Source: Eutypella sp. D-1
Lineage: Eukaryota; Ascomycota; Sordariomycetes; Xylariales; Diatrypaceae
NCBI GenBank assembly: GCA_023313575.1
Contig: JAJTTP010000014.1
Location: 248,001-312,000 of the forward strand
Length of the DNA: 64,000 bases
Direction: 5' to 3'
A model generated the notes under the pieces. It was not told the DNA's origin. It saw only the letters and a program-made list of their open reading frames with translations, and did no database searches. Numbering within the stretch: position 1 is the stretch's first letter; each line of letters begins with the position of its first letter. Below, piece by piece: positions 1 to 64,000 of this stretch. The translations under genes and the position numbers were made by a program.

Positions 1-3000
1 ACGCAGAATTGTCAGGAATTCGAATCGGAGTCGATGGATAAATGGTATGAGAAGATGTCAAGAGAAGGCCTTGCGTTTGGGCCTCATTTTCGATCAATCG
101 CCAAGTTGCACACTGATGGGAATCGAATACAAACAGTCGCCATTTGCGATGCGAAGCTCAATGCACCGATACCGGGACGTCCTCATCGCGCTCATAGCTC
201 ATTGCATGTAGTCGGACTTGATGCCTGTTTACAAGCTGCCCTTCTTAGTGATGCAGCAGGAGATATAAGTAGGCAACGAGCTTGGCTCCCTACATTTATT
301 TCCCAATGCCAAATGCGTCTTTTGGACACCAGTCCTAGTCTAGCGAACGCTACTATCCATGCACGCTCAGAGCGCTCAGGACTTTCCACGCTGAATGCAG
401 ACGCAAAGTTGTATGATGGGAGCGGAAGGAGCTTCATAGGCTTCAAAGGTGTGCGCTTCTCGTTATACACGGGTAAAATTGGTGTTACTCAGAGTTCCCA
501 AGCGTCACACGAAGACCGTCATCCCTGTCTTCGCGTTTGCTGGAAACCAGACATTCAGCGGCTTTATGAGAGCGCTGAAAATGACGTGAACATCTACGTC
601 AACGACTTCTCGAAAAGGCTAGACCCAGAGGTAGCGAACGATGAGCTATTGTGGATAGTCGGTGCCCTTCTTGATATTGCGGCACATAAAATGCCGGAAA
701 TGCGTGTTCTGGAACTCGAAAGCAGATACACGCCAAAACTTCAGAGCTTAGTGGATTCCCTTGACACGTCGAAGAGATTCAGACGTTATAAATCCTGGGA
801 TGTCGTCCCCATTGGCCATGAAGGCCAGCTTTCAAGGGCCAGCGAGAGTCGAAACACGTTTGATGTCATCCTTCATATTGAGGTAATGTACTCTTAAGAC
901 CCAGATAATTCAATTAGTACTAACATAGGCTTTCCTAGTCCACGTCATCAAAGGCCTCCTGGGAAAAGATTCCGAGTGAGATTGCCACTCTCCTTGGTGA
1001 TTGTGGTGTAGTCATCACTCAACAGACTGATATGGCCTTGGCTACCTTCCGCTCTGCCGGTTTCAACATGCTTAATATCAGGCAGAAGGTTCTCCTTGCT
1101 ACAACGTGGCAGGGATTGTCATTTTGGGAAGACAAAAGTGTTGTAATTGTGGTGAGTAATATATGCTGCTCTTCAGTACTGGGATCAAATCCTCTTATCA
1201 CTGATAATTTTAGCAGCATGCTAATGCCTCGGCTGTTGCATTACAACTTGCATCGTCTTTACAATTGTATTTCCGTAATAACGTTGGCATCGGCAATACT
1301 CATATAGTATCCTTGCATGATCTCAGCCAAGCGAATCTGCAAGAGAGAACGGTGTGCATCTCTTTGATAGAAATCGAGCACGATTTCCTCGCACGGATGA
1401 ATCAGTCAGAACTCGATCTTCTTCGACGCATTACAGACAGCGTGGCACATTTATTATGGCTGACAGACAAATCGTCATGTCACGGAAGTCCCAACACATC
1501 ACTAGTCAATGGGCTTTCCCGTGCTCTTATGCTGGAGCAGCCATCCTTGCGCTTTTCCGTGTTAGAAGTCAGCTCCACGGACGCATCGAAGTCTGGATTG
1601 ACGGCAATATGTAGAGATGTCTTGAAGACATTGAATCCACACTCTGCTACGGATGATAAGGAATTCGCTGAATTGAATGGCCTGATACATGTGAGCCGTT
1701 TCGTTCCTGAAACCAGAATGAACTCGTTATTTTGTCAGCGGCTTCAAGGATCGACACAGAACATGGCACTAGCTGAAGCGCAGCCAGTACGACTATCTAT
1801 CGGGAAAATAGGGATCACCGACACGATACATTTCAAGCAGCTTCGCGAGCCGCCCACGTCCCCCCAACCTGGATTTATAGATGTGCATGTTAAGGCCATT
1901 AGCCTTAACGCAAAGGACATCTACGTGCTAGCCGGCCAGACAGACACGCGCAAAGAAACGACTGCATTGGAATTCAGTGGAATAGTAACAGCTACCGGAC
2001 CAGGAGTCGATCACTTACGACCTGGAGACAGGGTAGTAGTGTTAGCCCCTAATCACTTCACTACGACGGAGCGCGTCCCAGCATGGGCAGCGCATAAGTT
2101 GCTTCCTTCAGAGAATTATACAGTGATGGCAACACTCCCAGTCGTTTATTCCACAGCTTTGCACGCTCTCCGTGACCGTGCGCATTTACAAGCAGGCGAG
2201 ACCGTTTTAATACACAGCGGGTCAGGCGCATTTGGAATCGCAGCCATTACTATCGCACAGCGGATTGGAGCGGTAGTATACACTACAGCTGGATCATATT
2301 CAAAACGTGCCTTCATATCGAACGAGCTCGGCGTCCCAGAACCCCATGTTTTCCACTCCCGCGATGAAACATTTGTCAAAGAAATCCACGCCGCCACAGG
2401 CGGGAAGGGGATTGACGTCATCGTTAATTCTCTTGGGGGAGATCTCATGCATGAAAGCTGGAGTTGCATAGCTAGCTTCGGGCGGTTTGTAGAGATAGGG
2501 AAGAGCGAGCTAGCTAATGGCGGTAAGCTGGATATGGATGTGTTCTCTCGGAACGCCACGTTTACGGCGTTTGATTTGAGCGACTTATTCTATCACGAGA
2601 CCAGGGCTCATCGGGATATCCTGTCCAAGTAAGTAGCAAACCCGTTGTAGATTTGACAAGCCGCGTCGTGTATACTGAGCCCTTGCCTCTAGTACAGTTC
2701 AGGAAGTACTGAGGATGTATCGTGCCGGGGAAATCAAGCCAGCACCAATCAAAACGTTCGACGTCGCGAATATTGGTCAGGCCTATCGCTGGTTCTCGTC
2801 GAAAGACAGAGTTGGGAAGATTGTCATCTCCCTCGAAAACCAATCGAGCCATGTACCTGTAAGTTCATTATTCCCTCGTCTGGCGATTACTATTGTTCGC
2901 CGAACACCTGTTGCGTAATTACCACCCGGCTCGTGATATGTTACCAACCACTTCAATTCATTGACGATTGCGTTAGGTTGCACCATCAAAGTACAACATG

Positions 3001-4206
3001 ACCTTTGACTCCAAAAAGGTGTATCTGCTCGTGGGGTGCCTAGGCGGCCTCGGACGAAGCCTTAGCCGTTGGATGATGCTGCGAGGCGCTCGTAACTTCG
3101 TGTTCCTTGGGAGATCAGGCTGCCGTAAACCTGAGGCCCGGAGGCTCGTCTCTCGTCTGCGTAATGCCGGGGCTACTGTTACGGTGGTCCAAGGTGATGT
3201 TTGCAGTCAAGATGACGTGGATATGGCCGTAGCTGCCTGCGAGCCATTGCCAATAGGTGGTGTTGTGCAAGCAGCAATGGGACTCAGTGAGGCCTTATTC
3301 AGCCACATGACGAGTGATGCCTGGCATAAGGCTATCCAGCCTAAATTGACGGGCTCCTGGAATCTACATACCGCCCTTGAGAGCCACGACGAGGCTTTGG
3401 ACTTCTTCTTACTGGCCTCATCTGTTTCTGGAAGTGTAGGTACTGCAACCGAAAGCAACTACTGCGCAGCCAACGCATTCCTCGATGCCTTTGCCCATTG
3501 GCGCCGCTCACAAAACAAACCTGCAGTGTCAATTGGCCTAGGGATGATATCAGAGGTCGGCTATCTGCACGAGAATCCCGAGATCGAGAGTTTGTTGTTG
3601 CGCAGGGGGGTCCAGCCATTGGATGAAGATGAGTTTCTTCAAATCATTGACATGGCGCTCGCGCCGGAGACAAACGAACCGGATAGGCCTGGAATGTCAC
3701 ATGTACTCACCGGACTAGAGCCCACCAGAGTCCACGAACTATTTTCTCGCGGCTACGACGTCAGTCACGCCACTATCCAAGACCCTCGAGCTAGCATTAT
3801 CGCGAGCGCGTTCAGGCATAAACGCAAGGAAAATAAACCCGAGGATGTTTCGGGGCGCCTTCATCTGGCTTTACCACCTTGGTTGAAAACTGCGCCGACG
3901 AATGTGGTCCGTATCTTAGCTGAAGAGATGGATGCCCCATCAATACTAGATGCCATTCTCCGCCTCACCAGGAAACAGTTTTCAACCTTGATTTTAGTAC
4001 CCCTGGAGCATATTGACGATAACAAGTCACTTTCTGGATTTGGAGTTGACAGCATGATTGCTGCCGAACTTCGGTCCTGGATCTGGACGGCCTTTAAGGT
4101 GGACATACCGTTTGTTGATATTCTTGGCCATCATAACTCATTACGCACACTTAGCCACACGATATCAAGGGAACTGGCACGAAGGGTAGCAGCACAAGTC
4201 GATTGA
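1..4206 (+). CDS. Highly reducing polyketide synthase, C-terminal part (DH-(MT)-ER-KR-ACP)
   Basis: Partial at the left window edge. Five exons fit one frame: 1-882, 939-1155, 1308-2628, 2693-2858 and 2977-4206, giving 1271 codons plus stop. Order: second half of the dehydratase (GPHF, then LDACLQ carrying the DH aspartate at about nt 220); a methyltransferase-like linker in which the SAM glycine motif is lost (LELESRYTPK where E.GAGTGG is expected); enoylreductase (GDRVVVLAP, HSGSGAFGIAA at nt 2210-2240); ketoreductase (LVGCLGGLGRSL at 3030-3065, catalytic NYCAANAF near 3460); and an ACP whose phosphopantetheine serine lies in GVDSM near 4042. No thioesterase follows, as is usual for fungal HR-PKS, so a partner would release the product. 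It assembles a reduced, probably not C-methylated polyketide. KS, AT and the DH start lie outside the window. The exon 2 donor (GTAATA) is less canonical than the others and was chosen because it alone keeps frame. Confidence 0.93.
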
Positions 4207-4277
4207 AGAACGACTGTCGCAACATTGGATTGGTTGGTGTGGCCATACAAGTGGATGGCAGAAGATAGGGCACTTAT

Positions 4278-4515
4278 TGTTGCCGTTGCTATTATGGTCA
4301 AAGGACTTGGTACGGAGTGTGAGATAGAAGCTGAATGGTTACTGTAAGGTAGTCTGATAGTATGAGTAGAGATCGAATAGGAATTGATATATGCCCCCTA
4401 CGAGATATGGAAGGGTGGATCCTCCTACTTTTAGGGATGTATAGTTTATCGTGGACCGCAGGTAGGGAAAAGGTCGCTCCCAGCGCCCCCGTCCTCCCAT
4501 CACGCAACTCCAGGC
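4278..4515 (+). repeat. Degenerate LTR-like dispersed repeat, copy A
   Basis: Starts at a TGTTG about 70 bp after the PKS stop. It shares, in the same order, a GAGTAGAGATCGAATAG-type core, a pyrimidine-rich CCCCCTAC box and a terminal block of CGCTCCCAGCGCCC followed by a TCACGC-type end with copies near 10500 and 39670. Identity is low and the ends are approximate. The TGTTG start suggests a decayed solo LTR, but no target duplication was identified. Confidence 0.4.
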
Positions 4516-5319
4516 TTCTCACCACATCGACCAGCTCATAGCTTGGGTAGAGTTGAAGCGTATTCCTTATCAGATATAGGGAGCAACGTAGTAGTATTTA
4601 TGTGGTCTTTTCTACTATATATTATTCTAAGCATACATCGTACGCGTCCTGGCGTTGGGGCTTCCAGTGGTTGTAGGTCATGCGTTTAGCAGTGCTATCT
4701 ATATGACCGCTTTGAAAATACTGGCCACATTAAGTGACAAACTCGGGTTGCATACATGTAAATGGACACCAGTTTATTGAAATGGAGTATATGACTTGAT
4801 TGACTTGAAGGTTCAGCTATTCTAGATGGTGGGAAGACGTCCCTTATATACACATTGTGACGATGCCTCAGTCTTGACACTGAACTTCAACACAGTTCAC
4901 TCATGCGTGATATGCTTGACAGGCTTTTGACGTAGGCGACGGATCGAGTGCCAACACAGGTTTGAGGAACTGTTAATAGTGCTCTGGTACTCATCACAGA
5001 AGTGATTGAATAATCGTGGTTTATGAGATTTTAGAGGCCGAGTTAGCTGTGCTAAGGTGCACCGCTGGCACTTCTCATGGTTACGCGGCTATATCTCACT
5101 GGGACACAGGCAATGGAAATTACGGATTAAGTCAACGCTTGCTAGAATTTCAGACTTCGAGCGGGGATCCTACGATCGCCCTGCATTTCTAATCCACCAG
5201 TTGCTATCCTAGTCACTACCGCCGCATCGATCCTGCTCCATTCCTTTCGTAATCCTTGAAATTGAACACTTTGGCCAACGATAGATCACGCTTCAACCCA
5301 TGTGTTATAGACCTGACAT
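4516..5319. other. Intergenic, no gene seen
   Basis: Spacer between the PKS 3' side and the 3' end of the small secreted protein gene. Only short, unconvincing ORFs; no RNA gene or clear repeat recognised. Confidence 0.6.
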
Positions 5320-5814
5320 TTACGGGGTGAGGTCGAACTCAGTGGGGCCGACGTAAACCTGGTGAACGCCGGTGTTCTCACCCTGCATCTCGAGCTCGGA
5401 GGCCTGGATGATGTGCTTTCCGCTCTGGTCGGAGTTGGGGGTGACGGGCTGCGTGACGAAGACAGTGAGGACACCTTCGCCCTTGAAGATGCCGAAGGTG
5501 CGCGAGGTGTTCTCGCACTTGCCGTCGATGACCTCGGGAAGCTCGTTGCCGTTGTCGGCGGTAACCATGGCGGTGCAAGTCTGAGGATCGGTTTGCATGG
5601 TACCGGGCTGCAGCAGACCGAACTTGTACCTAAGGAGACGATTAGAGGACTGCTCTGCCAAAAGGGACAGGACTCGCGGTCCAATGACCTGTTGATATAC
5701 TTACACGCAGTTGGCGCTGTGGGGGATGCAGCTAGCCGAGAAGTCGGAGACCTTGAAGACGGCCTCGGCAGAGACACCGGCTGCGACAGCGAGGAGGGTA
5801 GCGGCGAACTTCAT
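5320..5814 (-). CDS. Small secreted protein, hypersensitive-response-inducing (MoHrip1-like) type
   Basis: Two exons, 5705-5814 and 5320-5629, joined through a GTAAGT...CTTAG intron, give 139 residues. The start at 5814 opens a signal peptide (MKFAATLLAVAAGVSA, cleavage about residue 16). The mature part begins VFKVSDFSASCIPHSANC, then has a second cysteine pair (TCTAM, GKCEN) and a beta-rich body with QPVTPNSDQSG. Length, the SDFSASCIPHS motif and four cysteines resemble fungal proteins annotated as hypersensitive response-inducing elicitors. That match is from memory and is not proof of elicitor activity. The upstream region has a TATATA box near 5963. The gene is strongly GC-biased compared with its AT-rich flanks and appears intact. 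Role: apoplastic or cell-surface protein, exact function unknown. Confidence 0.75.
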
Positions 5815-7435
5815 TTTGATGGTTGAGTTGGAGTTGGTCGTGCTTAAAGAGCGAGGACGAAGCGAGAGTAGAGTCTAGGATGTTACTTTGACTTAAGTGT
5901 TGTGTTGTCGTGAGTTGATGAGGACTTTTTCTTGAGAGGTGACTGGGAGCGACAGGACTCCTTATATACACATCGAGATGAACTACACGAAGGCCAGTCC
6001 TGATCTTGTTAGACTAGGATGCCATTTCGCGGACCTTGCAGTCCAGCATAAATCTCGTATCCAGAGGGTCATCTAGAAAAAGTGGCGATCCACACGGTCC
6101 AGTGTTGTTATGTGATAATAGGCCGGGAGCCAGGGGCGCTAGCAGCGGGCCACCCCTATGTACGTATGTATGTATGTAGTCTACGGGCTCATTATCCGAT
6201 CAGAAACGAGAACGCCTCACATGGAAACATTATATGGGCCTGACTGCACCATATGATTGGTGAGATTCTGGGCTTGACATACCTGGGGCCTCATTGTTTC
6301 GTACCGGCTATCTAGCAAACCACCCGATAGAAATCTAGAAGGCCTCAGTACAAATGCTATGTGGACCTCGCTGCACCAGAAGTAAACATGGTGTTGTATA
6401 ATTGGCAAAATTCATGTCTTGGCGTACCTGAGGCCTTCTTCTACATTTCTATCGGACAGTTTTCTATGAGTAGGGGCCTTCGCCCCTTGAAATTGAAAGG
6501 GGGCATAATTCAAATCACTATTCGACCCCTACCCTTGCTAATAAGGCAACTCACAGTCACACTTCGGCTTCTATCTTTAATTCTGTATATACTGATAACT
6601 ATGCCCACTTCGCAGCGGTTACAGCTGTCTCCAAACATAGTAGTAGACCTTGGGGCCTATGTAGGTACATGGTCACAAGTATTTGTAGAATCACAGGGTT
6701 CTGTATAAGAGTACGTCGGAACGAAATTACCACGTTAGGCGATGATCTACGTCATAGTCGAGAGAACCCCTGGCGCTCTTGGCGCCTACACCGCATCCTT
6801 GAAAACTTGTTAGCGGCTTATGTAGGTACAAACACTTCAAAGTTATCAACATGGCTCACGATAACTTCAAGTCTGTGTTATGGAAATACGAGGTAGAGCA
6901 TTGGTCGCCTACGTAACCGGATATCATAGCTATATGTGCGCAAGAAAGCTGCTTCAGAAATGTAAAAACGAGATAGAGAGTGATATATATCGCTAAGTAG
7001 GCAGGTTCCACCTTGATTCCGGATGTCGTGCCGACACGTTGATTTCGGCTTAATTAGTTCGGCAGTTCAAATGCTACCTACGTCATTTTCGATCCTTATA
7101 CGAGACACAAGTCCTTAAGAAAGATGGCATATTACAATATCCGTTCTGAAACTACCGGACTAAGAACGGACACGATCTAGACACTGCCGATTACCGCGAT
7201 CCACTACAGCGACAACCGTAAAGTTACGCACCCACCACCTACAGATCCATAGTATCTGCCTCTAGTCTGCGCCTTGTATAATATGTCCCTCTTCTCGAAT
7301 AAATGCGCATAAAAGTAGTGGACCTCTTTAATCTTGTCTCCAACATCGTGAGCTGGCTGTGTACACTAGGGATCGTTCGAATGTTCCCCCTCACCGCCTG
7401 AGATAGTTAATGAAAACACGCGTTGAAATCACACG
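5815..7435. other. AT-rich accessory spacer with repeat debris
   Basis: Promoter of the small secreted protein gene (TATATA near 5963), then about 1.4 kb without a credible gene. It contains a TGTA microsatellite near 6160-6177 and the direct/inverted repeats listed separately. ORFs here lack recognisable domains. Confidence 0.55.
6216..6462. repeat. Local direct plus inverted repeat
   Basis: A block near 6236-6292 (GGCCTGACTGCACCA ... CTTGACATACCTG-GGGCCT) recurs in degenerate direct orientation near 6362-6435 (GGACCTCGCTGCACCA ... CTTGGCGTACCTGAGGCC). In addition the segment CCCGATAGAAAT...AGAAGGCCTCAGTAC at 6322-6352 is inverted relative to GTACCTGAGGCCTTCT...ATTTCTATCGG at 6424-6455. This looks like nested or rearranged non-autonomous element debris; no family assigned. 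Confidence 0.45.
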
Positions 7436-8916
7436 TTACATCGGTCTTCCGTTGGCGAATTCGTGGCTATGCATTCTTAGTCCGGGAAACCGGTGCGTGG
7501 CGTGTTGTTTTATATCATGAGCTCCTACGAGTAGTACGACCGCGCGAGTATACTGCTGACGGAGTATGCCGTCCCCGGGAGACCGGGTAAAGTCGAGTCG
7601 AGTCCTACGGGTTGATACCAGCCGTGCTACGGAGGCAGCCCGCTCATGAAGGCGGCGGTTGGCCGAAGACGAGCCCTCGAGGCTAGATCCGGCCCTGCGG
7701 CGTCTTACCAGTATATAACCGAGACCGACGACCATGACCAGGCCAGCGACGCCGAGGCTAGCCCCGATGCCCGCCTTCACACCACCTAAGAGCTCCCCCT
7801 CTCCGTCCCCGTCGCCGCCGTTATCTAGAGCGCCCGTGGAGCTGGGGGCATTGGCTGCGTCTGTGGTGTTTACATCCTCCTGAAAGAGGCTTCCGAGAGC
7901 CAGATCAAGACTCCTTCCAGTCGTTAGCATTACTCTCGATCTTCGGTCGCGTTCGCCCAACTATATTGGGGCAGGGCAGGTTGGGGTTGGGCCCCGGCAC
8001 CTAAGCGAGCCGCCAGGTCTTGGTGTCCCTGTTTGGTGCCGACGAAGGCGTCCTGTAGGAGTACGCGACCAGGGCTATAGCCTTAAACACGGCCTGTGAA
8101 GCAAGGGAAGCACCTTCTCTCCTTACGAGCCGCTACAAGGACGTCCTTAAGCATAATATTAGGGAGCGGAAACGGCCCCGAAATGGTAGTTCCCCGTGTT
8201 GTAGTTCGAGGAATGTGAACCATAGTGCCGAAGGGGTGCTTACGATTTGCCGGTATTTCGCATCTCCCGTTTGCCAGACCTATAGCCCTAGGTTCTCGTC
8301 GTACTTCATTGGTAGATGCGAGGCGATGTTATCGCAGGCTAAGCACAGAAGGGATAAGTACGGTAAGCAGCCGTCGATGTAGACATCAAGGCCCTCCGAC
8401 GGCCTAGGCGAGTTACCGTCATCGGGAAGGCCGCTCTGGGTTCTGTCAAACTTCCATGATGATACGCCATCCGCCACGTCAATGCCAATGTCTTTGAGCG
8501 TGAGAAATCCATGGGCCTGGGTGCTGCTTTCACTGAGCATGATAATATCTCCCCCAACCCGGTTCCTGTCGTAGCGGCCGAAAGAAAGCGAGCATTCAAT
8601 GGGTGGATTCGAAGCAGAGCCGATGTACACGCCAAACTAGGAGGCGGTGGTGCCTTGCGTCTGCCGGTGCTTGGTGATGAAGGTTGCGTTGCCGCTAAAA
8701 TCGGACTCTACCGGGGCGCCTGCGCCGAGACAGCCGACACCCAGCATAGTTCTTGTCGCCAAGGGCCATCGGCACATTGGGGACGGCCTTGTCGTCCAAG
8801 TCCAAGCTGTTGACCCACAAAACCAGTTCTTCGCCGCTTGTTTGAGGCCGTATATGTTGTCTGGTTCCTTTTGGGACTAAGTGGTCGCCTAGGACTTTTA
8901 CCCGCCTACCTCCCAC
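7436..8916 (-). pseudogene. Decayed fungal A1-type (pepsin-like) acid protease with C-terminal membrane anchor
   Basis: Reading right to left, three frames carry consecutive pieces of one protein. 8916-8695 holds an N-lobe piece (LVPKGTRQHI). 8635-8280 holds GVYIGSASNPPIE, SLSFGRYDRNRVGGD and LTLKDIGIDV, the C-lobe layout of fungal acid-protease-like proteins. About 8110-7970 holds YSPGRVLLQDAFV, the conserved strand near the end of the protease fold. 7960-7436 holds a single transmembrane helix (GIGASLGVAGLVMVVGLGYILV) followed by RRRR, as in membrane-anchored members. In-frame stops near 8630, 8230 and around 8100 separate the pieces, and splicing does not rescue them, so it is called a pseudogene. 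Family assignment is from motifs only. Confidence 0.55.
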
Positions 8917-9453
8917 TGTTTCTTGTTATACAGCTTAGCCTCGTGTGCGGTACAGACAGACAGGCTCTAACTCTTACACGCATCACGAAACGGAACACTG
9001 TACCCCTTCATTGATTTTCCTTGGTAGATGTCCCAGCAGACGATCTGAAACAAATATGCGGCTTTGGAAGCTCCGCGTGGTAGGTAACACTTTAACAACC
9101 CCTCGTATTACTTTATGGTTTTCGTCTCCTTGTGTCCTCTACCGGCGAGGCACCTTTACATCCTGTTATAGCCAGGGCCATTTTCAAAATTGTGAAATGT
9201 ATAAAGGTCTGGTGGTCTTGAGTGGCAATGCAAGCTCCTTAACTAATGACTCTATTTAGAAACTGCTCGGCCCTCCTTTGTTACATGGCCAGCCACACCC
9301 GATGTATCCCTTGATGCTACGGGCTTTGCTGCATTAGCCAAACTCAAGACCATACAGCAACGCACGGCGCTGACGGGGACAGCTGTGCTTTTCGATATTC
9401 TCATCCTCTCTCCTGGTATCCATACGCAGCAATACGCCTCTAGTTTGAACGGG
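8917..9453. other. Spacer left of the MITE, no gene recognised
   Basis: Contains only short ORFs without recognisable domains. The minus-strand reading from 9524 to 9252 is interrupted by the MITE at 9462 and may be a remnant of a longer coding stretch continuing at 10012-10186, but no family could be named. Confidence 0.45.
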
Positions 9454-9461
9454 GGTGAATA

Positions 9462-10003
9462 CAGGGGCGCAACTAACTGCACTGCACTGCACTGACGGTC
9501 CTGGTGCGTTGCAGTGCAGCACATGCACGGCCACCTTTATTTTTGTGCAGTGCAGTCCGTTATATATGCACTATCGCACTGCACTGGTGCGATAGTGCAA
9601 GTTGTAGGGTCGCCGGGGGGGGGGTAGAATGAAGCCTAAGATTGGTATCGTGATACACATTTTTGGTGTTTTGGTGGCTACTATGGTGGCTACTACGGTG
9701 GCTATTATGATGGCTACTACGGTGGCTGGTGGTGGCTGGTGGTGGCTGGTGGGGGTTCCTTTAAGATATTGAGCCACTACCAGCCGCTACCTTAGCCACC
9801 TGTTAGTGATTCAATATAAATATATAAGGTGTACTAACAGTGGGCCAGATAACCTATTTTCGTGCGTTATATCTGCACTGCACCACTGCACTGGGGGTCC
9901 CCAGTGCAGTGCAGTGCGTTGGTGCGCACCAAAAAAAAAGGCCCAGTGCGTGCCGTGCACTTAAATGGTGCGCACTAACGGTGCGCAGTTAGTTGCACCC
10001 CTG
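9462..10003. mobile_element. hAT-type MITE, 542 bp, with 8-bp target site duplication
   Basis: Terminal inverted repeats are CAGGGGCGCAACTAACTGC at 9462-9480 and, inverted, CAGGGGTGCAACTAACTGC at 9985-10003 (18 of 19 match). Both ends are flanked by the same 8-mer GGTGAATA (9454-9461 and 10004-10011). An 8-bp duplication plus a CAGGGGTGC-type terminus is diagnostic of hAT transposons. Subterminal regions are packed with GCACTGCAC/GTGCAGTGC motifs and a GGTGCGCACC palindrome, as expected for transposase-binding repeats. There is no transposase ORF, so it is non-autonomous. The centre carries a GGTGGCTAC minisatellite. The clean ends suggest fairly recent movement. Confidence 0.9.
9670..9755 (+). 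repeat. GGTGGCTAC/GGTGGCTGGT minisatellite inside the MITE
   Basis: About seven imperfect tandem copies of a 9-12 bp unit (GGTGGCTACTAT, GGTGGCTACTAC, GGTGGCTATTAT, then GGTGGCTGGT repeats). Strongly purine/pyrimidine asymmetric; no protein assigned. Confidence 0.8.
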
Positions 10004-10011
10004 GGTGAATA

Positions 10012-10499
10012 CCCGGCCTGTGCAGCCCTGACGACTGGCTTTGTATTCCGCATAGATAACCCCGCTACAGTCTGCTATCTCCAAAAGGTTGGCCGGAAAG
10101 GCCATCTCACCACGTTGTAGGTAGAGCGGCCTCCGAATCACGGACTCTAGTACTCTTGCACCCTGAGTACGCTTTTTCCCTTGCAAAACTCCACCCCAAT
10201 TTCCGCCCTGGCCTACGGGCTAGGCAGGCTGTTGACGCTAGTCGTCCTGATCTTGTTAGGGCTCACACAGGACTAGTGGGGGCTAGCGGTGGTGCTCCTC
10301 CTTATGTTTGCGCGAGTGCGTAACGTCGCGGTCCTCCGCCGGCAGGCCGCACCCGGCTAGGCTGGCGCCCCAGAGCCGGGCGCCGTGAGCGACCTCCACG
10401 TTCTGCTCAGTCAAGATCGTTGAGTGCGGATCCAGGGCCTCGTGGACGACCTGAAGATAGTGACCTCCGGGCAGTGGCTCCGCGACCCGACTTCCACCG
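10012..10499. other. Spacer right of the MITE, GC-rich, no gene recognised
   Basis: A GC-rich stretch (10200-10500) resembles decayed coding sequence but no continuous frame or family could be identified. Confidence 0.4.
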
Positions 10500-10715
10500 T
10501 GTTAGAGGTTTTGGGCACAGAGTGAAAGATAGTAGCTAGAGGGTCACTATGAGGGCGTTGTAGTATAGGTAGAGGTCGAATAGTTATTGAACTCTAGCCC
10601 TCTACTAGAACCGAAGGGGACGAAGCCCCCTTCTTATAGATAATTCTAGTCTATCGTAGCCTCTGGAAGGAGGGCGCTGCTAGCGCTCCCGTCGCCTTGT
10701 CACGCGAGACATCGA
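10500..10715 (+). repeat. Degenerate LTR-like dispersed repeat, copy B
   Basis: Begins TGTTAGAGG; GAGGGTCACTATGAGG, GTAGAGGTCGAATAG, CTCTACTAGAA and GCTAGCGCTCCCGTCGCC followed by TTGTCACGCGAG occur in the same order as in copy C at 39670 and, more weakly, copy A at 4278. Ends approximate; probably a solo LTR of a copia-like element (inference from the TGTTRGAGG start). Confidence 0.5.
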
Positions 10716-11889
10716 GAGCTGGGTTACTGCACTGGTCATGGTCGTGGTGTTTCTCGACGCGGCGCTGGTGAGCAACGGCAAAGAATTCGGGAAGATTATT
10801 CCTCTTGGCCCTTCTGATCGGCTCCGCTGCCCTACTCGCCGGCGCCAATGTTACTACCTGCGACCTGCAGATGCAAGGCCTCATCATGCGGGTTGACGGT
10901 CTGCCACAGGCGTATGCGCGAAGGTTAGACTTGGCCAACGGGCTTATTCGCGAGCCAGGTCGCCACGATTAGGCCAAGCGCCTGAGCATGATTGTGACCA
11001 GTAGCACACCCGATGATGAGATTTGGTTGGCAATGCAACTGAAATATAAGCCTTTGCCGGAGAATAACCGCAGACAAACGTATTCTGGAATAGGACAATA
11101 CTGAAGCCGAGGAAATATTATGATTCGAGGTATTTCTGTCAATCCGGACCGGCCCGTGTTTCTGACTCATGTAATAAGGCGAATGGACTTTTAAGGGGTG
11201 TTGATAGTCGATGCTCATAAAAATTGTATGTGTGTTTTTCGGGGGGGGGGGGGGGGGGGGTTATGACTATACACCTATTGAACTGGACGCAACGGACGGT
11301 GCCATGGTGGCTTGTCCCTTGGCCAGGACATGTGAACATCTGTCGTATTTTTACGCAAATATATATGGGCGAGGCAATTGTAATATAGCATCGGCGAGTA
11401 CTAATCATTTATGTAGGTGAACTTGGTGTCACACGGTTTGATAGGATCTTGGCATATGTACGGTATTTGGAATCATGCAAGCGTATCTGCAGTTATGACT
11501 GCAAACGCAAGGCATTGGAGTGCAGATGACCTGTTGGTTGTTATTGGTCACTGGTATGGACCCACATACCAGTAGGAAGTACCTATGTACCTATCATCCG
11601 TTTATATAAAGGATATGGGCTTCGCCCATATCCCTCATAGATAGATCTTAGACCTTAGACCAGAATACAACACCAGTCTCACCACCTTTCATTTTGTTAT
11701 ATCTCTTTCCTTTACGTACGTACCTACCAACATGACCACCAACGACCTATATGGCGGTTAGGACGGCTATAACAAGAATACCTCGATGGCGGTACGTACC
11801 AGCCATCTTTCGTGTATATATAGGACCTAGATCTCCCACCCAGACTGATCGAGAGGAGAAGACCTAAGGCCCTCGAGAACAAAGAAGAA
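10716..11889. other. Spacer with a 20-nt poly-G tract
   Basis: No gene recognised. A run of 20 G residues lies at 11241-11260 after TTTTC. The stretch near 11600-11640 (TATATAAAGGATATGGGC and its near-inverted CCCATATCC) resembles retroelement LTR sequence but could not be delimited. Confidence 0.45.
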
Positions 11890-12103
11890 TTATTTATCAC
11901 GGCCTGTTGAGCCTCACCTAGAATAGGGTTATTATAATAAACCGGGAAATCGGATATAGGCGATCACGTGAGCCGTATCTCCGGGGATCGGCAGGGTATA
12001 TATAGGGCCAGGGCACCCCCGTTCTGTAACTAGAAGATCGTCTTCTCTTTTTATGCCAATCTACGATTCTCCCACATACTATCTTTGATCTATAGACGTG
12101 ACA
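11890..12103 (+). repeat. LTR relic, inverted copy at 36771-37000
   Basis: From ATCACGGCCTGTTGAG through ATCGGATATAGGCGATCA, TCTCCGGGGATCGGCAGG, GTTCTGTAACTAGAAGATCG and ATTCTCCCACATACTATC to TATAGACGTGACA at 12103. The reverse complement of 36771-36985 matches it almost base for base, about 90 percent over the inner 175 bp. Bounded by TGT...ACA if read from 11905 to 12103 (199 bp), consistent with a solo LTR, but similarity continues a little further left and no 5-bp target duplication is visible. Confidence 0.65.
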
Positions 12104-12228
12104 TTATTAGCTGTTCTGATTAATATCCAAGCCTTAGACACTAGCCCTTGTTACACTTGGGCCACCTCCGCTCCGTATTAATATACCCACTGTATTGTAG
12201 CCCCTATCCATTGACTGCGCTATTTCCA

Positions 12229-13702
12229 TCATTCCCTATACTTGACGCCACCGGTCGCCACCGGTAAATCTCGTAGCTTAAATGGCTCCTCAACCTGACG
12301 AAGGCTATTCTCAGAAGAATTACGAGCTGCGATACTGCGAAGCGAGAATTTGCTTGCGAATTTACGTAGATTTTGTACCGACACTTCGGTAAAGATAATG
12401 CGCAAAGTAGGTAGGCAAGCGCAGATAACCGCAACAGTGCATTCAAGGTGTGACCAGTACATGGTAGGGGAAGTTTCGTCTGTCCGTAAAACGGTTAATA
12501 TCCATCACGCACGTCGCATGCAACTGGCTATGGAGGGAGATATTTGCATAGGTAGGACATAGTGGTAAGGAATTCGGTATATTAGTTACTTACAAGTTAT
12601 GTCCGTAGCCTGGTTGAGATTTCTGCCTGCTTGGACAAACAATACAATGCGTGATGTGCTGATCCCTAGAACACTGCTTCATGTCAATATATTGACTTTA
12701 AGACGCCCTGCTCGCAAGGCCTTACTTCATAACCTCTTTCGTGGTTTCACTAGAGTAGGTACTCCATGCTGTTAAGAATCCAACTGACTCTGGATCTCTA
12801 TCTACATAGCGGAGAGAAAGTTGCACGGACCACAAAAGATTAACTTACAAGGCTCCCAGCAAAAAGATACCGCTTACAACGATCTTTTGCTTCGTCGGTA
12901 AATTAAGCTTCCACACAAGTGGCACCGGAATGGCAAGAATCATCACGTCCATGATTGTGTCAGAGATAGCACCGGTATAGAAGAGTGGAATAGGATCAAA
13001 GCAACGCGAACCTGGGGCTTGAGTCCAGAATGCATCAACAGACCAGCAAAGAAGAACGCTATTCCCCAGGCCGCGATAGCGATAAGCAAAATTCCAGTAA
13101 GGACAGAAAACCTAGAGCCACGAAAGATGCGACGATAGAAACACACAACTGAGAACTTAGTTGGCCCTAAAGACAGTGGTGAGAGCACGATGCTGAGGAA
13201 CTCCATCTAAGATTAAAACCTGTTAACTTTAGACTTTAGTAAGCAAACAGAGGAGTGACCGACCTTCATGAAGATGAGAAAACGGGGATCACTGAATTCA
13301 GGCAACCCCTTCTCATCTAAAGGCATGTGTCGTCCTAGGAGACCAGAAATGGCGGCTTGAAAACATTAGATCAACGCGAACGCATTTGAGTCAAAGCAAT
13401 ACTAGGATGGTACATGGCATTTATTTCAGCGTATTGTTATGTCGTATAATATGAACTAACCGATACTGTTTGTAACACCCATTGCAACAGCGAAGATCTG
13501 AGCTCAAGCCTGTTAGTAAGGTAAAGAAGGATACGGGCGTATATAATCTACTTACCAACCCAGGTAGGATCATGAAATCGTCTATTTCGAACTTGGCCTT
13601 TTGGAGACAGCGAACCCGAAAACGCAACAAGACGGCTATAACTGCAAGCACCGAGAAAGTGATAGAGATAATAACGATATTGGTACTGGGAGATAGCGCC
13701 AT
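12229..13702 (-). pseudogene. SAT4-family (fungal rhodopsin-like) integral membrane protein, frame broken by one deletion
   Basis: Six exons on the minus strand: 13556-13702, 13461-13497, 13264-13334, 12849-13206, 12594-12673 and 12229-12479. All introns have consensus borders and compatible phases. Order of family landmarks: FEIDDFMILPG, GVTNSIGRHMP, LSPLSLGPTKFSVVCFYRRIF, DPIPLFYTGAISDTIMDVM, PVPLVWKLNLP, ISTSRIVLFVQ, and CTVAVICACLPTLR at the end. Seven transmembrane helices are expected for the family. Inside exon 12849-13206 the frame changes between FFFAG and the downstream W-S-V-D-A-F-W-T frame. The residues normally between these helices are missing and the exon length is wrong by 1 modulo 3, so a short deletion of 3n+1 nt has disrupted an otherwise complete gene. 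A sequencing or assembly error is the alternative. Function in the family is unclear. Confidence 0.82.
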
Positions 13703-14947
13703 GGTAGCAATATTTCGGTGTGCAGAGCAATAGTTCACCCAATTACGGTAGATTGCAACAGAGATAGGTGAGATATAACGCCAAAGAGAAGCAGTCGATC
13801 CCACAACAGTCCTCTTTCCACAATGCATGAATGGAGGTTCAGCCTTGGTGATAAGCTTGAGGTTGGTCCAAGTTTATAGGAGTGCTTATCAGATTTAGCG
13901 ACTGGGGACAAAAGTACGCTGTAACTGGATTACTAGATCCACCCTTCCGTATAACGTAGCGTGGATGCGCTTATGATGTACGGTCCATATGATTACATGG
14001 TTTTGCGAACATGTTGGCTGTCCCTGAACTGCGCCGCTGGAGGCCGGTGGATAATTGACCACACATATTACATATTGCCCACAAATTATTCAGAGCTGTG
14101 CCACTCGTGTGATTCTTGCTAAAGCAGAATTCAGAATTTAAGGGGGCCGTTTAAAGGATAGAGCGGTCTGGTGACTTTAAAGGCCCTGCTGAATCAGGCT
14201 TCTGTTAGTGTGGGCTTACCTGCGGTAGGGACTTTTCTATAAGCAGGCTGCAGGGTAACAAAATGCCTTATGTGGCCCATCATCTGGCCCGTAAATTCCA
14301 ACCACAATAGTGCAACCGTTTTATAGGATCGCCATTGTGTAAGCAAATAATATTACTATATAAATGGTAGTTTAGATAGGCTATCCTATTTTATAGGCAT
14401 ATTTCAGCTCTTACTGTCTTCCATCGAACGATAATTGGTGCCATAGCCCCATATGGCCCCTCAACCACCCGGTCCCCCTCCCCTCTTTACCCGTTTGGAC
14501 CCCAACCCCATGTAATGTGGGTGGACTGTAATTATGAGGTAAAAAGGTTACATCGTTAAGAGTAAGCACTTCCGCCAGCAGAAAGTCATTGACACGAGAT
14601 CATTCACTTTGCCGCTTTTCTCTGGAGCAAATATTTAAAATGTAATCGTATGAATGTTATCTAGGCTAGGGCTGTCATGGACCCGGTTTCTATTTACGAT
14701 GCGGCACCTCCATAGAAAATGCCTTATCGCTTCGCAATAACAATGTGATGAAACATGCCCGTTCAATCCTATCGACTGGTTATGGCTAGAAACCACCCTC
14801 TTTCTCTTTAGCTCAAACACAAGCACACATCTAACACCAAGCTCCTCAGAAAGGAGGAACCTTTCATGTTCGCTTGAGTCCTTGAATTTCTGTTTCCTAA
14901 ATCTTTCTCCTCTTTGTAGCACACTATTCATCGATACACGAGTAGTC
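13703..14947. other. Spacer, no gene recognised; promoter of the first UstYa-like gene
   Basis: AT-rich (14330-14400 especially), no credible ORF on either strand apart from the antisense of the following gene. The last 300 bp are pyrimidine-rich (TTTCTCTTTAG, TTTCTCCTCTTTG), as in fungal promoters and leaders. Confidence 0.5.
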
Positions 14948-16010
14948 ATGAGAGACCAAGTGAACTTGGTGGGCCCTGAATCGTCGCCTTTCCTCATAAA
15001 TGAGGTAAATGGGCGAGACAGGGCCAATAACGAATTTGAGTCGACGTTAGAAGAAATTGCGGGGCCAAATCCCAGAAAGCTCTGGAGTAATATAACTGCA
15101 CCGCGATACGTATGGCTATTTCACGTTTTGTTCTTCGGGATGTATACGACTATCTTCATAATTGTTGCACGTTCGAAATTCGGTGGTCATCTACATTCCT
15201 ATGACGGTACTTGGTGTTGGTCTCCCATCTCTGATTGCTAATTACCCCATCATGGCATGACTGATCTGATATCACATGTAGCGCCGGCACAAGTTGCACT
15301 TGAATGGGAAGACCGACGTCTTGGTGCATACGTGCACCATGGTAATTATACCGGAGAGCCTTCATCTCTAATAGACGCGGCATGGAACGACCTATTAGAA
15401 GGCAAGAATATTTATGTCTGTGGACGTTATACACAACCTACAAAATAGACTAACAGGATGACATAGGAATTACGATCAAGATACTTCCTGATGAGTTGGA
15501 GCGCATCGGCATCTCATCGCTTGCACTTCGTGATGGCTCAGGATATTTCGGATCACTGGCGGTTTTCCACGAGCTTCATTGTGTAGTAAGTTCAACAGCT
15601 AGAGGAAGTCAAGGGACGGAATTGACCCTGGTATAGAAAGTTATGCGCCAGGGATTCTACAAGAACCATTACTGGAATAATTTGACGGAGTACCAACTCC
15701 GCCTAAAAGGCGAACATATAGGTAATACTCCTCTGTGATTGTTTCAATATATTCTAATCTATTGACAGAACACTGCCTGGAAGTGTTGCGGCTATCGTCT
15801 ATGTGCCGCGGCGATGTTAGTGTGATACCCTCTGTCTGGGAGTACGACGTTAGGGAGGGTGGCTCCGGCGAGCTTCTCGGGCCGTCAATCCGCGATGGAA
15901 GAGCTCTACATCGATGCGTGAAGTGGGACAAGCTTCACGAGTGGGCAAAATCGCGCCGTTTGGATCTATCTGATCCTACCTTGCTAGTTCCAGAATCCGA
16001 ACGTAGCTGA
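14948..16010 (+). CDS. UstYa-like oxidase/cyclase (DUF3328), type-II membrane protein
   Basis: Five exons: 14948-15206, 15282-15425, 15467-15585, 15637-15721 and 15769-16010, phases consistent, 196 residues. A single transmembrane helix follows a basic/acidic N-terminus (VWLFHVLFFGMYTTIFIIVA, residues about 60-80). The lumenal part begins APAQVALEWEDRR, the usual start of the DUF3328 fold, and carries both HxxHC copper-ligand motifs: HELHC (end of exon 3) and HIEHC (rebuilt across the exon 4/5 junction). Family members such as UstYa/UstYb crosslink Tyr of ribosomal peptides (ustiloxin, phomopsin, asperipin) or modify peptide natural products such as cyclochlorotine. It neighbours a second UstYa-like gene, a secreted peptide and a methyltransferase. 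Both HxxHC motifs and all splice sites are intact, so it should be functional. The exon 2 donor (GTTATA) is the least certain border. Confidence 0.88.
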
Positions 16011-16594
16011 GCTGCCTCACGCATTTCAACCTTTTCATGGCACCGTGATAGGACTGGATGGTTGTTTCAGATGAAGTTTTTGATCAGCATGATCGCTGCA
16101 TATTGTAAGGGTGGATAGGAATTGACAGTGACGTGTTGATAAATTGACTCGTTATATATTTACCGTCCTGTGACTACTCATATACCGAGACAATGAGAAC
16201 ATACGAGAAACGTGACGTGATATGAAACGTTTTGAAGAAATAAGGAACTCTCCATTGCGGTTACGATAGTTAATGCGGATTCTGCAAGTGGATAAGCAGA
16301 TAATAGTACACTGATCACTCCTTATGTTTCTACTTGGCGAAAACATATAGCATAGGCCATACGTATCTACCAGGAATCAGGGTCTCAACACTGTTATAGC
16401 ATACCACATTTTCAATATCACTCTGAAGCGACATTTAAATAATATCGAATCTCAAGGCGCGGCGGGAATGGTGCTTTTCCACGGTTTGGACGTGACGCCA
16501 AGCATGGAGTAATAATACTCTGAATTTTCTGAAGTATACTTTATATGAACTTAACACTTCTAATTGAGGAAGGCCGTTAATCTTTAACCCGCCA
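16011..16594. other. Convergent 3' region between the two UstYa-like genes
   Basis: AT-rich, no ORF with recognisable domains. Short repeats of ACATATAG/TTATAGCATA occur near 16345-16400; possibly 3' UTRs of the two convergent genes. Confidence 0.5.
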
Positions 16595-17428
16595 TCAATT
16601 ATGATCTCCGGGAGGCTCAAGTGTGTACTTAGTCACCCATCCTTTTATCTTCTCAAAGTTACGACACTTGTGCTCTGATCCAAATCCGGTTGCGCCCCCA
16701 AGCTCCTCTATAATAGGCTCTAGATTCGTATCGGCATGACACATGAGTGACTGGCGCAGGTAGTCGATGCAATGACGCACATGCGCCGGTCTTGTCATGT
16801 GAGAAGGCGGCTTCCTATCTACAGATGCCCAATACGAATGCCGAATTGCATTCTGTGATCATGGTTAACGAGGTTCGCGGGGAGGCCCATGAATTTAATA
16901 CTTACCAGACAGTGGAGTTGATGAAAGACAGCCACTCCGTGGGGTTTTGGGGAGATCGAAGGATGTTTAATGAAGCCATTGGCAGCTTGATCAACGTCAG
17001 TAAGAGGTCGATGCGACAATCAAGGCCTTTGTTCAATGGGCGAGACATACGTGGAATTATAGAATCCCACGGATCATGGGTCTGATTGTCTGGGCGTGCC
17101 GCAAAATGTCTCTGGTATTGGTATGTGACTTGAATATCGTTTGGTGGTGCTGATAGTAATTACGTTAGACTAATATCAAATGACTATTAGGACCTCGGGT
17201 AGGCGTAATGGTCTTACAAAACCAGTCGATTTCTGTGCGGGCGCGGTGGAAGTTTCTGCCCCAGATGAATCCCAGGGCCGTGGCAAGAACTAGAGCAAAG
17301 AGAATAGCAAAAACAGGTATAACGACATTATAGACTGCTGCAGTTCGGCGCCAGCATTTAACATCTCTGGACAGTCTAGGACTCTCGTCAGAGATAGGAA
17401 GGCGCTCGTACCTCGTTGTTTGTGCCAT
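16595..17428 (-). CDS. UstYa-like oxidase/cyclase (DUF3328), second copy
   Basis: Four exons: 17218-17428, 17051-17149, 16906-16985 and 16595-16852, phases consistent, 215 residues if started at the MAQTTRYERLP methionine. An in-frame ATG 10 codons upstream at 17458 is possible. N-terminus YERLP then a helix (YNVVIPVFAILFALVLATALGFIWG). The lumenal part reads PPNDIQVTYQYQRHF, DPWDSIIP, GFIKHP, then the first HxxHC (HQLHC) before the last intron and the second (HVRHC) in the last exon, followed by IDYLRQSLMCHADTNLEP. That tail is the classical DUF3328 ending, closer to cyclochlorotine-type members than the neighbour is. The two genes are convergent and clearly divergent in sequence, so they are probably non-redundant and each would act on a different position of the substrate. 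It shares a divergent 700-bp promoter region with the peptide gene at 18133. Confidence 0.9.
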
Positions 17429-18132
17429 TGGGCCTAGCTTGGTTGCAAATGAGATCATGAATGTCTACCAGATGATTCTCGAGTAGACTCGGGGATCGAA
17501 GAAGAGAAGATTCGGCTCGAGTCCTAAGTCATGGAAAAGTCAGTATGGGCTACGGGATATTTGCGGGGCCGCCGGTTATAGGAGATGGGGTGTCATAATC
17601 AGTACGCTCCGCCATCTGTGTGATTACAGAGGAGCTAGATCGACATCTGACTAGATATCATGACATGTAGGCTGACCGGCAGCTTCCGTCTTGTTAATAG
17701 TCACATAAACGTTTTATAGACGGCGCAGCAGCAGAAGAGCAAGGCAACCTGTAAGCAAGGCTGACAGTCTCCACGTTGCATCGTCGCGCTGTATGGACCC
17801 TTGGCCCTAAGAAGCTTGAGGATTAGTGTAGGTATGCTACATGCACGAAGCTGGGTCGAACAGTGCAGATAATCAAAATGGCATGGAGAACGACATGTAA
17901 TCATGATAAACTACTATATTCAGACAGAATCATCGGAGTCCAATCGCTATGAGGATTAGCATGCGACCAAGGGCAGTTGCAATAACGCTCTGCTCGGGTC
18001 AGGCATAAAAGGCGGCCTCTACCCAGTGTTCCCTGTCTCTATTCATTCTCTTTCGTAAAGTCAATGTTTATCATCCCCAAATCCATATTATAATACCTTT
18101 AAACATCTCGGTCGATATAGCACTCATACAAA
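17429..18132. promoter_or_regulatory. Divergent promoter region, UstYa-like gene and secreted peptide gene
   Basis: About 700 bp between divergent starts with no convincing gene. On the peptide side there is a TATA-like CATAAAA at 18004-18010 and a pyrimidine-rich leader (CCCTGTCTCTATTCATTCTC near 18030-18050). The element TATAGCACT at 18115-18123 recurs at 18957-18965 upstream of the methyltransferase. Inference only. Confidence 0.5.
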
Positions 18133-18374
18133 ATGCTGTACTCTCATCTCATCACCGCAGTCATGGCCTATTGCACAGTGGCAGCCGCGTTACCTCTGAA
18201 GCAAACCGTTAACAGTGAGATCCAGCGATTCCCCGCATTACTCACTAAAATAAACGTCAATGCTGACTGAACTTCGCTTTAGGTGAAGACTTGCTTTCTC
18301 GCCGCAGTATGGAGGATGCGGGCGATGACGCCTCCATTGTGTACGCAGCATGGGAGGCCCATGAGTCGGATTAG
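18133..18374 (+). CDS. Candidate RiPP precursor: 57-residue secreted peptide with dibasic site
   Basis: Exons 18133-18214 and 18283-18374 with a 68-nt intron (GTGAGA donor, GCTGAC branch site, TTTAG acceptor). Residues 1-20 form a signal peptide (MLYSHLITAVMAYCTVAAAL). A short linker PLKQTVNSEDLLS leads to RR at 34-35, a KEX2-type dibasic site. Cleavage there would release an acidic 22-residue tail ending SIVYAAWEAHESD, with one Tyr (48) and one Trp (51). Signal peptide, dibasic site and a Tyr followed by small residues are hallmarks of dikaritin precursors, and the gene lies beside two UstYa-like enzymes. Unlike ustiloxin or phomopsin precursors there is only one core-like segment. The promoter has a TATA-like box and CT-rich leader, and ACAAAATG is a good start context. 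Read without splicing, the frame stops after 46 residues and loses the dibasic site. Function is inferred from context and would be novel. Confidence 0.6.
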
Positions 18375-19310
18375 AAGCGCATGTCTCCATCACGGCAAGC
18401 AAAAGATCCACAACTCTACATTTGACAAGGGACCTGCAGACGTCGATTCGATAGTTGGAGGAGGATAAGGGGACTCAAGAGCATGTCGTTTCGATTGCTT
18501 TGGGGATAGTTTCGTGTATTGAATAAGGCATTTCATAGTCAAATACTTTTTCTATAACTTGAAGTAAGTTTTTGGTGATCTCTAGCAATTGGAGAATGAT
18601 GTAGATCAAGTGATTACTGTTAGTGGTGCTTTGCATTTTACCTGTTTGGACTAGGCCTTGCGCATCGGCCCCAAGGCCGTGTGATAGTGTCCCATACCTC
18701 TACTAAAGCAAAGCTAATAGGGAATGTCACGTCGCTTTTTAGTAATCGCTCGCCCTGAGGACATGAAAGTATCTGTTAATTATGGCCGTAATGGGCTGTG
18801 TCTCAGAATAGGACGACTAGGCAATGTGACCCCAAGCAGGCTGCAATTAGTTACTGTGTCGCTCCATGCAGGATGTCATCACATAAGCCTATACGAGCGC
18901 TAGGGACTGTAACATAGTGTAAATGTGCTAACAAAAATATTTAAGTGGGAAACGGTATAGCACTGCGGCGCAGTACGTAGCCTGCAGTCAAGGGAATGCA
19001 TGCAAGTCAATTATCAGAACCAACTGCATCACAGTCAATCACTCATTTATTTTATGGCCACACCCTCCAACGCTATGAGTATGTATCTGCCAGCCTCGGA
19101 CCTATGGGCTGATTGGAAACTGTACCCTTATGAATTATCGTGGGCGGGTATCTTCTTTTTTCACTTGTCCGACATGAACAAGGCTCGCTTCACCACTCGT
19201 CCCGCCAGCGTTTATACATGTGATCAAACAGCTGTCTTAACAGCAACCAAAGGCATACTCCCAGGTTTCCTCCATCATTACCGCCTTTACTCCTAACAAT
19301 TTCTACGTTC
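18375..19310. other. Spacer between peptide gene and methyltransferase
   Basis: No gene recognised. A 98-codon frame at 19000-19296 has no domain and ends 15 nt before the methyltransferase start, so it is more likely its leader. TATAGCACT at 18957-18965 matches an element before the peptide gene. Confidence 0.5.
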
Positions 19311-20591
19311 ATGATGACCCGTATATCAGAATTATCCGCCCGAATAGCCGCTAACACGGCGAAAGTAGACGATTATCTGTCTTCCCAATCACTCTCCACT
19401 CCGTCGTTTGATGAGCACGCAAATCTACAGTCACCGATTCCTAATGATGAGTCCGACATTGAAGCTGCCCGTCAGGCAGTTATAGAAGATACACTTGAGC
19501 TTCGTCAACTTATGCTTGGCCCGCGCGAGCACCTGTTCAGCTACCAGCCCACCCACCTCCTGAGTCAGATGGCAGTGGTACGCTTTGGTCTCGCCAAGAA
19601 AGTTCCTCTCGATGGTGAAATCAGCTTCGCTGAATTAGCTGCAACGGCCAACTTAGGAGTTGCGCACACTCGTAGGTTAGTGCGACACGCGATATCGCAG
19701 CGCATGTTCTGCGAGCCGCGCCCAGGAGTCGTCGCCCACAGCGCTGCCTCTCGCCTGCTGGCCCAGGATGCTGATGTAGCCGCCTGGGTACGCTGGTGTG
19801 CGGATGACTGCTGGCATGCTGCCTATCATACATGCGATGCGATGGCGCGATGGCCTGGATCCGAGGAGCCAGGCGAGACTGGATTCGCCGTCGCCAACCA
19901 CACGGAACTTGGGATGTTTGAATTCCTTGCTGCCCACCCGGAGCGCGCCGCTCGTTTTGCTACGGGCATGCGCTTATATGCATCGCGCCCTGACCTTGAT
20001 GTCCGCCACCTTGTTGAGGGTGCCGCCTGGGTTTGGGCCGATCTCCCCACGGGTGCTACGGTGGTCGATGTAGGTGGTTCACATGGGGAAGCGGCAATGG
20101 CTTTGGCGCGCGCCCATCCTACTATGAGCCTCAATGTCCAGGATATCGACGAGGCAACCATCCGCGCGGCGGAGGCGCGCAAGCCGGCTGACGGTACCGG
20201 TGCCCGCGTGCGCTTCATGACGCACGATTTCTTCACCGAGCAGCCCGTGCGCGGCGCCGACGCGTACCTGCTCCGCGCCTGTCTCCATAACTGGTCCGAT
20301 AAGTACGCTGTGCGTGTTCTGCGCGCGCTGATCCCGGCTCTGAAGCCTGGCGCGCGCGTGGTGCTGAACGAGGTCGTTGTGCCGGGTCCTGAGGACCTGC
20401 CGCCCGGCTTAGCGCCGACAGTGCGGGCCGGCGACCTCAACATGACAATGCTATTTAATGCTGGTGATCGCGAGATGGGTGACTGGGAACGCGTATTTGA
20501 AATGGCGAGTCCAGGTTTCCAGTTTGAGGGTGGGAGACAACCCCCGGGCTCGGGGTTATGGGTTTTGGTGGCTGTCTGGAAGGGGGTCTAA
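19311..20591 (+). CDS. SAM-dependent O-methyltransferase (COMT-like, fungal secondary-metabolite type)
   Basis: Uninterrupted 426-residue frame. N-terminal winged-helix dimerisation part (about residues 60-170: LSQMAVVRFGLAKKVPL, FAELAATANLGVAHTRRLVRHA). Rossmann SAM domain with motif I VVDVGGSHGEAA (about 250-261), acidic adenosine-binding VQDIDEAT, and the catalytic-histidine motif LHNWSDKYAVRVL (about 324). Ends ...LWVLVAVWKGV as in the family. Length is typical. It transfers a methyl group to a hydroxyl, usually a phenol, of a small molecule. Here the nearest candidate substrate is the tyrosine-containing product of the adjacent UstYa cluster, or else the PKS product (inference). Cytosolic, no signal peptide. 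It is markedly more GC-rich than the UstYa genes and has no intron, so it may have a separate origin. Confidence 0.93.
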   Translation: MMTRISELSARIAANTAKVDDYLSSQSLSTPSFDEHANLQSPIPNDESDIEAARQAVIEDTLELRQLMLGPREHLFSYQPTHLLSQMAVVRFGLAKKVPLDGEISFAELAATANLGVAHTRRLVRHAISQRMFCEPRPGVVAHSAASRLLAQDADVAAWVRWCADDCWHAAYHTCDAMARWPGSEEPGETGFAVANHTELGMFEFLAAHPERAARFATGMRLYASRPDLDVRHLVEGAAWVWADLPTGATVVDVGGSHGEAAMALARAHPTMSLNVQDIDEATIRAAEARKPADGTGARVRFMTHDFFTEQPVRGADAYLLRACLHNWSDKYAVRVLRALIPALKPGARVVLNEVVVPGPEDLPPGLAPTVRAGDLNMTMLFNAGDREMGDWERVFEMASPGFQFEGGRQPPGSGLWVLVAVWKGV

Positions 20592-20887
20592 GTTATGCCG
20601 TATGCTGCTGCATCTTTTAATCCTTGATACTTAGCTGTCGGTCACATCATTCCTACTAGATCATTAATTAAAATCTTTACAGCCATTTCATTCATTTATT
20701 ATCATTATGATTATGTTCTCTATGCTGCGGAACCGTATATCAAAGATAGCGTAAAATGCGGCAAAGATGTTGCCGACTTGCGCTGTTCCTATGTAGCGCT
20801 TTGAGCCACCGTAGATATACCGGATGCGCTATCAATAGGGGGAGAAACGAAGCCGAGGGTAGAGATACGAAGGCATGGTCATTTTTC
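20592..20887. other. 3' region between convergent genes
   Basis: Short AT-rich convergent spacer between the methyltransferase and the DUF3176 gene; nothing else seen. Confidence 0.6.
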
Positions 20888-22863
20888 TCAGCGATCCTGC
20901 CGCATTTCCCGTAACTCCCACCCGCCATTACTACCCTCCAAACGCATAGTGATCTTGCCTGGCTTCACTTCTGTATTCTCCCGGTTAAGTGCCGCCCTCA
21001 ACTTGTCTCGGACGTCCGGGTCGATGGAATGGGCTAGGGTGGCCACCACGTCGGCCTTCCAGGGCTGCAGCTGTAGGTTTGAGGTCTGACGGATAGTGAG
21101 CGCGACGAAGATACATCCCGCTAGGGTCGTGGCTATTGGGAGCGTAATATATTCCCACTTCACGTATATGTAAACCGACCACTTCTCTGCCACACCCATC
21201 GCACGGTCAAGCCCGCCACTCCGCGCCCAGTTCGTAAGGCTGTGCGCCAGCGACTCCGTCGTGGTCTTGGCCGCGTTGCTTGGGGCATCCAGGAGAGAGC
21301 CCGCGACTATTGGGACGAAGGGGCCGACGTCTCCTGTAGGCGGGAGCGGCCACGTGACTGGGTCTTTGAACAGATAGCGCTTAATGGCCCGGACCGTGCT
21401 GCCGATGGTACTTTGGCTGACGTTGAAGCTGAGGTTCGCGTCCGGCGGCAGCCCAGCTTCCGCGGCTTCCTCTGGGGGGATCTGTAGTCGGAGGTCGGTG
21501 CGGTAGAAATCGCCAAATTCCGTGTAAAGAGACCGGTTGTTGTATTCTTCGAACTGTGTAAATTTTGCGGCGCTGGGAGGCATGGATCCCTCTCCACTGG
21601 GCTGATATGAATCCTTGTCTCGATTTGCCCAGGTCCCGAGAACCGTCTGGTTATCGGTCCCACTCGTCACGTTAAACTTATATGCCTGGGTGCATAGCCA
21701 GAGCGCACATTCGGTGGCCGTGACCTGGGCGTCTTTCCAGTCTGTCCGGTTTGCTTCGTAGTCTTCTGACTGGATGATGCCATAGGCCAGCAGCATCGTA
21801 TCCAGGTGCTGAAATGAAACAGTGTTGCCTGGATTCGTCTCGTCGTCCGCCACTTTAAAAGCCCGGAACACGCCATTTTTGTCTTTATTCGTCAATGAAA
21901 CATAGGGTAAACTATGCGAAGTGTAATCTCCGCCATCGAGCATCATCATTCCGTCGTGTTGAAGAGTTGATACGGAACCATCCTTGCTGTACTCCGTCTT
22001 CCGCACGAGGCTGTTCGTCACGTCATTACACGTACTGCAAACGGCCAACGATGTAAAGGGCTCCCAAGTGCAATTCGTAGTCCTGCAGTTATACATAGAG
22101 GGTTCCCCCTGGTTACCCTGGATGGGTTGGAGACCTAATAATAGGTGTGCGGTGAGACCCGGGCCGGGATCCGAAGTGAAGGATCCCATCGCCAGGCTGC
22201 TGTTATCTGGAAGCAGAACCTGTACTAGCGCAGAGGTCATCTCGTTGTAAGAGCCAAGGGCAAGGTTATTGCTGGTGGCAACCGAAGGCATCTCCGTCGG
22301 GTCCACATCCATCCTACCGTCATAGCGAATAATTGCCTGGAAGAACGGATCGAACCCTAGCAGAAATAGCGTGACTACAGCTCCGAGCACAGCCCAGTGG
22401 CTTTTGGAGAATTGAATATGTTAGCTATTGCCTGTGGTACGCGCAATTTCGAAGCCTCTTACCGGATATGCAGCCACATAACGAGCCCGAGGCTTCCCAA
22501 GGGGCCCCGGCTAGCTTCCTCGAACTTCTCGAAAGCGGAGAGCCCGTCGGGGCGGGATTTAAACCAGTTCCATTTGGCCTGGGCGAGGCAAGAGCCGACC
22601 GCGAACGCCAGCGGTGCCCGCACTAACGCGGACAGAATCGATACAATGGTGTTTAGGGAGAGGGAGAAATGCCAGGAGTCGAGCGGCTTCCCGTTGTAGA
22701 AGATGAGGACCACGATGATGGCCACCATGGAACAAAGGCTGATTACCGAGCCGGCGATCTCTGAATTCCAATTGTACAGCCTTTCGCGGCGTTTTGACGG
22801 CCTCGGGGGAAGATCGTCAGGGACCGGGGCTAGCCCTATATGTTCCTGAGATTTGCTGTCCAT
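20888..22863 (-). CDS. DUF3176 integral membrane protein
   Basis: Two exons, 22463-22863 and 20888-22400 (intron GTAAGA...AAAAG), 637 residues. The N-terminus has RRERLYNWNSEIAGSVISL followed by hydrophobic helices (MVAIIVVLIFYNG; SILSALVRAPLAFAVG), the fixed opening of DUF3176 proteins, with KWNWF and SRGPLGSL. A third helix opens exon 2 (HWAVLGAVVTLFLLGFDPFFQAI). A long Cys-containing extracellular region carries NCRTTNCTWEPFTSLAVCSTC, and a final helix (ITLPIATTLAGCIFVALTI) precedes a short cytosolic tail. Function unknown in the family. These genes are frequent in accessory and cluster-rich regions of fungi. No frame damage is seen. Whether it belongs to the UstYa cluster cannot be told. 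Confidence 0.88.
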
Positions 22864-25800
22864 CTTGTTGTCGCGGTTGGACTTGTGGCTTCAAGGCTCC
22901 CTCTTGGCTTTGATAGCAGAGGAAATTTCCCTCAACGCTGCCTCCAGAGCCGCCAGTTAATAGCAAGTAGTTTTGGGCGGTCTTGGGATGGTTGTCCATA
23001 GGAAGAATAAAGACAAAAACATTAACGTTCCACATAGAAGGTTTGAGAAACCCGTGACACGTGGTGGTCCATGCCACCACTAGGCCCTGCATAATGTGGG
23101 CTGCTTCACACCGCGAAGCCTTCATCCCCGGGCGCGTTTTTCCCCTGGTGAGTTTCCCATCACCATTCTATTTATATAGTACCGCGGAGACCCATGTCTT
23201 GAATGAAATCGCAACACGTAGAAATTGGAATAGAATAGATGAAAACGCGACGAAAAAGCATTGCCATATTCTCAATCCCGTGTCTCCACTGCAGGTGCTT
23301 CTGCGAGGCACTATGGAGTTCACTTTTCGCTAATTGTCCAGGCCATTGACCGCTCGCTATCGGCCAGTCCGAAGAATCCAAATCTTGCGTCCCATCCATC
23401 GCCTGGGACGGCTCTGCCGGCACAACAACTGACTAGTCTATGTTCGGCGTTAACTATCAGGTAAGGAGGGATTGGATTTTTTTTTTTGGCCGAAAAAAAG
23501 AGGGTAGCTTTTCTGGTAGGGCTGTTGACAACCTATAGTGGACTGGGGAATCCCTGGTTGTTCCTTTGGACATGATAATATCAAACCAGCTAGTCACGGC
23601 GACAATCCTTCCGAATCAGTATACCTGGAAAACAGAAACCCAAATACTAGCGCAATGCATCAATGGGACCTCGGATTATGCCTCTACTATCTTTGCCGAG
23701 AAATAGGGGCTGATCCTCGGTAGTTGGTATAAGGTTGGGGATCTGAGGCTGATAATCAGAGCTTGAGAACCAGAACTTGCCATCACACTAATTTTTGCGC
23801 TGTAGAAGGTATCCATGGATACCATGCAACCATGCCCCTGTGCTAAGACGCTAACTACGCAACTAACTTAGGCTGTCGGTACTTGAGAAAACTACTACTA
23901 TTAGTACACAGTAGCGCTGACTGGGGTGTGGGCGTTATCTATCAGTGCCCTACCCTTTTAAACAGACCACTGCATACACACTAAGTATTTCATATTTTCA
24001 CTGTAACTACCTAGGTGGATAGGTATCTAGGCAGTAGGTAAGTAGGTATTGGTAGTTAAGAGGAGCGGACCCAGACCCCAAGCTCCCTCTTTCAATGGAA
24101 GGTCTGACGGTCAGGGAAGAGACCGCAGAATTTGGACAATCCGTTACTCCCGTGGTGCATTGTCTTTTCTGCTCGGGATACCGATGTATCGGGACTAGAC
24201 AGTATCTGGATCTGTGAATTGCAGCATGGCCCCACGATTACCGTGCTTCTTAAGGCCAAGACCCGCAAGCGCGTGAGAAAAAGGTTTCACAAAGCTGGCC
24301 ATTCGCTGAAAAGTAGTTAGTATGATGGCTACACCTCGTGTATTTTTGCCTTGATATGGAAATTCACGGAAACCCATAGTCTAGACGAAGCTGCGTATAC
24401 CGAAGCAGCCTGGTTCGTGTGCCTAATGTCCCGCGACCATTGTATATTCTTTCGGCTATGAAGTTTAAGATGGAGAACTACACAAGCGCCTGCCTTTTCG
24501 CCCCCAGCCCCACGCGCTTGATAGGGCGCGGGCGGCTGTAAGCAAGACATTAGCGGAGAAGGATCAGCGTTCGCTGGAGAAGGCTCTTCCAAGAGGGACT
24601 CTAGATTGCCTCGTAAGACATGAAGACACAATGGTGCAAGCACTGGATCGCCTGTCCAGATATAGACCAGCATTTTTAAGTCTCGAACGATTCTCGTTGC
24701 AAATGTAGTCTATGCTCAGATGAGTCGGTCTCTTTATAGCGGGTCACAATGTAGGAGACTATCCTCCACTCAGCCACGCCCACGTTGAACCAGCGAGAAC
24801 TCTTTCCCACCTTTTCCCAATACCAGTAATACGTACAACTTCTTCGCGATATCGGTTTCCTTCGGCCTCTAAATGATGCCGCAACCTTTGCTATGCCGTA
24901 AAAGATCTAGGCTCTTTATAGACGACGTCATACCGCTCTCGCGAGAGACTTCTCGGTCCCTTGTATGTCCAGTGGCAACAATATCGACTCGGATAGCCGG
25001 AAATGAGCATACCGTCATGTACACAGCTGGCTGAACCCCCCTCCCAGTTCTTCCTCAACGCTCCCATGACAATATAGCCTAAGCGTACAGATATCGTCTC
25101 TACTGCTGACTGTGTTAGTACTAGCGTAACTGGTGTTCAGGAGTTTAAATCCCATCCACACATGCCCCCTATATTAAGAAAGAGGCATCGAAACGAGCTC
25201 AATGTGACCTCGAAAGGCCTACAGTGTAAGGGTACGGGGCTTGATATCAGGGAGCACGTGAGCCAACGGGAACTGCAGGGTTTGACCCTTCTATAAAGAA
25301 ATCCCGGGTTCATTATGCACATGTCGCTGAATGGACAAGCAGAAAAATAACTGAGGGATGAGTCTTTCAAATACAGTAGATAGTGACCGGCCGTCCTCTA
25401 CATACTCAGACCTTAATACGCTAATAGCTAAAGTGAGAGGTCGAAGGCCGGATTTGGAGATAGACACGAAGGCTTTCTGGACTTCAGCTCCTTCATTTCA
25501 CACATTGATATATGAACGTAGTAAATCGAGGGTAGTATGCAATCTTGCTTTCGACGATGGTCGAATGGCTATGCTAGTCTCTACGCTTAGGTATGTTCCA
25601 CTAGCCGCAGCTCGTCCTCGAGGCAGCTCGGGAGGCAGCTCGGGAGGCTTGCTACTCACAGGCCGACGACATGAGAATGCTTGGCTACCTGGCATGGCTT
25701 TCCCCGGGCCATCCTATCGTGGAATACTACAGACCTATCTGCCCTTATATGAGCAGAGAACAGCGTGGGATTGTGTTCGATGGTCAGCGTCTTAGTCATC

Positions 25801-26530
25801 TGCGCGAGCAGCCTTATGCACCTCTGCGCAACAGACGCCAGCGCGGTCTCAGAACCTCGTGGTGGCCCCAAACCAGTATGGTCTCTTGTCACTTTAGTTT
25901 AGGCTTCGCTCGACTATGGGCCCCCAAACCATTTGTAACGTCGCTAGGACGATGCACGCTGACAGGCTGATCTAGCCGGCCGGTTATCTTGGAGATTAGC
26001 TTCTAGATTCTGGCGATATATGACATGTACTGACCGATGTATGCAAACAGCGGGAATAAATAGCCAGTTCTGATGATGGCTAAATGGTGTTCTGATCACA
26101 GTGATTCAGAGACCCTGCCAACTGGTTGACGGCTAACCATACTTAGTCATACACACAACCCCAGATCTTGAAGTTGCGGGGATAGTGCCGACGCGAATCT
26201 TAATATGCGGATATAATCCCCGGGATCGCCTCGCCGTTATGCAGTTGTAGGTTGAATACATACATTCCCTCGATAAGCCTGCATTCTCCGCCCCGTCGGT
26301 GCGTCTTACAGCCGGGATAGACGATATAAAGAGCTAACGTTGCCCAGGGATGCTACTTGCCTCGGAACCCCACAAATCAGCCACACGTGAGCTAGACTAT
26401 AGGCCTTTCTATAAATGAGGGGATTTTCGGTCCATACGGACATCACATCAACTCAAGAGCATCTAATATTCATCACGCAACCCGAGTTTCTGTCGAACAC
26501 AGTGTGCACGCATACATCGCGCGCTTCACC
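22864..26530. other. 3.7-kb spacer without a firm gene
   Basis: Several short ORFs on both strands, none with recognised domains. The AGGTA/GTAGGTA-rich stretch at 24000-24060 and a 9-10 nt poly-T near 23480 are low-complexity. The longest candidate is listed separately (25358-25795). The last 200 bp are the GST promoter. Confidence 0.5.
25358..25795 (+). CDS. Uncertain hypothetical ORF, 145 codons
   Basis: Open frame starting MSLSNTVDSDRPSSTYSDLN with a polar, plausible protein-like first half and a repeated RGSSGGSSGG linker from three tandem GGCAGCTCGG units at 25621-25650. No family recognised; the second half has unusual composition. It may be an exon of a decayed gene or chance. Confidence 0.2.
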   Translation: MSLSNTVDSDRPSSTYSDLNTLIAKVRGRRPDLEIDTKAFWTSAPSFHTLIYERSKSRVVCNLAFDDGRMAMLVSTLRYVPLAAARPRGSSGGSSGGLLLTGRRHENAWLPGMAFPGPSYRGILQTYLPLYEQRTAWDCVRWSAS

Positions 26531-27361
26531 ATGCCTCTTGAGCTTTATCATTTGCACCTCTCGCAGTCCGAAAGGATCGTGTGGCTGCTTGAGGAGATGG
26601 GTATTCCCTACGAACTGAAGGTGTTCTACCGCGACCCCGTTACAGCCCTAAGTCCCCCTGAGCTCAAAGCACTGGTATGTCAAATGGCCCTTCGTCTACC
26701 TAAGAGAAAAGAATCTGAAGTCCCTCGTTAACTCCGTCTATCTTAGCACCCGGCGGGCACGGCGCCGTATTTCCGCGACACCGACGTGTCCCCACCCGTG
26801 TGCCTGTCGGAGTCTACCGCCATCGCCGCCTACCTACTAGCGGCGCACGGGAAAGGCGCGACGACACGCCTGGACCGCGCACCGGGGGACCCGGACTACG
26901 CGGCATACCTGCAATGGTTCCACTTCGCGAACGGGTCGCTTCAAGCGTCAATGCTGGGGCAGATGTCGCTCACAATCGCGACGATCAACGAAGGAAGGGA
27001 CCCCAGCGAGAGTGCGAGCGTCCAGCGAGGCCGGTTGCGGCTTGAGGCGCAGCTACGGATCTTGGACGAGCACCTCGGAGAACAGCAAGGGGGTAGCCAG
27101 TATCACAAGTGGTTCGCGGGCTCCGAGTTCAGCGCCGCCGACTGCATGATGGCCTTCAGCCTCACCACGATGCGCGGGTTTCTGCCGCTCGACTTGGCGC
27201 CGTACCCGGGGATTCTGCGTTGGCTGCGTGATGTCGCGGCGCGCCCTGCCTATCACCGCGCGCTTGAAAAGGCTGACGGTGGGATGAAGCCCATGACTGA
27301 ACCTAGCGCGAGGAAGTTCACTGAGTTCAAAGGTCTTAAGGGTATTTTGGAAAAGTTGTAA
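26531..27361 (+). CDS. Glutathione S-transferase
   Basis: Exons 26531-26674 and 26747-27361, intron GTATGT...CTTAG in phase 0, 252 residues. The thioredoxin-like N-domain reads LELYHLHLSQSERIVWLLEEMGIPYELKVF (Ser in SQSERI is the probable catalytic position). After the intron come HPAGTAPYF and the glutathione-binding SES in CLSESTAIAAYLL. The all-helical C-domain ends with FAGSEFSAADCMMAF and RPAYHRAL. It resembles the fungal GST group near Ure2/bacterial-type GSTs. Cytosolic; conjugates glutathione to electrophiles and could serve detoxification or a biosynthetic pathway. GC-rich, intact. The ATG at 26531 fits the GST N-terminus exactly; an upstream frame at 26415 is probably leader. Confidence 0.93.
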
Positions 27362-28627
27362 ATGTCAAGGGTTTGAGTACGTTGGCTGGGAAAAGTGTGG
27401 GGGTTTGGTGACTCGCTAATTGATGCCTACTCGTGTATAGAATAGCACGTGGTTAGGATGCATCTGGGTGTAACAGTCGGAGATTCTCACAAGTACACAA
27501 ACGCCGTTGATCAAAGTCTTGAAGTGGGCCGATAACAGATAACTCATATAGCTTTTTTTTTCCAGCGAAACGTAGGTGACCCAGCCATCTCGCAAGACCC
27601 TTTGACTTTCATTGAGGAGCCTACATATTAGATTGAGTATTCGGTCCCCGCCCAAGATCACACGGGATAGGAAGGTCGAGGAGTGATCTAGATAACTACC
27701 AAGAAAGCCATGACCCTGCCGCCGAGCACCCCTGTCAGCTGCCTTCCACATTCGCTACTAAAAATACACTACGCCTATCACTTCTAAGGTAGAAAAAACG
27801 GGTGCTGAATTGATCGCTCTATTGGACGCCTTCCTATATAAGATCGAAGATCTTTCCCGGGATCTGCACTAGCATTATCATGTCGTTATTTACATATCGA
27901 TCGCATATGGCCGACATCAATTCTGTACAGGTGAACACCACAAGTACTATTGTGCGAAATCAAACGTTTGGCCGCTATTTACTTATGTAAGATCCCTTAC
28001 ATCGGGCACAGCGACAGAATACCGCTATCGGACTACTAATTATGGCGACCAGGTCGTTTGTTTACAGGGCTATCATCATACACTATAAAGTGCAGCGCAG
28101 CGCCTTTGACCCTGATTATGCGCTTGAGGAGTTGCTGTCTAAGATCGTCTTCAGCTACAACTCAGATATGAGAGAACGCATCGGTTAATGATCAGCTGTA
28201 ATTTGTGCATGGTGCCCATCTGCGCAGTTGACTCGTCGGCGTGATCACCCCCCGGTCACGATAATCAGGGCACACTGCATGCTGCCAATGCTACATACCA
28301 AATAGGCAGTTCGTCTTGGCACTTGATGAGTGGGACATGGACCACGATGAACCCCTCTCGAATCTCGTTTCACATACACATGCTCTTTCGAGAGCGTGCC
28401 TCACATTCCTTCTTTGATTAGTTATCATTTAGTTTGGCCTAGGTTCGCTGATATTAGAAGCTCTCTTTGATCTGTCATGAGATTTCGCATCACGGGAGTC
28501 GTATGTAAGGGAGCATCTTTCCCCACGTATAAAAACCCTTAATATGGCAACAGCTGCTCGCGTCTCTTAAAAATCCTGCTGCTCTTACTTCTGCGGTGCA
28601 CAAGTTCCATAATAGTCCACAACCATC
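27362..28627. other. Intergenic, no gene seen
   Basis: Only short ORFs without domains. TATATAAG near 27835 could be a promoter, but no gene follows directly. The last 250 bp are the promoter of the next gene. Confidence 0.55.
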
Positions 28628-30204
28628 ATGAAGTGTCCAGGTGCTCTGCTGGGAGCCGTCGCTCTTAGCTTTGTGAGTCTTACAACTATATAAACGTGGA
28701 ATGATGATTAACCTGAATAAGCTATCTATGATCGATGGGTCCCCGACGAGTCGGCCTGAAAGAATTGAGAAGAAGGAGGGGATTTCGAGTTGCGGGAACC
28801 TCCAGATGGCTAGCAACGATGTCTCAATAGCGGGAGGTGGCGATACACGTAAAGGATTCAACACGGCCGTTGATGACTTCTGTGCACAGGCCGATGGACA
28901 GGTCGTCGAAGCTGGTGGATATCTTTCATTGGCCACAGAAGTATACGTGAATGCAGGCAAGCAACCAGCGGAATATGGGGTCATTGGCTATGTCTACTGT
29001 GAGATCTTCTTTTCTAGTCCACTCGGGGCGACCCAGTCATTATCGAGGCTAACCAAGGGGGCCAGTTGAGGTCCACAACAAGCTATCTGATGAAGATCAT
29101 ACAGTAGAAAGCAAGTCAACCTCTACTTTGATACGGAATTATATTGCTCATATACTCCCCCATAGTCGAGGCATGCAAGGGTTACCTCAAGAAGTTGTCA
29201 GAGAGTGGCGCAATGTGTTATGGCGAAGAGTTCCAAGACACCAAGGGTGGTACCTGGCAAGTGGGCAAGGAAGAGATCTCGTATCACGCACTTCCCTTCA
29301 GGGTGCCACCGAAAGAAGATGCGCTGAACAAGCTCTGGACCGATGGTGCGATAAACAGACAAAGCGTGAATAAAGGAAAAGGGTCGCCACTCAATCCGAT
29401 TCCCCTCGATTCCCACAAGGATGTCAAGCCCGTCACTTGCCATAGCCATAACGACTACGATCGCGAGGTGCCACTATTCCAGGCGTTGGCCGCCGGATGT
29501 GTTTCGATCGAGGCGGACGTATGGTACATCAATGACGACGAGGTGGACATCGGCCATGCCTTACCAACCTTGGGAAGGTCGCTGCGGTCGCATTACATTG
29601 AGCCCCTTCGAGAGATACTAGACCATAACAACGACGGTGCAGATGGAAACGTAGGAATATTCAAAGCGAAACCCGATCAAAGTTTTACGTTACTGGTGGA
29701 CTTCAAGACAAAGAATACCAAGACACTAGACGCCGTGGTCTCGTCTCTCGAGCCGCTCCGCGAGAAGGGTTACCTCAGCTACGTCGATGGGGACCAATTT
29801 ATCGAGCGTCAGATAACAATTGTGGCAAGTGGTTCGGCGCCCTTCGACCGGGTCGCGTCAGGAGACGGCATCCCCGATCGTGACGTTCTCTACGATGCCC
29901 ATGCGGACGATCTTGGCGGCCAAGACTACTCGACCTTGAACTCGTACTACGCATCCGCAGATTACGCCAATGTAGACCAGAACGCCATTGAGCAGCAGGT
30001 CACCAAAGCCCACGAAATCGGCCTGAAGGTCCGTTACTGTGAGTATAATATATCCGCAGTTCTCAAATCACAGGGACCCACATCACTAATTCCTTGACAG
30101 GGGGGCTGCCCAGTGAAGATATCTGGGAGGATCTGATCGGCCACGGAGTTGATCGGCTTAACGCCGATGACATGTCAAATACTGCAAGGCTTCCCCGTTT
30201 ATAA
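28628..30204 (+). CDS. Secreted two-domain protein: KGGTW-type domain fused to AIM6-like phosphodiesterase
   Basis: Start at 28628 opens a signal peptide (MKCPGALLGAVALSF) that ends at an intron (GTGAGT). Exon 2, from about 28806, encodes FNTAVDDFCAQADGQ, and a second intron rebuilds YGVIGYVYFEVHNKLSDE. A third intron seems to use a GC-AG donor (GCAAGT after HTVE), then VEACKGYL, KCYG-like MCYGEEF and TKGGTWQVGKEEISYHAL complete a small Cys-containing secreted domain (about 170 residues). Without a break the frame continues into a PLC-like phosphodiesterase domain of the AIM6 family: CHSHNDYDREVPLFQALAAG, SIEADVW, and after the last intron (GTGAGT...GACAG near 30037-30100) YWGLPSEDIW and GVDRLNADD. 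The HSHND and E-A-D metal/catalytic residues are present. AIM6 proteins normally lack this N-domain, so fusion is unusual. Substrate unknown. Confidence 0.75.
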
Positions 30205-30880
30205 TAGGAAGGAGATGCACGAAGTGACTACTCCATTTCAACATTTCTCTTGTCTCGATAACCCCTTTACCCTTAATAAGCATATGCGACTTCGTGACCA
30301 GTTGATGACCTTCGTTGTTCCAATAGCATCCATGGATGCAACCTCAGCTGCAAAATACTCTCATTTCAGTTGTTATGTTCAGCTGCCGATGATTAATGAC
30401 CTCATAAAAATGCCTTGCCGCTCACTGGAGGACGGTGCAAACAGATTCAGGCAAATTAAAGCAACCCTCGGTCATCCAAGCGGCTAGTCTGCTATACTGA
30501 CGAAACGAACACAATACGCAAGGTGACGCGCTCAACATGATCGGTAGTACAAGCAGTCAGCATATCGCAGATACGAGAGGTCTTGGAGTGCATATCAGCG
30601 AAGGTTGATGAATATTACACATTGTAGAGACTATGGGATATTCAAGTCGTTAAGACGACCGAGGGTCATAGAGAGAGAGGATCAATAGCTCTTGTAAGGG
30701 AGCACTTTCATGTCAGCAAAAGATATTGTTTCCGATTGTTTCCGTCGCTTCTGTGAAGGGCTCAGATTTAAATATAAATAGGTAAAGTATGAACGGGAAT
30801 TAATCATGTTCGAATGAGCACTACAACCTGGAGTAATCGAACTCCAAATTTCCAAGCTGCAATTCCCCAGAGATCCCAAG
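30205..30880. other. Intergenic, no gene seen
   Basis: 3' side of the phosphodiesterase gene and promoter of the GH64 gene. An ORF at 30149-30487 overlaps the preceding coding end in another frame and has no domain. Confidence 0.55.
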
Positions 30881-32218
30881 ATGATTCCTAGCTCTGTTTA
30901 TTATCTACTGACCATCGCTGCCTCCGTAGCGGCATCACAATTTACCACCCATCGATCTGATGAATCTATTGTACAGAAGTTGATCATCACCGCTGACAAC
31001 ACCGTGAACGGCACCATTCCTCCAGAGCACCCCCAGATCGCGTCAAATGCTCTAAAGATCAATATTGCCAACAACTACGACAATGAACGCCAGATGCACG
31101 CCTATGTTACAGGCAATGACAGGGGAGGCCATGTCGTCATGCTTAGCACCTCCGGAGAGTTCTATTACCCCAACACGTCTAGCGAGATCCCCCAGCTTAT
31201 CCCCGATGATGCGAAAATCGCCATTCCGCTGAATAATCGCGGTAGCGATCATCCAACCTCCCTAGTCATCCCCGACTCCATCATATCGGGTCGTGTCTAT
31301 ATCGCAGATGGCGATATCCAGTTTAAGGTCATATTTAATAAAACTGAAAACATCATTAGCTTGGTCCAACCCTCGCTGACCGCGGCTGATGATGCCTCGG
31401 CCAACATCGCATGGGGCTTCGTGGAATTAACAAACGAAGATCAAGGTATCTGGGCCAACTTGTCGTTCGTCGACTGGGTTAGCCTTGTCATGGGCATGCG
31501 TTTGACACTAGGAGATGGCCAGGTCGAAACTGTGCCCGGGTTGGAAACCAACGCCCTTGATTCCATCTGCGACGCACTGAACGATCAGTCAGCCCGTGAT
31601 CAACAGCCTTGGGACAAGCTCTGTGTGAGACGTGTGTGCGAGAGTCCTGGTTGTCAGAACAAGATCCTTCGCATCCTATCCCCTAATTTGTACACCTCCG
31701 AGCACCACGATTGGATGGCTGATTATTACACCGCATACGTCAATGATGTTTATGCCAAATACACCAACGAAGACTTGATTATCCACACTCAGAGTCTTTA
31801 TGGCGACGTCCCCTGCCGCGTTCAGGGCGGCACCCAGCTCGTCTGTCAAGGGGATAGCAACCCGTTCCCTAAGCCTACTACTAGCGATATCTGGGGATGC
31901 AATTCAGGTTCTTTCCGAAAAATAGATGTCCGGCACGATAACATCAAGGCACGACTGTGTGCTGCTTTTACCCGCACCCAACTTCTACTTCCGGGGGGTA
32001 ACATCACTCCTGCCTTGAGTAATGATACTTATTATACTATCGATCCTACCAACCACTATAGCCGAATTGTGCACGAATATGAGATTGGTGGTATCGGCTA
32101 CGCCTTTGCACACGACGACGTCAATCCAGATGGCATTCCTGGAGCTGATGGCACTGTAACCGGTCCTAACCCTCAGCTTCTGGAAATCTTCATTGGGGGC
32201 GGCTTAGGAACATTGTGA
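30881..32218 (+). CDS. Secreted glucan endo-1,3-beta-glucosidase, GH64 (thaumatin-like fold)
   Basis: Intronless, 445 residues. Signal peptide MIPSSVYYLLTIAASVAA. The body follows the GH64 pattern: N-terminal beta-sandwich with MHAYVTGNDRGG and PNTSSEIPQL, then SFVDWVSLVMGMRL, WDKLCVRR, RILSPNLY, a helix with YYTAYVNDVYAKY, GCNSGSF, and near the end IVHEYEIGGIGYAFAHDDVNP. GH64 enzymes cut laminarin-type beta-1,3-glucan to oligosaccharides and act on fungal or plant walls. Several N-glycosylation sites (NGT, NTS, NKT, NLS). Intact, typical length. Confidence 0.88.
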   Translation: MIPSSVYYLLTIAASVAASQFTTHRSDESIVQKLIITADNTVNGTIPPEHPQIASNALKINIANNYDNERQMHAYVTGNDRGGHVVMLSTSGEFYYPNTSSEIPQLIPDDAKIAIPLNNRGSDHPTSLVIPDSIISGRVYIADGDIQFKVIFNKTENIISLVQPSLTAADDASANIAWGFVELTNEDQGIWANLSFVDWVSLVMGMRLTLGDGQVETVPGLETNALDSICDALNDQSARDQQPWDKLCVRRVCESPGCQNKILRILSPNLYTSEHHDWMADYYTAYVNDVYAKYTNEDLIIHTQSLYGDVPCRVQGGTQLVCQGDSNPFPKPTTSDIWGCNSGSFRKIDVRHDNIKARLCAAFTRTQLLLPGGNITPALSNDTYYTIDPTNHYSRIVHEYEIGGIGYAFAHDDVNPDGIPGADGTVTGPNPQLLEIFIGGGLGTL

Positions 32219-32990
32219 ATATTGGACATATATGTTACTCCGTAGCAGAACCAGTCCGATGAAACGATATCAAGTATAGATTGATTCTTGGAAGCAGGTC
32301 ATACTCTTGGGTTAAAATTGTGTTTAAAGCCGTTGATCAATGAGCAATAAGGATCACGCAAATTCTGTTGGTATTATACTTACACATATACGCTCATTTC
32401 CGATATTGAGGATTGAACTTTATAGACCTTCTTTACTTTAATAATATTTTGTCAATATAGGTAGGGAAACAAATGTGCACCAAGGCTACGCTGAATTGTC
32501 TTAGACTTCAGACTCATGTTAGTGGATTCTGATGGGCGGAACCACAGTTGTCCCCTTTTCTGTTACAAATCCTGAGAGACTAAGACAGTGCCGTCGCATC
32601 ACCCCTTTCCTCCATTCACCCGCCCCCCTGTCTCTAAGGTAAAAGTTATCGCGGAAGCCTTCATTTTGGCCATGACCCCCAGACATGTTCGTTAGCCGCT
32701 ATTAGATGTCGCACAATAAGACTTTGCCAGCTACCCAGCACGGTGGAAGGACATAGAAAATCAACCTTATTCTGACATCCGGTTGCTTTAAACGAATTGA
32801 ATTTAAAACGTTTCAATTAATATTAGACTCTATTTTATTTTTACCTATTATCAGCTTCCGTTCAGCGGACCAAATTCTTGAAAAGTGCTTAACGGACACA
32901 ACTTCGTATGAACCATAGCTGCGGTGGCGGCCGGGCTGCAACCATACTAATAAAATCGAGTTCTTATAAAATGAGGTAAACGTTGACATC
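32219..32990. other. Intergenic, no gene seen
   Basis: Convergent spacer between the GH64 and M20 genes. AT-rich; nothing recognised. Confidence 0.55.
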
Positions 32991-34486
32991 TCAAAGATGG
33001 TGATGCCGCTTCCTTGAACTCGAGGTCTCATTCCTTGGGGGCAGCGCTTTGATCTCCTTCCACGCCTCGTCTACCATCCCCTTCGTAGTGAGCGCATCTA
33101 CAGCCACGCCAGCCAGAGCCTTGCCAACCTCTAGAGCCTTTAGAAATGACCGCTTGGAGCCTGCGGCAACCTCGAAAGGCGCTGTATGGGGCCCGCTAGC
33201 AGGCAGAGTACCGTTCTCGTTATAGATGGCGAAGCCCGGCTGGATGGAGGGGAATTCCCACGCAATATTGCCTTGGTCGGTGCTGGCACTAGGCGCCCGA
33301 AGCTTGTCAATCTTCCTATCCGGCAGAGCGCTGTTGTTGCCGATGACTTCCTGGAAGCTTCGATAGAAAGAGCCGACCAGGACCTCGTTGCTGACCATAT
33401 TAGAGTACCCGTAGGGCCGCATCGTGAGGTTCAGCTCGGCACCGGTGCCCACTGCGCCGGCTTCAAAACATTTCAAGACGCGCTCGGTCCATGGCTTAAG
33501 CTCGAGGTCGTCCCTAGCCCGAACTTGAAAGGCGGCCGTGGCACTGGAGGGGATAACGTTGACCGCCTGGCCGCCTTCAGTAATCATAAAGTGAACCTGG
33601 TCCGTGGCCTGGGATTGCTGACGCAAGAGGGCAATCGCATCGTACGCAAGCACCATGGCATCTTGAGCATTGATGCCTTCCCAGGGACTGGCAGCTGCAT
33701 GTGCTGCCTTGCCAATATACTCGACGTCGAATCGTTCATTCGATGATGTGATTATGTATGCCGTATCTTGTAGCCCGGGATGGGCAATCAGGCTGATGTC
33801 GATCTTATGGTCTTTGAAGACACCCGCCTCGAGCATCTTGATCTTACCGCCGCCACCTGGAAAAACGGCCTGTCAGGTCACCCAAAAAACGAAGCATTAT
33901 AACAAGAGGGCGGATAGGAGGCTTACTTTCTTCAGCAGGGGTTCCAAAAAGTATTACTTTCCCACCCAACTTCTCGGTCTTCATGATGTTTGCCGTGGCA
34001 AGAGCCCCGGTCACGGCAACCGTAGCGATTAGGTTGTGCCCACAAGCGTGACCCAAACCTGGAAGCGCATCTAGCCATCGGGATGTATTAGACACTTATC
34101 GCGTAGTTTGACTTTTTTTGATGTAACATACCATATTCGGCATTAAATGAAACTACAGGTCCTTCGCCCTCGCCCTCGTAGACAGCGGTGAATGCCGTCT
34201 CGATACCGTAGATAGCGCGGGAGACATTCCAGCCATCGTGGGACTCCATAAAGGAAGTAAGGAGCTCGTGGGCCTCGAACTCTCTGTAAGCCAATTCGGG
34301 GTTGTCATGCAGCGTCTTGCTGATATTCCGCAAGTCATCTGCTCTGGAATCTACAAAATCGGAGATAGCATTGATGTACTGGTGGTCTTCTCGAGGCGTA
34401 ACAGCATGCGAGTGGCCGGAGGCGTCCGCAGGGCTTACGGTTGCCAGGGCCAGGAGGGCAGCTTGACCAAGAGCCGGTTGTCGCAT
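32991..34486 (-). CDS. Secreted M20-family amidohydrolase/aminoacylase-like metallopeptidase
   Basis: Three exons, about 34486-34135, 34077-33925 and 33858-32991; introns GTATGT...CTAG and GTAAGC...CCAG. The start at 34486 gives a signal peptide (MRQPALGQAALLALATVSPADA). Landmarks: LHDNPELAYREFEAH, then across the first junction EYDALPGLGHACGHNL (metal-binding H-x-C-G-H), FGTPAEESGGGK (catalytic/metal E-E), IAHPGLQD, the dimerisation lid domain with YIGKAAHAAASPWEGINA, GQAVNVIPSSA and a C-terminal STDQGN-WEFPSIQPGF. Hydrolyses N-acyl or small peptide bonds (M20D/PM20D2-like). Extracellular location is unusual for some subgroups but the signal is clear. All catalytic residues present. Confidence 0.88.
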
Positions 34487-35278
34487 CTCGGCGAAGAACG
34501 AACACGAAATGGGGAACTGACAGGCGAAGGGTTTCAGTAGAAACGATAAGTGCTCCAGACGATTGCCACATATAATCACCCCCGAATCTTAGGATGGGAA
34601 CCCGCGAAGGCGAGCACAGGTCTTATAATAGCAGCGATGCCAAGTCATGACGATACCCATCCAGCCGGCTGCGGGAACATCTACCTACAGTACAGGTCTC
34701 CAAGACTATCCGATATGCCATCATGAGGTCATGGGATCGGATCTACTGGGTGGTCGCCGGTGCTGCGTGTGGGGGAACGTGCCAACCCAACTCATTTTAT
34801 GCTTCACGCAGAAGATAAGCTGGATTGCCTTCATTGAGTTTGGAGTCACCGACAATCCGATAAAGCTAGTGACTACCAACTAAACTGTGGTGGGTTTAAG
34901 GTGAGGCGGGTGATGCCCGACGTCCCTGTATAAACGCTGGGGCAGGCCGCGGGGGCGGGCCATCTCGGGCAAAATCCGGTCGACTTGATCCGATCTTGTT
35001 GCTGAGATACGCAACAAAGGCAGGGAATGTTAGCTTGGCCCCTCTGATATCAAGCCGGGGGATTTGCCGACGAAGTTACAGCGCGTAAAGGGTGTAAAAA
35101 GTTAACTAGGGGGTGCGATAAGTGGGGGCCTTATAAAGCCGACTACGGGTGTAAATATTTATATTAAATAAAGGTTTAAATAAATAGTCAATAATATTAA
35201 TCATATTATATTTTATAATAATATTTTATTATTTAAAACAATGGGAATTACTACTCTTCAACATACTGGCCTTCATAC
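34487..35278. other. Intergenic with AT-rich island
   Basis: Promoter of the M20 gene, then a spacer with a nearly pure A/T stretch at about 35155-35240. Next to it are short GC-rich direct motifs (GGGGGC). No gene recognised. Confidence 0.5.
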
Positions 35279-36119
35279 CTAACTAGCCTTGTTCATGATG
35301 GTGCTCACCATGCCTAGAACTACGCCAGCCAATTCCTCCGGCCTCTCAATGTGTGGAGAATGGGATGAGTCTTTCAGCAAGAAGGTGGTGTCGATCTCGG
35401 CCATTCGAGCGTACCCACGCTGCGGCTCTATGGGAACAATCCGGTCTGCCTCTGTGAAAATGTATCCGAACTTTCCCGCAAAGTTTGGATCGTGAAATGG
35501 ATCCCAATGGGTAGGCGTGGAAAAGCAAGCATATGGCTGCTTGGGAAGCATGTCTGCCAATCGTTCGCCTTCTTCATCGGGTAGATCATGATAGAGCATG
35601 GCTTTCGCATAAGCCTTCTTGAACGCCACGAGGCCCGTTGATTTCTGAGAGAGCATATTAGAACGCCTGCTGATAATAAATCAAATAATCACCCACATCG
35701 TAGTCAATCCATTCCGGAAGGTTTTCAGGGTCTAGATGCATAGCTTGAAGCGGAGTAGTACCCTTTGGAGCAACAAAGGCAGCGTTGAAGATGCTGGCGA
35801 CAACTCCGCCTTTCAGACCGTTTGCCTCTCTTTCCTTCTTGCTTATACCTTCTAGAGATCCAGGACCGTAAGCTCCTCCATATGAGTGCATGAAGAGAAC
35901 AATGTCTTTTTCCTCTTTGAGGAGAGGATCCAAGACATAGCTGCGAAGATAGGTGGTATCGGGATTGACCTCGGGCGGGCTTTTAGGACTGTAAGTGAGA
36001 TAGGAGGGTGTCACTTTGCAGATAGCTTCATAGCCTTTTGATGCGAAGGCTTGGACGAGGGGGTCAAAAAACTGAACCAGTGGCCAGGCCCCAGAGCAAA
36101 TGACGACAGTGAAACTCAT
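35279..36119 (-). CDS. Alpha/beta hydrolase (EstA/salicylate-esterase-like)
   Basis: Exons 35658-36119 side and about 35279-35644, with an intron GTGGGT...CTCAG after EWIDYD that keeps phase 0. About 260 residues. Starts MSFTVVICSGAWPLVQFFDPL (oxyanion-side strand). The nucleophile elbow is HSYGG with Ser at about residue 90, and EADRIVP marks the acid strand. The catalytic histidine lies in SSHSPHIERPEELA. No signal peptide; cytosolic. Resembles fungal proteins annotated as AB hydrolase-1 superfamily or methyl salicylate esterase-like. Substrate unknown. Triad intact. Confidence 0.85.
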
Positions 36120-36395
36120 GTTTCTTTAAGCCAATAAGCCAGGCATTGGCCAAAGTGGTGTTGGAATGGAATAAGTAAATTTCTCGAGAAGAAGAAATTC
36201 AAAAAGCGGCTTGTTGGAAGGGAGAACAGAGCTGGAAATGGTGGTGGGGTGTCTTTAACAGCCGATTTACAGGGATTGCCGCATAATATCTGTGTCGGAT
36301 TGTCACAAGGGGGGTTCTCCCATACCCCCCCGTGTGACACGGATGATGGATTGTTGACAACTCATTTTGAGTTCCGGCAGAATGCTAATTAGTCT
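36120..36395. other. Promoter of the alpha/beta hydrolase
   Basis: About 270 bp upstream of the hydrolase start; pyrimidine-rich on the coding strand. No gene seen. Confidence 0.5.
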
Positions 36396-36770
36396 ATAGC
36401 TGGAGTCTCAATTGAAACTGTTAGCGGAACTGGTACAGTAGTCTTTATTGGTTCATTTGGAGACGACCATAGGATTCTGAGCCTAAAAGACCCGAAGTAT
36501 TTGTCCCCTTACATTGGTAGCAGCACAGAATTCTCGATCCTTGCGAACCGGCTAAGCTAGTGGTTCAATCTGAAAGGACCAAGTATGAATATCGACACAG
36601 CATGTTCAAGCAGTTTAGTTACTCTGCACTTGGCTTCTCAATCACTCCGCAGTCGAGAGTCGTCTATGGTAAAACATACTATCACATTCATTTACGCCTA
36701 GATACAAGTAACTAAGGAGAGTCCCTCTAGGCTCTTGTAGGTGGCAGCTATGTCCTCCCTTCAGTAGAGC
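36396..36770 (+). pseudogene. Polyketide synthase ketosynthase relic
   Basis: The frame reads AGVSIETVSGTGTVVFIGSF, a degenerate YIGSSTEF, NRLS-stop-WF, then [20 protein letters not shown] and SQSLRSRES. After a consensus intron (36669-36730, GTAAAA...CTCTAG) it continues ALVGGSYVLPS. This is the KS segment around the active-site cysteine (DTACSSS) of a fungal type I PKS. A TAG stop at about 36556 and loss of everything before and after make it a dead fragment. It ends where the inverted LTR relic begins (about 36771). It may derive from a relative of the HR-PKS at the left edge, or an independent one. Confidence 0.85.
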
Positions 36771-37000
36771 AATTCCTTCTTGTCACGTCTATATATTAAA
36801 GATAGTATGTGGGAGAATCGTAGATTGACATAAGGAGAGAAGGCGATCTTCTAGTTACAGAACGGGGGGTGCCCTGGAACTATATATACCCTGCCGATCC
36901 CCGGAGATATGGCTCACTTGATCGCCTATATCCGATTCCCCCTTTTATAATATCCCTATACTAAGTAAGACTTAACTGACCGTGATATAAGCTTCCCTAC
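36771..37000 (-). repeat. LTR relic, inverted copy of 11890-12103
   Basis: Reverse complement aligns to the 11890-12103 copy from TATAGACGTGACA through CTCCGGGGATCGGCAGG to a degenerate TTATATCACGGTCAGTTAAG. Differences at the far end are mainly C to T and G to A in this copy. Its right boundary is approximate. It sits directly on the broken KS fragment. Confidence 0.65.
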
Positions 37001-37732
37001 AAGGGTCAGTTAATGGCCATGTCCTCGCCATGAGTTTTATTCACACCCATGTTCGCGAGACTCCTCACAGCATCAAACATCTTGCTTTGGCTCGCACCAC
37101 CTCGGTGGTCCGAAATGTTACCTTTAAGCTATGCCCAGGCTGTACAGCGGCTTCTCGTTACGCTCATAATATTGCCCATCGATATGCCATATTCGCTCTA
37201 TTCCCGTCTTACGTATCATTACCCCAGTACCCCGCTATGAATTTCAAGAGTAAATACCTCAGCTTGGTATATACCCCTGCGACGAGGAACCCCTTCATCG
37301 CACTAATTCCTTGGTGTATCCACCAAAAGATAAGAGACCAAGGACCATTGGGGGCGGATTTCAAGAGAGCATTGAGGAATTGGGCGCGTATAGCATATTG
37401 ATTGGTTGATACAGTGAATAAAAGCTGGTGGTGTCCATCCATCTTTTCCCAAATGAAGGCTATCAACCGCATGTCGCAGGGGTCGAGACTGGGCACGGGG
37501 GTCTTTCTCATCGCGGGAATAAGAGTCCCGAGAAGGATTCAAAGCAGATGAATGTCTAGCCTGCTTTGATGTTAGGGCAGTATGGTGATGTGGAAACGAT
37601 TGTCTTTATAATATAAAATGAAGCGCAAAGGTTAAGTGGCACGCATGCGAATATCCGCATCTTAACTGACACGGCATCAGCAGCAGAATATTGGGCCATG
37701 CGACTATATCGGGACTGGAAAAGGTCGCAAAA
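37001..37732. other. Spacer, no gene recognised
   Basis: ORFs on both strands at 37030-37540 have no recognised domain. The last 150 bp are the promoter of the next gene. Confidence 0.45.
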
Positions 37733-39655
37733 ATGAATTCCAACTTCTCACAATGTCTCCCATCAGGGCTTCTCCCCTGCTTCTGGCTGGGGCTGCTGGC
37801 TATGGTACTGCTTTCAAATGGCACCTATGCTCAAGACGACAGGCGTACCGGGAACCACAACGCTGGATTGAATCATAGGGGGGATGGCTTCGCTGAATTC
37901 GATTGGTCGGAAATCGAGCCGAGTCGGAAACTGCGCTGGCACTCTTGCTATGATGATGCGTACGATTGCGCGAGGCTGGATGTCCCAATGGACTGGCTTG
38001 ACCCGACAGATGAAAAGCGGGTAGTCTTAGCAGTGAGCAGGATCAGAGCCACCGACACGGACAACTATAAGGGTGCTGCCTTCTTCAACCCCGGTGGACC
38101 AGGCGTATCGGGCATATGGGCCTTGCAGGACCATGGGGCGCTGATCCAGGGCGTCATGGGCCAGAATTATGACTTGATCTCTTGGGATCCCCGGGGCACT
38201 GGCACGTCAGTTCCTCGGGCTGATTGTTGGGGGTCTGAGGAAAAGCGGCGGTTGTGGGCACTTCAGGACGTTGGACTCGTGGGCTCTCACCCGGGAATTG
38301 CCAGCGACGTATTCGCCCGCGCCGTGGCCTTATCGCAAATGTGCGAGAGAAATATGAACGCCTCCGGTTTACTTCAGCACGCGAGTACGGCATCGACTGC
38401 GCGAGATCTTCTGGAGCTTATGCACCAGGCCGGAGAGGACAAGCTTAACTTCTGGGGCTACAGCTATGGAACGATTATCGGAGGTGTCTTTGCCTCAATG
38501 TATCCGGAAAAGGTTGGGAGGATCGTCAGTGACGGTAGGTATCATATTCGCAGTAAAAGTAGCAACGCGAACTCGTTATCATACGGTTAACTAATATAAA
38601 CTGAATAGGAAACTCGGAGTATGAGGAATGGCATGGAGCTCCAACTATAAAATTTTTGCATGATACGGACCGCGTACTGCAAGCCTTTTACGACTTCTGT
38701 TTCTACGCGGGGCCCGATAAGTGTGATATGTATGCCGAGTCGCCAGGGGCGATAAAGACGCGATTCGAGACGTTATTAGAAAACGTCCGTAGAAACCCCG
38801 TGGTCATCCCCGTGGGTGTTTCTGGATTTGGCCCCGAGATGCCGGAGCTTGTGACATTCTCTAAAGTCAAAAGGCTTCTTTCCAATGCATTAGATGCACC
38901 AGTTTACACGTTCAAGACCTTTGCGCGAATCCTTCGAGGCCTTGAAGACCGTGATGGTCGACCGTATTGGGAGTACATGAATCCAAACGCTGTTCCCACC
39001 ACGGCCTGTTCCGCCGAAACGGTGCCAACCGACATTCCTAAGCTTTCTTATAACACCGAAGACCTTTTTGCCACAACGATATGCCAAGATAAAGGCGGCC
39101 CGGATATTAAAACTGTGGATGAGTTCGAAGCATTTGCCGATCGTTTAATGGAGGCTAGCTGGGCCGACGGGGATGTCAATACTCATTATAGGGTCGCGTG
39201 CATCGGCAGGACAATCAAAACTAAATTTCGTTACAGCGGTAAGCCATCAGCTACGTTCGCAATATGGGATGCCTTACATCGCTCTCGTTATAGCATACTC
39301 ACGCCCAGTCTATAGGCTCCTTTGGGGGCAATACGAGCCATCCTATTCTTTTCGTAGCCAACATGGCCGATAACATCACGCCTCTTATTAGCGCCCGGCT
39401 CAACGCGGAGAAGTTTCCGGGATCTGTTGTCCTCGTACAGAATTCATATGGTGTAAGTTTAGAATTTTTTTTTTCCGTATCTTGAAAGTAATGAGGTACA
39501 GCTGACACAAACATCTTTACTAGCACATGTCACGATCGACTCCTTCGGCGTGCACAAGAGGACACATCACCGCCTACTTCCAAAACGGCACGCTCCCAGA
39601 CCCAGGAACGGAATGTGAAGTAGACGCAGTCCCTTTTGGAGATATCGCTATTTGA
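37733..39655 (+). CDS. Secreted alpha/beta hydrolase, TAP-like peptidase
   Basis: Four exons on the plus strand. Introns lie near 38533-38608 (GTAGGT...AATAG), 39240-39315 (GTAAGC...CTATAG) and 39452-39523 (GTAAGT...ACTAG), all in compatible phases. The start at 37733 gives a signal peptide (SGLLPCFWLGLLAMVLLSNGTYA); in-frame ATGs upstream at 37691 are less likely. Landmarks: PMDWLDP, NPGGPGVSG oxyanion loop, DLISWDPRGTG, nucleophile elbow GYSYGTIIGG, a helical lid, then ILFVANMADNITPL with the catalytic aspartate and SYGHMSRSTPSACT with the histidine in the TAP-like C-terminal domain. Ends with FQNGTLPDPGTECEVD. Extracellular; releases N-terminal peptides or hydrolyses related substrates. 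All triad residues intact. Confidence 0.9.
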
Positions 39656-39669
39656 CCACATCCTGATAG

Positions 39670-39885
39670 TGTTGGAGGACTCCATACAGGGTGGAACAGA
39701 ACGCTCGGAGGGTCGCTGTGAGGTAACTTCGCGGATTTGGTAGAAGACCAATATTTATTTAACTCCGCTCCTACTAGACAAATGTCGGGTTAAAGGGGAG
39801 GGGAAACCTTTGAAGTATAAGTCTTGTAGTCTGGAGGTAGGAGGGTAACTTCTAGCTCCCCTTTCCTGTTGTCGCGTGATAAATA
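39670..39885 (+). repeat. Degenerate LTR-like dispersed repeat, copy C
   Basis: Starts TGTTGGAGGA only 15 bp after the preceding stop codon. GGAGGGTCGCTGTGAGG, CTCCTACTAGAC, AAAGGGGAGGGG and TAGCTCCCCTTTCCTG followed by TTGTCGCGTGATA align in order with copy B at 10500. Probably a solo LTR that now supplies the 3' region of the peptidase gene. Confidence 0.5.
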
Positions 39886-40710
39886 GGGCATCAGGATGGC
39901 ATTTGAACATCCCTCTTAGTGTACTATATCTTGCATGGCTGTGCTTATTGGTCCTTCCCAATAATACCGAGTGGCTACGTTACGATAGTAAACACTGATA
40001 TATTCTGGGATCTGGACTCTGGTTGTTATTGTAAAAGGGAAAGAATCTATCTACTGATCTATTCTATTCTATTCAATAACATATCAGTTGTGGGCGGTAT
40101 CGATTATACGGTATCGATAACACCTATCCCGATGTGGGCTAGTGATGGCCAGGCAAGGATCCCGGTTACCACATGGCTGAGCCTACTCGTTCAGCAGATT
40201 GAGAGTAATTATTATAGGGCTGAACATAGCACAACAATCACGCTACATGCAATTCACCCTCCACTTGATAACTTATCCACGCCATGTAATTATTAGAATT
40301 TTTATGAGAAGATGTCGCAACCATCTATACTGTTATTGAAATAGCGCCATTAACGGCGTCTTGTTTTTGGGCGCGACAGAAGAGAAAACCGACTGCATAG
40401 CACTAAGGGAATATGTTCATTTCATCCTCACCTAGTTTTCTTGTGATATGGTACGTATTCGCTGTCAACATATCTCTTTGTTTCTGGATGGCTGTAAGAG
40501 CTTCAATACTGACCCGGGTATTTGACAAAGCTGAGACCGGGAAAATTCACTTCTTTGTTCTTCATTTCGCTCATACACCCCCGATAATTATATACCGACA
40601 CATAATAGTAATACAGGCTACAGTTCAGGTGGAACTATATTTATTTACATGCTTCTGAAATAACGCAGAGTGTAAAGACGCGATAGTGAAACACCGCCCC
40701 GCACATTTCC
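39886..40710. other. AT-rich spacer, no gene recognised
   Basis: Short ORFs only (such as 40413-40658) with no domain. The final part is the promoter of the FTA2-like gene. Confidence 0.5.
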
Positions 40711-41429
40711 ATGCAACTCCCTGATTTACCTGGCCCTAAGCTTGCGCCATTTAGGTGTGTCGATGGCCAACCTCACGTTAAATTCATAAAAAGAGTTGGA
40801 TCTGGTACTAGTTCATATGTATGGAAAGTTACAATTAGCGGCAATGAGTATGCCCTGAAAATGGTTCGTAATTAATTATCCAGTCAACTCCGTGATGTCC
40901 TTCGTGCTCACTATACTAGTTTAAACTTACTACGCCGTGGGACCATCTTGATGAATGGCTCCAACCATCCGGAAAACTGCTGAAGAGTCTGGGCTTAGGA
41001 TGGGACGACCTAGAACCACAATTGAATCCTTTCAGTGCCGAGTGCCGCGCATATGGACGCCTGAAGGAGACCGGCAACGAGCACTTAGCTGTGAAGTGCT
41101 TCGGATACTTAAAGCTCGATAAGGAGACATATCCCAACCTTATGGAGGAATTAGGGCTGCCGAAAAAGAAGTGGATGTCAGACGAATATGAGTATGAATG
41201 TTGCCTCAATCGTGATGCCGAGGAAGAGCTGTTCCCCATTAATGCACTTGTCAAAGAACTTAAGGAGACACCCAGGGAAAGAATATCCCACACCTCAGAG
41301 CAATTTCCAAGAATGGGGAGGGATCTCAAACAGTTACATCGTGTCGGAATAGTGTGCAAGGACGTAAGGAGCGATAATTATGTCAACGGCGGCACAAGCC
41401 ACAACCCTATGTATGGTTTAGAATGCTAA
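40711..41429 (+). CDS. FTA2-like protein kinase-fold protein, C-terminally truncated
   Basis: Exons 40711-40863 and 40920-41429 with a GTTCGT...ACTAG intron, 220 residues. N-lobe: FIKRVGSGTSSYVWKVTI (glycine loop), then YALKMFK with the lysine. Next NPFSAECRAYGRLKE and VKCFGYLKL, typical of the fungal family related to the Sim4 complex subunit FTA2. The catalytic loop is LHRVGIVCKDVRSDNYVNG, retaining D and N. Directly after it the frame ends (stop at 41427). The expected VDFS magnesium-binding segment is absent, and a plausible continuation (PPSFAIRPGNKELRE) lies in another frame at about 41480-41626. So a frameshift near 41390-41425 probably truncated it. Such genes are expanded in accessory fungal DNA; true kinetochore function is doubtful. 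Confidence 0.7.
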
Positions 41430-41871
41430 GCAATCCGGATATCCTCCTCAGACTAAGAGGGGGAGACGCCCTTTGCCCTCCATCATTTGCAATAAGACCA
41501 GGCAACAAGGAGCTTAGAGAAAGAGATGAGAGCCAGATCAAGTATTGGGCACACGAGTACGATTGGAAAAGAGCCGAGCGGCAGAAAGATGGAGACGTAT
41601 CCGGTGTCGGAAATCACGGTGGTTAATGTGGTGTACTTATGTTGGGCGTTGCCGTCCGATAGGGGGACGCACTAAAATGATAGAAGGGATATAATTTAAG
41701 AAATATAATATACCTACACTTACCGTGTAATGGTTATAGTATACGATGGCCACTTGAACGCTGAGATTGATATCCCGATTTTAAAACTTTGGTTTATACC
41801 TTGGCAAGCTATCCATACCTAGTATCTCCTTATGAACCCAACAAACCCCTTTCCGCGCTTATCTATATCTC
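41430..41871. other. 3' spacer with possible lost C-terminus of the FTA2-like gene
   Basis: A frame at 41423-41626 encodes a charged tail (ELRERDESQIKYWAHEYDWKRAERQ) that could be the former C-terminus of the preceding gene. The remainder is AT-rich convergent spacer. Confidence 0.4.
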
Positions 41872-43980
41872 TCACATGGCTGGGTTATCTGGGTCGGGAT
41901 TGTTTCCCCAGGCTCTCTCGGCAGACCCAAATGCCACCATACCAGTATCCTTCTTATCAGAAGTAGCAACAGGCTCCAGTTCGAGCACGACGACCTCGTT
42001 GGGACCATATCCGGGGCCCTTAATCACGGAGCCCGGAAGATACAGCGACTGCTGTGGGCCCACGACCCAGTACCGGCCGAGGTTGAGCCCGTTGACCCAG
42101 ACCACGCCCTTGACACCATCAGGGATTGTGAGGAAGGTGTCAAGGGTGGCGGGATCACGGTCGATAAAGGAATCGTTCGCATCAGTGGGTATCTCAAAGG
42201 TGCCACGGTAGAAGAATGGCGGGCTGGCGGGGCCGGGACCATCTGTGCTCCTCTCAAGAGTAGGAAGCTCGGACAAAGGGAGAGAGTAGGCATCCCAACC
42301 CTCGAGAACAGCATCGGCTACGGACACATCGCCGACGATGCCCTTGCGCTGGTCCTCGAGCGACACGGGCGTGCCGGACTCGCGGGACCAGTAGTCTACG
42401 CGCCCGAGGTTCTCGACCAGGAGCCGGAGGACATCGCCTTCGCGCAGCGCGACCTGCACCTCGGCTGGTCGCTCGTACGTGCTGTCGATGACGCCCGCGC
42501 GCCCGCCGTTGACGTACACGAGCACGCGGTCGCGGGCGCGGTCGCCTGGCTTGACGGTTCCTGATAGGGTCCCGTTGGGCGTGGAGGAGAGGGAGGACGC
42601 CGTGACTTTATGCTCGTATAGCACGAACCCGTATGCCTGTCCCAGCGCCTCCATCGTCGGCGGTGAGGACTCACTATGGTGAGGCTCGCCCAGGACTTCG
42701 GGAGAGAATAGAAGTAGAGCGGGCTCAAGTGTAAAGGCGTCGACTTCAAGCAGGGGTAGGTTTGTGGGTGGCTCGGGGATAATCGCCGGGTCGGCAATGT
42801 GAGGGTACTTGATAATAGCGTCGCGGAAGGCGGCGTAAAGCGCCGTGGTGCGGCCGCTCTCGTCGAGCGGGGCGCCGTAGTCGTAGCTGGTGGTGAAGAT
42901 GGCGGAGTATCCCGGCGCTTGCCATATGGCTCCATTGCCGAACCCGAAATTGGTCCCCCCGTGGAACATGTACAGGGAGATGGAGTTGTTGGCTGACAGT
43001 ACGAAATCGAGGTCTGCGACGAGCTTGGCCGTCTTCTCCGCGTCGCCTACCGCCGACTGGTGCTCCCCGTCCGCGTCCCAGAAGTCCGCCCACGTCGAAT
43101 AGTATTCTCCGTCGAGCAGGGGTCCCAGCATGCTAGGGTCCGTGATATACCTGTCGCGTGCCGCAAAGCCGCTAACGGGATCGCCGTCGATCGCGGCGAG
43201 GACGCCGGGGACGGCGCCGCCCTCGAGGGTCCAGTCAACGCCGCCGTCATTCGTGTACAACGGGACTTCGAAGAGACGCCGAAGAACATCCCGCATGGCC
43301 GCGGTGTACACGTGGTCGTCCCCGTAACTACCGTACTCATTCTCAACTTGCACCATGAGCAGCGGCCCGCCGCGCGTGACCTGGAGGTCCGCGAGGTCCG
43401 CAGCCAGCCTCTCGAGATACCGGGTCGCAGCCGCCATGAACCCTTCCTCGCGCGAGCGCACGCGCATGCCGTCGACATTCGCCAACCAGTAGGGAAAGCC
43501 GCCCCACTCGCGCTCGCCGCAGATGTAGGGTCCGGGGCGGAGCACGACGTGGAGGCCCTCGTCTTGCGCGGCGCGGAAATAGGCCGCGATATCGTTGTTG
43601 TCATCGTCGCCATCCCCGCCGCCTAGCCAGGACCCTTCCTCCGGCTCCAGCAGGTTCCAGAATACGTACGAGAAGATGGTATTGAGGCCCATGGCACGCG
43701 CCTTGCGCAGCCGGTCGCGCCAGTACGCTCGCGGGATGCGCTGCGGGTCCATCTGTCCGCCCACGATGACGTATGGTTCCCCATGCAGCAGGAAAGAATG
43801 CCTGTCGTACGTGAAGGCCGGCGCATCCCCGGATTGTGTCTTCGTCGGCGCTGCATTGCCGGTGGCGGGGCCGGGCGAAGTGGTGACGGCGGTAGCGCGG
43901 CGGTCTTGCTGCCCCACTACCACTGCCGACGCGGCGCCTGCGGCTAAGAAGCCCAGGGAGGAAACCAGTTGCCACCTCAT
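41872..43980 (-). CDS. Secreted beta-galactosidase, GH35
   Basis: Intronless, 702 residues. Signal peptide MRWQLVSSLGFLAAGAASAVVV. Catalytic barrel: FTYDRHSFLLHGEPYVIVGG, NTIFSYVFWNLLEPEEG, LRPGPYICGEREWGGFPYWL (a hallmark of GH35), the acid/base glutamate in MVQVENEYGSYG (about residue 215), the nucleophile region LLDGEYYSTWADFWD, and YMFHGGTNFGFGNG. C-terminal jelly-roll domains end with GVVWVNGLNLGRYWVVGPQQ, the usual GH35 finish. Cleaves terminal beta-galactose from plant wall polymers. Shorter than the 1000-residue LacA type and closer to the compact group. Very GC-rich coding sequence. Confidence 0.94.
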   Translation of the reverse strand: MRWQLVSSLGFLAAGAASAVVVGQQDRRATAVTTSPGPATGNAAPTKTQSGDAPAFTYDRHSFLLHGEPYVIVGGQMDPQRIPRAYWRDRLRKARAMGLNTIFSYVFWNLLEPEEGSWLGGGDGDDDNNDIAAYFRAAQDEGLHVVLRPGPYICGEREWGGFPYWLANVDGMRVRSREEGFMAAATRYLERLAADLADLQVTRGGPLLMVQVENEYGSYGDDHVYTAAMRDVLRRLFEVPLYTNDGGVDWTLEGGAVPGVLAAIDGDPVSGFAARDRYITDPSMLGPLLDGEYYSTWADFWDADGEHQSAVGDAEKTAKLVADLDFVLSANNSISLYMFHGGTNFGFGNGAIWQAPGYSAIFTTSYDYGAPLDESGRTTALYAAFRDAIIKYPHIADPAIIPEPPTNLPLLEVDAFTLEPALLLFSPEVLGEPHHSESSPPTMEALGQAYGFVLYEHKVTASSLSSTPNGTLSGTVKPGDRARDRVLVYVNGGRAGVIDSTYERPAEVQVALREGDVLRLLVENLGRVDYWSRESGTPVSLEDQRKGIVGDVSVADAVLEGWDAYSLPLSELPTLERSTDGPGPASPPFFYRGTFEIPTDANDSFIDRDPATLDTFLTIPDGVKGVVWVNGLNLGRYWVVGPQQSLYLPGSVIKGPGYGPNEVVVLELEPVATSDKKDTGMVAFGSAERAWGNNPDPDNPAM

Positions 43981-45070
43981 CTTACGAGGGCTCTCATAAA
44001 AGTGTGGACGGTGTAGTATATGGTCCAGGCCAGAGCATCAATCAACGAGGAGGGGGTTTCATTTTGGTTAATCGGACTTATATAGGAGACCCATTCTATA
44101 CCCTGCTATCAACCGACCCCTCAGACAGGACGACCGCCTCTCTAGCCCCTTGTCGCTTGGCCCCTCTTATAACCAACAATCATTTGAATCCCCCGCATGG
44201 GATAGCAGGTAATCGATATCGGAGATATGTAAGGAACAAGGGAAGAGCACGATATACTCCCGGCACCATACCTCCTCCTAGCCACCCCCCCGTCGCGACG
44301 CCTAGTCTTACACCAAGAGATAACGTTACATCCTCGTATAAATCGTACGTGGTTTCCGGGTGGCGGAAGCCTTAGTGGGTGGTATAGACCGTCGATTATA
44401 ACTGCCAGCGGCTAGACTTATTATTGCTCCGAATGGTGGGGTAAGGTACAGTATGTTCTATACAGTTTCCGGGTTACATTGCTCTTTCCGCGTTGGTGGG
44501 AAATATTGCGCTGATCATAAGTATACGCCGAAGTTAGCTTCGCTGTCCCTGTCCAAGCGAGGCAAATGCGTGATAAACGTGTAAGCGACTAGTCCGACGG
44601 AGGGATCCGTCACTTCTACTATTACCCTTAGTGCCAAGCTCCTCCTTCGCCTGTTAAAGTCCCGGCAATCCGCTCCTATTATTAGCTTTAAGTTGTGATG
44701 TACGAAGTAATGAGCAACCTCACAAAGCCACACGACAGCCAGACCGCAATACTTAATTTAATGCAAAAACGTATTCTCGTTAGGAGCCCACTACCTACCA
44801 CCCTCACCGTGAAGAAAAACCCTGGGAATCATGAGCGATAGAAATCAAGCCGCATTCCAATCTCAAACCCGTCTGCCAGTACTTCCCTAGGTACCTCCCT
44901 ACCCATGAGCCAAAAATCAATCAGCCTGGCCGATCCGGACCATACGCCGTACAGACCCTGAAAGCAATATTTTTGCAATCGCCTACCAAGTCACCTCATA
45001 CGTGACGTGACCTATCTGCCGTCGGGAAATAGCCTCGACCTAATCTTGCTCGTGAGACTCTAGAACGGAA
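43981..45070. other. Intergenic, no gene seen
   Basis: Promoter of the GH35 gene, then a spacer to the 3' end of the Ish1-domain gene. Short ORFs only. Confidence 0.55.
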
Positions 45071-46982
45071 TCACAACTCATTCTTGGCCTCTTCCGCCTT
45101 CTTTTTAGCAGCTCCGGCGCCAGCACCAAGTTGGCCCATGACCCACTGGTAAGTGTCCTTAACACCTTCTTGAAGTTTGGCGAATGCAGTGCCGGTTGGC
45201 GTAGAGGTACCGTACTTGAAGTAGGTGGATTGCTTGCGGGCCTGAGCTCTGAGCTGGTTAAGGGTGGAGCCCTGGTGTACGGGCTGGAATCTGGTTAGCA
45301 TGGTCGTCGTTTAATTCATACAACGATTTGTGGAAACTTACAATGCCGTAGCTATCGAGGTACGCCTTCAGCTCGCTCTCGCTCCAAGTGTCAAATGCAG
45401 ACCCCTTCGCCGCGTCGGTAGCCTTTGCCAAGTAGCTCGTCGCCGATGCATACGTAGCACCACCAGCGGTAGAGGCTGACGAATAGGCCGACTGAGCAGC
45501 GCTGACCAGCTCATCACGAGTCGCACTGCTCTTCTCTCCAACCTTCTTGGCCGCGTCATTGCCACTGTTCACGAGGTAGCTCTTCAAGCTGTCATACGAC
45601 AAGTCATCCCAGGTCCAGGCGTTAAAACCGGACGCCACCTTGTGGGAGTTCTTTCGAACCAGAGCTCGGAGCTCGTCCGTCTTGGAAGCCTGGGGAACCG
45701 GGATGCCACGTGCATCAAGATACGCCTTGAGCCTAGTGTCGGACCATGCATCGATCGCCTCGTTGAACGCCTCCTGAGCAGCGAGACTTGCATCGTTCGT
45801 AGCCTTGGCATACTGGTTACCGGCCTTGCTAGTAGCAGCACCAAAGGCACTCGTAGCCGAGTCGCTCAAAGTATCATCGAGGAGCTGGGCTCGGTTTCGG
45901 CGGATGAGAGCGCGAAGCTCGTTGGTCTTAGTACCCTGGGGAACTGGAGTTCGGTTAGAATCACCCCACGTTGAAAATGCCCAGTGGCACTTACCATTGA
46001 TTCCGTTCTTGTCGGCGAACTCCTTGAGTTGAGACTCGCTCCAAGCGTCGATGATCTTGTCGGTAAGCGTAGCATACGCGGCGCTCGCCTTGGCGGAGGC
46101 GGCGTTTTGCTGCTCCTGTGCCTTTAGATACGCCAGTCGGGAGTTCCGGCGAACGGATGCAATCAGCTTGTCGCGCTACGACGATATTAGCATGTAGGCT
46201 TGAAAAGACCACTCGCGAAGCAACGACGTACAGTTGAGGGCTGGGGTGCAGGGAAGCCATGGGTGTCGAGCCATTCCTTGAGGTCAGATTCGGACCAGGT
46301 CTCATACAGCCAGTTTCCAGGATACGCAGCCGTGTCGCCAACCTTCTTGGCGACCGTCTCATAGTTAGAGCGGATCTTCTGGAGAAGGGTATCACGGGTC
46401 CTGGGCTGCGGGACTAGAAAGAGAAGTGTCAGCTTAAAAGTATGTTGGTGGATAGCAGGGAGGTTACGGTACCGGGAATGCCATGCTTGTCGGCAAACGC
46501 TTTCAAGTGACTATCAGACCAGGTGTCCAAAATCCAGTCCTTGACGCTAGCCCATCCAGTCTGGGCCTTGTCCTCGGTCTCGTACCAGGAAGACTGGACC
46601 TGGGAGACGAGGGAGTCTTTGGTGCCCTCAGCAGTGTCCTTGGTCTCGATACCCTTGGCCTTTAGGTATGCCTGCAGCTTCTCAGAGTCCCAGCTCTTGT
46701 AGGGACTGACTGCGTAATCCTCCCAGTTCTTCTGGACCAGATTCTCGAGGTCCTTGCGGTCGGCGGGAGTGGGGTAAGGGATATCGTGATCCGAGAGCCA
46801 TCTCTCGAGTTCGGTCTCATGCCACTTGTTGTATGCTGGGATGCGAGGAAAATGGCTGTCAGCTAGGAATTTAGAGATGTCGGAATGGAACGCATGCACT
46901 TACCGGCTTTGCTAAACCAGCTACTGCCGAGAACAGTGCTGCTCGCAAGAGCGAGGGTGAATACAGTGGATAGCAACCTCAT
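45071..46982 (-). CDS. Ish1/Msc1-type stress-response protein with repeated Ish1 domains
   Basis: Multi-exon gene. The start at 46982 gives a signal peptide (MRLLSTVFTLALASSTVLG). At least five short introns occur (near 46900, 46440, 46200, 45970, 45310), all with GTA/GTR...AG borders. Eight Ish1 motifs of the form W-x-E/D-x-x-L-K-x-W/Y-L-x-x-x-G-I-P are visible: WHETELERWLSDHDIP, WDSEKLQAYLKAKGI, WSDSHLKAFADKHGIP, WSESDLKEWLDTHGFP, WSESQLKEFADKNGI, WSDTRLKAYLDARGIP, a variant YDSLKSYLVNSG and WSESELKAYLDSYGI. They alternate with Ala/Ser-rich helices. Ends KKKAEEAKNEL. Homologues (S. pombe Ish1, yeast Msc1) lie in the ER/nuclear envelope and rise under stress. The run KNEL at the end resembles an ER-retention variant (inference). 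Confidence 0.9.
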
Positions 46983-48534
46983 GATGAAGGCCGATCCGGG
47001 TTGGTGCTGTTGGTTCGGGTCTCTGGATGTGTTGTTCCGCTATTAATAACTGATGTACATGCGATACGAAACCTTGAAGTTGATGGAAGAGTGAATACGT
47101 GGGTTTGTTTAAAGGGATAATGTAGGAGGGAGGAAGTGGTTTTGTTTGCAGTAGGTACAGATAGGTGGAAGAAGGGATGGGTGGGAAGGAGATGAAAAAG
47201 AAGGGATGACGAATGTGCAGTTGAATGAATTGAGATCCTCTATTTTCTTTGCCTTACAACCTTGGTTTGCAAAGGGCCTTACTTACTAGTCAGGTTGACA
47301 GGTATCCAGATTGCTAGGCTGGCTGCTTGATTGGTATGCTGAATGCTGAGGTAGGCATGTCAATGTAGCTGGAGGGGAGCTTGGAAATGCATAACGTCAC
47401 TGTTCTTTTTGTTTACAGTCACCAAAGACGAAAAGGGCGGAGCTTATGATTGCCTAACCCGTAAGTACCTACATACCAGTATAGGTAGCCAAAGCTGGCT
47501 CCTTCCAGGACTTATGTGCATACCTAAGCACGAGCCATGTCAAAGAGATACATACGTGTACATGCTTGATATGTACCATATCATAAGAATGGAATCTTAG
47601 CCGATCCGACCTCAACCTGTAATAAACGGCCATTCATCTCCCTGTGGCTACTAAGTACAGGAATATATAAATAAATCTGGTATATATGCTCCACACGTGC
47701 CAGCCTTACATAAAGTATCTACTACATATAAGACTTGAATTACGCCCTTACATAGATGGCTCTAATAATACGAGACACTGGCATCAAGATAGAAACTACC
47801 ACAGTCCAAGAAATAAAAACCAATGAGAACATTGGTAACGATATATTCCCATTAGGGGTAATCACATTTCCTATTTATCTTGTACCTCGCAAGTAACCTA
47901 GGTAGAATTATTTAATGTTCAAGCTTAAGGCCAGGACTGCTGTTTCTGGCTTTGATGAAGTAGATATGACGTAACTTAGCACCCATATCAGCAGACATGC
48001 CACTACTGTAGTACAAAGCAGTCCGGTACATACAACAGTAAAGGTCCAAGATACTTACTGATACAGCCCAGAAATCTCGATGGTGACAGCATCCAGCTCA
48101 TTATCAGCTTACGTCTTGCATAAAAGGAATTGGCGTCACGGAAGAGAGAAAGGAAAAAAAAAAAAAGAAAAGCCGCTCTCATGCTGAAAGGTGAATGTGA
48201 CATAGAGGGACCAATTGCTCCGGTGATGTCATGATACTCCACTTTTAACAGGGATTAAGGTACATGGAGCCCACATGTTCCCCGGTACCAGTAGTTTGGC
48301 GGCAGGGCAGGCAGCTTACATAACGTGGGGAAAAGAGTAGCTCCATTGATATGGGGCAAACCAGGCCCTGGAAGGTTTAAAGCATGCAGTCTCTAACTTT
48401 AGGGATCTACTCCAGCTACCTACCCGATTAGGAAATTATCCAAGCATCGTCAGATTCATATAATAGCTATTTCCCAATAACCCAAATGCCCTTTTTTGAT
48501 TTCCCGAGGCGTGACGCTGAAAAACAAACAGTTA
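46983..48534. other. Intergenic, no gene seen
   Basis: Promoter of the Ish1 gene (purine-rich near 47140-47200), then a spacer with a 13-nt poly-A near 48155. ORFs lack domains. Confidence 0.55.
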
Positions 48535-51079
48535 TTAAGACCCCGAGCTCTGTATCGTTAACTTTCGCATCAGACCCAGTGACGGGCTGGCTTTCACTCC
48601 GCCTCCTCCCGATGCCGGCACCGGTATCGAGGGTCCGGATTCTCGCCGCATCGAACTTGGATTGATGTGTGTTCTGGGGAATAGCCCAACCTTCCCCTTT
48701 TTCGTCATCCCGACCCAACACCAGTCGCTCTCCTGGGTCCCTATCATGGAGGCTTAGCTCGGTCAATTTCACAGGGTAATCGGGTGACAAACTCACAGCT
48801 AATGTTGTAGATGGTTTCGTATAGGCCGAAACTCAACCATCCCGCGTTAGTGTCCTTGAAATCGCGCTTGTCCCACGTCCACCGCGTCGTAGCCACGAGC
48901 CCGGTGTTGCCTATCTCCGGCGGGTCTTCCGGCGGTTCGAGCGATATTAGACTAGCCGGGAAAGAACCCCGGATTCCCTCGTGCCAACCCATGCACCACT
49001 TACCCTTCCAGTCCTCCGGGAACTCGACGCCGACGATGCGCGAGCCGCTGAAGAACTGGATGATGCCCTCCTTGCTGCCGTCCGGGTCCGTCAGTGCGCG
49101 CGAACCGTACTTTCGTTCGTGGTTCTTGATCGTCCTCGCCGCCGGCAGTAATCTCAGCGCCGCACCGTCGGGGTAGGGGCTTGGGGCCGGCGGTCCGGGA
49201 AAATGTAGGTCGTAGTCCTCTATGAGAGGGCTGTCCGCGTCTGTCTTTCCGTAGAGCACCGTGATACCTTCAACCTCCGGGAGAGGGTGGGGATGCCGTG
49301 CCAGATGCTGGAACAACTGCTCTTCCCTGCTGAAGACTGTCGCATCCGCCTCGTGTACAGTATGGCCCTGTTCAGCGCAGAATAAACACCCGTATGTGAC
49401 GGTATGTGCCGATTTTACCTTCATATGGGATTTGTAGACGAAGCGGAGCCGATAAAGGATGTCGGCCTTGCACCAATTCCCGCTTGCTATTTCCAGTAAG
49501 CAAGTTTTTCAGGATGGCAAGCGAACGGAAAATAAACTTACAGTCTCTTCCCATATCTAGCTCGAGCTCCGCAAGACTATGTCTAAATTCACAGTCTACG
49601 CATCGAGCAACACTGCCACTCGTGCCCTGAACATCTCTCTTATCAGCCACCAAAATCCGCAAAAATTCAGCCCCGCTATCAAAGCGTACTACCAGGTCGG
49701 ATCGTGGATATCGAACGCTACATTACTCACGTATTCCATAGCTCCCTTGGTCGCTGCATGGTGTCCCTGTGTTCGGAACTTCAGAGCGCCGGCACAGAAA
49801 CCGCTAAGTCGGTACAAGGAGCTATCGGATCCCATCAGGCGGTTCGTAAACGAGCGGGTCGATCTTCTCTCCGCCACATCCAAGGCCGACTCGTTTGCCA
49901 GCATAAGCCCGGTCTCGAAATTCTCCGCCGGCACGACTTGCATCGAGTGACGCGGCATCTTCATGTGCAGGGGATCGCTATGGGAGGTCATAATGCTCTG
50001 CGTTAGCGAGGTACTCCTAGTATCGCTACTCGGTATCATTGCCGATGTCCTTGGCGCGGACATGTAGCTATCAGCGGTACTATATCCGCTCTCTGTATAT
50101 ACGGACATCACCCTCCCTCTCGACTCATTGCTGAGCGCAAGACTGGTGGTTTTCGTCACGTTTCTGACGGCAGACTGATCTGAACCATTCACTAACGCAT
50201 TATGTCTTGCGGAAGCTCCATTTTCCGCCCCGCCAGTATTCGGAGGCCACGAGGTGGTTTCCGTCTGTTCGTTCACCCATGCTGATATTCGCGGATTCGA
50301 CGACGGCAGTGGTATATTCGGCACTACGGGCGATGTTGGGCTCGCTACGTTACTGGTAGGGCGCGATACTAAACGGACGCTCCGCCGCTCTGCACCGAGA
50401 ATGTCTGGGCTCGACGCTCGACGCTGGCGTCCATCTCCTGTACTAGGAGTCGGAGGGAGGGCACAGGTCGGTGGCCTAGACGGTCTATTTCTTCTGAGTG
50501 ATCTTATTGACGGCGGCCCCAGCTTCGGCACTGGCTGCGTCCATGTCGGCTCGGGCGATACGGGGGTCGGAGGATTCGTTGGGGGCGCCGGCTCTTCAAT
50601 CTTCAGTCGCTTCATGGTCTCCATTAAATTCAACGCGAATGCCTTTGATGCGGCTTGAACCTCGGAGAACCGGTCCACGTCGAACGTATCCGTCTCGACG
50701 AAGTCGTCTAGGTCGTAGAGCAGGTCCTCCAGGGCCCTCTGTTTATCTAATATGTCCTCTTTTGCGCGAGTCAGCAGTCTCGCGATCACTAAAGCTTAAC
50801 TCAAGCTTAACTCAAGCTTAGCGCTAGAGCCTTACCGTTATCCCTCATGGCCTCCACGAACGTGTCCCCGTGCTGGGCAACCCGTTCGTCCCAGAGCGGC
50901 TGTAACCTCTGTAAGGCTCTCTCTCCTTCCCTCACTAATGTGCGTGCCGATTTCAGCATAGCTTTCGCTACTCCGGGCTCGTCATCCCCGCTGGACTCTG
51001 CGTTCCCCGCTGCTTCCTTTCCCCGCTCGACGACATCTCGGAATGGTTGGAGAATGAGCTGCTCCACGTCGATAGCCAT
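48535..51079 (-). CDS. Conserved fungal protein with helical N-terminus, zinc-binding-like centre and C-terminal SH3-like end
   Basis: Rebuilt from minus-strand exons whose phases agree. The start at 51079 reads MAIDVEQLILQPFRDVVERG. An intron after MRDN (GTAAGG...TTTAG) contains three AAGCTTGAGTT-type repeats. The next exon, 50776-49740, is low-complexity Ser/Pro/Thr with LDKQRALEDLLYDL and ends LYRLSGFCAGALKFRTQG. After an intron come RCVDCEFRH and LELDMGRD. A third intron (GTAAGT...AATAG near 49545-49495) precedes RLRFVYKSHM, YGCLFCAEQGHT and LFQHLARHPHPLP (CxxC and H residues suggest a metal-binding unit). An SH3-like half follows (WKGKWCMGWHEGIRGSFPASLI), and the last exon gives WTQESDWCWVGMTKKGKVGLFPRTHI. 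A conserved but little-studied family, possibly cytoskeletal adaptor. The acceptor before RDVQG is the weakest border. Confidence 0.7.
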
Positions 51080-52566
51080 GACTATGCGTGAACTGTCGCG
51101 ATTGTGTTGGAACAAGGTGATTCTCTTTGGTAACGTCGATCGGCTCCAGAACTTTGGAAAGGCTAGGGTTGAAGGTTGTCAAGGAGGGCGATCAACTTAA
51201 GGCTGGACGTGTGATAACTTCCAGGCGCATAACGGCACAGCCACCCGCATGAGCGGGCATCTTTTCATATGATTTGACAGCTCTAACATACATATAGTCC
51301 GCGAACCATCGGAACAACTATCGATTAGCTGCATCGCCCGGCCAGGTAGGCTCATTCTCTTCCGGCACGATCGTCCAGAGTTATCCACCTTGCTGGGATA
51401 CGGGTTCCATCGCACGACGAGTTGTGGGGAGCCACGTTCCGCCAGCCGAGTCCCTGCGTCTCGGTGCTTGAATAGGAGAACACACTCACCTGTCGTAGGG
51501 GCTGCGAAGAGGAGGGGTTCTAAACTGATGGCGCCTACCATCCCTGCCATATCACAGAGACGAGTCGACACAGGCTGACGAATCAAACAGACCTCCTCTA
51601 CCCGGCATATTCCCTCTCATTATCTCTCGAGGATTGTTACTAGGAGAGGGAGGTAAGAGAGTCGCGTTCTCCCATATGCTACCATATGCGCCGGCAGGCC
51701 GGCCGGGTTGAGATGTGGGGCTGTTGGCGTCGATGCAGATGCGCCTAAGATCGGCTCCAGGGGTATGCCACACTCCGTCCCGTCCACTAAGACGGCGCGC
51801 TCGACGCACGTGTTGGGTCCGCACACGCTGCCATCCATGACAACGGAATGAAGATGTTACGAAATGGGGGCGAAACATGAACTTACCCTGTCGACGCAAC
51901 TCAGCCTTGTCCTAATTATGCAAGGCCCGAATATGTGGCTGGCCACTTACTGCTCTTCTTCCCTTTTCGCCGATGAACGGTCCCATTTGTTCCTTTGAGG
52001 AGAGCGTTGAGGCGCCGCTAGCTTATTCCGTGTGGATACCCGTCGCTTCGTCGTGCTTCTTGGGGCTCATCCTCACTTCCCATAGGACTTCTCCTGCATT
52101 GTACGACCTTGGCTAGTTCAGCCATATTCTCAGGTGGGAAATAGCTGATCAAAATCTCTCGACAAAACCTGCGGCGTAGGCGAGTCTGGCCCCTATGCAG
52201 TATCACGTGTATGATTCACCGAGGCTCTTCTATACTTGGCGCATCGGACTTGGTATGGAAGATGATTGTCAGCGATCTCGTTTACCGAGTCTGAGTCTAG
52301 GGCTCATGCGATCTTTCCTTTTAAGAAGCACTTTGTATCTTGGCGCAGTATTAGGTCGGGCACGTGTTGTACCAGTGACTTTACAGGCTATCTACATGGA
52401 TTTGAGGGGAAAAGATCATGTATAGGTCGCATTGGAGGATTCACTCCAGAATGGATTGACAATTGACCGATATATCAAGAACGGTTCGCCTACTCACAGC
52501 TAATCTATTTTTACCGCGGCCATCGGTAGGCTAAAACCATTTGCATCGCCTTCAGACTGCATTGGC
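51080..52566. other. 1.5-kb spacer with doubtful minus-strand coding traces
   Basis: Minus-strand pieces at about 52060-51890 (KWDRSSAKREEEQ, rejoined by a GTAAGT...TTAG intron to DKAELRRQ) and 51838-51620 (VCGPNTCVERAVLVDGTECG) look protein-like and could be exons of a small gene, but no continuous model with start and stop could be built. Otherwise only the promoter of the SH3 gene is present. Confidence 0.35.
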
Positions 52567-54696
52567 TCATTGTCTCTGGAAGACGGGGGTGTACGCCAGT
52601 GGTGCCGCGACTGTTATCGTCTTCCCACCCTCAAGGACATCACCTACCAGCTCGCCCTCAGTGGATAGCTGCTGCCATTTCACACCAGTGGGCAGCACGA
52701 CTTGACGTTCCCTCTGACCGGGCTTCAGGATCGGCGCCACGAGGCACTTCGGCCCGAACATGTATTGATCCTCGACATCCCACAAGGCTCTCTCTGCGGG
52801 AAACTCGTAGAACAGGGTGCGGATAACGGGATCGCCCTTCTCTTGCGCCTCCTGCATCAGGCCTCGGACGTAGTCCCGCAGCTTCTCGCGCAGGAACAGG
52901 TACGCCTTGCAGATGCCGTAGACCTCTTCACCGTACGACCAGACCTCGTTCGGGGCGCCGGACAGGCAGTACGAGCCGGGGGCGTCGCCGAGGCGGGGCT
53001 TCTTGGGCTCGCGGTCGCCGTGGAGCCGGAACACAGGGCAGAAGCAGCCCCACTGGAACCAGCGGACGAAGAGCTCGCGGAACCCCGGGTCGCGCGGGTC
53101 GCCGCCGTGAAAGCCACCGATATCCGTCGTCCACCACGCAATACCGGCTAGGCCGACACTGAGGCCCGCGGCCAGTTGTGCCCGCAGGCTCGACCACGAC
53201 GACGCCACGTCGCCCGACCACAGCAGGGCGCCGTACTTCTGGCTGCCGGCCCAGCAGCAGCGCAGGAGGTTGACGACGCGGTCCTGGCCCGCGGCGCGCT
53301 GACCCTCCCAGAACCCGCGCGCGTACTCCCGCGGGAACAGGTTGCCAACCATCAGGTCCGGCCCCGCGTGGTAGCGGTAGTTATCGAAGTCGTAGTGCGC
53401 GTACTCGGGCTCGGCCTCGTCCAACCAGAAGATCCGCACCCCTTTGTCGTAGTAGTGGCGTCGCGCCTTGTCCCATACGTACGCCTGCGCCTCGGGGTTC
53501 GTCGCGTCGAAGTGCACACATGTCCCGTTGTCCGCGTTGCCCTCCATCATGTTCGGCCAACCGCGGTCCTGCCGGATCAGTAGACCCCTCTCGCGCATCT
53601 CTTCCCAGTTCTCCGATCGACGGTCTACCGTCGGCCAGACCGATACCATCGTCTCGATCCCCATGGACTTAAGCTCGGCGATCATTGCCTCTATGTCGAG
53701 TTAGTCTGACCTGTTGTTTCGATATGAAACTTAGACATGGGAGTACAAAGACGTACCTGGATCAGGCCAGAACCTGGGGTCAAATTTCCACTCCCCCTCG
53801 TACGGCCAGTGGAAGTAGTCGACGACGATGACATCCATGGGCAGGCCACGCTTGATTTTGTGCTCGCGAGCGACTTCGAGCACCTCCTCCTGAGTCTGAT
53901 AGCGCAGCTTGCACTGCCAGAATCCGAGGCCGTACTCGGGCATCTCGGGCGGGGTGCCGACGACGGCGGCATAGGCGCGCACAATCTCCGCCGGCGTGTC
54001 CCCCGCGACAACCCAGTAGTCGAGGGCGCGCGTCGAGTACGCCTCGAAGGTGGTCAGATTGCGACCGAAGACGGCGCGGCCGACGCCCGGGTTATTCCAC
54101 AGCAGGCCGTAGCCCCGCGAGGACACGGCAAACGGGACCGACGCCTGCGAGTTGCGCTGAGCCAGTTCAACGTCCGACCCCTTGAGATCCAGCCCCGGCT
54201 GCTGGTACTGTCCCATGCCGAAGATCTTCTCGGGGGGTTCATCACCGGCGTCGGCTTCCGAAGGCGGATCCGGCGTCCCCTCGAACCGCGCGGTCAGGTA
54301 CCAGGACTCGGCGCCGGGGCGGGCGCGGAACTCGCGACCCGCGATGCGCAGCGCGCTGGCCTTGGGATCCGTGACGTCAACGCGCTGGCGCACGAACTCC
54401 TCGAGCAGCGTTCTCCCGGCCACGGTGTCCACCACGGTGAGCTTACCGCGTCGCGTCACCCGCGCCGTCACGCGGCCGTTACGGATGCTAGCGCCCCCGT
54501 CGGGATCCCCGATCTTAACCTCGATCTCGCCCTCCTTCGGCGTGGGCAGCGGCTCCGTCAGAGCCCAGTTCTCGTCCGGGAACGCGGCGCCGGGCGTCGC
54601 GCGCACGCGCAGGGCGCTCGGACCCCATGCCTCGACGCGGAGGATGTGCGAGTCGTAGCGGTATTCTAGCGTCTTATCGTCGGGACTCGCGAACAT
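52567..54696 (-). CDS. Alpha-xylosidase/alpha-glucosidase, GH31
   Basis: Two exons, about 53760-54696 and 52567-53702, intron GTACGT...CATAG, joined as DPEAMIAEL; about 690 residues. N-terminal beta-sandwich, then the barrel opening GYGLLWNNPG, PEYGLGFWQCKLRY and MDVIVVDYFHWPYEGEWKFD. The catalytic nucleophile aspartate is in FWLDEAEPEYAHYD, and the acid/base aspartate in LLWSGDVASSWSSLR. DIGGFHGGDPRDPGFRELFVRWFQWG is a GH31 signature. A C-terminal sheet ends with PLAYTPVFQRQ. No signal peptide, so cytosolic. WLDEAEPE is typical of GH31 alpha-xylosidases, which remove xylose from xyloglucan oligosaccharides. It fits with the GH35 enzyme 8 kb away, which would remove galactose from the same polymer (inference). 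Confidence 0.93.
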
Positions 54697-56303
54697 GGTG
54701 GCGGGCTAGTTTGCTGGTTGGCCAGCCGGTTAAGCTTGGGGTCGATCTATGTGATGGGATGGGTGACTAACTTGTTAGACTTGAAAGGGAACGGATATTT
54801 CCGTGGATAGCGAGTTGTATATAGAAATATCGTAGTTGATAGTATGTTTGTGATTGTAATACCGCTTCCTGGATTTAAGCCAGGTATATCAGTATATAGA
54901 TGGTAGATCAAGCACAAACATGGTCCGTCCGATCGGAGTCCGGGTGTCACCCGACGGGGGAAGGCGAGGGGGTAATGACCGGCTGCCGGTGGCTGACCGT
55001 AATGTAACCATGCGGCCACTCTTTTGCTCCGCTTAAAACAAAATCTCCGAGTGGCGGAACGCCGGGAAGCCGTGTTTCTCGGACCAAATCAACCCGACCA
55101 TGTCCCAACTTTGAGGGGGCCGACTTGACATGAACATATCTGTTTATATGCACACTCTAACGCATGGCAAGATGTTCGGCCCGTCTTCCGTGGCCCCTTT
55201 CCTCCTGAGGACATGCGGGACGCACACGAACATCGTTATTATATATAATACCTAGGTACCCCATCTCCTTAATGCATGAAAACCTAAGTTAAGATTGGAT
55301 TACTCTCTCCATCCCCATACTCCTCCAAAAGACCCCGCAACGGCTAACTATGTGCCAAGCTTGGGGAATCGAGATCCGGACGGACTTCCCTTAGTGCCTC
55401 ACCTCTGCAATGCGCCCCTATAGCGTATTGACTACGCGGCACACTCACCACTAATCTCCGGGCACGAGTTATGGTTATTTAGCGAGATACAAATGAGTTA
55501 ATCCGAGAACAATGCGTATAAAATCTATGTATCGAGGTTATGTCAACCGCGCAGTTGCGCTTGGGCTGCATCTCTGTTAAGTCCCGTGGCATCTGTTCAT
55601 AACCACGAGGTAGTACTCGTTGCATCAATAAGTAAGCAGCTTAGCAATAACTGAGATAAAATTATAGTCTATACTACTAGCAGACTACGTATGGCGCATA
55701 GTTAATTACAGGTAATGTACCTCGCTCATCTCATCGGCTGATACCTATTTTGGAAGAGCACCAGCGGAAATCACCAACAGAACAGTAGTAAATCGGGATA
55801 GAGATCATGATGGAAACACGGACCAGATCGCAAACGGCCGAGAGCCAGTGCACACAAAATACCGAAGAGTCGCTTGGTGTGGGACAGCACCGCTTTGAAC
55901 CAATCACATGGGGGGGAACACCGGGGGGAAATCCGAATATGAATCTGAACTTTTGTTTACTCCTGAGCCCGGTGCAGTCGGAATGGATCGCGACCGGTGA
56001 CTACTCTATTTTCCCATCTTTCGCGCGAAACCAGTGATAGTACATGTTTCCGAAAAGTGAGGGAGAGATAGCAATAGGAAATTGTGTTTATTTACGCTTG
56101 TAGCGTGGAAGAAAGGCAAGGAAAATACAGGATTGTGAAGTGACGTATGCCCTTCATGTCGGGTATGGCCAGGGATGGCCTATATTTCAAGGCCATGCCG
56201 TCCATATGCGTCTTTATGGGTGAGATTCATCTTTCTGCTGCGGTGTGGTACCGGGACTGCAAGATAAGATATAGAAGACGACGGTGGGATGTGCGCCCAT
56301 GAC
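54697..56303. other. Intergenic, no gene seen
   Basis: GH31 promoter and the 3' flank of the next gene. A 76-codon frame at 55807-56037 has no domain. Confidence 0.5.
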
Positions 56304-58094
56304 TCAGACGCCAACGAGGTCGATGTCGGGTATGCTCCTCTGACGCTTGTGGGCCCACTGGTGCTCGGAAGAAACCTTTCTCTTCTGCGAAACTCCGGCT
56401 AGCGGACTGCTTGCCATGTCAGGAACCTTCCTTTGCTTGCGTCGGGGTGAAATCGGAACATTGGTAGTGGCGATGCGACCGTCCTTGATGCCGCGCAGGG
56501 TGCCTTCATAATAGGGGCCGGAGAACGCGAGCGACTCGCGAGTGGCCTTGCTACGGCTGATGAGTTGATGGTTTGCTTGATCCCGACGGAAAGCGCCCAC
56601 GATATCCGTGTTGTTGCCAAAGTGGTCAAGGAGGGACGTCACGTCACTGGACGATGTCCCAGGCCTCGCGGGTGTGCAGAATATGGGGTCTTCAGTGACG
56701 TTGTTATCCTCTCCCTGTTCGTCATCAGAAGAGGGGATGAAGTTATCAAATGTGAGAAAGTCATCAAGTTGGAGATCCTTCTCGCCTTCGTCCGCCACAT
56801 CCAACTCGATGTCCGAGCTACCATCAAAGAGATTCGTGCCCGAAGGAAATTCGAAAAATGCCTCGGCGGGGCCCACTGCCTGAGTATTCATGAAGTCGCC
56901 AAAGGTATTGGACGACACCATAGCGCTCATCATCATATTGCCAGAGTTGACAATAGGAGATGCCTCAGGGATGGGTTGAAACCATTGAAGGTCGAACTGC
57001 TCGGGAGAAAGGTCGAGACCTCTCTTACCAGTCCTCTGAGGAGTGAAGATCATCATCTTGCCGGTGTGCGGATTGACGATAGCAATCGGCTTCTTGCTTG
57101 AACCGTCAAGATTGAACCTGCCGACGCGCGGCTGACCGCGCTCAGGCTTGATTGTAGGAATTAGTTCCGAGTCGGACGGATCATCGGCCTTCTCCTTTCG
57201 CGCCTTACGCCGAGGAGGTTTCTCGGGTGGGTCCTCTTCATCTGTGGTGTCACCGTCGGCTACGAAGGCCGTATTAGCTTTGGTTCTTTGAACCTGACTA
57301 CTTTACTTACACTGATAGCCATCAAGTGAGTCGTCGTCGATATCAGGTGATGGCATTGGTGTGGGTTCGGCAGTCGAAAATAGCTCATGGCCAGCCATGG
57401 GTGTAGCGATTGAAGTGCTGTCACCGTCATCCTCCAGGACCTTCATGATGAAGGCATCTAGCTCAGCAGTGCTTTCGCCGGTTTCGCGAAAATCCCAGAA
57501 TCCAGAATTGGACGAGTTGTCATCATCGGGATCGTTTTCGATTTCTCGTCGAAAAGAAGGATCGAGAGAGTTTTGATCAACAAAGATGTCAGGGAAGAAT
57601 CCATGGTCAATATCGTCATCCGTTTCGGTGGAGTCTCCGTCTGAAGATTCGGGAACGTCGAAACGCACACGGCGTTCTACGACGGAATCTTCCGGTCCAG
57701 AGATAAACGGGTCCTCGATTCTCTGGTCCGGAGGGCAAGCCTCGGTATCCGACGGGATACCGTTCCAGCTAGCGCTAGACTCGGCATCGTCATCGTCGTC
57801 GTCGTTGTCGTCATCATCACCGTCTTGATCGTCTTCGTTTTCATCGTCACCTTCTTCGTCTTCTTCAGCCGGCCGAGGAGAGCTTGGGATTACTTTCCGC
57901 AATGCATTGGTAAGTATATGCTCTTCCTCGACCGCATTTACATCCTCCTCGTCCTCATCGGAATCGGTGATGTCTTCGACAGCAGAATAGCCACCCTCGT
58001 CAGAGAGGTCAAGAGACGACGAGGCGTCCGAGTCTCGGCGCTTCGAGACCTTGACTGGCGTGGTCGGCTGCTTATTTCGTACGTTGCGTGACAT
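56304..58094 (-). CDS. CRF1-type transcription cofactor (Ifh1/Crf1 family)
   Basis: Two exons, about 57309-58094 and 56304-57250; the intron (GTAAGT...CGTAG) is in phase 1. Starts MSRNVRNKQPTTPVKVSKRRDS. Long acidic tracts follow: about 30 Asp/Glu around residues 80-105 and more near 170-200, then a lysine/arginine cluster EKPPRRKARKEK. The conserved core is RVGRFNLDGSSKKPIAIVNPHTGK followed by MMIF, the CRF1 signature. The C-terminal half has acidic patches and ends with a basic nuclear-type signal (HKRQRSIPDI). Yeast Ifh1/Crf1 bind Fhl1 and control ribosomal-protein genes; the filamentous member is presumably nuclear with a similar task (inference). A 12-bp perfect hairpin lies about 570 bp upstream. 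Confidence 0.78.
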
Positions 58095-61000
58095 ACTTTG
58101 AATATGCAGGTGGGTGCCAGATATGCAGGGGTGGATAGGGGGTCCTTAGGACTCGAATATAGGATAATGTTCAATACAAACGGCAAGAAATTATGATATG
58201 CCGTATTATGGAATGCAGTTTTCACGGTAGTATCCGTCTAGAATACTTGTCGAATGAATATGTAGCAGAGCGTCGTAGACTCTGCTTCAAGTCGGCTTAT
58301 TGTACTTCTCACATATAATATGTTCTTCCCGGAGAAACAGTGTTCCTATTCCTCTTCTGTGCTTCTTCCTCAGACCTCGAATACTCGAGGTGTATAGTGC
58401 AATGTGTAACCAATCACAGGAGAAGATGTGATGGTGAGGACAACGAAGGGGGGAAGGGAGATTAGTCGTTGGTCAGTCGAATACGACAAAAGTCAAGTGA
58501 TGCAGAGCCCGGGATAGAAGGGCCAAATGCGTAATCTCTCTAGTATAATTCAGGACTTTCGGGTCCCGACTCCCGTGCGAGGAGGGGCACAAGACAGTGA
58601 AAGCCTGGGTAAAACTTCGTCGAGGTCGGTTTGATTGAATTGAATATCTCGGTGAACTGAAGGACTGCGGGACACACCTGTCGACGGCGTGTCCCGCAGT
58701 GGGCGTTTACAGCTCAGCGACGGCCGAAGGCATATTCTCGACGAAAGTTTATTAATTGTAATTGATAGTTGATTTCAAAAACTGGTTGTAGTGCGACTTC
58801 GTTGTCTGGTTTGGATGGGTTGAATTGATCCTGAAGAGGAGAAGGGAGAAAGGGAAGGTCAGAGTCAAAAGTCGACGCCCGGAAATTTTTATCTTTGGAT
58901 AAAATCTCCCCCCTCCAAACTTTTTTTTCTATTTCGAAGTACCTATGTACATATCCGTATATATCGGGCTACTACAATACTAGCAAGGTACTTAAGGTAC
59001 TGGAGCTGGGCATCTGGGTAGTAGTACGTACCTACCGTGCATTTCGAGGGTGATTTCTCATTGGTTAATAGTTCCCATCAACTGAACGGGGTAGGACGGG
59101 CTGACAAACTAACCAATCAGCCGGCGCTGTCAACAGCTGCGGGTCTTTGCTGCACCTGAATCCAGTGGGTCTCTTCCACTGGAATAGAGTTGATTAGTAC
59201 TACCATAGTGTACAGGGTTAAGTCGATGTTCAGGATCAAAAGTATGGGTCCAGCCTCAAGGTGTATAGTTTGGAAATCCCGGCCACAGATCATATTGTGA
59301 TTGGATAGGATCAATTTGAATCGGACTTTACCCTTTCTAGCAATGCGTCACCGCCTTTTTATCTCAGAGATCTGGCAATCTCGTCTACCTGGGTCTCCTT
59401 AGCGTCGCAACTCGGAGAGCACCTAAATCCCAATGCCCCCCCCAAATGCCCCCCAATTGTCCCGTTACCAGAAATACCAGAAAGAAAAAAAAGTTCCACT
59501 CACGCCACTCTACCCATTATCACCTGTTGAATCGTCGTGAATGGTCAAACTTTTTCAACCTAGAAAAGTCATGTCTACATTCGAGACTCCATACTTATGC
59601 ACGTATTATCGAGTCTACTGTACGTGTTCCGCAAACACACGTATTCCCCGATTATATACCCCCCAAGCCGTCTCCATTGTCTTCATGGAAGGATCGACGA
59701 TGTGCTCCAGACCTTGCTGAAAGTCCAGAGTGTTTGCAGTACTAATATCTTCCGAGTACATCTCCGCCGAACGGTTCCACGTAGTCAAGTAGTCAAAACC
59801 AGAGAGACATGAACCGCCAGACCCATGTACGGCGCACGCACAGGAGAGGGGCCATGATCCTTGGATATGACGGAGACCACTTTACATCTCCTTTGCCTAC
59901 CTTTCCACCTAGATAGTCAGACTTCTAGGACCGATGACTCTAACTAGTGCGTGACGCACGAAAATGCAGAGGAATGGAGTCATACATATCATACTATTAT
60001 ACGAAGGGAGGTAGACTTGTGTAACTAGCCATTGGGCAGTAACACATTGGTATCGGCTGTGTTATGCTGCAGTCATCTATAGCCTCTAACACAGCTCCAA
60101 GTCAGATGGCTGTCTAGTAGCTAGACAATGAGTGTCGCAGTCGCAGATAGGATAAGTATGCTGCACGGATGGCACACGTTGAAGCTCTTGGTGAGGGCTG
60201 ACCTCAGCTTGAGCAAGACGGTGAGACGGGAATGACAGGCTTACCCCAGACCTGTCCTACACGCCATGCCCCTTTGCCGCTTTCACGCGATCTCATCGAC
60301 CACAAGCTTTTCCAGACACCTAGGCATGACTACAGGTAGGTATATACTTGACACTGTTCATACCTAAGTACGCTCGAGGCTACCGCTTCTATCTCCTCTA
60401 AAAGTAGACACTGCGCGGAAAGTCTCTAAATGAGGGGTTGGCAGTGGTCTCCTGGGATCGACGACTTTTTTTTTTTTCGTACATCGACGACGTTGCATTT
60501 TCCTGTACCCCGCCACGAGACTTACATATTATCTCATTTCAGAGACGTAACTAATCAATTCGTCCCGTTCTGGTCCCTCCTCCTCCCCACTTTCAGGTAA
60601 GCCCCCTTTTTGCCTAGGGACCTACGTATGCAGTAAGGGAGGGGTCAGGGGGGGGGGGGGGGGGGCACGCCCTGGTCTGTCGACTTGAGCCCGAAGGCGG
60701 AGACGGAGATACCCTGGGTGACGATCTCGTGATTGGCTACTCGATTCGGAACGATTCTGAAAGACTTTTCTCGGACAAGCTCTCTCTGTTTCCTCTTTCG
60801 TCTATACAGGCAGATGCATTCAGTTAGTCAGTTCGCAGTCATTGACGTCTTCTCTCCACCTCATCCTGGGTTTGAGGCAACGTAATCGTAACCCTGGGTA
60901 TCTGCCTGCCCGGGCTTCTAGATGCTCATCTTTCTTTGGACGCTCGCTTGGTGGTCGATCTTCCCAACACGCTCCCCCGCCTTTACCCTACACAGTAGAT

Positions 61001-62504
61001 GGCTTCTCGTCTGATCTTTCAAGATTTATATCAGAATGAGCCATCTCGCCTAGCGGATGATGCGTGCATACAAGTCCCCTACCGTTCCTTGGCGGCTTTG
61101 TTTCTCTAACCTCTCTAAAACTACCTACCTACTAGTTAGGGGCTAGTAAGAAGTGGAGGCTGTTTGAGAGCCTGGCAGCAAGGCAGTTTTGGGGGGGTAT
61201 TGCCTCGGGGAGACTTCTCCTTGTCATGTCATCACCTACATACACTACATGGTGGTAAATACCGAAGGGCTCCTAAAAGCCACTGCCGCCCCCTTTTCCA
61301 AAATCTGACCATCTTTGTTCGTCTTACCTAGCCTGACTTAAAAAAGCATCGACATGCAGAAGCCCAGACGGATCACAATATCAACTACATAAGTCATGTG
61401 AAGTCTCGCATAGGTATACACAGTAATTCACTCCTTGTAAGTTTGGCCTTGTGTTGGCGAGACTGAAGATCTCTAGTTAGCGCCCAGAGCGATGGGTCGT
61501 TTTCATTACTCGACACTATGTACGTCTAAATTTTGGAATCCACAAGAACGTAGATAGATCATACCTAGGTAGCACCACAATCAGGTGGCAAGGTATTTCA
61601 GACTACCGCAATATTCTTACACCAGGAAAAAAAAATCTTTGGCTTCCTCCACTCTGGATCCCAACATCTTCATGGCTACTGACAACATTATGGTGACTCC
61701 GGGATCCGTTCCAGCAAAGACTTCACGGTGAGACGTTCGATTGGTATATACCATTACGAAACATAGAGTTCCGTCTAGAAAACATCCATAGTAGTCAGAA
61801 ATTACGAGCCGTCATGATTCCTGACGTCGTTTGGGGCTGGGACTGCCAGCCAGTCAAGCCAGTCTTCCTGTGAACTTTTTTTTTTCACTGGTCTGGGGGA
61901 TCAGGGACTGCGGGGACATCCCTGACAACGTTAGAAAAATAGAAAGCTTGGCATATAACTAAATCGTCATTGGTTGGCCTGTGTCCTCGGAGCGGAGCCT
62001 TCATCCTGGATCCCCGAATCGGTCGGGTCCACTTAAAAGAAGGGTCTTAAGGGTCTGATTTGGAACTAGACCCTTTATGATTTTTTTCTTATTATCTTAT
62101 CAGTGAACAAGGCCATCGTATCCATCTCAGGATCCCTGCATTATCGTTATCTTATCGGTTGGGGTGACAACGATCGCTAATGCAATACGCCACGTTTGGT
62201 TGGTGGAGCCATCAAGTAAACAAAATCGATCTCATTAGCTGCCTGCCCTTAGCCCCGGTCACGTATAATTGTAAACTAAAATGATGTGCATGACGGACAG
62301 TGCACGTACTTAGGTAAATACATACCTGGCGCGTATGTATATGGAGCCCTTGGTTTTTTGTTATCTGTCATAAAGTTATATCGATTTTGTCCGAAGCATA
62401 AACCAAGACGGTTTTTTCCTTCCGGGTAATTCTTGGTAAACCCGAAGCCGAAAAATTAGGAGTCCTAGCGCGCGAGGTAGATCGTACGAAAAAGTCCCGC
62501 CGAT
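58095..62504. other. 4.4-kb gene-poor spacer
   Basis: Upstream region of the CRF1-type gene (58.1-59.1 kb, including the hairpin) and of the kinesin. No convincing ORF or RNA gene. Low-complexity runs: an 18-nt poly-G at 60648-60665, poly-T near 60470 and several AGGTA-type short repeats. Long pyrimidine-rich leaders are likely for both flanking genes. Confidence 0.5.
58664..58700. promoter_or_regulatory. Perfect 12-bp inverted repeat upstream of the CRF1-type gene
   Basis: Arms ACTGCGGGACAC (58664-58675) and GTGTCCCGCAGT (58689-58700) with a 13-nt spacer. It lies in the 5' region of the minus-strand gene starting at 58094. It could be a palindromic operator or a leader hairpin; no protein can be assigned. 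Confidence 0.6.
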
Positions 62505-64000
62505 ATGGATCCTCCGTCTAGGGATCCATCGCCAAAATCCCAGGCGAACCTCTTCCAGGTCTACCTGCGATTGCGGCCTCCACCCGCCCGAAATACTGAC
62601 CCGGATAGATTTCTCTTGGTCGAGGAGCCTGAGGGCGACTACGCGCCCACGCACATTACCCTGAACCCTCCTAGTGATCGCAGGCGGGCTATTGAGAAGT
62701 TCGCTTTTACGCGCGTATTCGAGGAGGATGCCACCCAGCTCGACTTATTCCATGGTACAAAAGTACTGCCGCTGGTCGAGGGCGTCCTGGCACCGCACGG
62801 CGGCGATGGGACGGATGGACTCCTCGCGACGCTCGGCGTCACAGGTTCCGGCAAGGTACTGTTTATGATGCGATGTTGTCATATCATATCTATCAGATGA
62901 GAGATGAGACTAATCAGATTTGCAGACGCATACTATCCTCGGCTCGCGAAAGCAGCGTGGCATGACCCAACTCGCGCTCGACGTGTTGTTCCGGTCCATC
63001 AGCAATAACCTGGTTGACTGCAAGACAACCCCGTCGCTGGAGGGTAGTATTCAGCAATCTGACGCCTCCGAGGCCATTGTCTTGCCCGCGCAGACCTTCC
63101 TAGATACCGTGTATAGCGACTTTTCGAGGTCGGCACAGGGAGGATCAAGGGCGGCAACGCCGTTGACTGTACGACCCCAGACTGATTTCATTCGCCCTCC
63201 CCCGTCCTATGCGTGTCCCCAGCTTCCCGGTCACTGGCCGGATAGTCCAAGCGGCAGCGTGCGGCTCGTGAGTCAGGAAGACGACTTATCGAAGATCACT
63301 ATGCTCTCCACGCCCCCGAGCGAAAGGCCAAGGAGCCAAATCCCCTCGTTCGCGCCTAGCGGCGCCCGTGCCCGTCAGCCAAAGTTGGCCCGGACCCCGT
63401 CCCCGCAGAAGAAAAGCTACATGTCCCTCACTTCATCGGCAGCACAACATAAGAAGACCGTTACTAAAACTCCGACTAAGGGCGATTACTCGGCCTCGCA
63501 GACGCCGCGGCGCAACTTGCAGCGGCCGTCTGCACTCCCGCAAGCCCCCGACATCAGCTCGATCCGGGCATCCTGCGACCCGTCCGCCGAGTACGCGATC
63601 GTCATCTCTATGTACGAGGTATACAATGACCGGATATTCGACCTACTGACGCCGCCAATAAAATCCCACGCGACGAAGGAGCCGCGGCGCCGTCCACTAC
63701 TATTTAAGCCCACCGAGCTTTCACCCGACCGCAAGATGGTCGCGGGCCTGCGCAAGATTATCTGCGGGAGCCTTAACGAAGCGCTACTAGTGCTCGAGGC
63801 CGGCCTGCACGAACGTCGCGTTGCCGGCACCGGTAGCAACAGCGTGTCCTCGCGTAGTCACGGATTCTTCTGCGTGGAGGTCAAAAAGCGACGCCGCGGT
63901 CGCGCCAACTCGCCCTGGGGCGGCAGCACCCTCAGCATCGTGGACCTGGCGGGGAGCGAGCGTGCACGGGACGCCAAGACGCAGGGCGCGACCTTGGCCG
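62505..64000 (+). CDS. Kinesin motor protein, N-terminal part, cut by the window end
   Basis: The start at 62505 (MDPPSRDPSPKSQANLFQVY) leads to the motor opening VYLRLRPPP. The P-loop GVTGSGK|THT is split by an intron (GTACTG...TGCAG, about 62856-62926) in phase 0. The motor then carries an insertion of roughly 170 residues, rich in Ser/Pro and Arg, before YAIVISMYEVYNDRIFDLL. Switch I is NSVSSRSHGFF and switch II SIVDLAGSERARDA, both intact. The large insertion between the P-loop and VYNDRIFDLL is characteristic of kinesin-6 (MKLP/KIF20-like) motors, so that subfamily is likely. Microtubule-based, probably cytokinesis or spindle midzone (inference). The C-terminus is beyond the window. Confidence 0.92.

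Follow-up and report, generated by a model that had tools for sequence, protein, structure and literature searches.

A candidate RiPP locus in Eutypella sp. D-1: a conserved pair of UstYa genes beside a gene for a small, putatively secreted peptide with one acidic tyrosine unit

The locus lies in a 64,000-nucleotide stretch of contig JAJTTP010000014.1 of Eutypella sp. D-1, here called the window. Two genes of the UstYa family (DUF3328/PF11807) are neighbours in it and converge, with a gap of 584 bp from stop to stop. UstYa-1 (14948..16010, plus strand, 277 aa) has exons 14948-15215, 15282-15401, 15467-15585, 15637-15721 and 15769-16010 and a GC-AG second intron, its splice sites having been fitted to relatives P0002-P0004; UstYa-2 (16595..17428, minus strand, 215 aa) has exons 17428-17218, 17149-17051, 16985-16906 and 16852-16595, the first junction being fixed from relatives P0020-P0022. 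The first-pass splice models of both genes were superseded wherever relatives indicated a better junction. A gene for a 57-aa peptide with predicted secretion (18133..18374, plus strand; exons 18133-18214 and 18283-18374) lies outside the pair and is divergent from UstYa-2, with which it has an upstream region in common (17429..18132; 704 bp from ATG to ATG). The preliminary description of this DNA had the UstYa genes flank and face the peptide gene, an arrangement that the coordinates contradict; its account of the 57-aa product and of the 68-bp intron (18215..18282, plus strand, GTGAGA..CTGAC..TTTAG) was exact. The COMT-like O-methyltransferase that it placed downstream is also found (19311..20591, plus strand, one exon, 426 aa; Methyltransf_2 match of 70.4 bits), and that this enzyme belongs to the locus and O-methylates its product is a guess from adjacency only.

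At the other side of the pair, the window opens with the 3' part of a highly reducing PKS (1..4206, plus strand; matches from about C6:244432 to 252206), which the preliminary description overlooked and which the UstYa genes might serve instead. It has matches for KS, AT, DH, ER-type, KR and ACP domains and ends 10.7 kb before UstYa-1; further upstream are matches to P450, GMC oxidoreductase and terpene synthase. This gap between the PKS and UstYa-1 holds a fungal-rhodopsin-type membrane protein gene (12845..13206, minus strand), a small frame whose product seems, on inspection by eye, to be secreted, and stretches that have no Pfam match. No Pfam match was obtained for the frame at 13421-13873, nor for several further frames searched near the cluster. 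The earlier statement that no NRPS is nearby agrees with our search, in which none of the 22 condensation-domain matches of the genome, among the best candidates scored, fell on this contig. Tyrosinase (PF00264) was without a match in the locus, the nearest being at C6:226252-227210, about 36 kb from UstYa-1 and beyond the PKS. The S41 peptidase profile, searched exon by exon so that a weak match could escape, was without a match on this contig and had a single genome match, on contig C3.

Both UstYa genes are intact, as first described: the PF11807 profile scored 137.5 bits for UstYa-1 and 99.2 bits for UstYa-2 on the first-pass splice models (cut-off 25), and each refined protein carries two HxxHC motifs, at residues 164 and 196 in UstYa-1 and 125 and 154 in UstYa-2. 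The motif columns are invariant across the 19 (UstYa-1) and 26 (UstYa-2) aligned sequences. By hydropathy alone, each protein has near its N-terminus one stretch of strong hydrophobicity (residues 55-73 in UstYa-1, 35-53 in UstYa-2), in agreement with the single membrane helix claimed for each. The PF11807 matches number 21 genome-wide, and all three of those on this contig lie within the pair. Structure prediction for P0002, an orthologue of UstYa-1, reached, in the best of five models, a mean pLDDT of 78.6 and a pTM of 0.62, two of the five scoring 60.5 and 51.5. This model places after a long N-terminal helix two helices, at 147-162 and 173-196, predicted to bear H150/H153/C154 and H182/H185/C186, and the same arrangement of motif-bearing helices is described in the copper enzyme CctR (PMC12435403). 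Searches for solved relatives returned none at E 1 or better by sequence and none at E 0.001 or better by fold (60 fold matches at E 10 or better).

The pair is conserved, by sequence match, in X. bambusicola and in Rhypophila sp. The best match of UstYa-1, P0002, is F5B22DRAFT_644816 of Xylaria bambusicola; the second match of UstYa-2, P0021, is F5B22DRAFT_644815 of the same fungus, a consecutive tag, and each lies on a contig of 858,701 bases. Likewise, in Rhypophila sp. PSN 637, P0004 and P0022, relatives of UstYa-1 and UstYa-2, each lie on a contig of 131,605 bases.

The peptide has a signal-peptide-like start, a single SRR Kex2-type site and one 22-residue acidic unit, SMEDAGDDASIVYAAWEAHESD, which bears Tyr48 and Trp51 in the core I46-V-Y-A-A-W51; there is no second, C-terminal dibasic site in the 57 residues. 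The calculated [M+H]+ of the linear unit released by Kex2 is 2368.951, or 2366.935 with two H fewer; for a trimmed core IVYAAW the values are 722.387 in linear form, 720.372 with a cross-link and 734.387 with a cross-link and an added CH2. The gene of the peptide has a canonical-looking intron, the start context CAAAATG and a GC3 of 0.62, a value drawn from 58 codons only, where the surrounding base composition is 0.456. The search for precursor relatives returned one match, P0001, in which a near-identical locus is read through without splicing; the match spans only exon 1 and the retained intron. Co-regulation through a common promoter motif was dropped as an idea, as the three upstream regions have no exact 8- to 11-base word in common.

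We had to ask how readily such a peptide arises by chance. Frames with a signal peptide, a dibasic site and a Tyr occur eight times in the window and ten times in 220 kb of other stretches, or about once per 8 kb and 22 kb, respectively, counts that include genuine ones; being ordinary by chance, these three features were insufficient and were dropped as adequate evidence. What sets the peptide apart from chance frames is the acidic Tyr unit. With a second-order Markov model, and with a charge threshold picked after the peptide was seen, 14 of 2000 simulated 7.2-kb regions held the full feature set at a net charge of -3 or lower, and one in 2000 at -7 or lower. A first-order model gave a mean of 0.003 loci at -3 or lower over 300 regions, and reversed DNA (284 kb) yielded no acidic Tyr-unit candidate. 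That the 57-mer is a chance open frame and no gene is very improbable: the ease with which the simpler frames arise speaks for it, but these counts, the GC3, the intron and the start context speak against it.

The same scan finds the 57-mer as the sole acidic Tyr-unit candidate in the window and five places in the 220 kb, all of them inside the 180 kb around 10 other UstYa loci: three repeat precursors (on contigs C5, C13 and C28), one non-repeat candidate (C1) and one place on C45. Visual inspection suggests that the last of these is where a UstYa gene starts. Three of the genome's 10 other UstYa loci thus have a repeat-type precursor beside them; a separate scan for repeats, covering the window and 22 other stretches, listed frames at C13 and C5 only. 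In 3000 shuffles, a score as high as that of the 57-mer unit against the C28 unit arose 70 times, and against those of C13, C1 and C5 1008, 1423 and 1755 times. Homology to the C28 precursor is therefore only suggestive and was not retained; the 70 in 3000 is weak because four comparisons were made.

We suggest, at a probability of roughly two in three, that this is a RiPP locus in which two UstYa proteins would act on the small secreted peptide. Beyond the preliminary description, the conserved pair, the acidic Tyr unit and the similarly built repeat precursors elsewhere in the genome make this, from the sequence data, the best reading. The precursor would enter the secretory pathway and be cleaved by Kex2 after SRR. 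UstYa-1 and UstYa-2, whose catalytic domains would face the lumen of the secretory organelles, would employ copper and O2 to introduce an oxidative cross-link around I46-V-Y-A-A-W51, joining Tyr48 to Trp51, or Tyr48 to Ile46 or Ala50. The acidic flanks would be removed by peptidases encoded elsewhere, and the O-methyltransferase may act afterwards, in the cytosol. The whole would work as in the dikaritins, but from a one-unit precursor.

The alternative that survives best, though we consider it unlikely, is that the UstYa pair, perhaps with the methyltransferase, tailors a polyketide of the nearby PKS, the 57-mer being a small secreted protein that has nothing to do with it. In favour of this count the domain matches of the PKS, the further secondary-metabolism matches upstream of it and the frequent presence of COMT-like O-methyltransferases in polyketide clusters. 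UstYa proteins are, moreover, known from polyketide and NRPS clusters too (PMC12048977). Against it stand the 10.7 kb between the PKS and UstYa-1 and the contents of that interval, the confinement of the contig's PF11807 matches to the pair, and the acidic Tyr units that repeatedly adjoin UstYa genes in this genome. It is still less probable that the pair works on a peptide or small molecule encoded elsewhere and that the 57-mer is genuine but unrelated, an effector or signal. Fungi commonly make small secreted peptides, and the one precursor match, P0001, does not span the core; however, the 57-mer lies 704 bp from UstYa-2, and its Tyr unit is built like those near other UstYa genes.

If the RiPP reading is true, with a one-unit precursor served by a conserved UstYa pair, some of the RiPPs that depend on UstYa enzymes would escape repeat-based surveys; a main survey of Kex2-type precursors in fungi searches for repeated cores (PMC7329392). 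A 57-residue substrate would also be small enough for direct testing of what the two DUF3328 enzymes do and which residues they join. The features yield a search rule, namely a signal peptide, a dibasic site, an acidic Tyr unit and a UstYa gene within 3 kb, which recovered the repeat-type precursors at three of 10 other UstYa loci and one non-repeat candidate. More tentatively, and at odds that we put well below even, single-unit, acid-flanked UstYa precursors may be an overlooked class of fungal RiPPs invisible to repeat-based miners, in which, at this locus, two copper oxidases that belong to different DUF3328 clades and are conserved together would cross-link Ile-Val-Tyr-Ala-Ala-Trp, plausibly from Tyr to Trp (i/i+3), without a tyrosinase.

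Among known systems, the DUF3328 copper enzymes of the cyclochlorotine NRPS cluster, CctR among them, have the same membrane helix and HxxHC(x)nHxxHC dicopper motif, but CctR hydroxylates a non-ribosomal peptide, and this contig has no condensation-domain match. The epichloecyclins (GigA) are alike in their Kex2-type precursor and in the Ile before the core Tyr (PMC9233826); their precursor is a repeat protein, whereas here a single unit has a Trp three residues past the Tyr. The KEPs with DUF3328 neighbours (Umemura 2020, PMC7329392) likewise have a signal peptide, a dibasic site and adjoining DUF3328 genes. KEPs are defined there by at least three tandem repeats of at least eight residues between dibasic sites; with its single unit our peptide falls outside this definition, and its gene would go unlisted, since KEP detection requires such repeats. 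As to the dikaritins (ustiloxin, phomopsin, asperipin-2a), the claim of a dikaritin-like pathway divides in two. Membership does not stand: dikaritin precursors are repeat proteins, the ustiloxin and phomopsin type has a Tyr-x-Ile-x core (PMC7329392) where this peptide has Ile-Val-Tyr-Ala-Ala-Trp, ustiloxin and phomopsin have a tyrosinase in the cluster and dikaritin pathways an S41 peptidase, where neither was matched in this locus, and the methyltransferase differs, being here of the O-methyl COMT type. The manner of working does stand, by prediction, since here as in the dikaritins UstYa-family oxidases are encoded beside a secreted, Kex2-type precursor with a Tyr core.

In the window, C6:248001-312000 of a 48.5-Mb genome whose genes mark it as fungal, all four genes considered here, namely the two DUF3328 (PF11807) genes UstYa-1 and UstYa-2, a secreted-peptide gene and an O-methyltransferase gene, fall within the interval 14948-20591 delimited by the preliminary description. 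UstYa-1 (14948-16010, + strand) was modelled with five exons, its second intron being of the GC-AG type and two junctions being guided by relatives, and UstYa-2 (17428-16595, - strand) with four, where a DWFSPP stretch in the relatives guided the first junction. Neither has an internal stop, and each encodes one hydrophobic N-terminal stretch, as judged by hydropathy alone, and both HxxHC motifs. The peptide gene (18133-18374, + strand) yields MLYSHLITAVMAYCTVAAALPLKQTVNSEDLLSRRSMEDAGDDASIVYAAWEAHESD once a 68-bp intron is spliced out, and the signal peptide of this 57-residue product was called by visual inspection and with a simple scripted rule rather than with a dedicated predictor. The UstYa genes had been described as flanking and facing the peptide gene; instead, they are convergent neighbours (stop-to-stop gap 584 bp), and the peptide gene diverges from UstYa-2 (ATG-to-ATG gap 704 bp). 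The single-exon O-methyltransferase gene (19311-20591) starts 936 bp past the peptide gene. Directly beyond it lies a DUF3176 membrane protein gene (20888-22890, - strand), with a match in frame 22459-22890 and none in 20888-22420.

UstYa-1 and UstYa-2 are clearly distinct DUF3328 types, with their nearest relatives in Xylaria and other Xylariales and in Sordariales, which makes a Xylaria-like source organism probable. Searches with first-pass models gave 18 matches among 1030 candidates for UstYa-1 and 102 among 168 for UstYa-2, and in three species one match from each list lies on contigs of equal reported length: Xylaria bambusicola (858,701; P0002 at 61% and P0021 at 62%), Rhypophila sp. 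PSN 637 (131,605; P0004 at 50% and P0022 at 52%) and Xylaria grammica (569,172; P0016 at just 34% and P0029 at 49%). We infer that these are one and the same contig in each species, a reading that is strong in X. bambusicola because the two locus tags are consecutive. This suggests that the pair has been retained in both Xylariales and Sordariales. The Xylaria telfairii match P0003 (72% over 68% of the UstYa-1 query) has no partner in the UstYa-2 list, and the top UstYa-2 match, P0020 from Hypoxylon sp. (53%), has none in the UstYa-1 list. The peptide search returned a single match, P0001 (45 residues, on a 510-base contig, source ena). It comprises exon 1 with the intron left unspliced, and 3 of its 45 positions depart from the read-through of the window. 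A second sequence of the peptide locus therefore exists in public data, one that covers no core.

Is the peptide more than a chance frame? Frames, spliced or not, were scanned for a signal peptide by a simple rule, a KR or RR site further along and a tyrosine. Loci of any charge numbered 8 in the 64-kb window and 10 in another 220 kb, of which 180 kb surround the 10 remaining UstYa loci and 40 kb flank the window, and these features by themselves therefore prove little. When the tyrosine unit was required to carry a net charge of -3 or lower, one locus was left in the window, the 57-residue peptide (net -7), along with five in the 220 kb, all within the 180 kb around other UstYa loci. The control figures flatter the peptide, because the threshold was picked after it had been seen. 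The same 284 kb reversed held seven loci of any charge and no acidic one; when the 7.2-kb region was simulated 2000 times with a second-order model, 14 of the simulated regions reached -3 or below and 1 reached -7 or below; and 300 first-order simulations had a mean of 0.003 acidic loci.

Fairer support is that the acidic rule then recovered repeat precursors next to three further UstYa loci. On contig C5 (C5:737336-737758, + strand; 337-759 of stretch L029) five acidic tyrosine-bearing units lie about 1.6 kb from a UstYa match; on C13 (C13:132759-133198, - strand; L019 6760-7199) there are five QYSPAALRIAE-type units about 1.4 kb from one; and on C28 (C28:4594-4851, - strand; L032) two in-frame acidic units ending VIYPDY and VIYHDY lie about 2 kb from one. 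By eye, a similar third C28 unit seems to come next in a different reading frame. A fourth locus, on C1 (C1:954431-954788, - strand; L026 5432-5789), is a secreted-looking, non-repeat candidate with dibasic sites and acidic tyrosine units, 2.8 kb from the best-scoring UstYa match in the genome; it is ambiguous because NRPS condensation domains start about 5 kb from that match. The fifth, located on C45 a short way upstream of a UstYa match, was read by eye as the beginning of the UstYa gene in question. The peptide's 22-residue unit resembles in length the C5 and C13 repeat units (about 18-23 residues including the dibasic site). Its best alignment is with C28, SMEDAGDDASIVY with TVSSADEDAKVIY (score 30; 70 of 3000 shuffles as good), the next residues being AAW in the peptide and PDY in C28; against C13, C1 and C5, 1008, 1423 and 1755 of 3000 shuffles were as good. 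Kinship with the C28 unit is suggested by this alignment, not proven.

A highly reducing polyketide synthase gene extends up to window position 4206, with ketoacyl synthase, acyltransferase, dehydratase, enoylreductase-type, ketoreductase and carrier matches and many reading-frame changes, some or all of which may be introns. Upstream of it, within C6:218000-248000, lie GMC oxidoreductase, P450 and terpene-synthase matches, a tyrosinase match (C6:226252-227210) and, by eye, transporter-like and rhodopsin-type frames; the one piece of the transporter-like frame that was searched had no Pfam match. We consider it unlikely that the UstYa pair serves this synthase's polyketide, a reading that keeps its small weight because UstYa proteins occur in polyketide clusters too (PMC12048977). 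A small frame at 5286-5810 (- strand), secreted-looking by eye and perhaps of two exons, gave no Pfam match for the piece searched.

If the pair acts on the peptide, a mechanism can be sketched. The DUF3328 protein CctR has been shown to be a dicopper enzyme with metal bound by HxxHC motifs, and according to its authors the catalytic domain sits on the lumenal side of Golgi, endosome or vacuole membranes (PMC12435403); the structure predicted for the UstYa-1 orthologue P0002 agrees with such a layout. It is in this lumen that a precursor bearing a signal peptide and an SRR site would encounter the UstYa enzymes, the likely reaction site being I46-V47-Y48-A49-A50-W51. Given that no tyrosinase match lies in the locus, the simplest guess would be that Tyr48 is directly cross-linked by oxidation. 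The acidic flanks would need trimming by peptidases, none of which was found at the locus. The methyltransferase carries no strongly hydrophobic stretch and would therefore work in the cytosol, either later than the steps in the lumen or separately from them. Its GC3 (0.61) differs from that of the UstYa genes (0.49 and 0.46) and is close to the peptide's (0.62, over 58 codons). We consider its membership of the locus somewhat less likely than not.

In Sclerotinia sclerotiorum, adjacent DUF3328 pairs have already served to locate RiPP clusters (PMC6941272), and a survey of Hypoxylaceae and Xylaria hypoxylon sought RiPPs via similarity to known precursors, placing their true diversity beyond its judgement (PMC8403587). 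The methylation known from dikaritins is N-terminal (PMC11285071). In the literature searched, which mostly leaves out subscription journals and so is no proof of absence, no proven single-unit UstYa RiPP was recognised. Whereas multiple cores are typical of dikaritin precursors (PMC9233826) and Kex2-processed repeat proteins are defined in one survey by at least three repeats (PMC7329392), the peptide described here has a single unit, and the locus is credible as a novel version of a UstYa RiPP locus, the peptide being its putative substrate.
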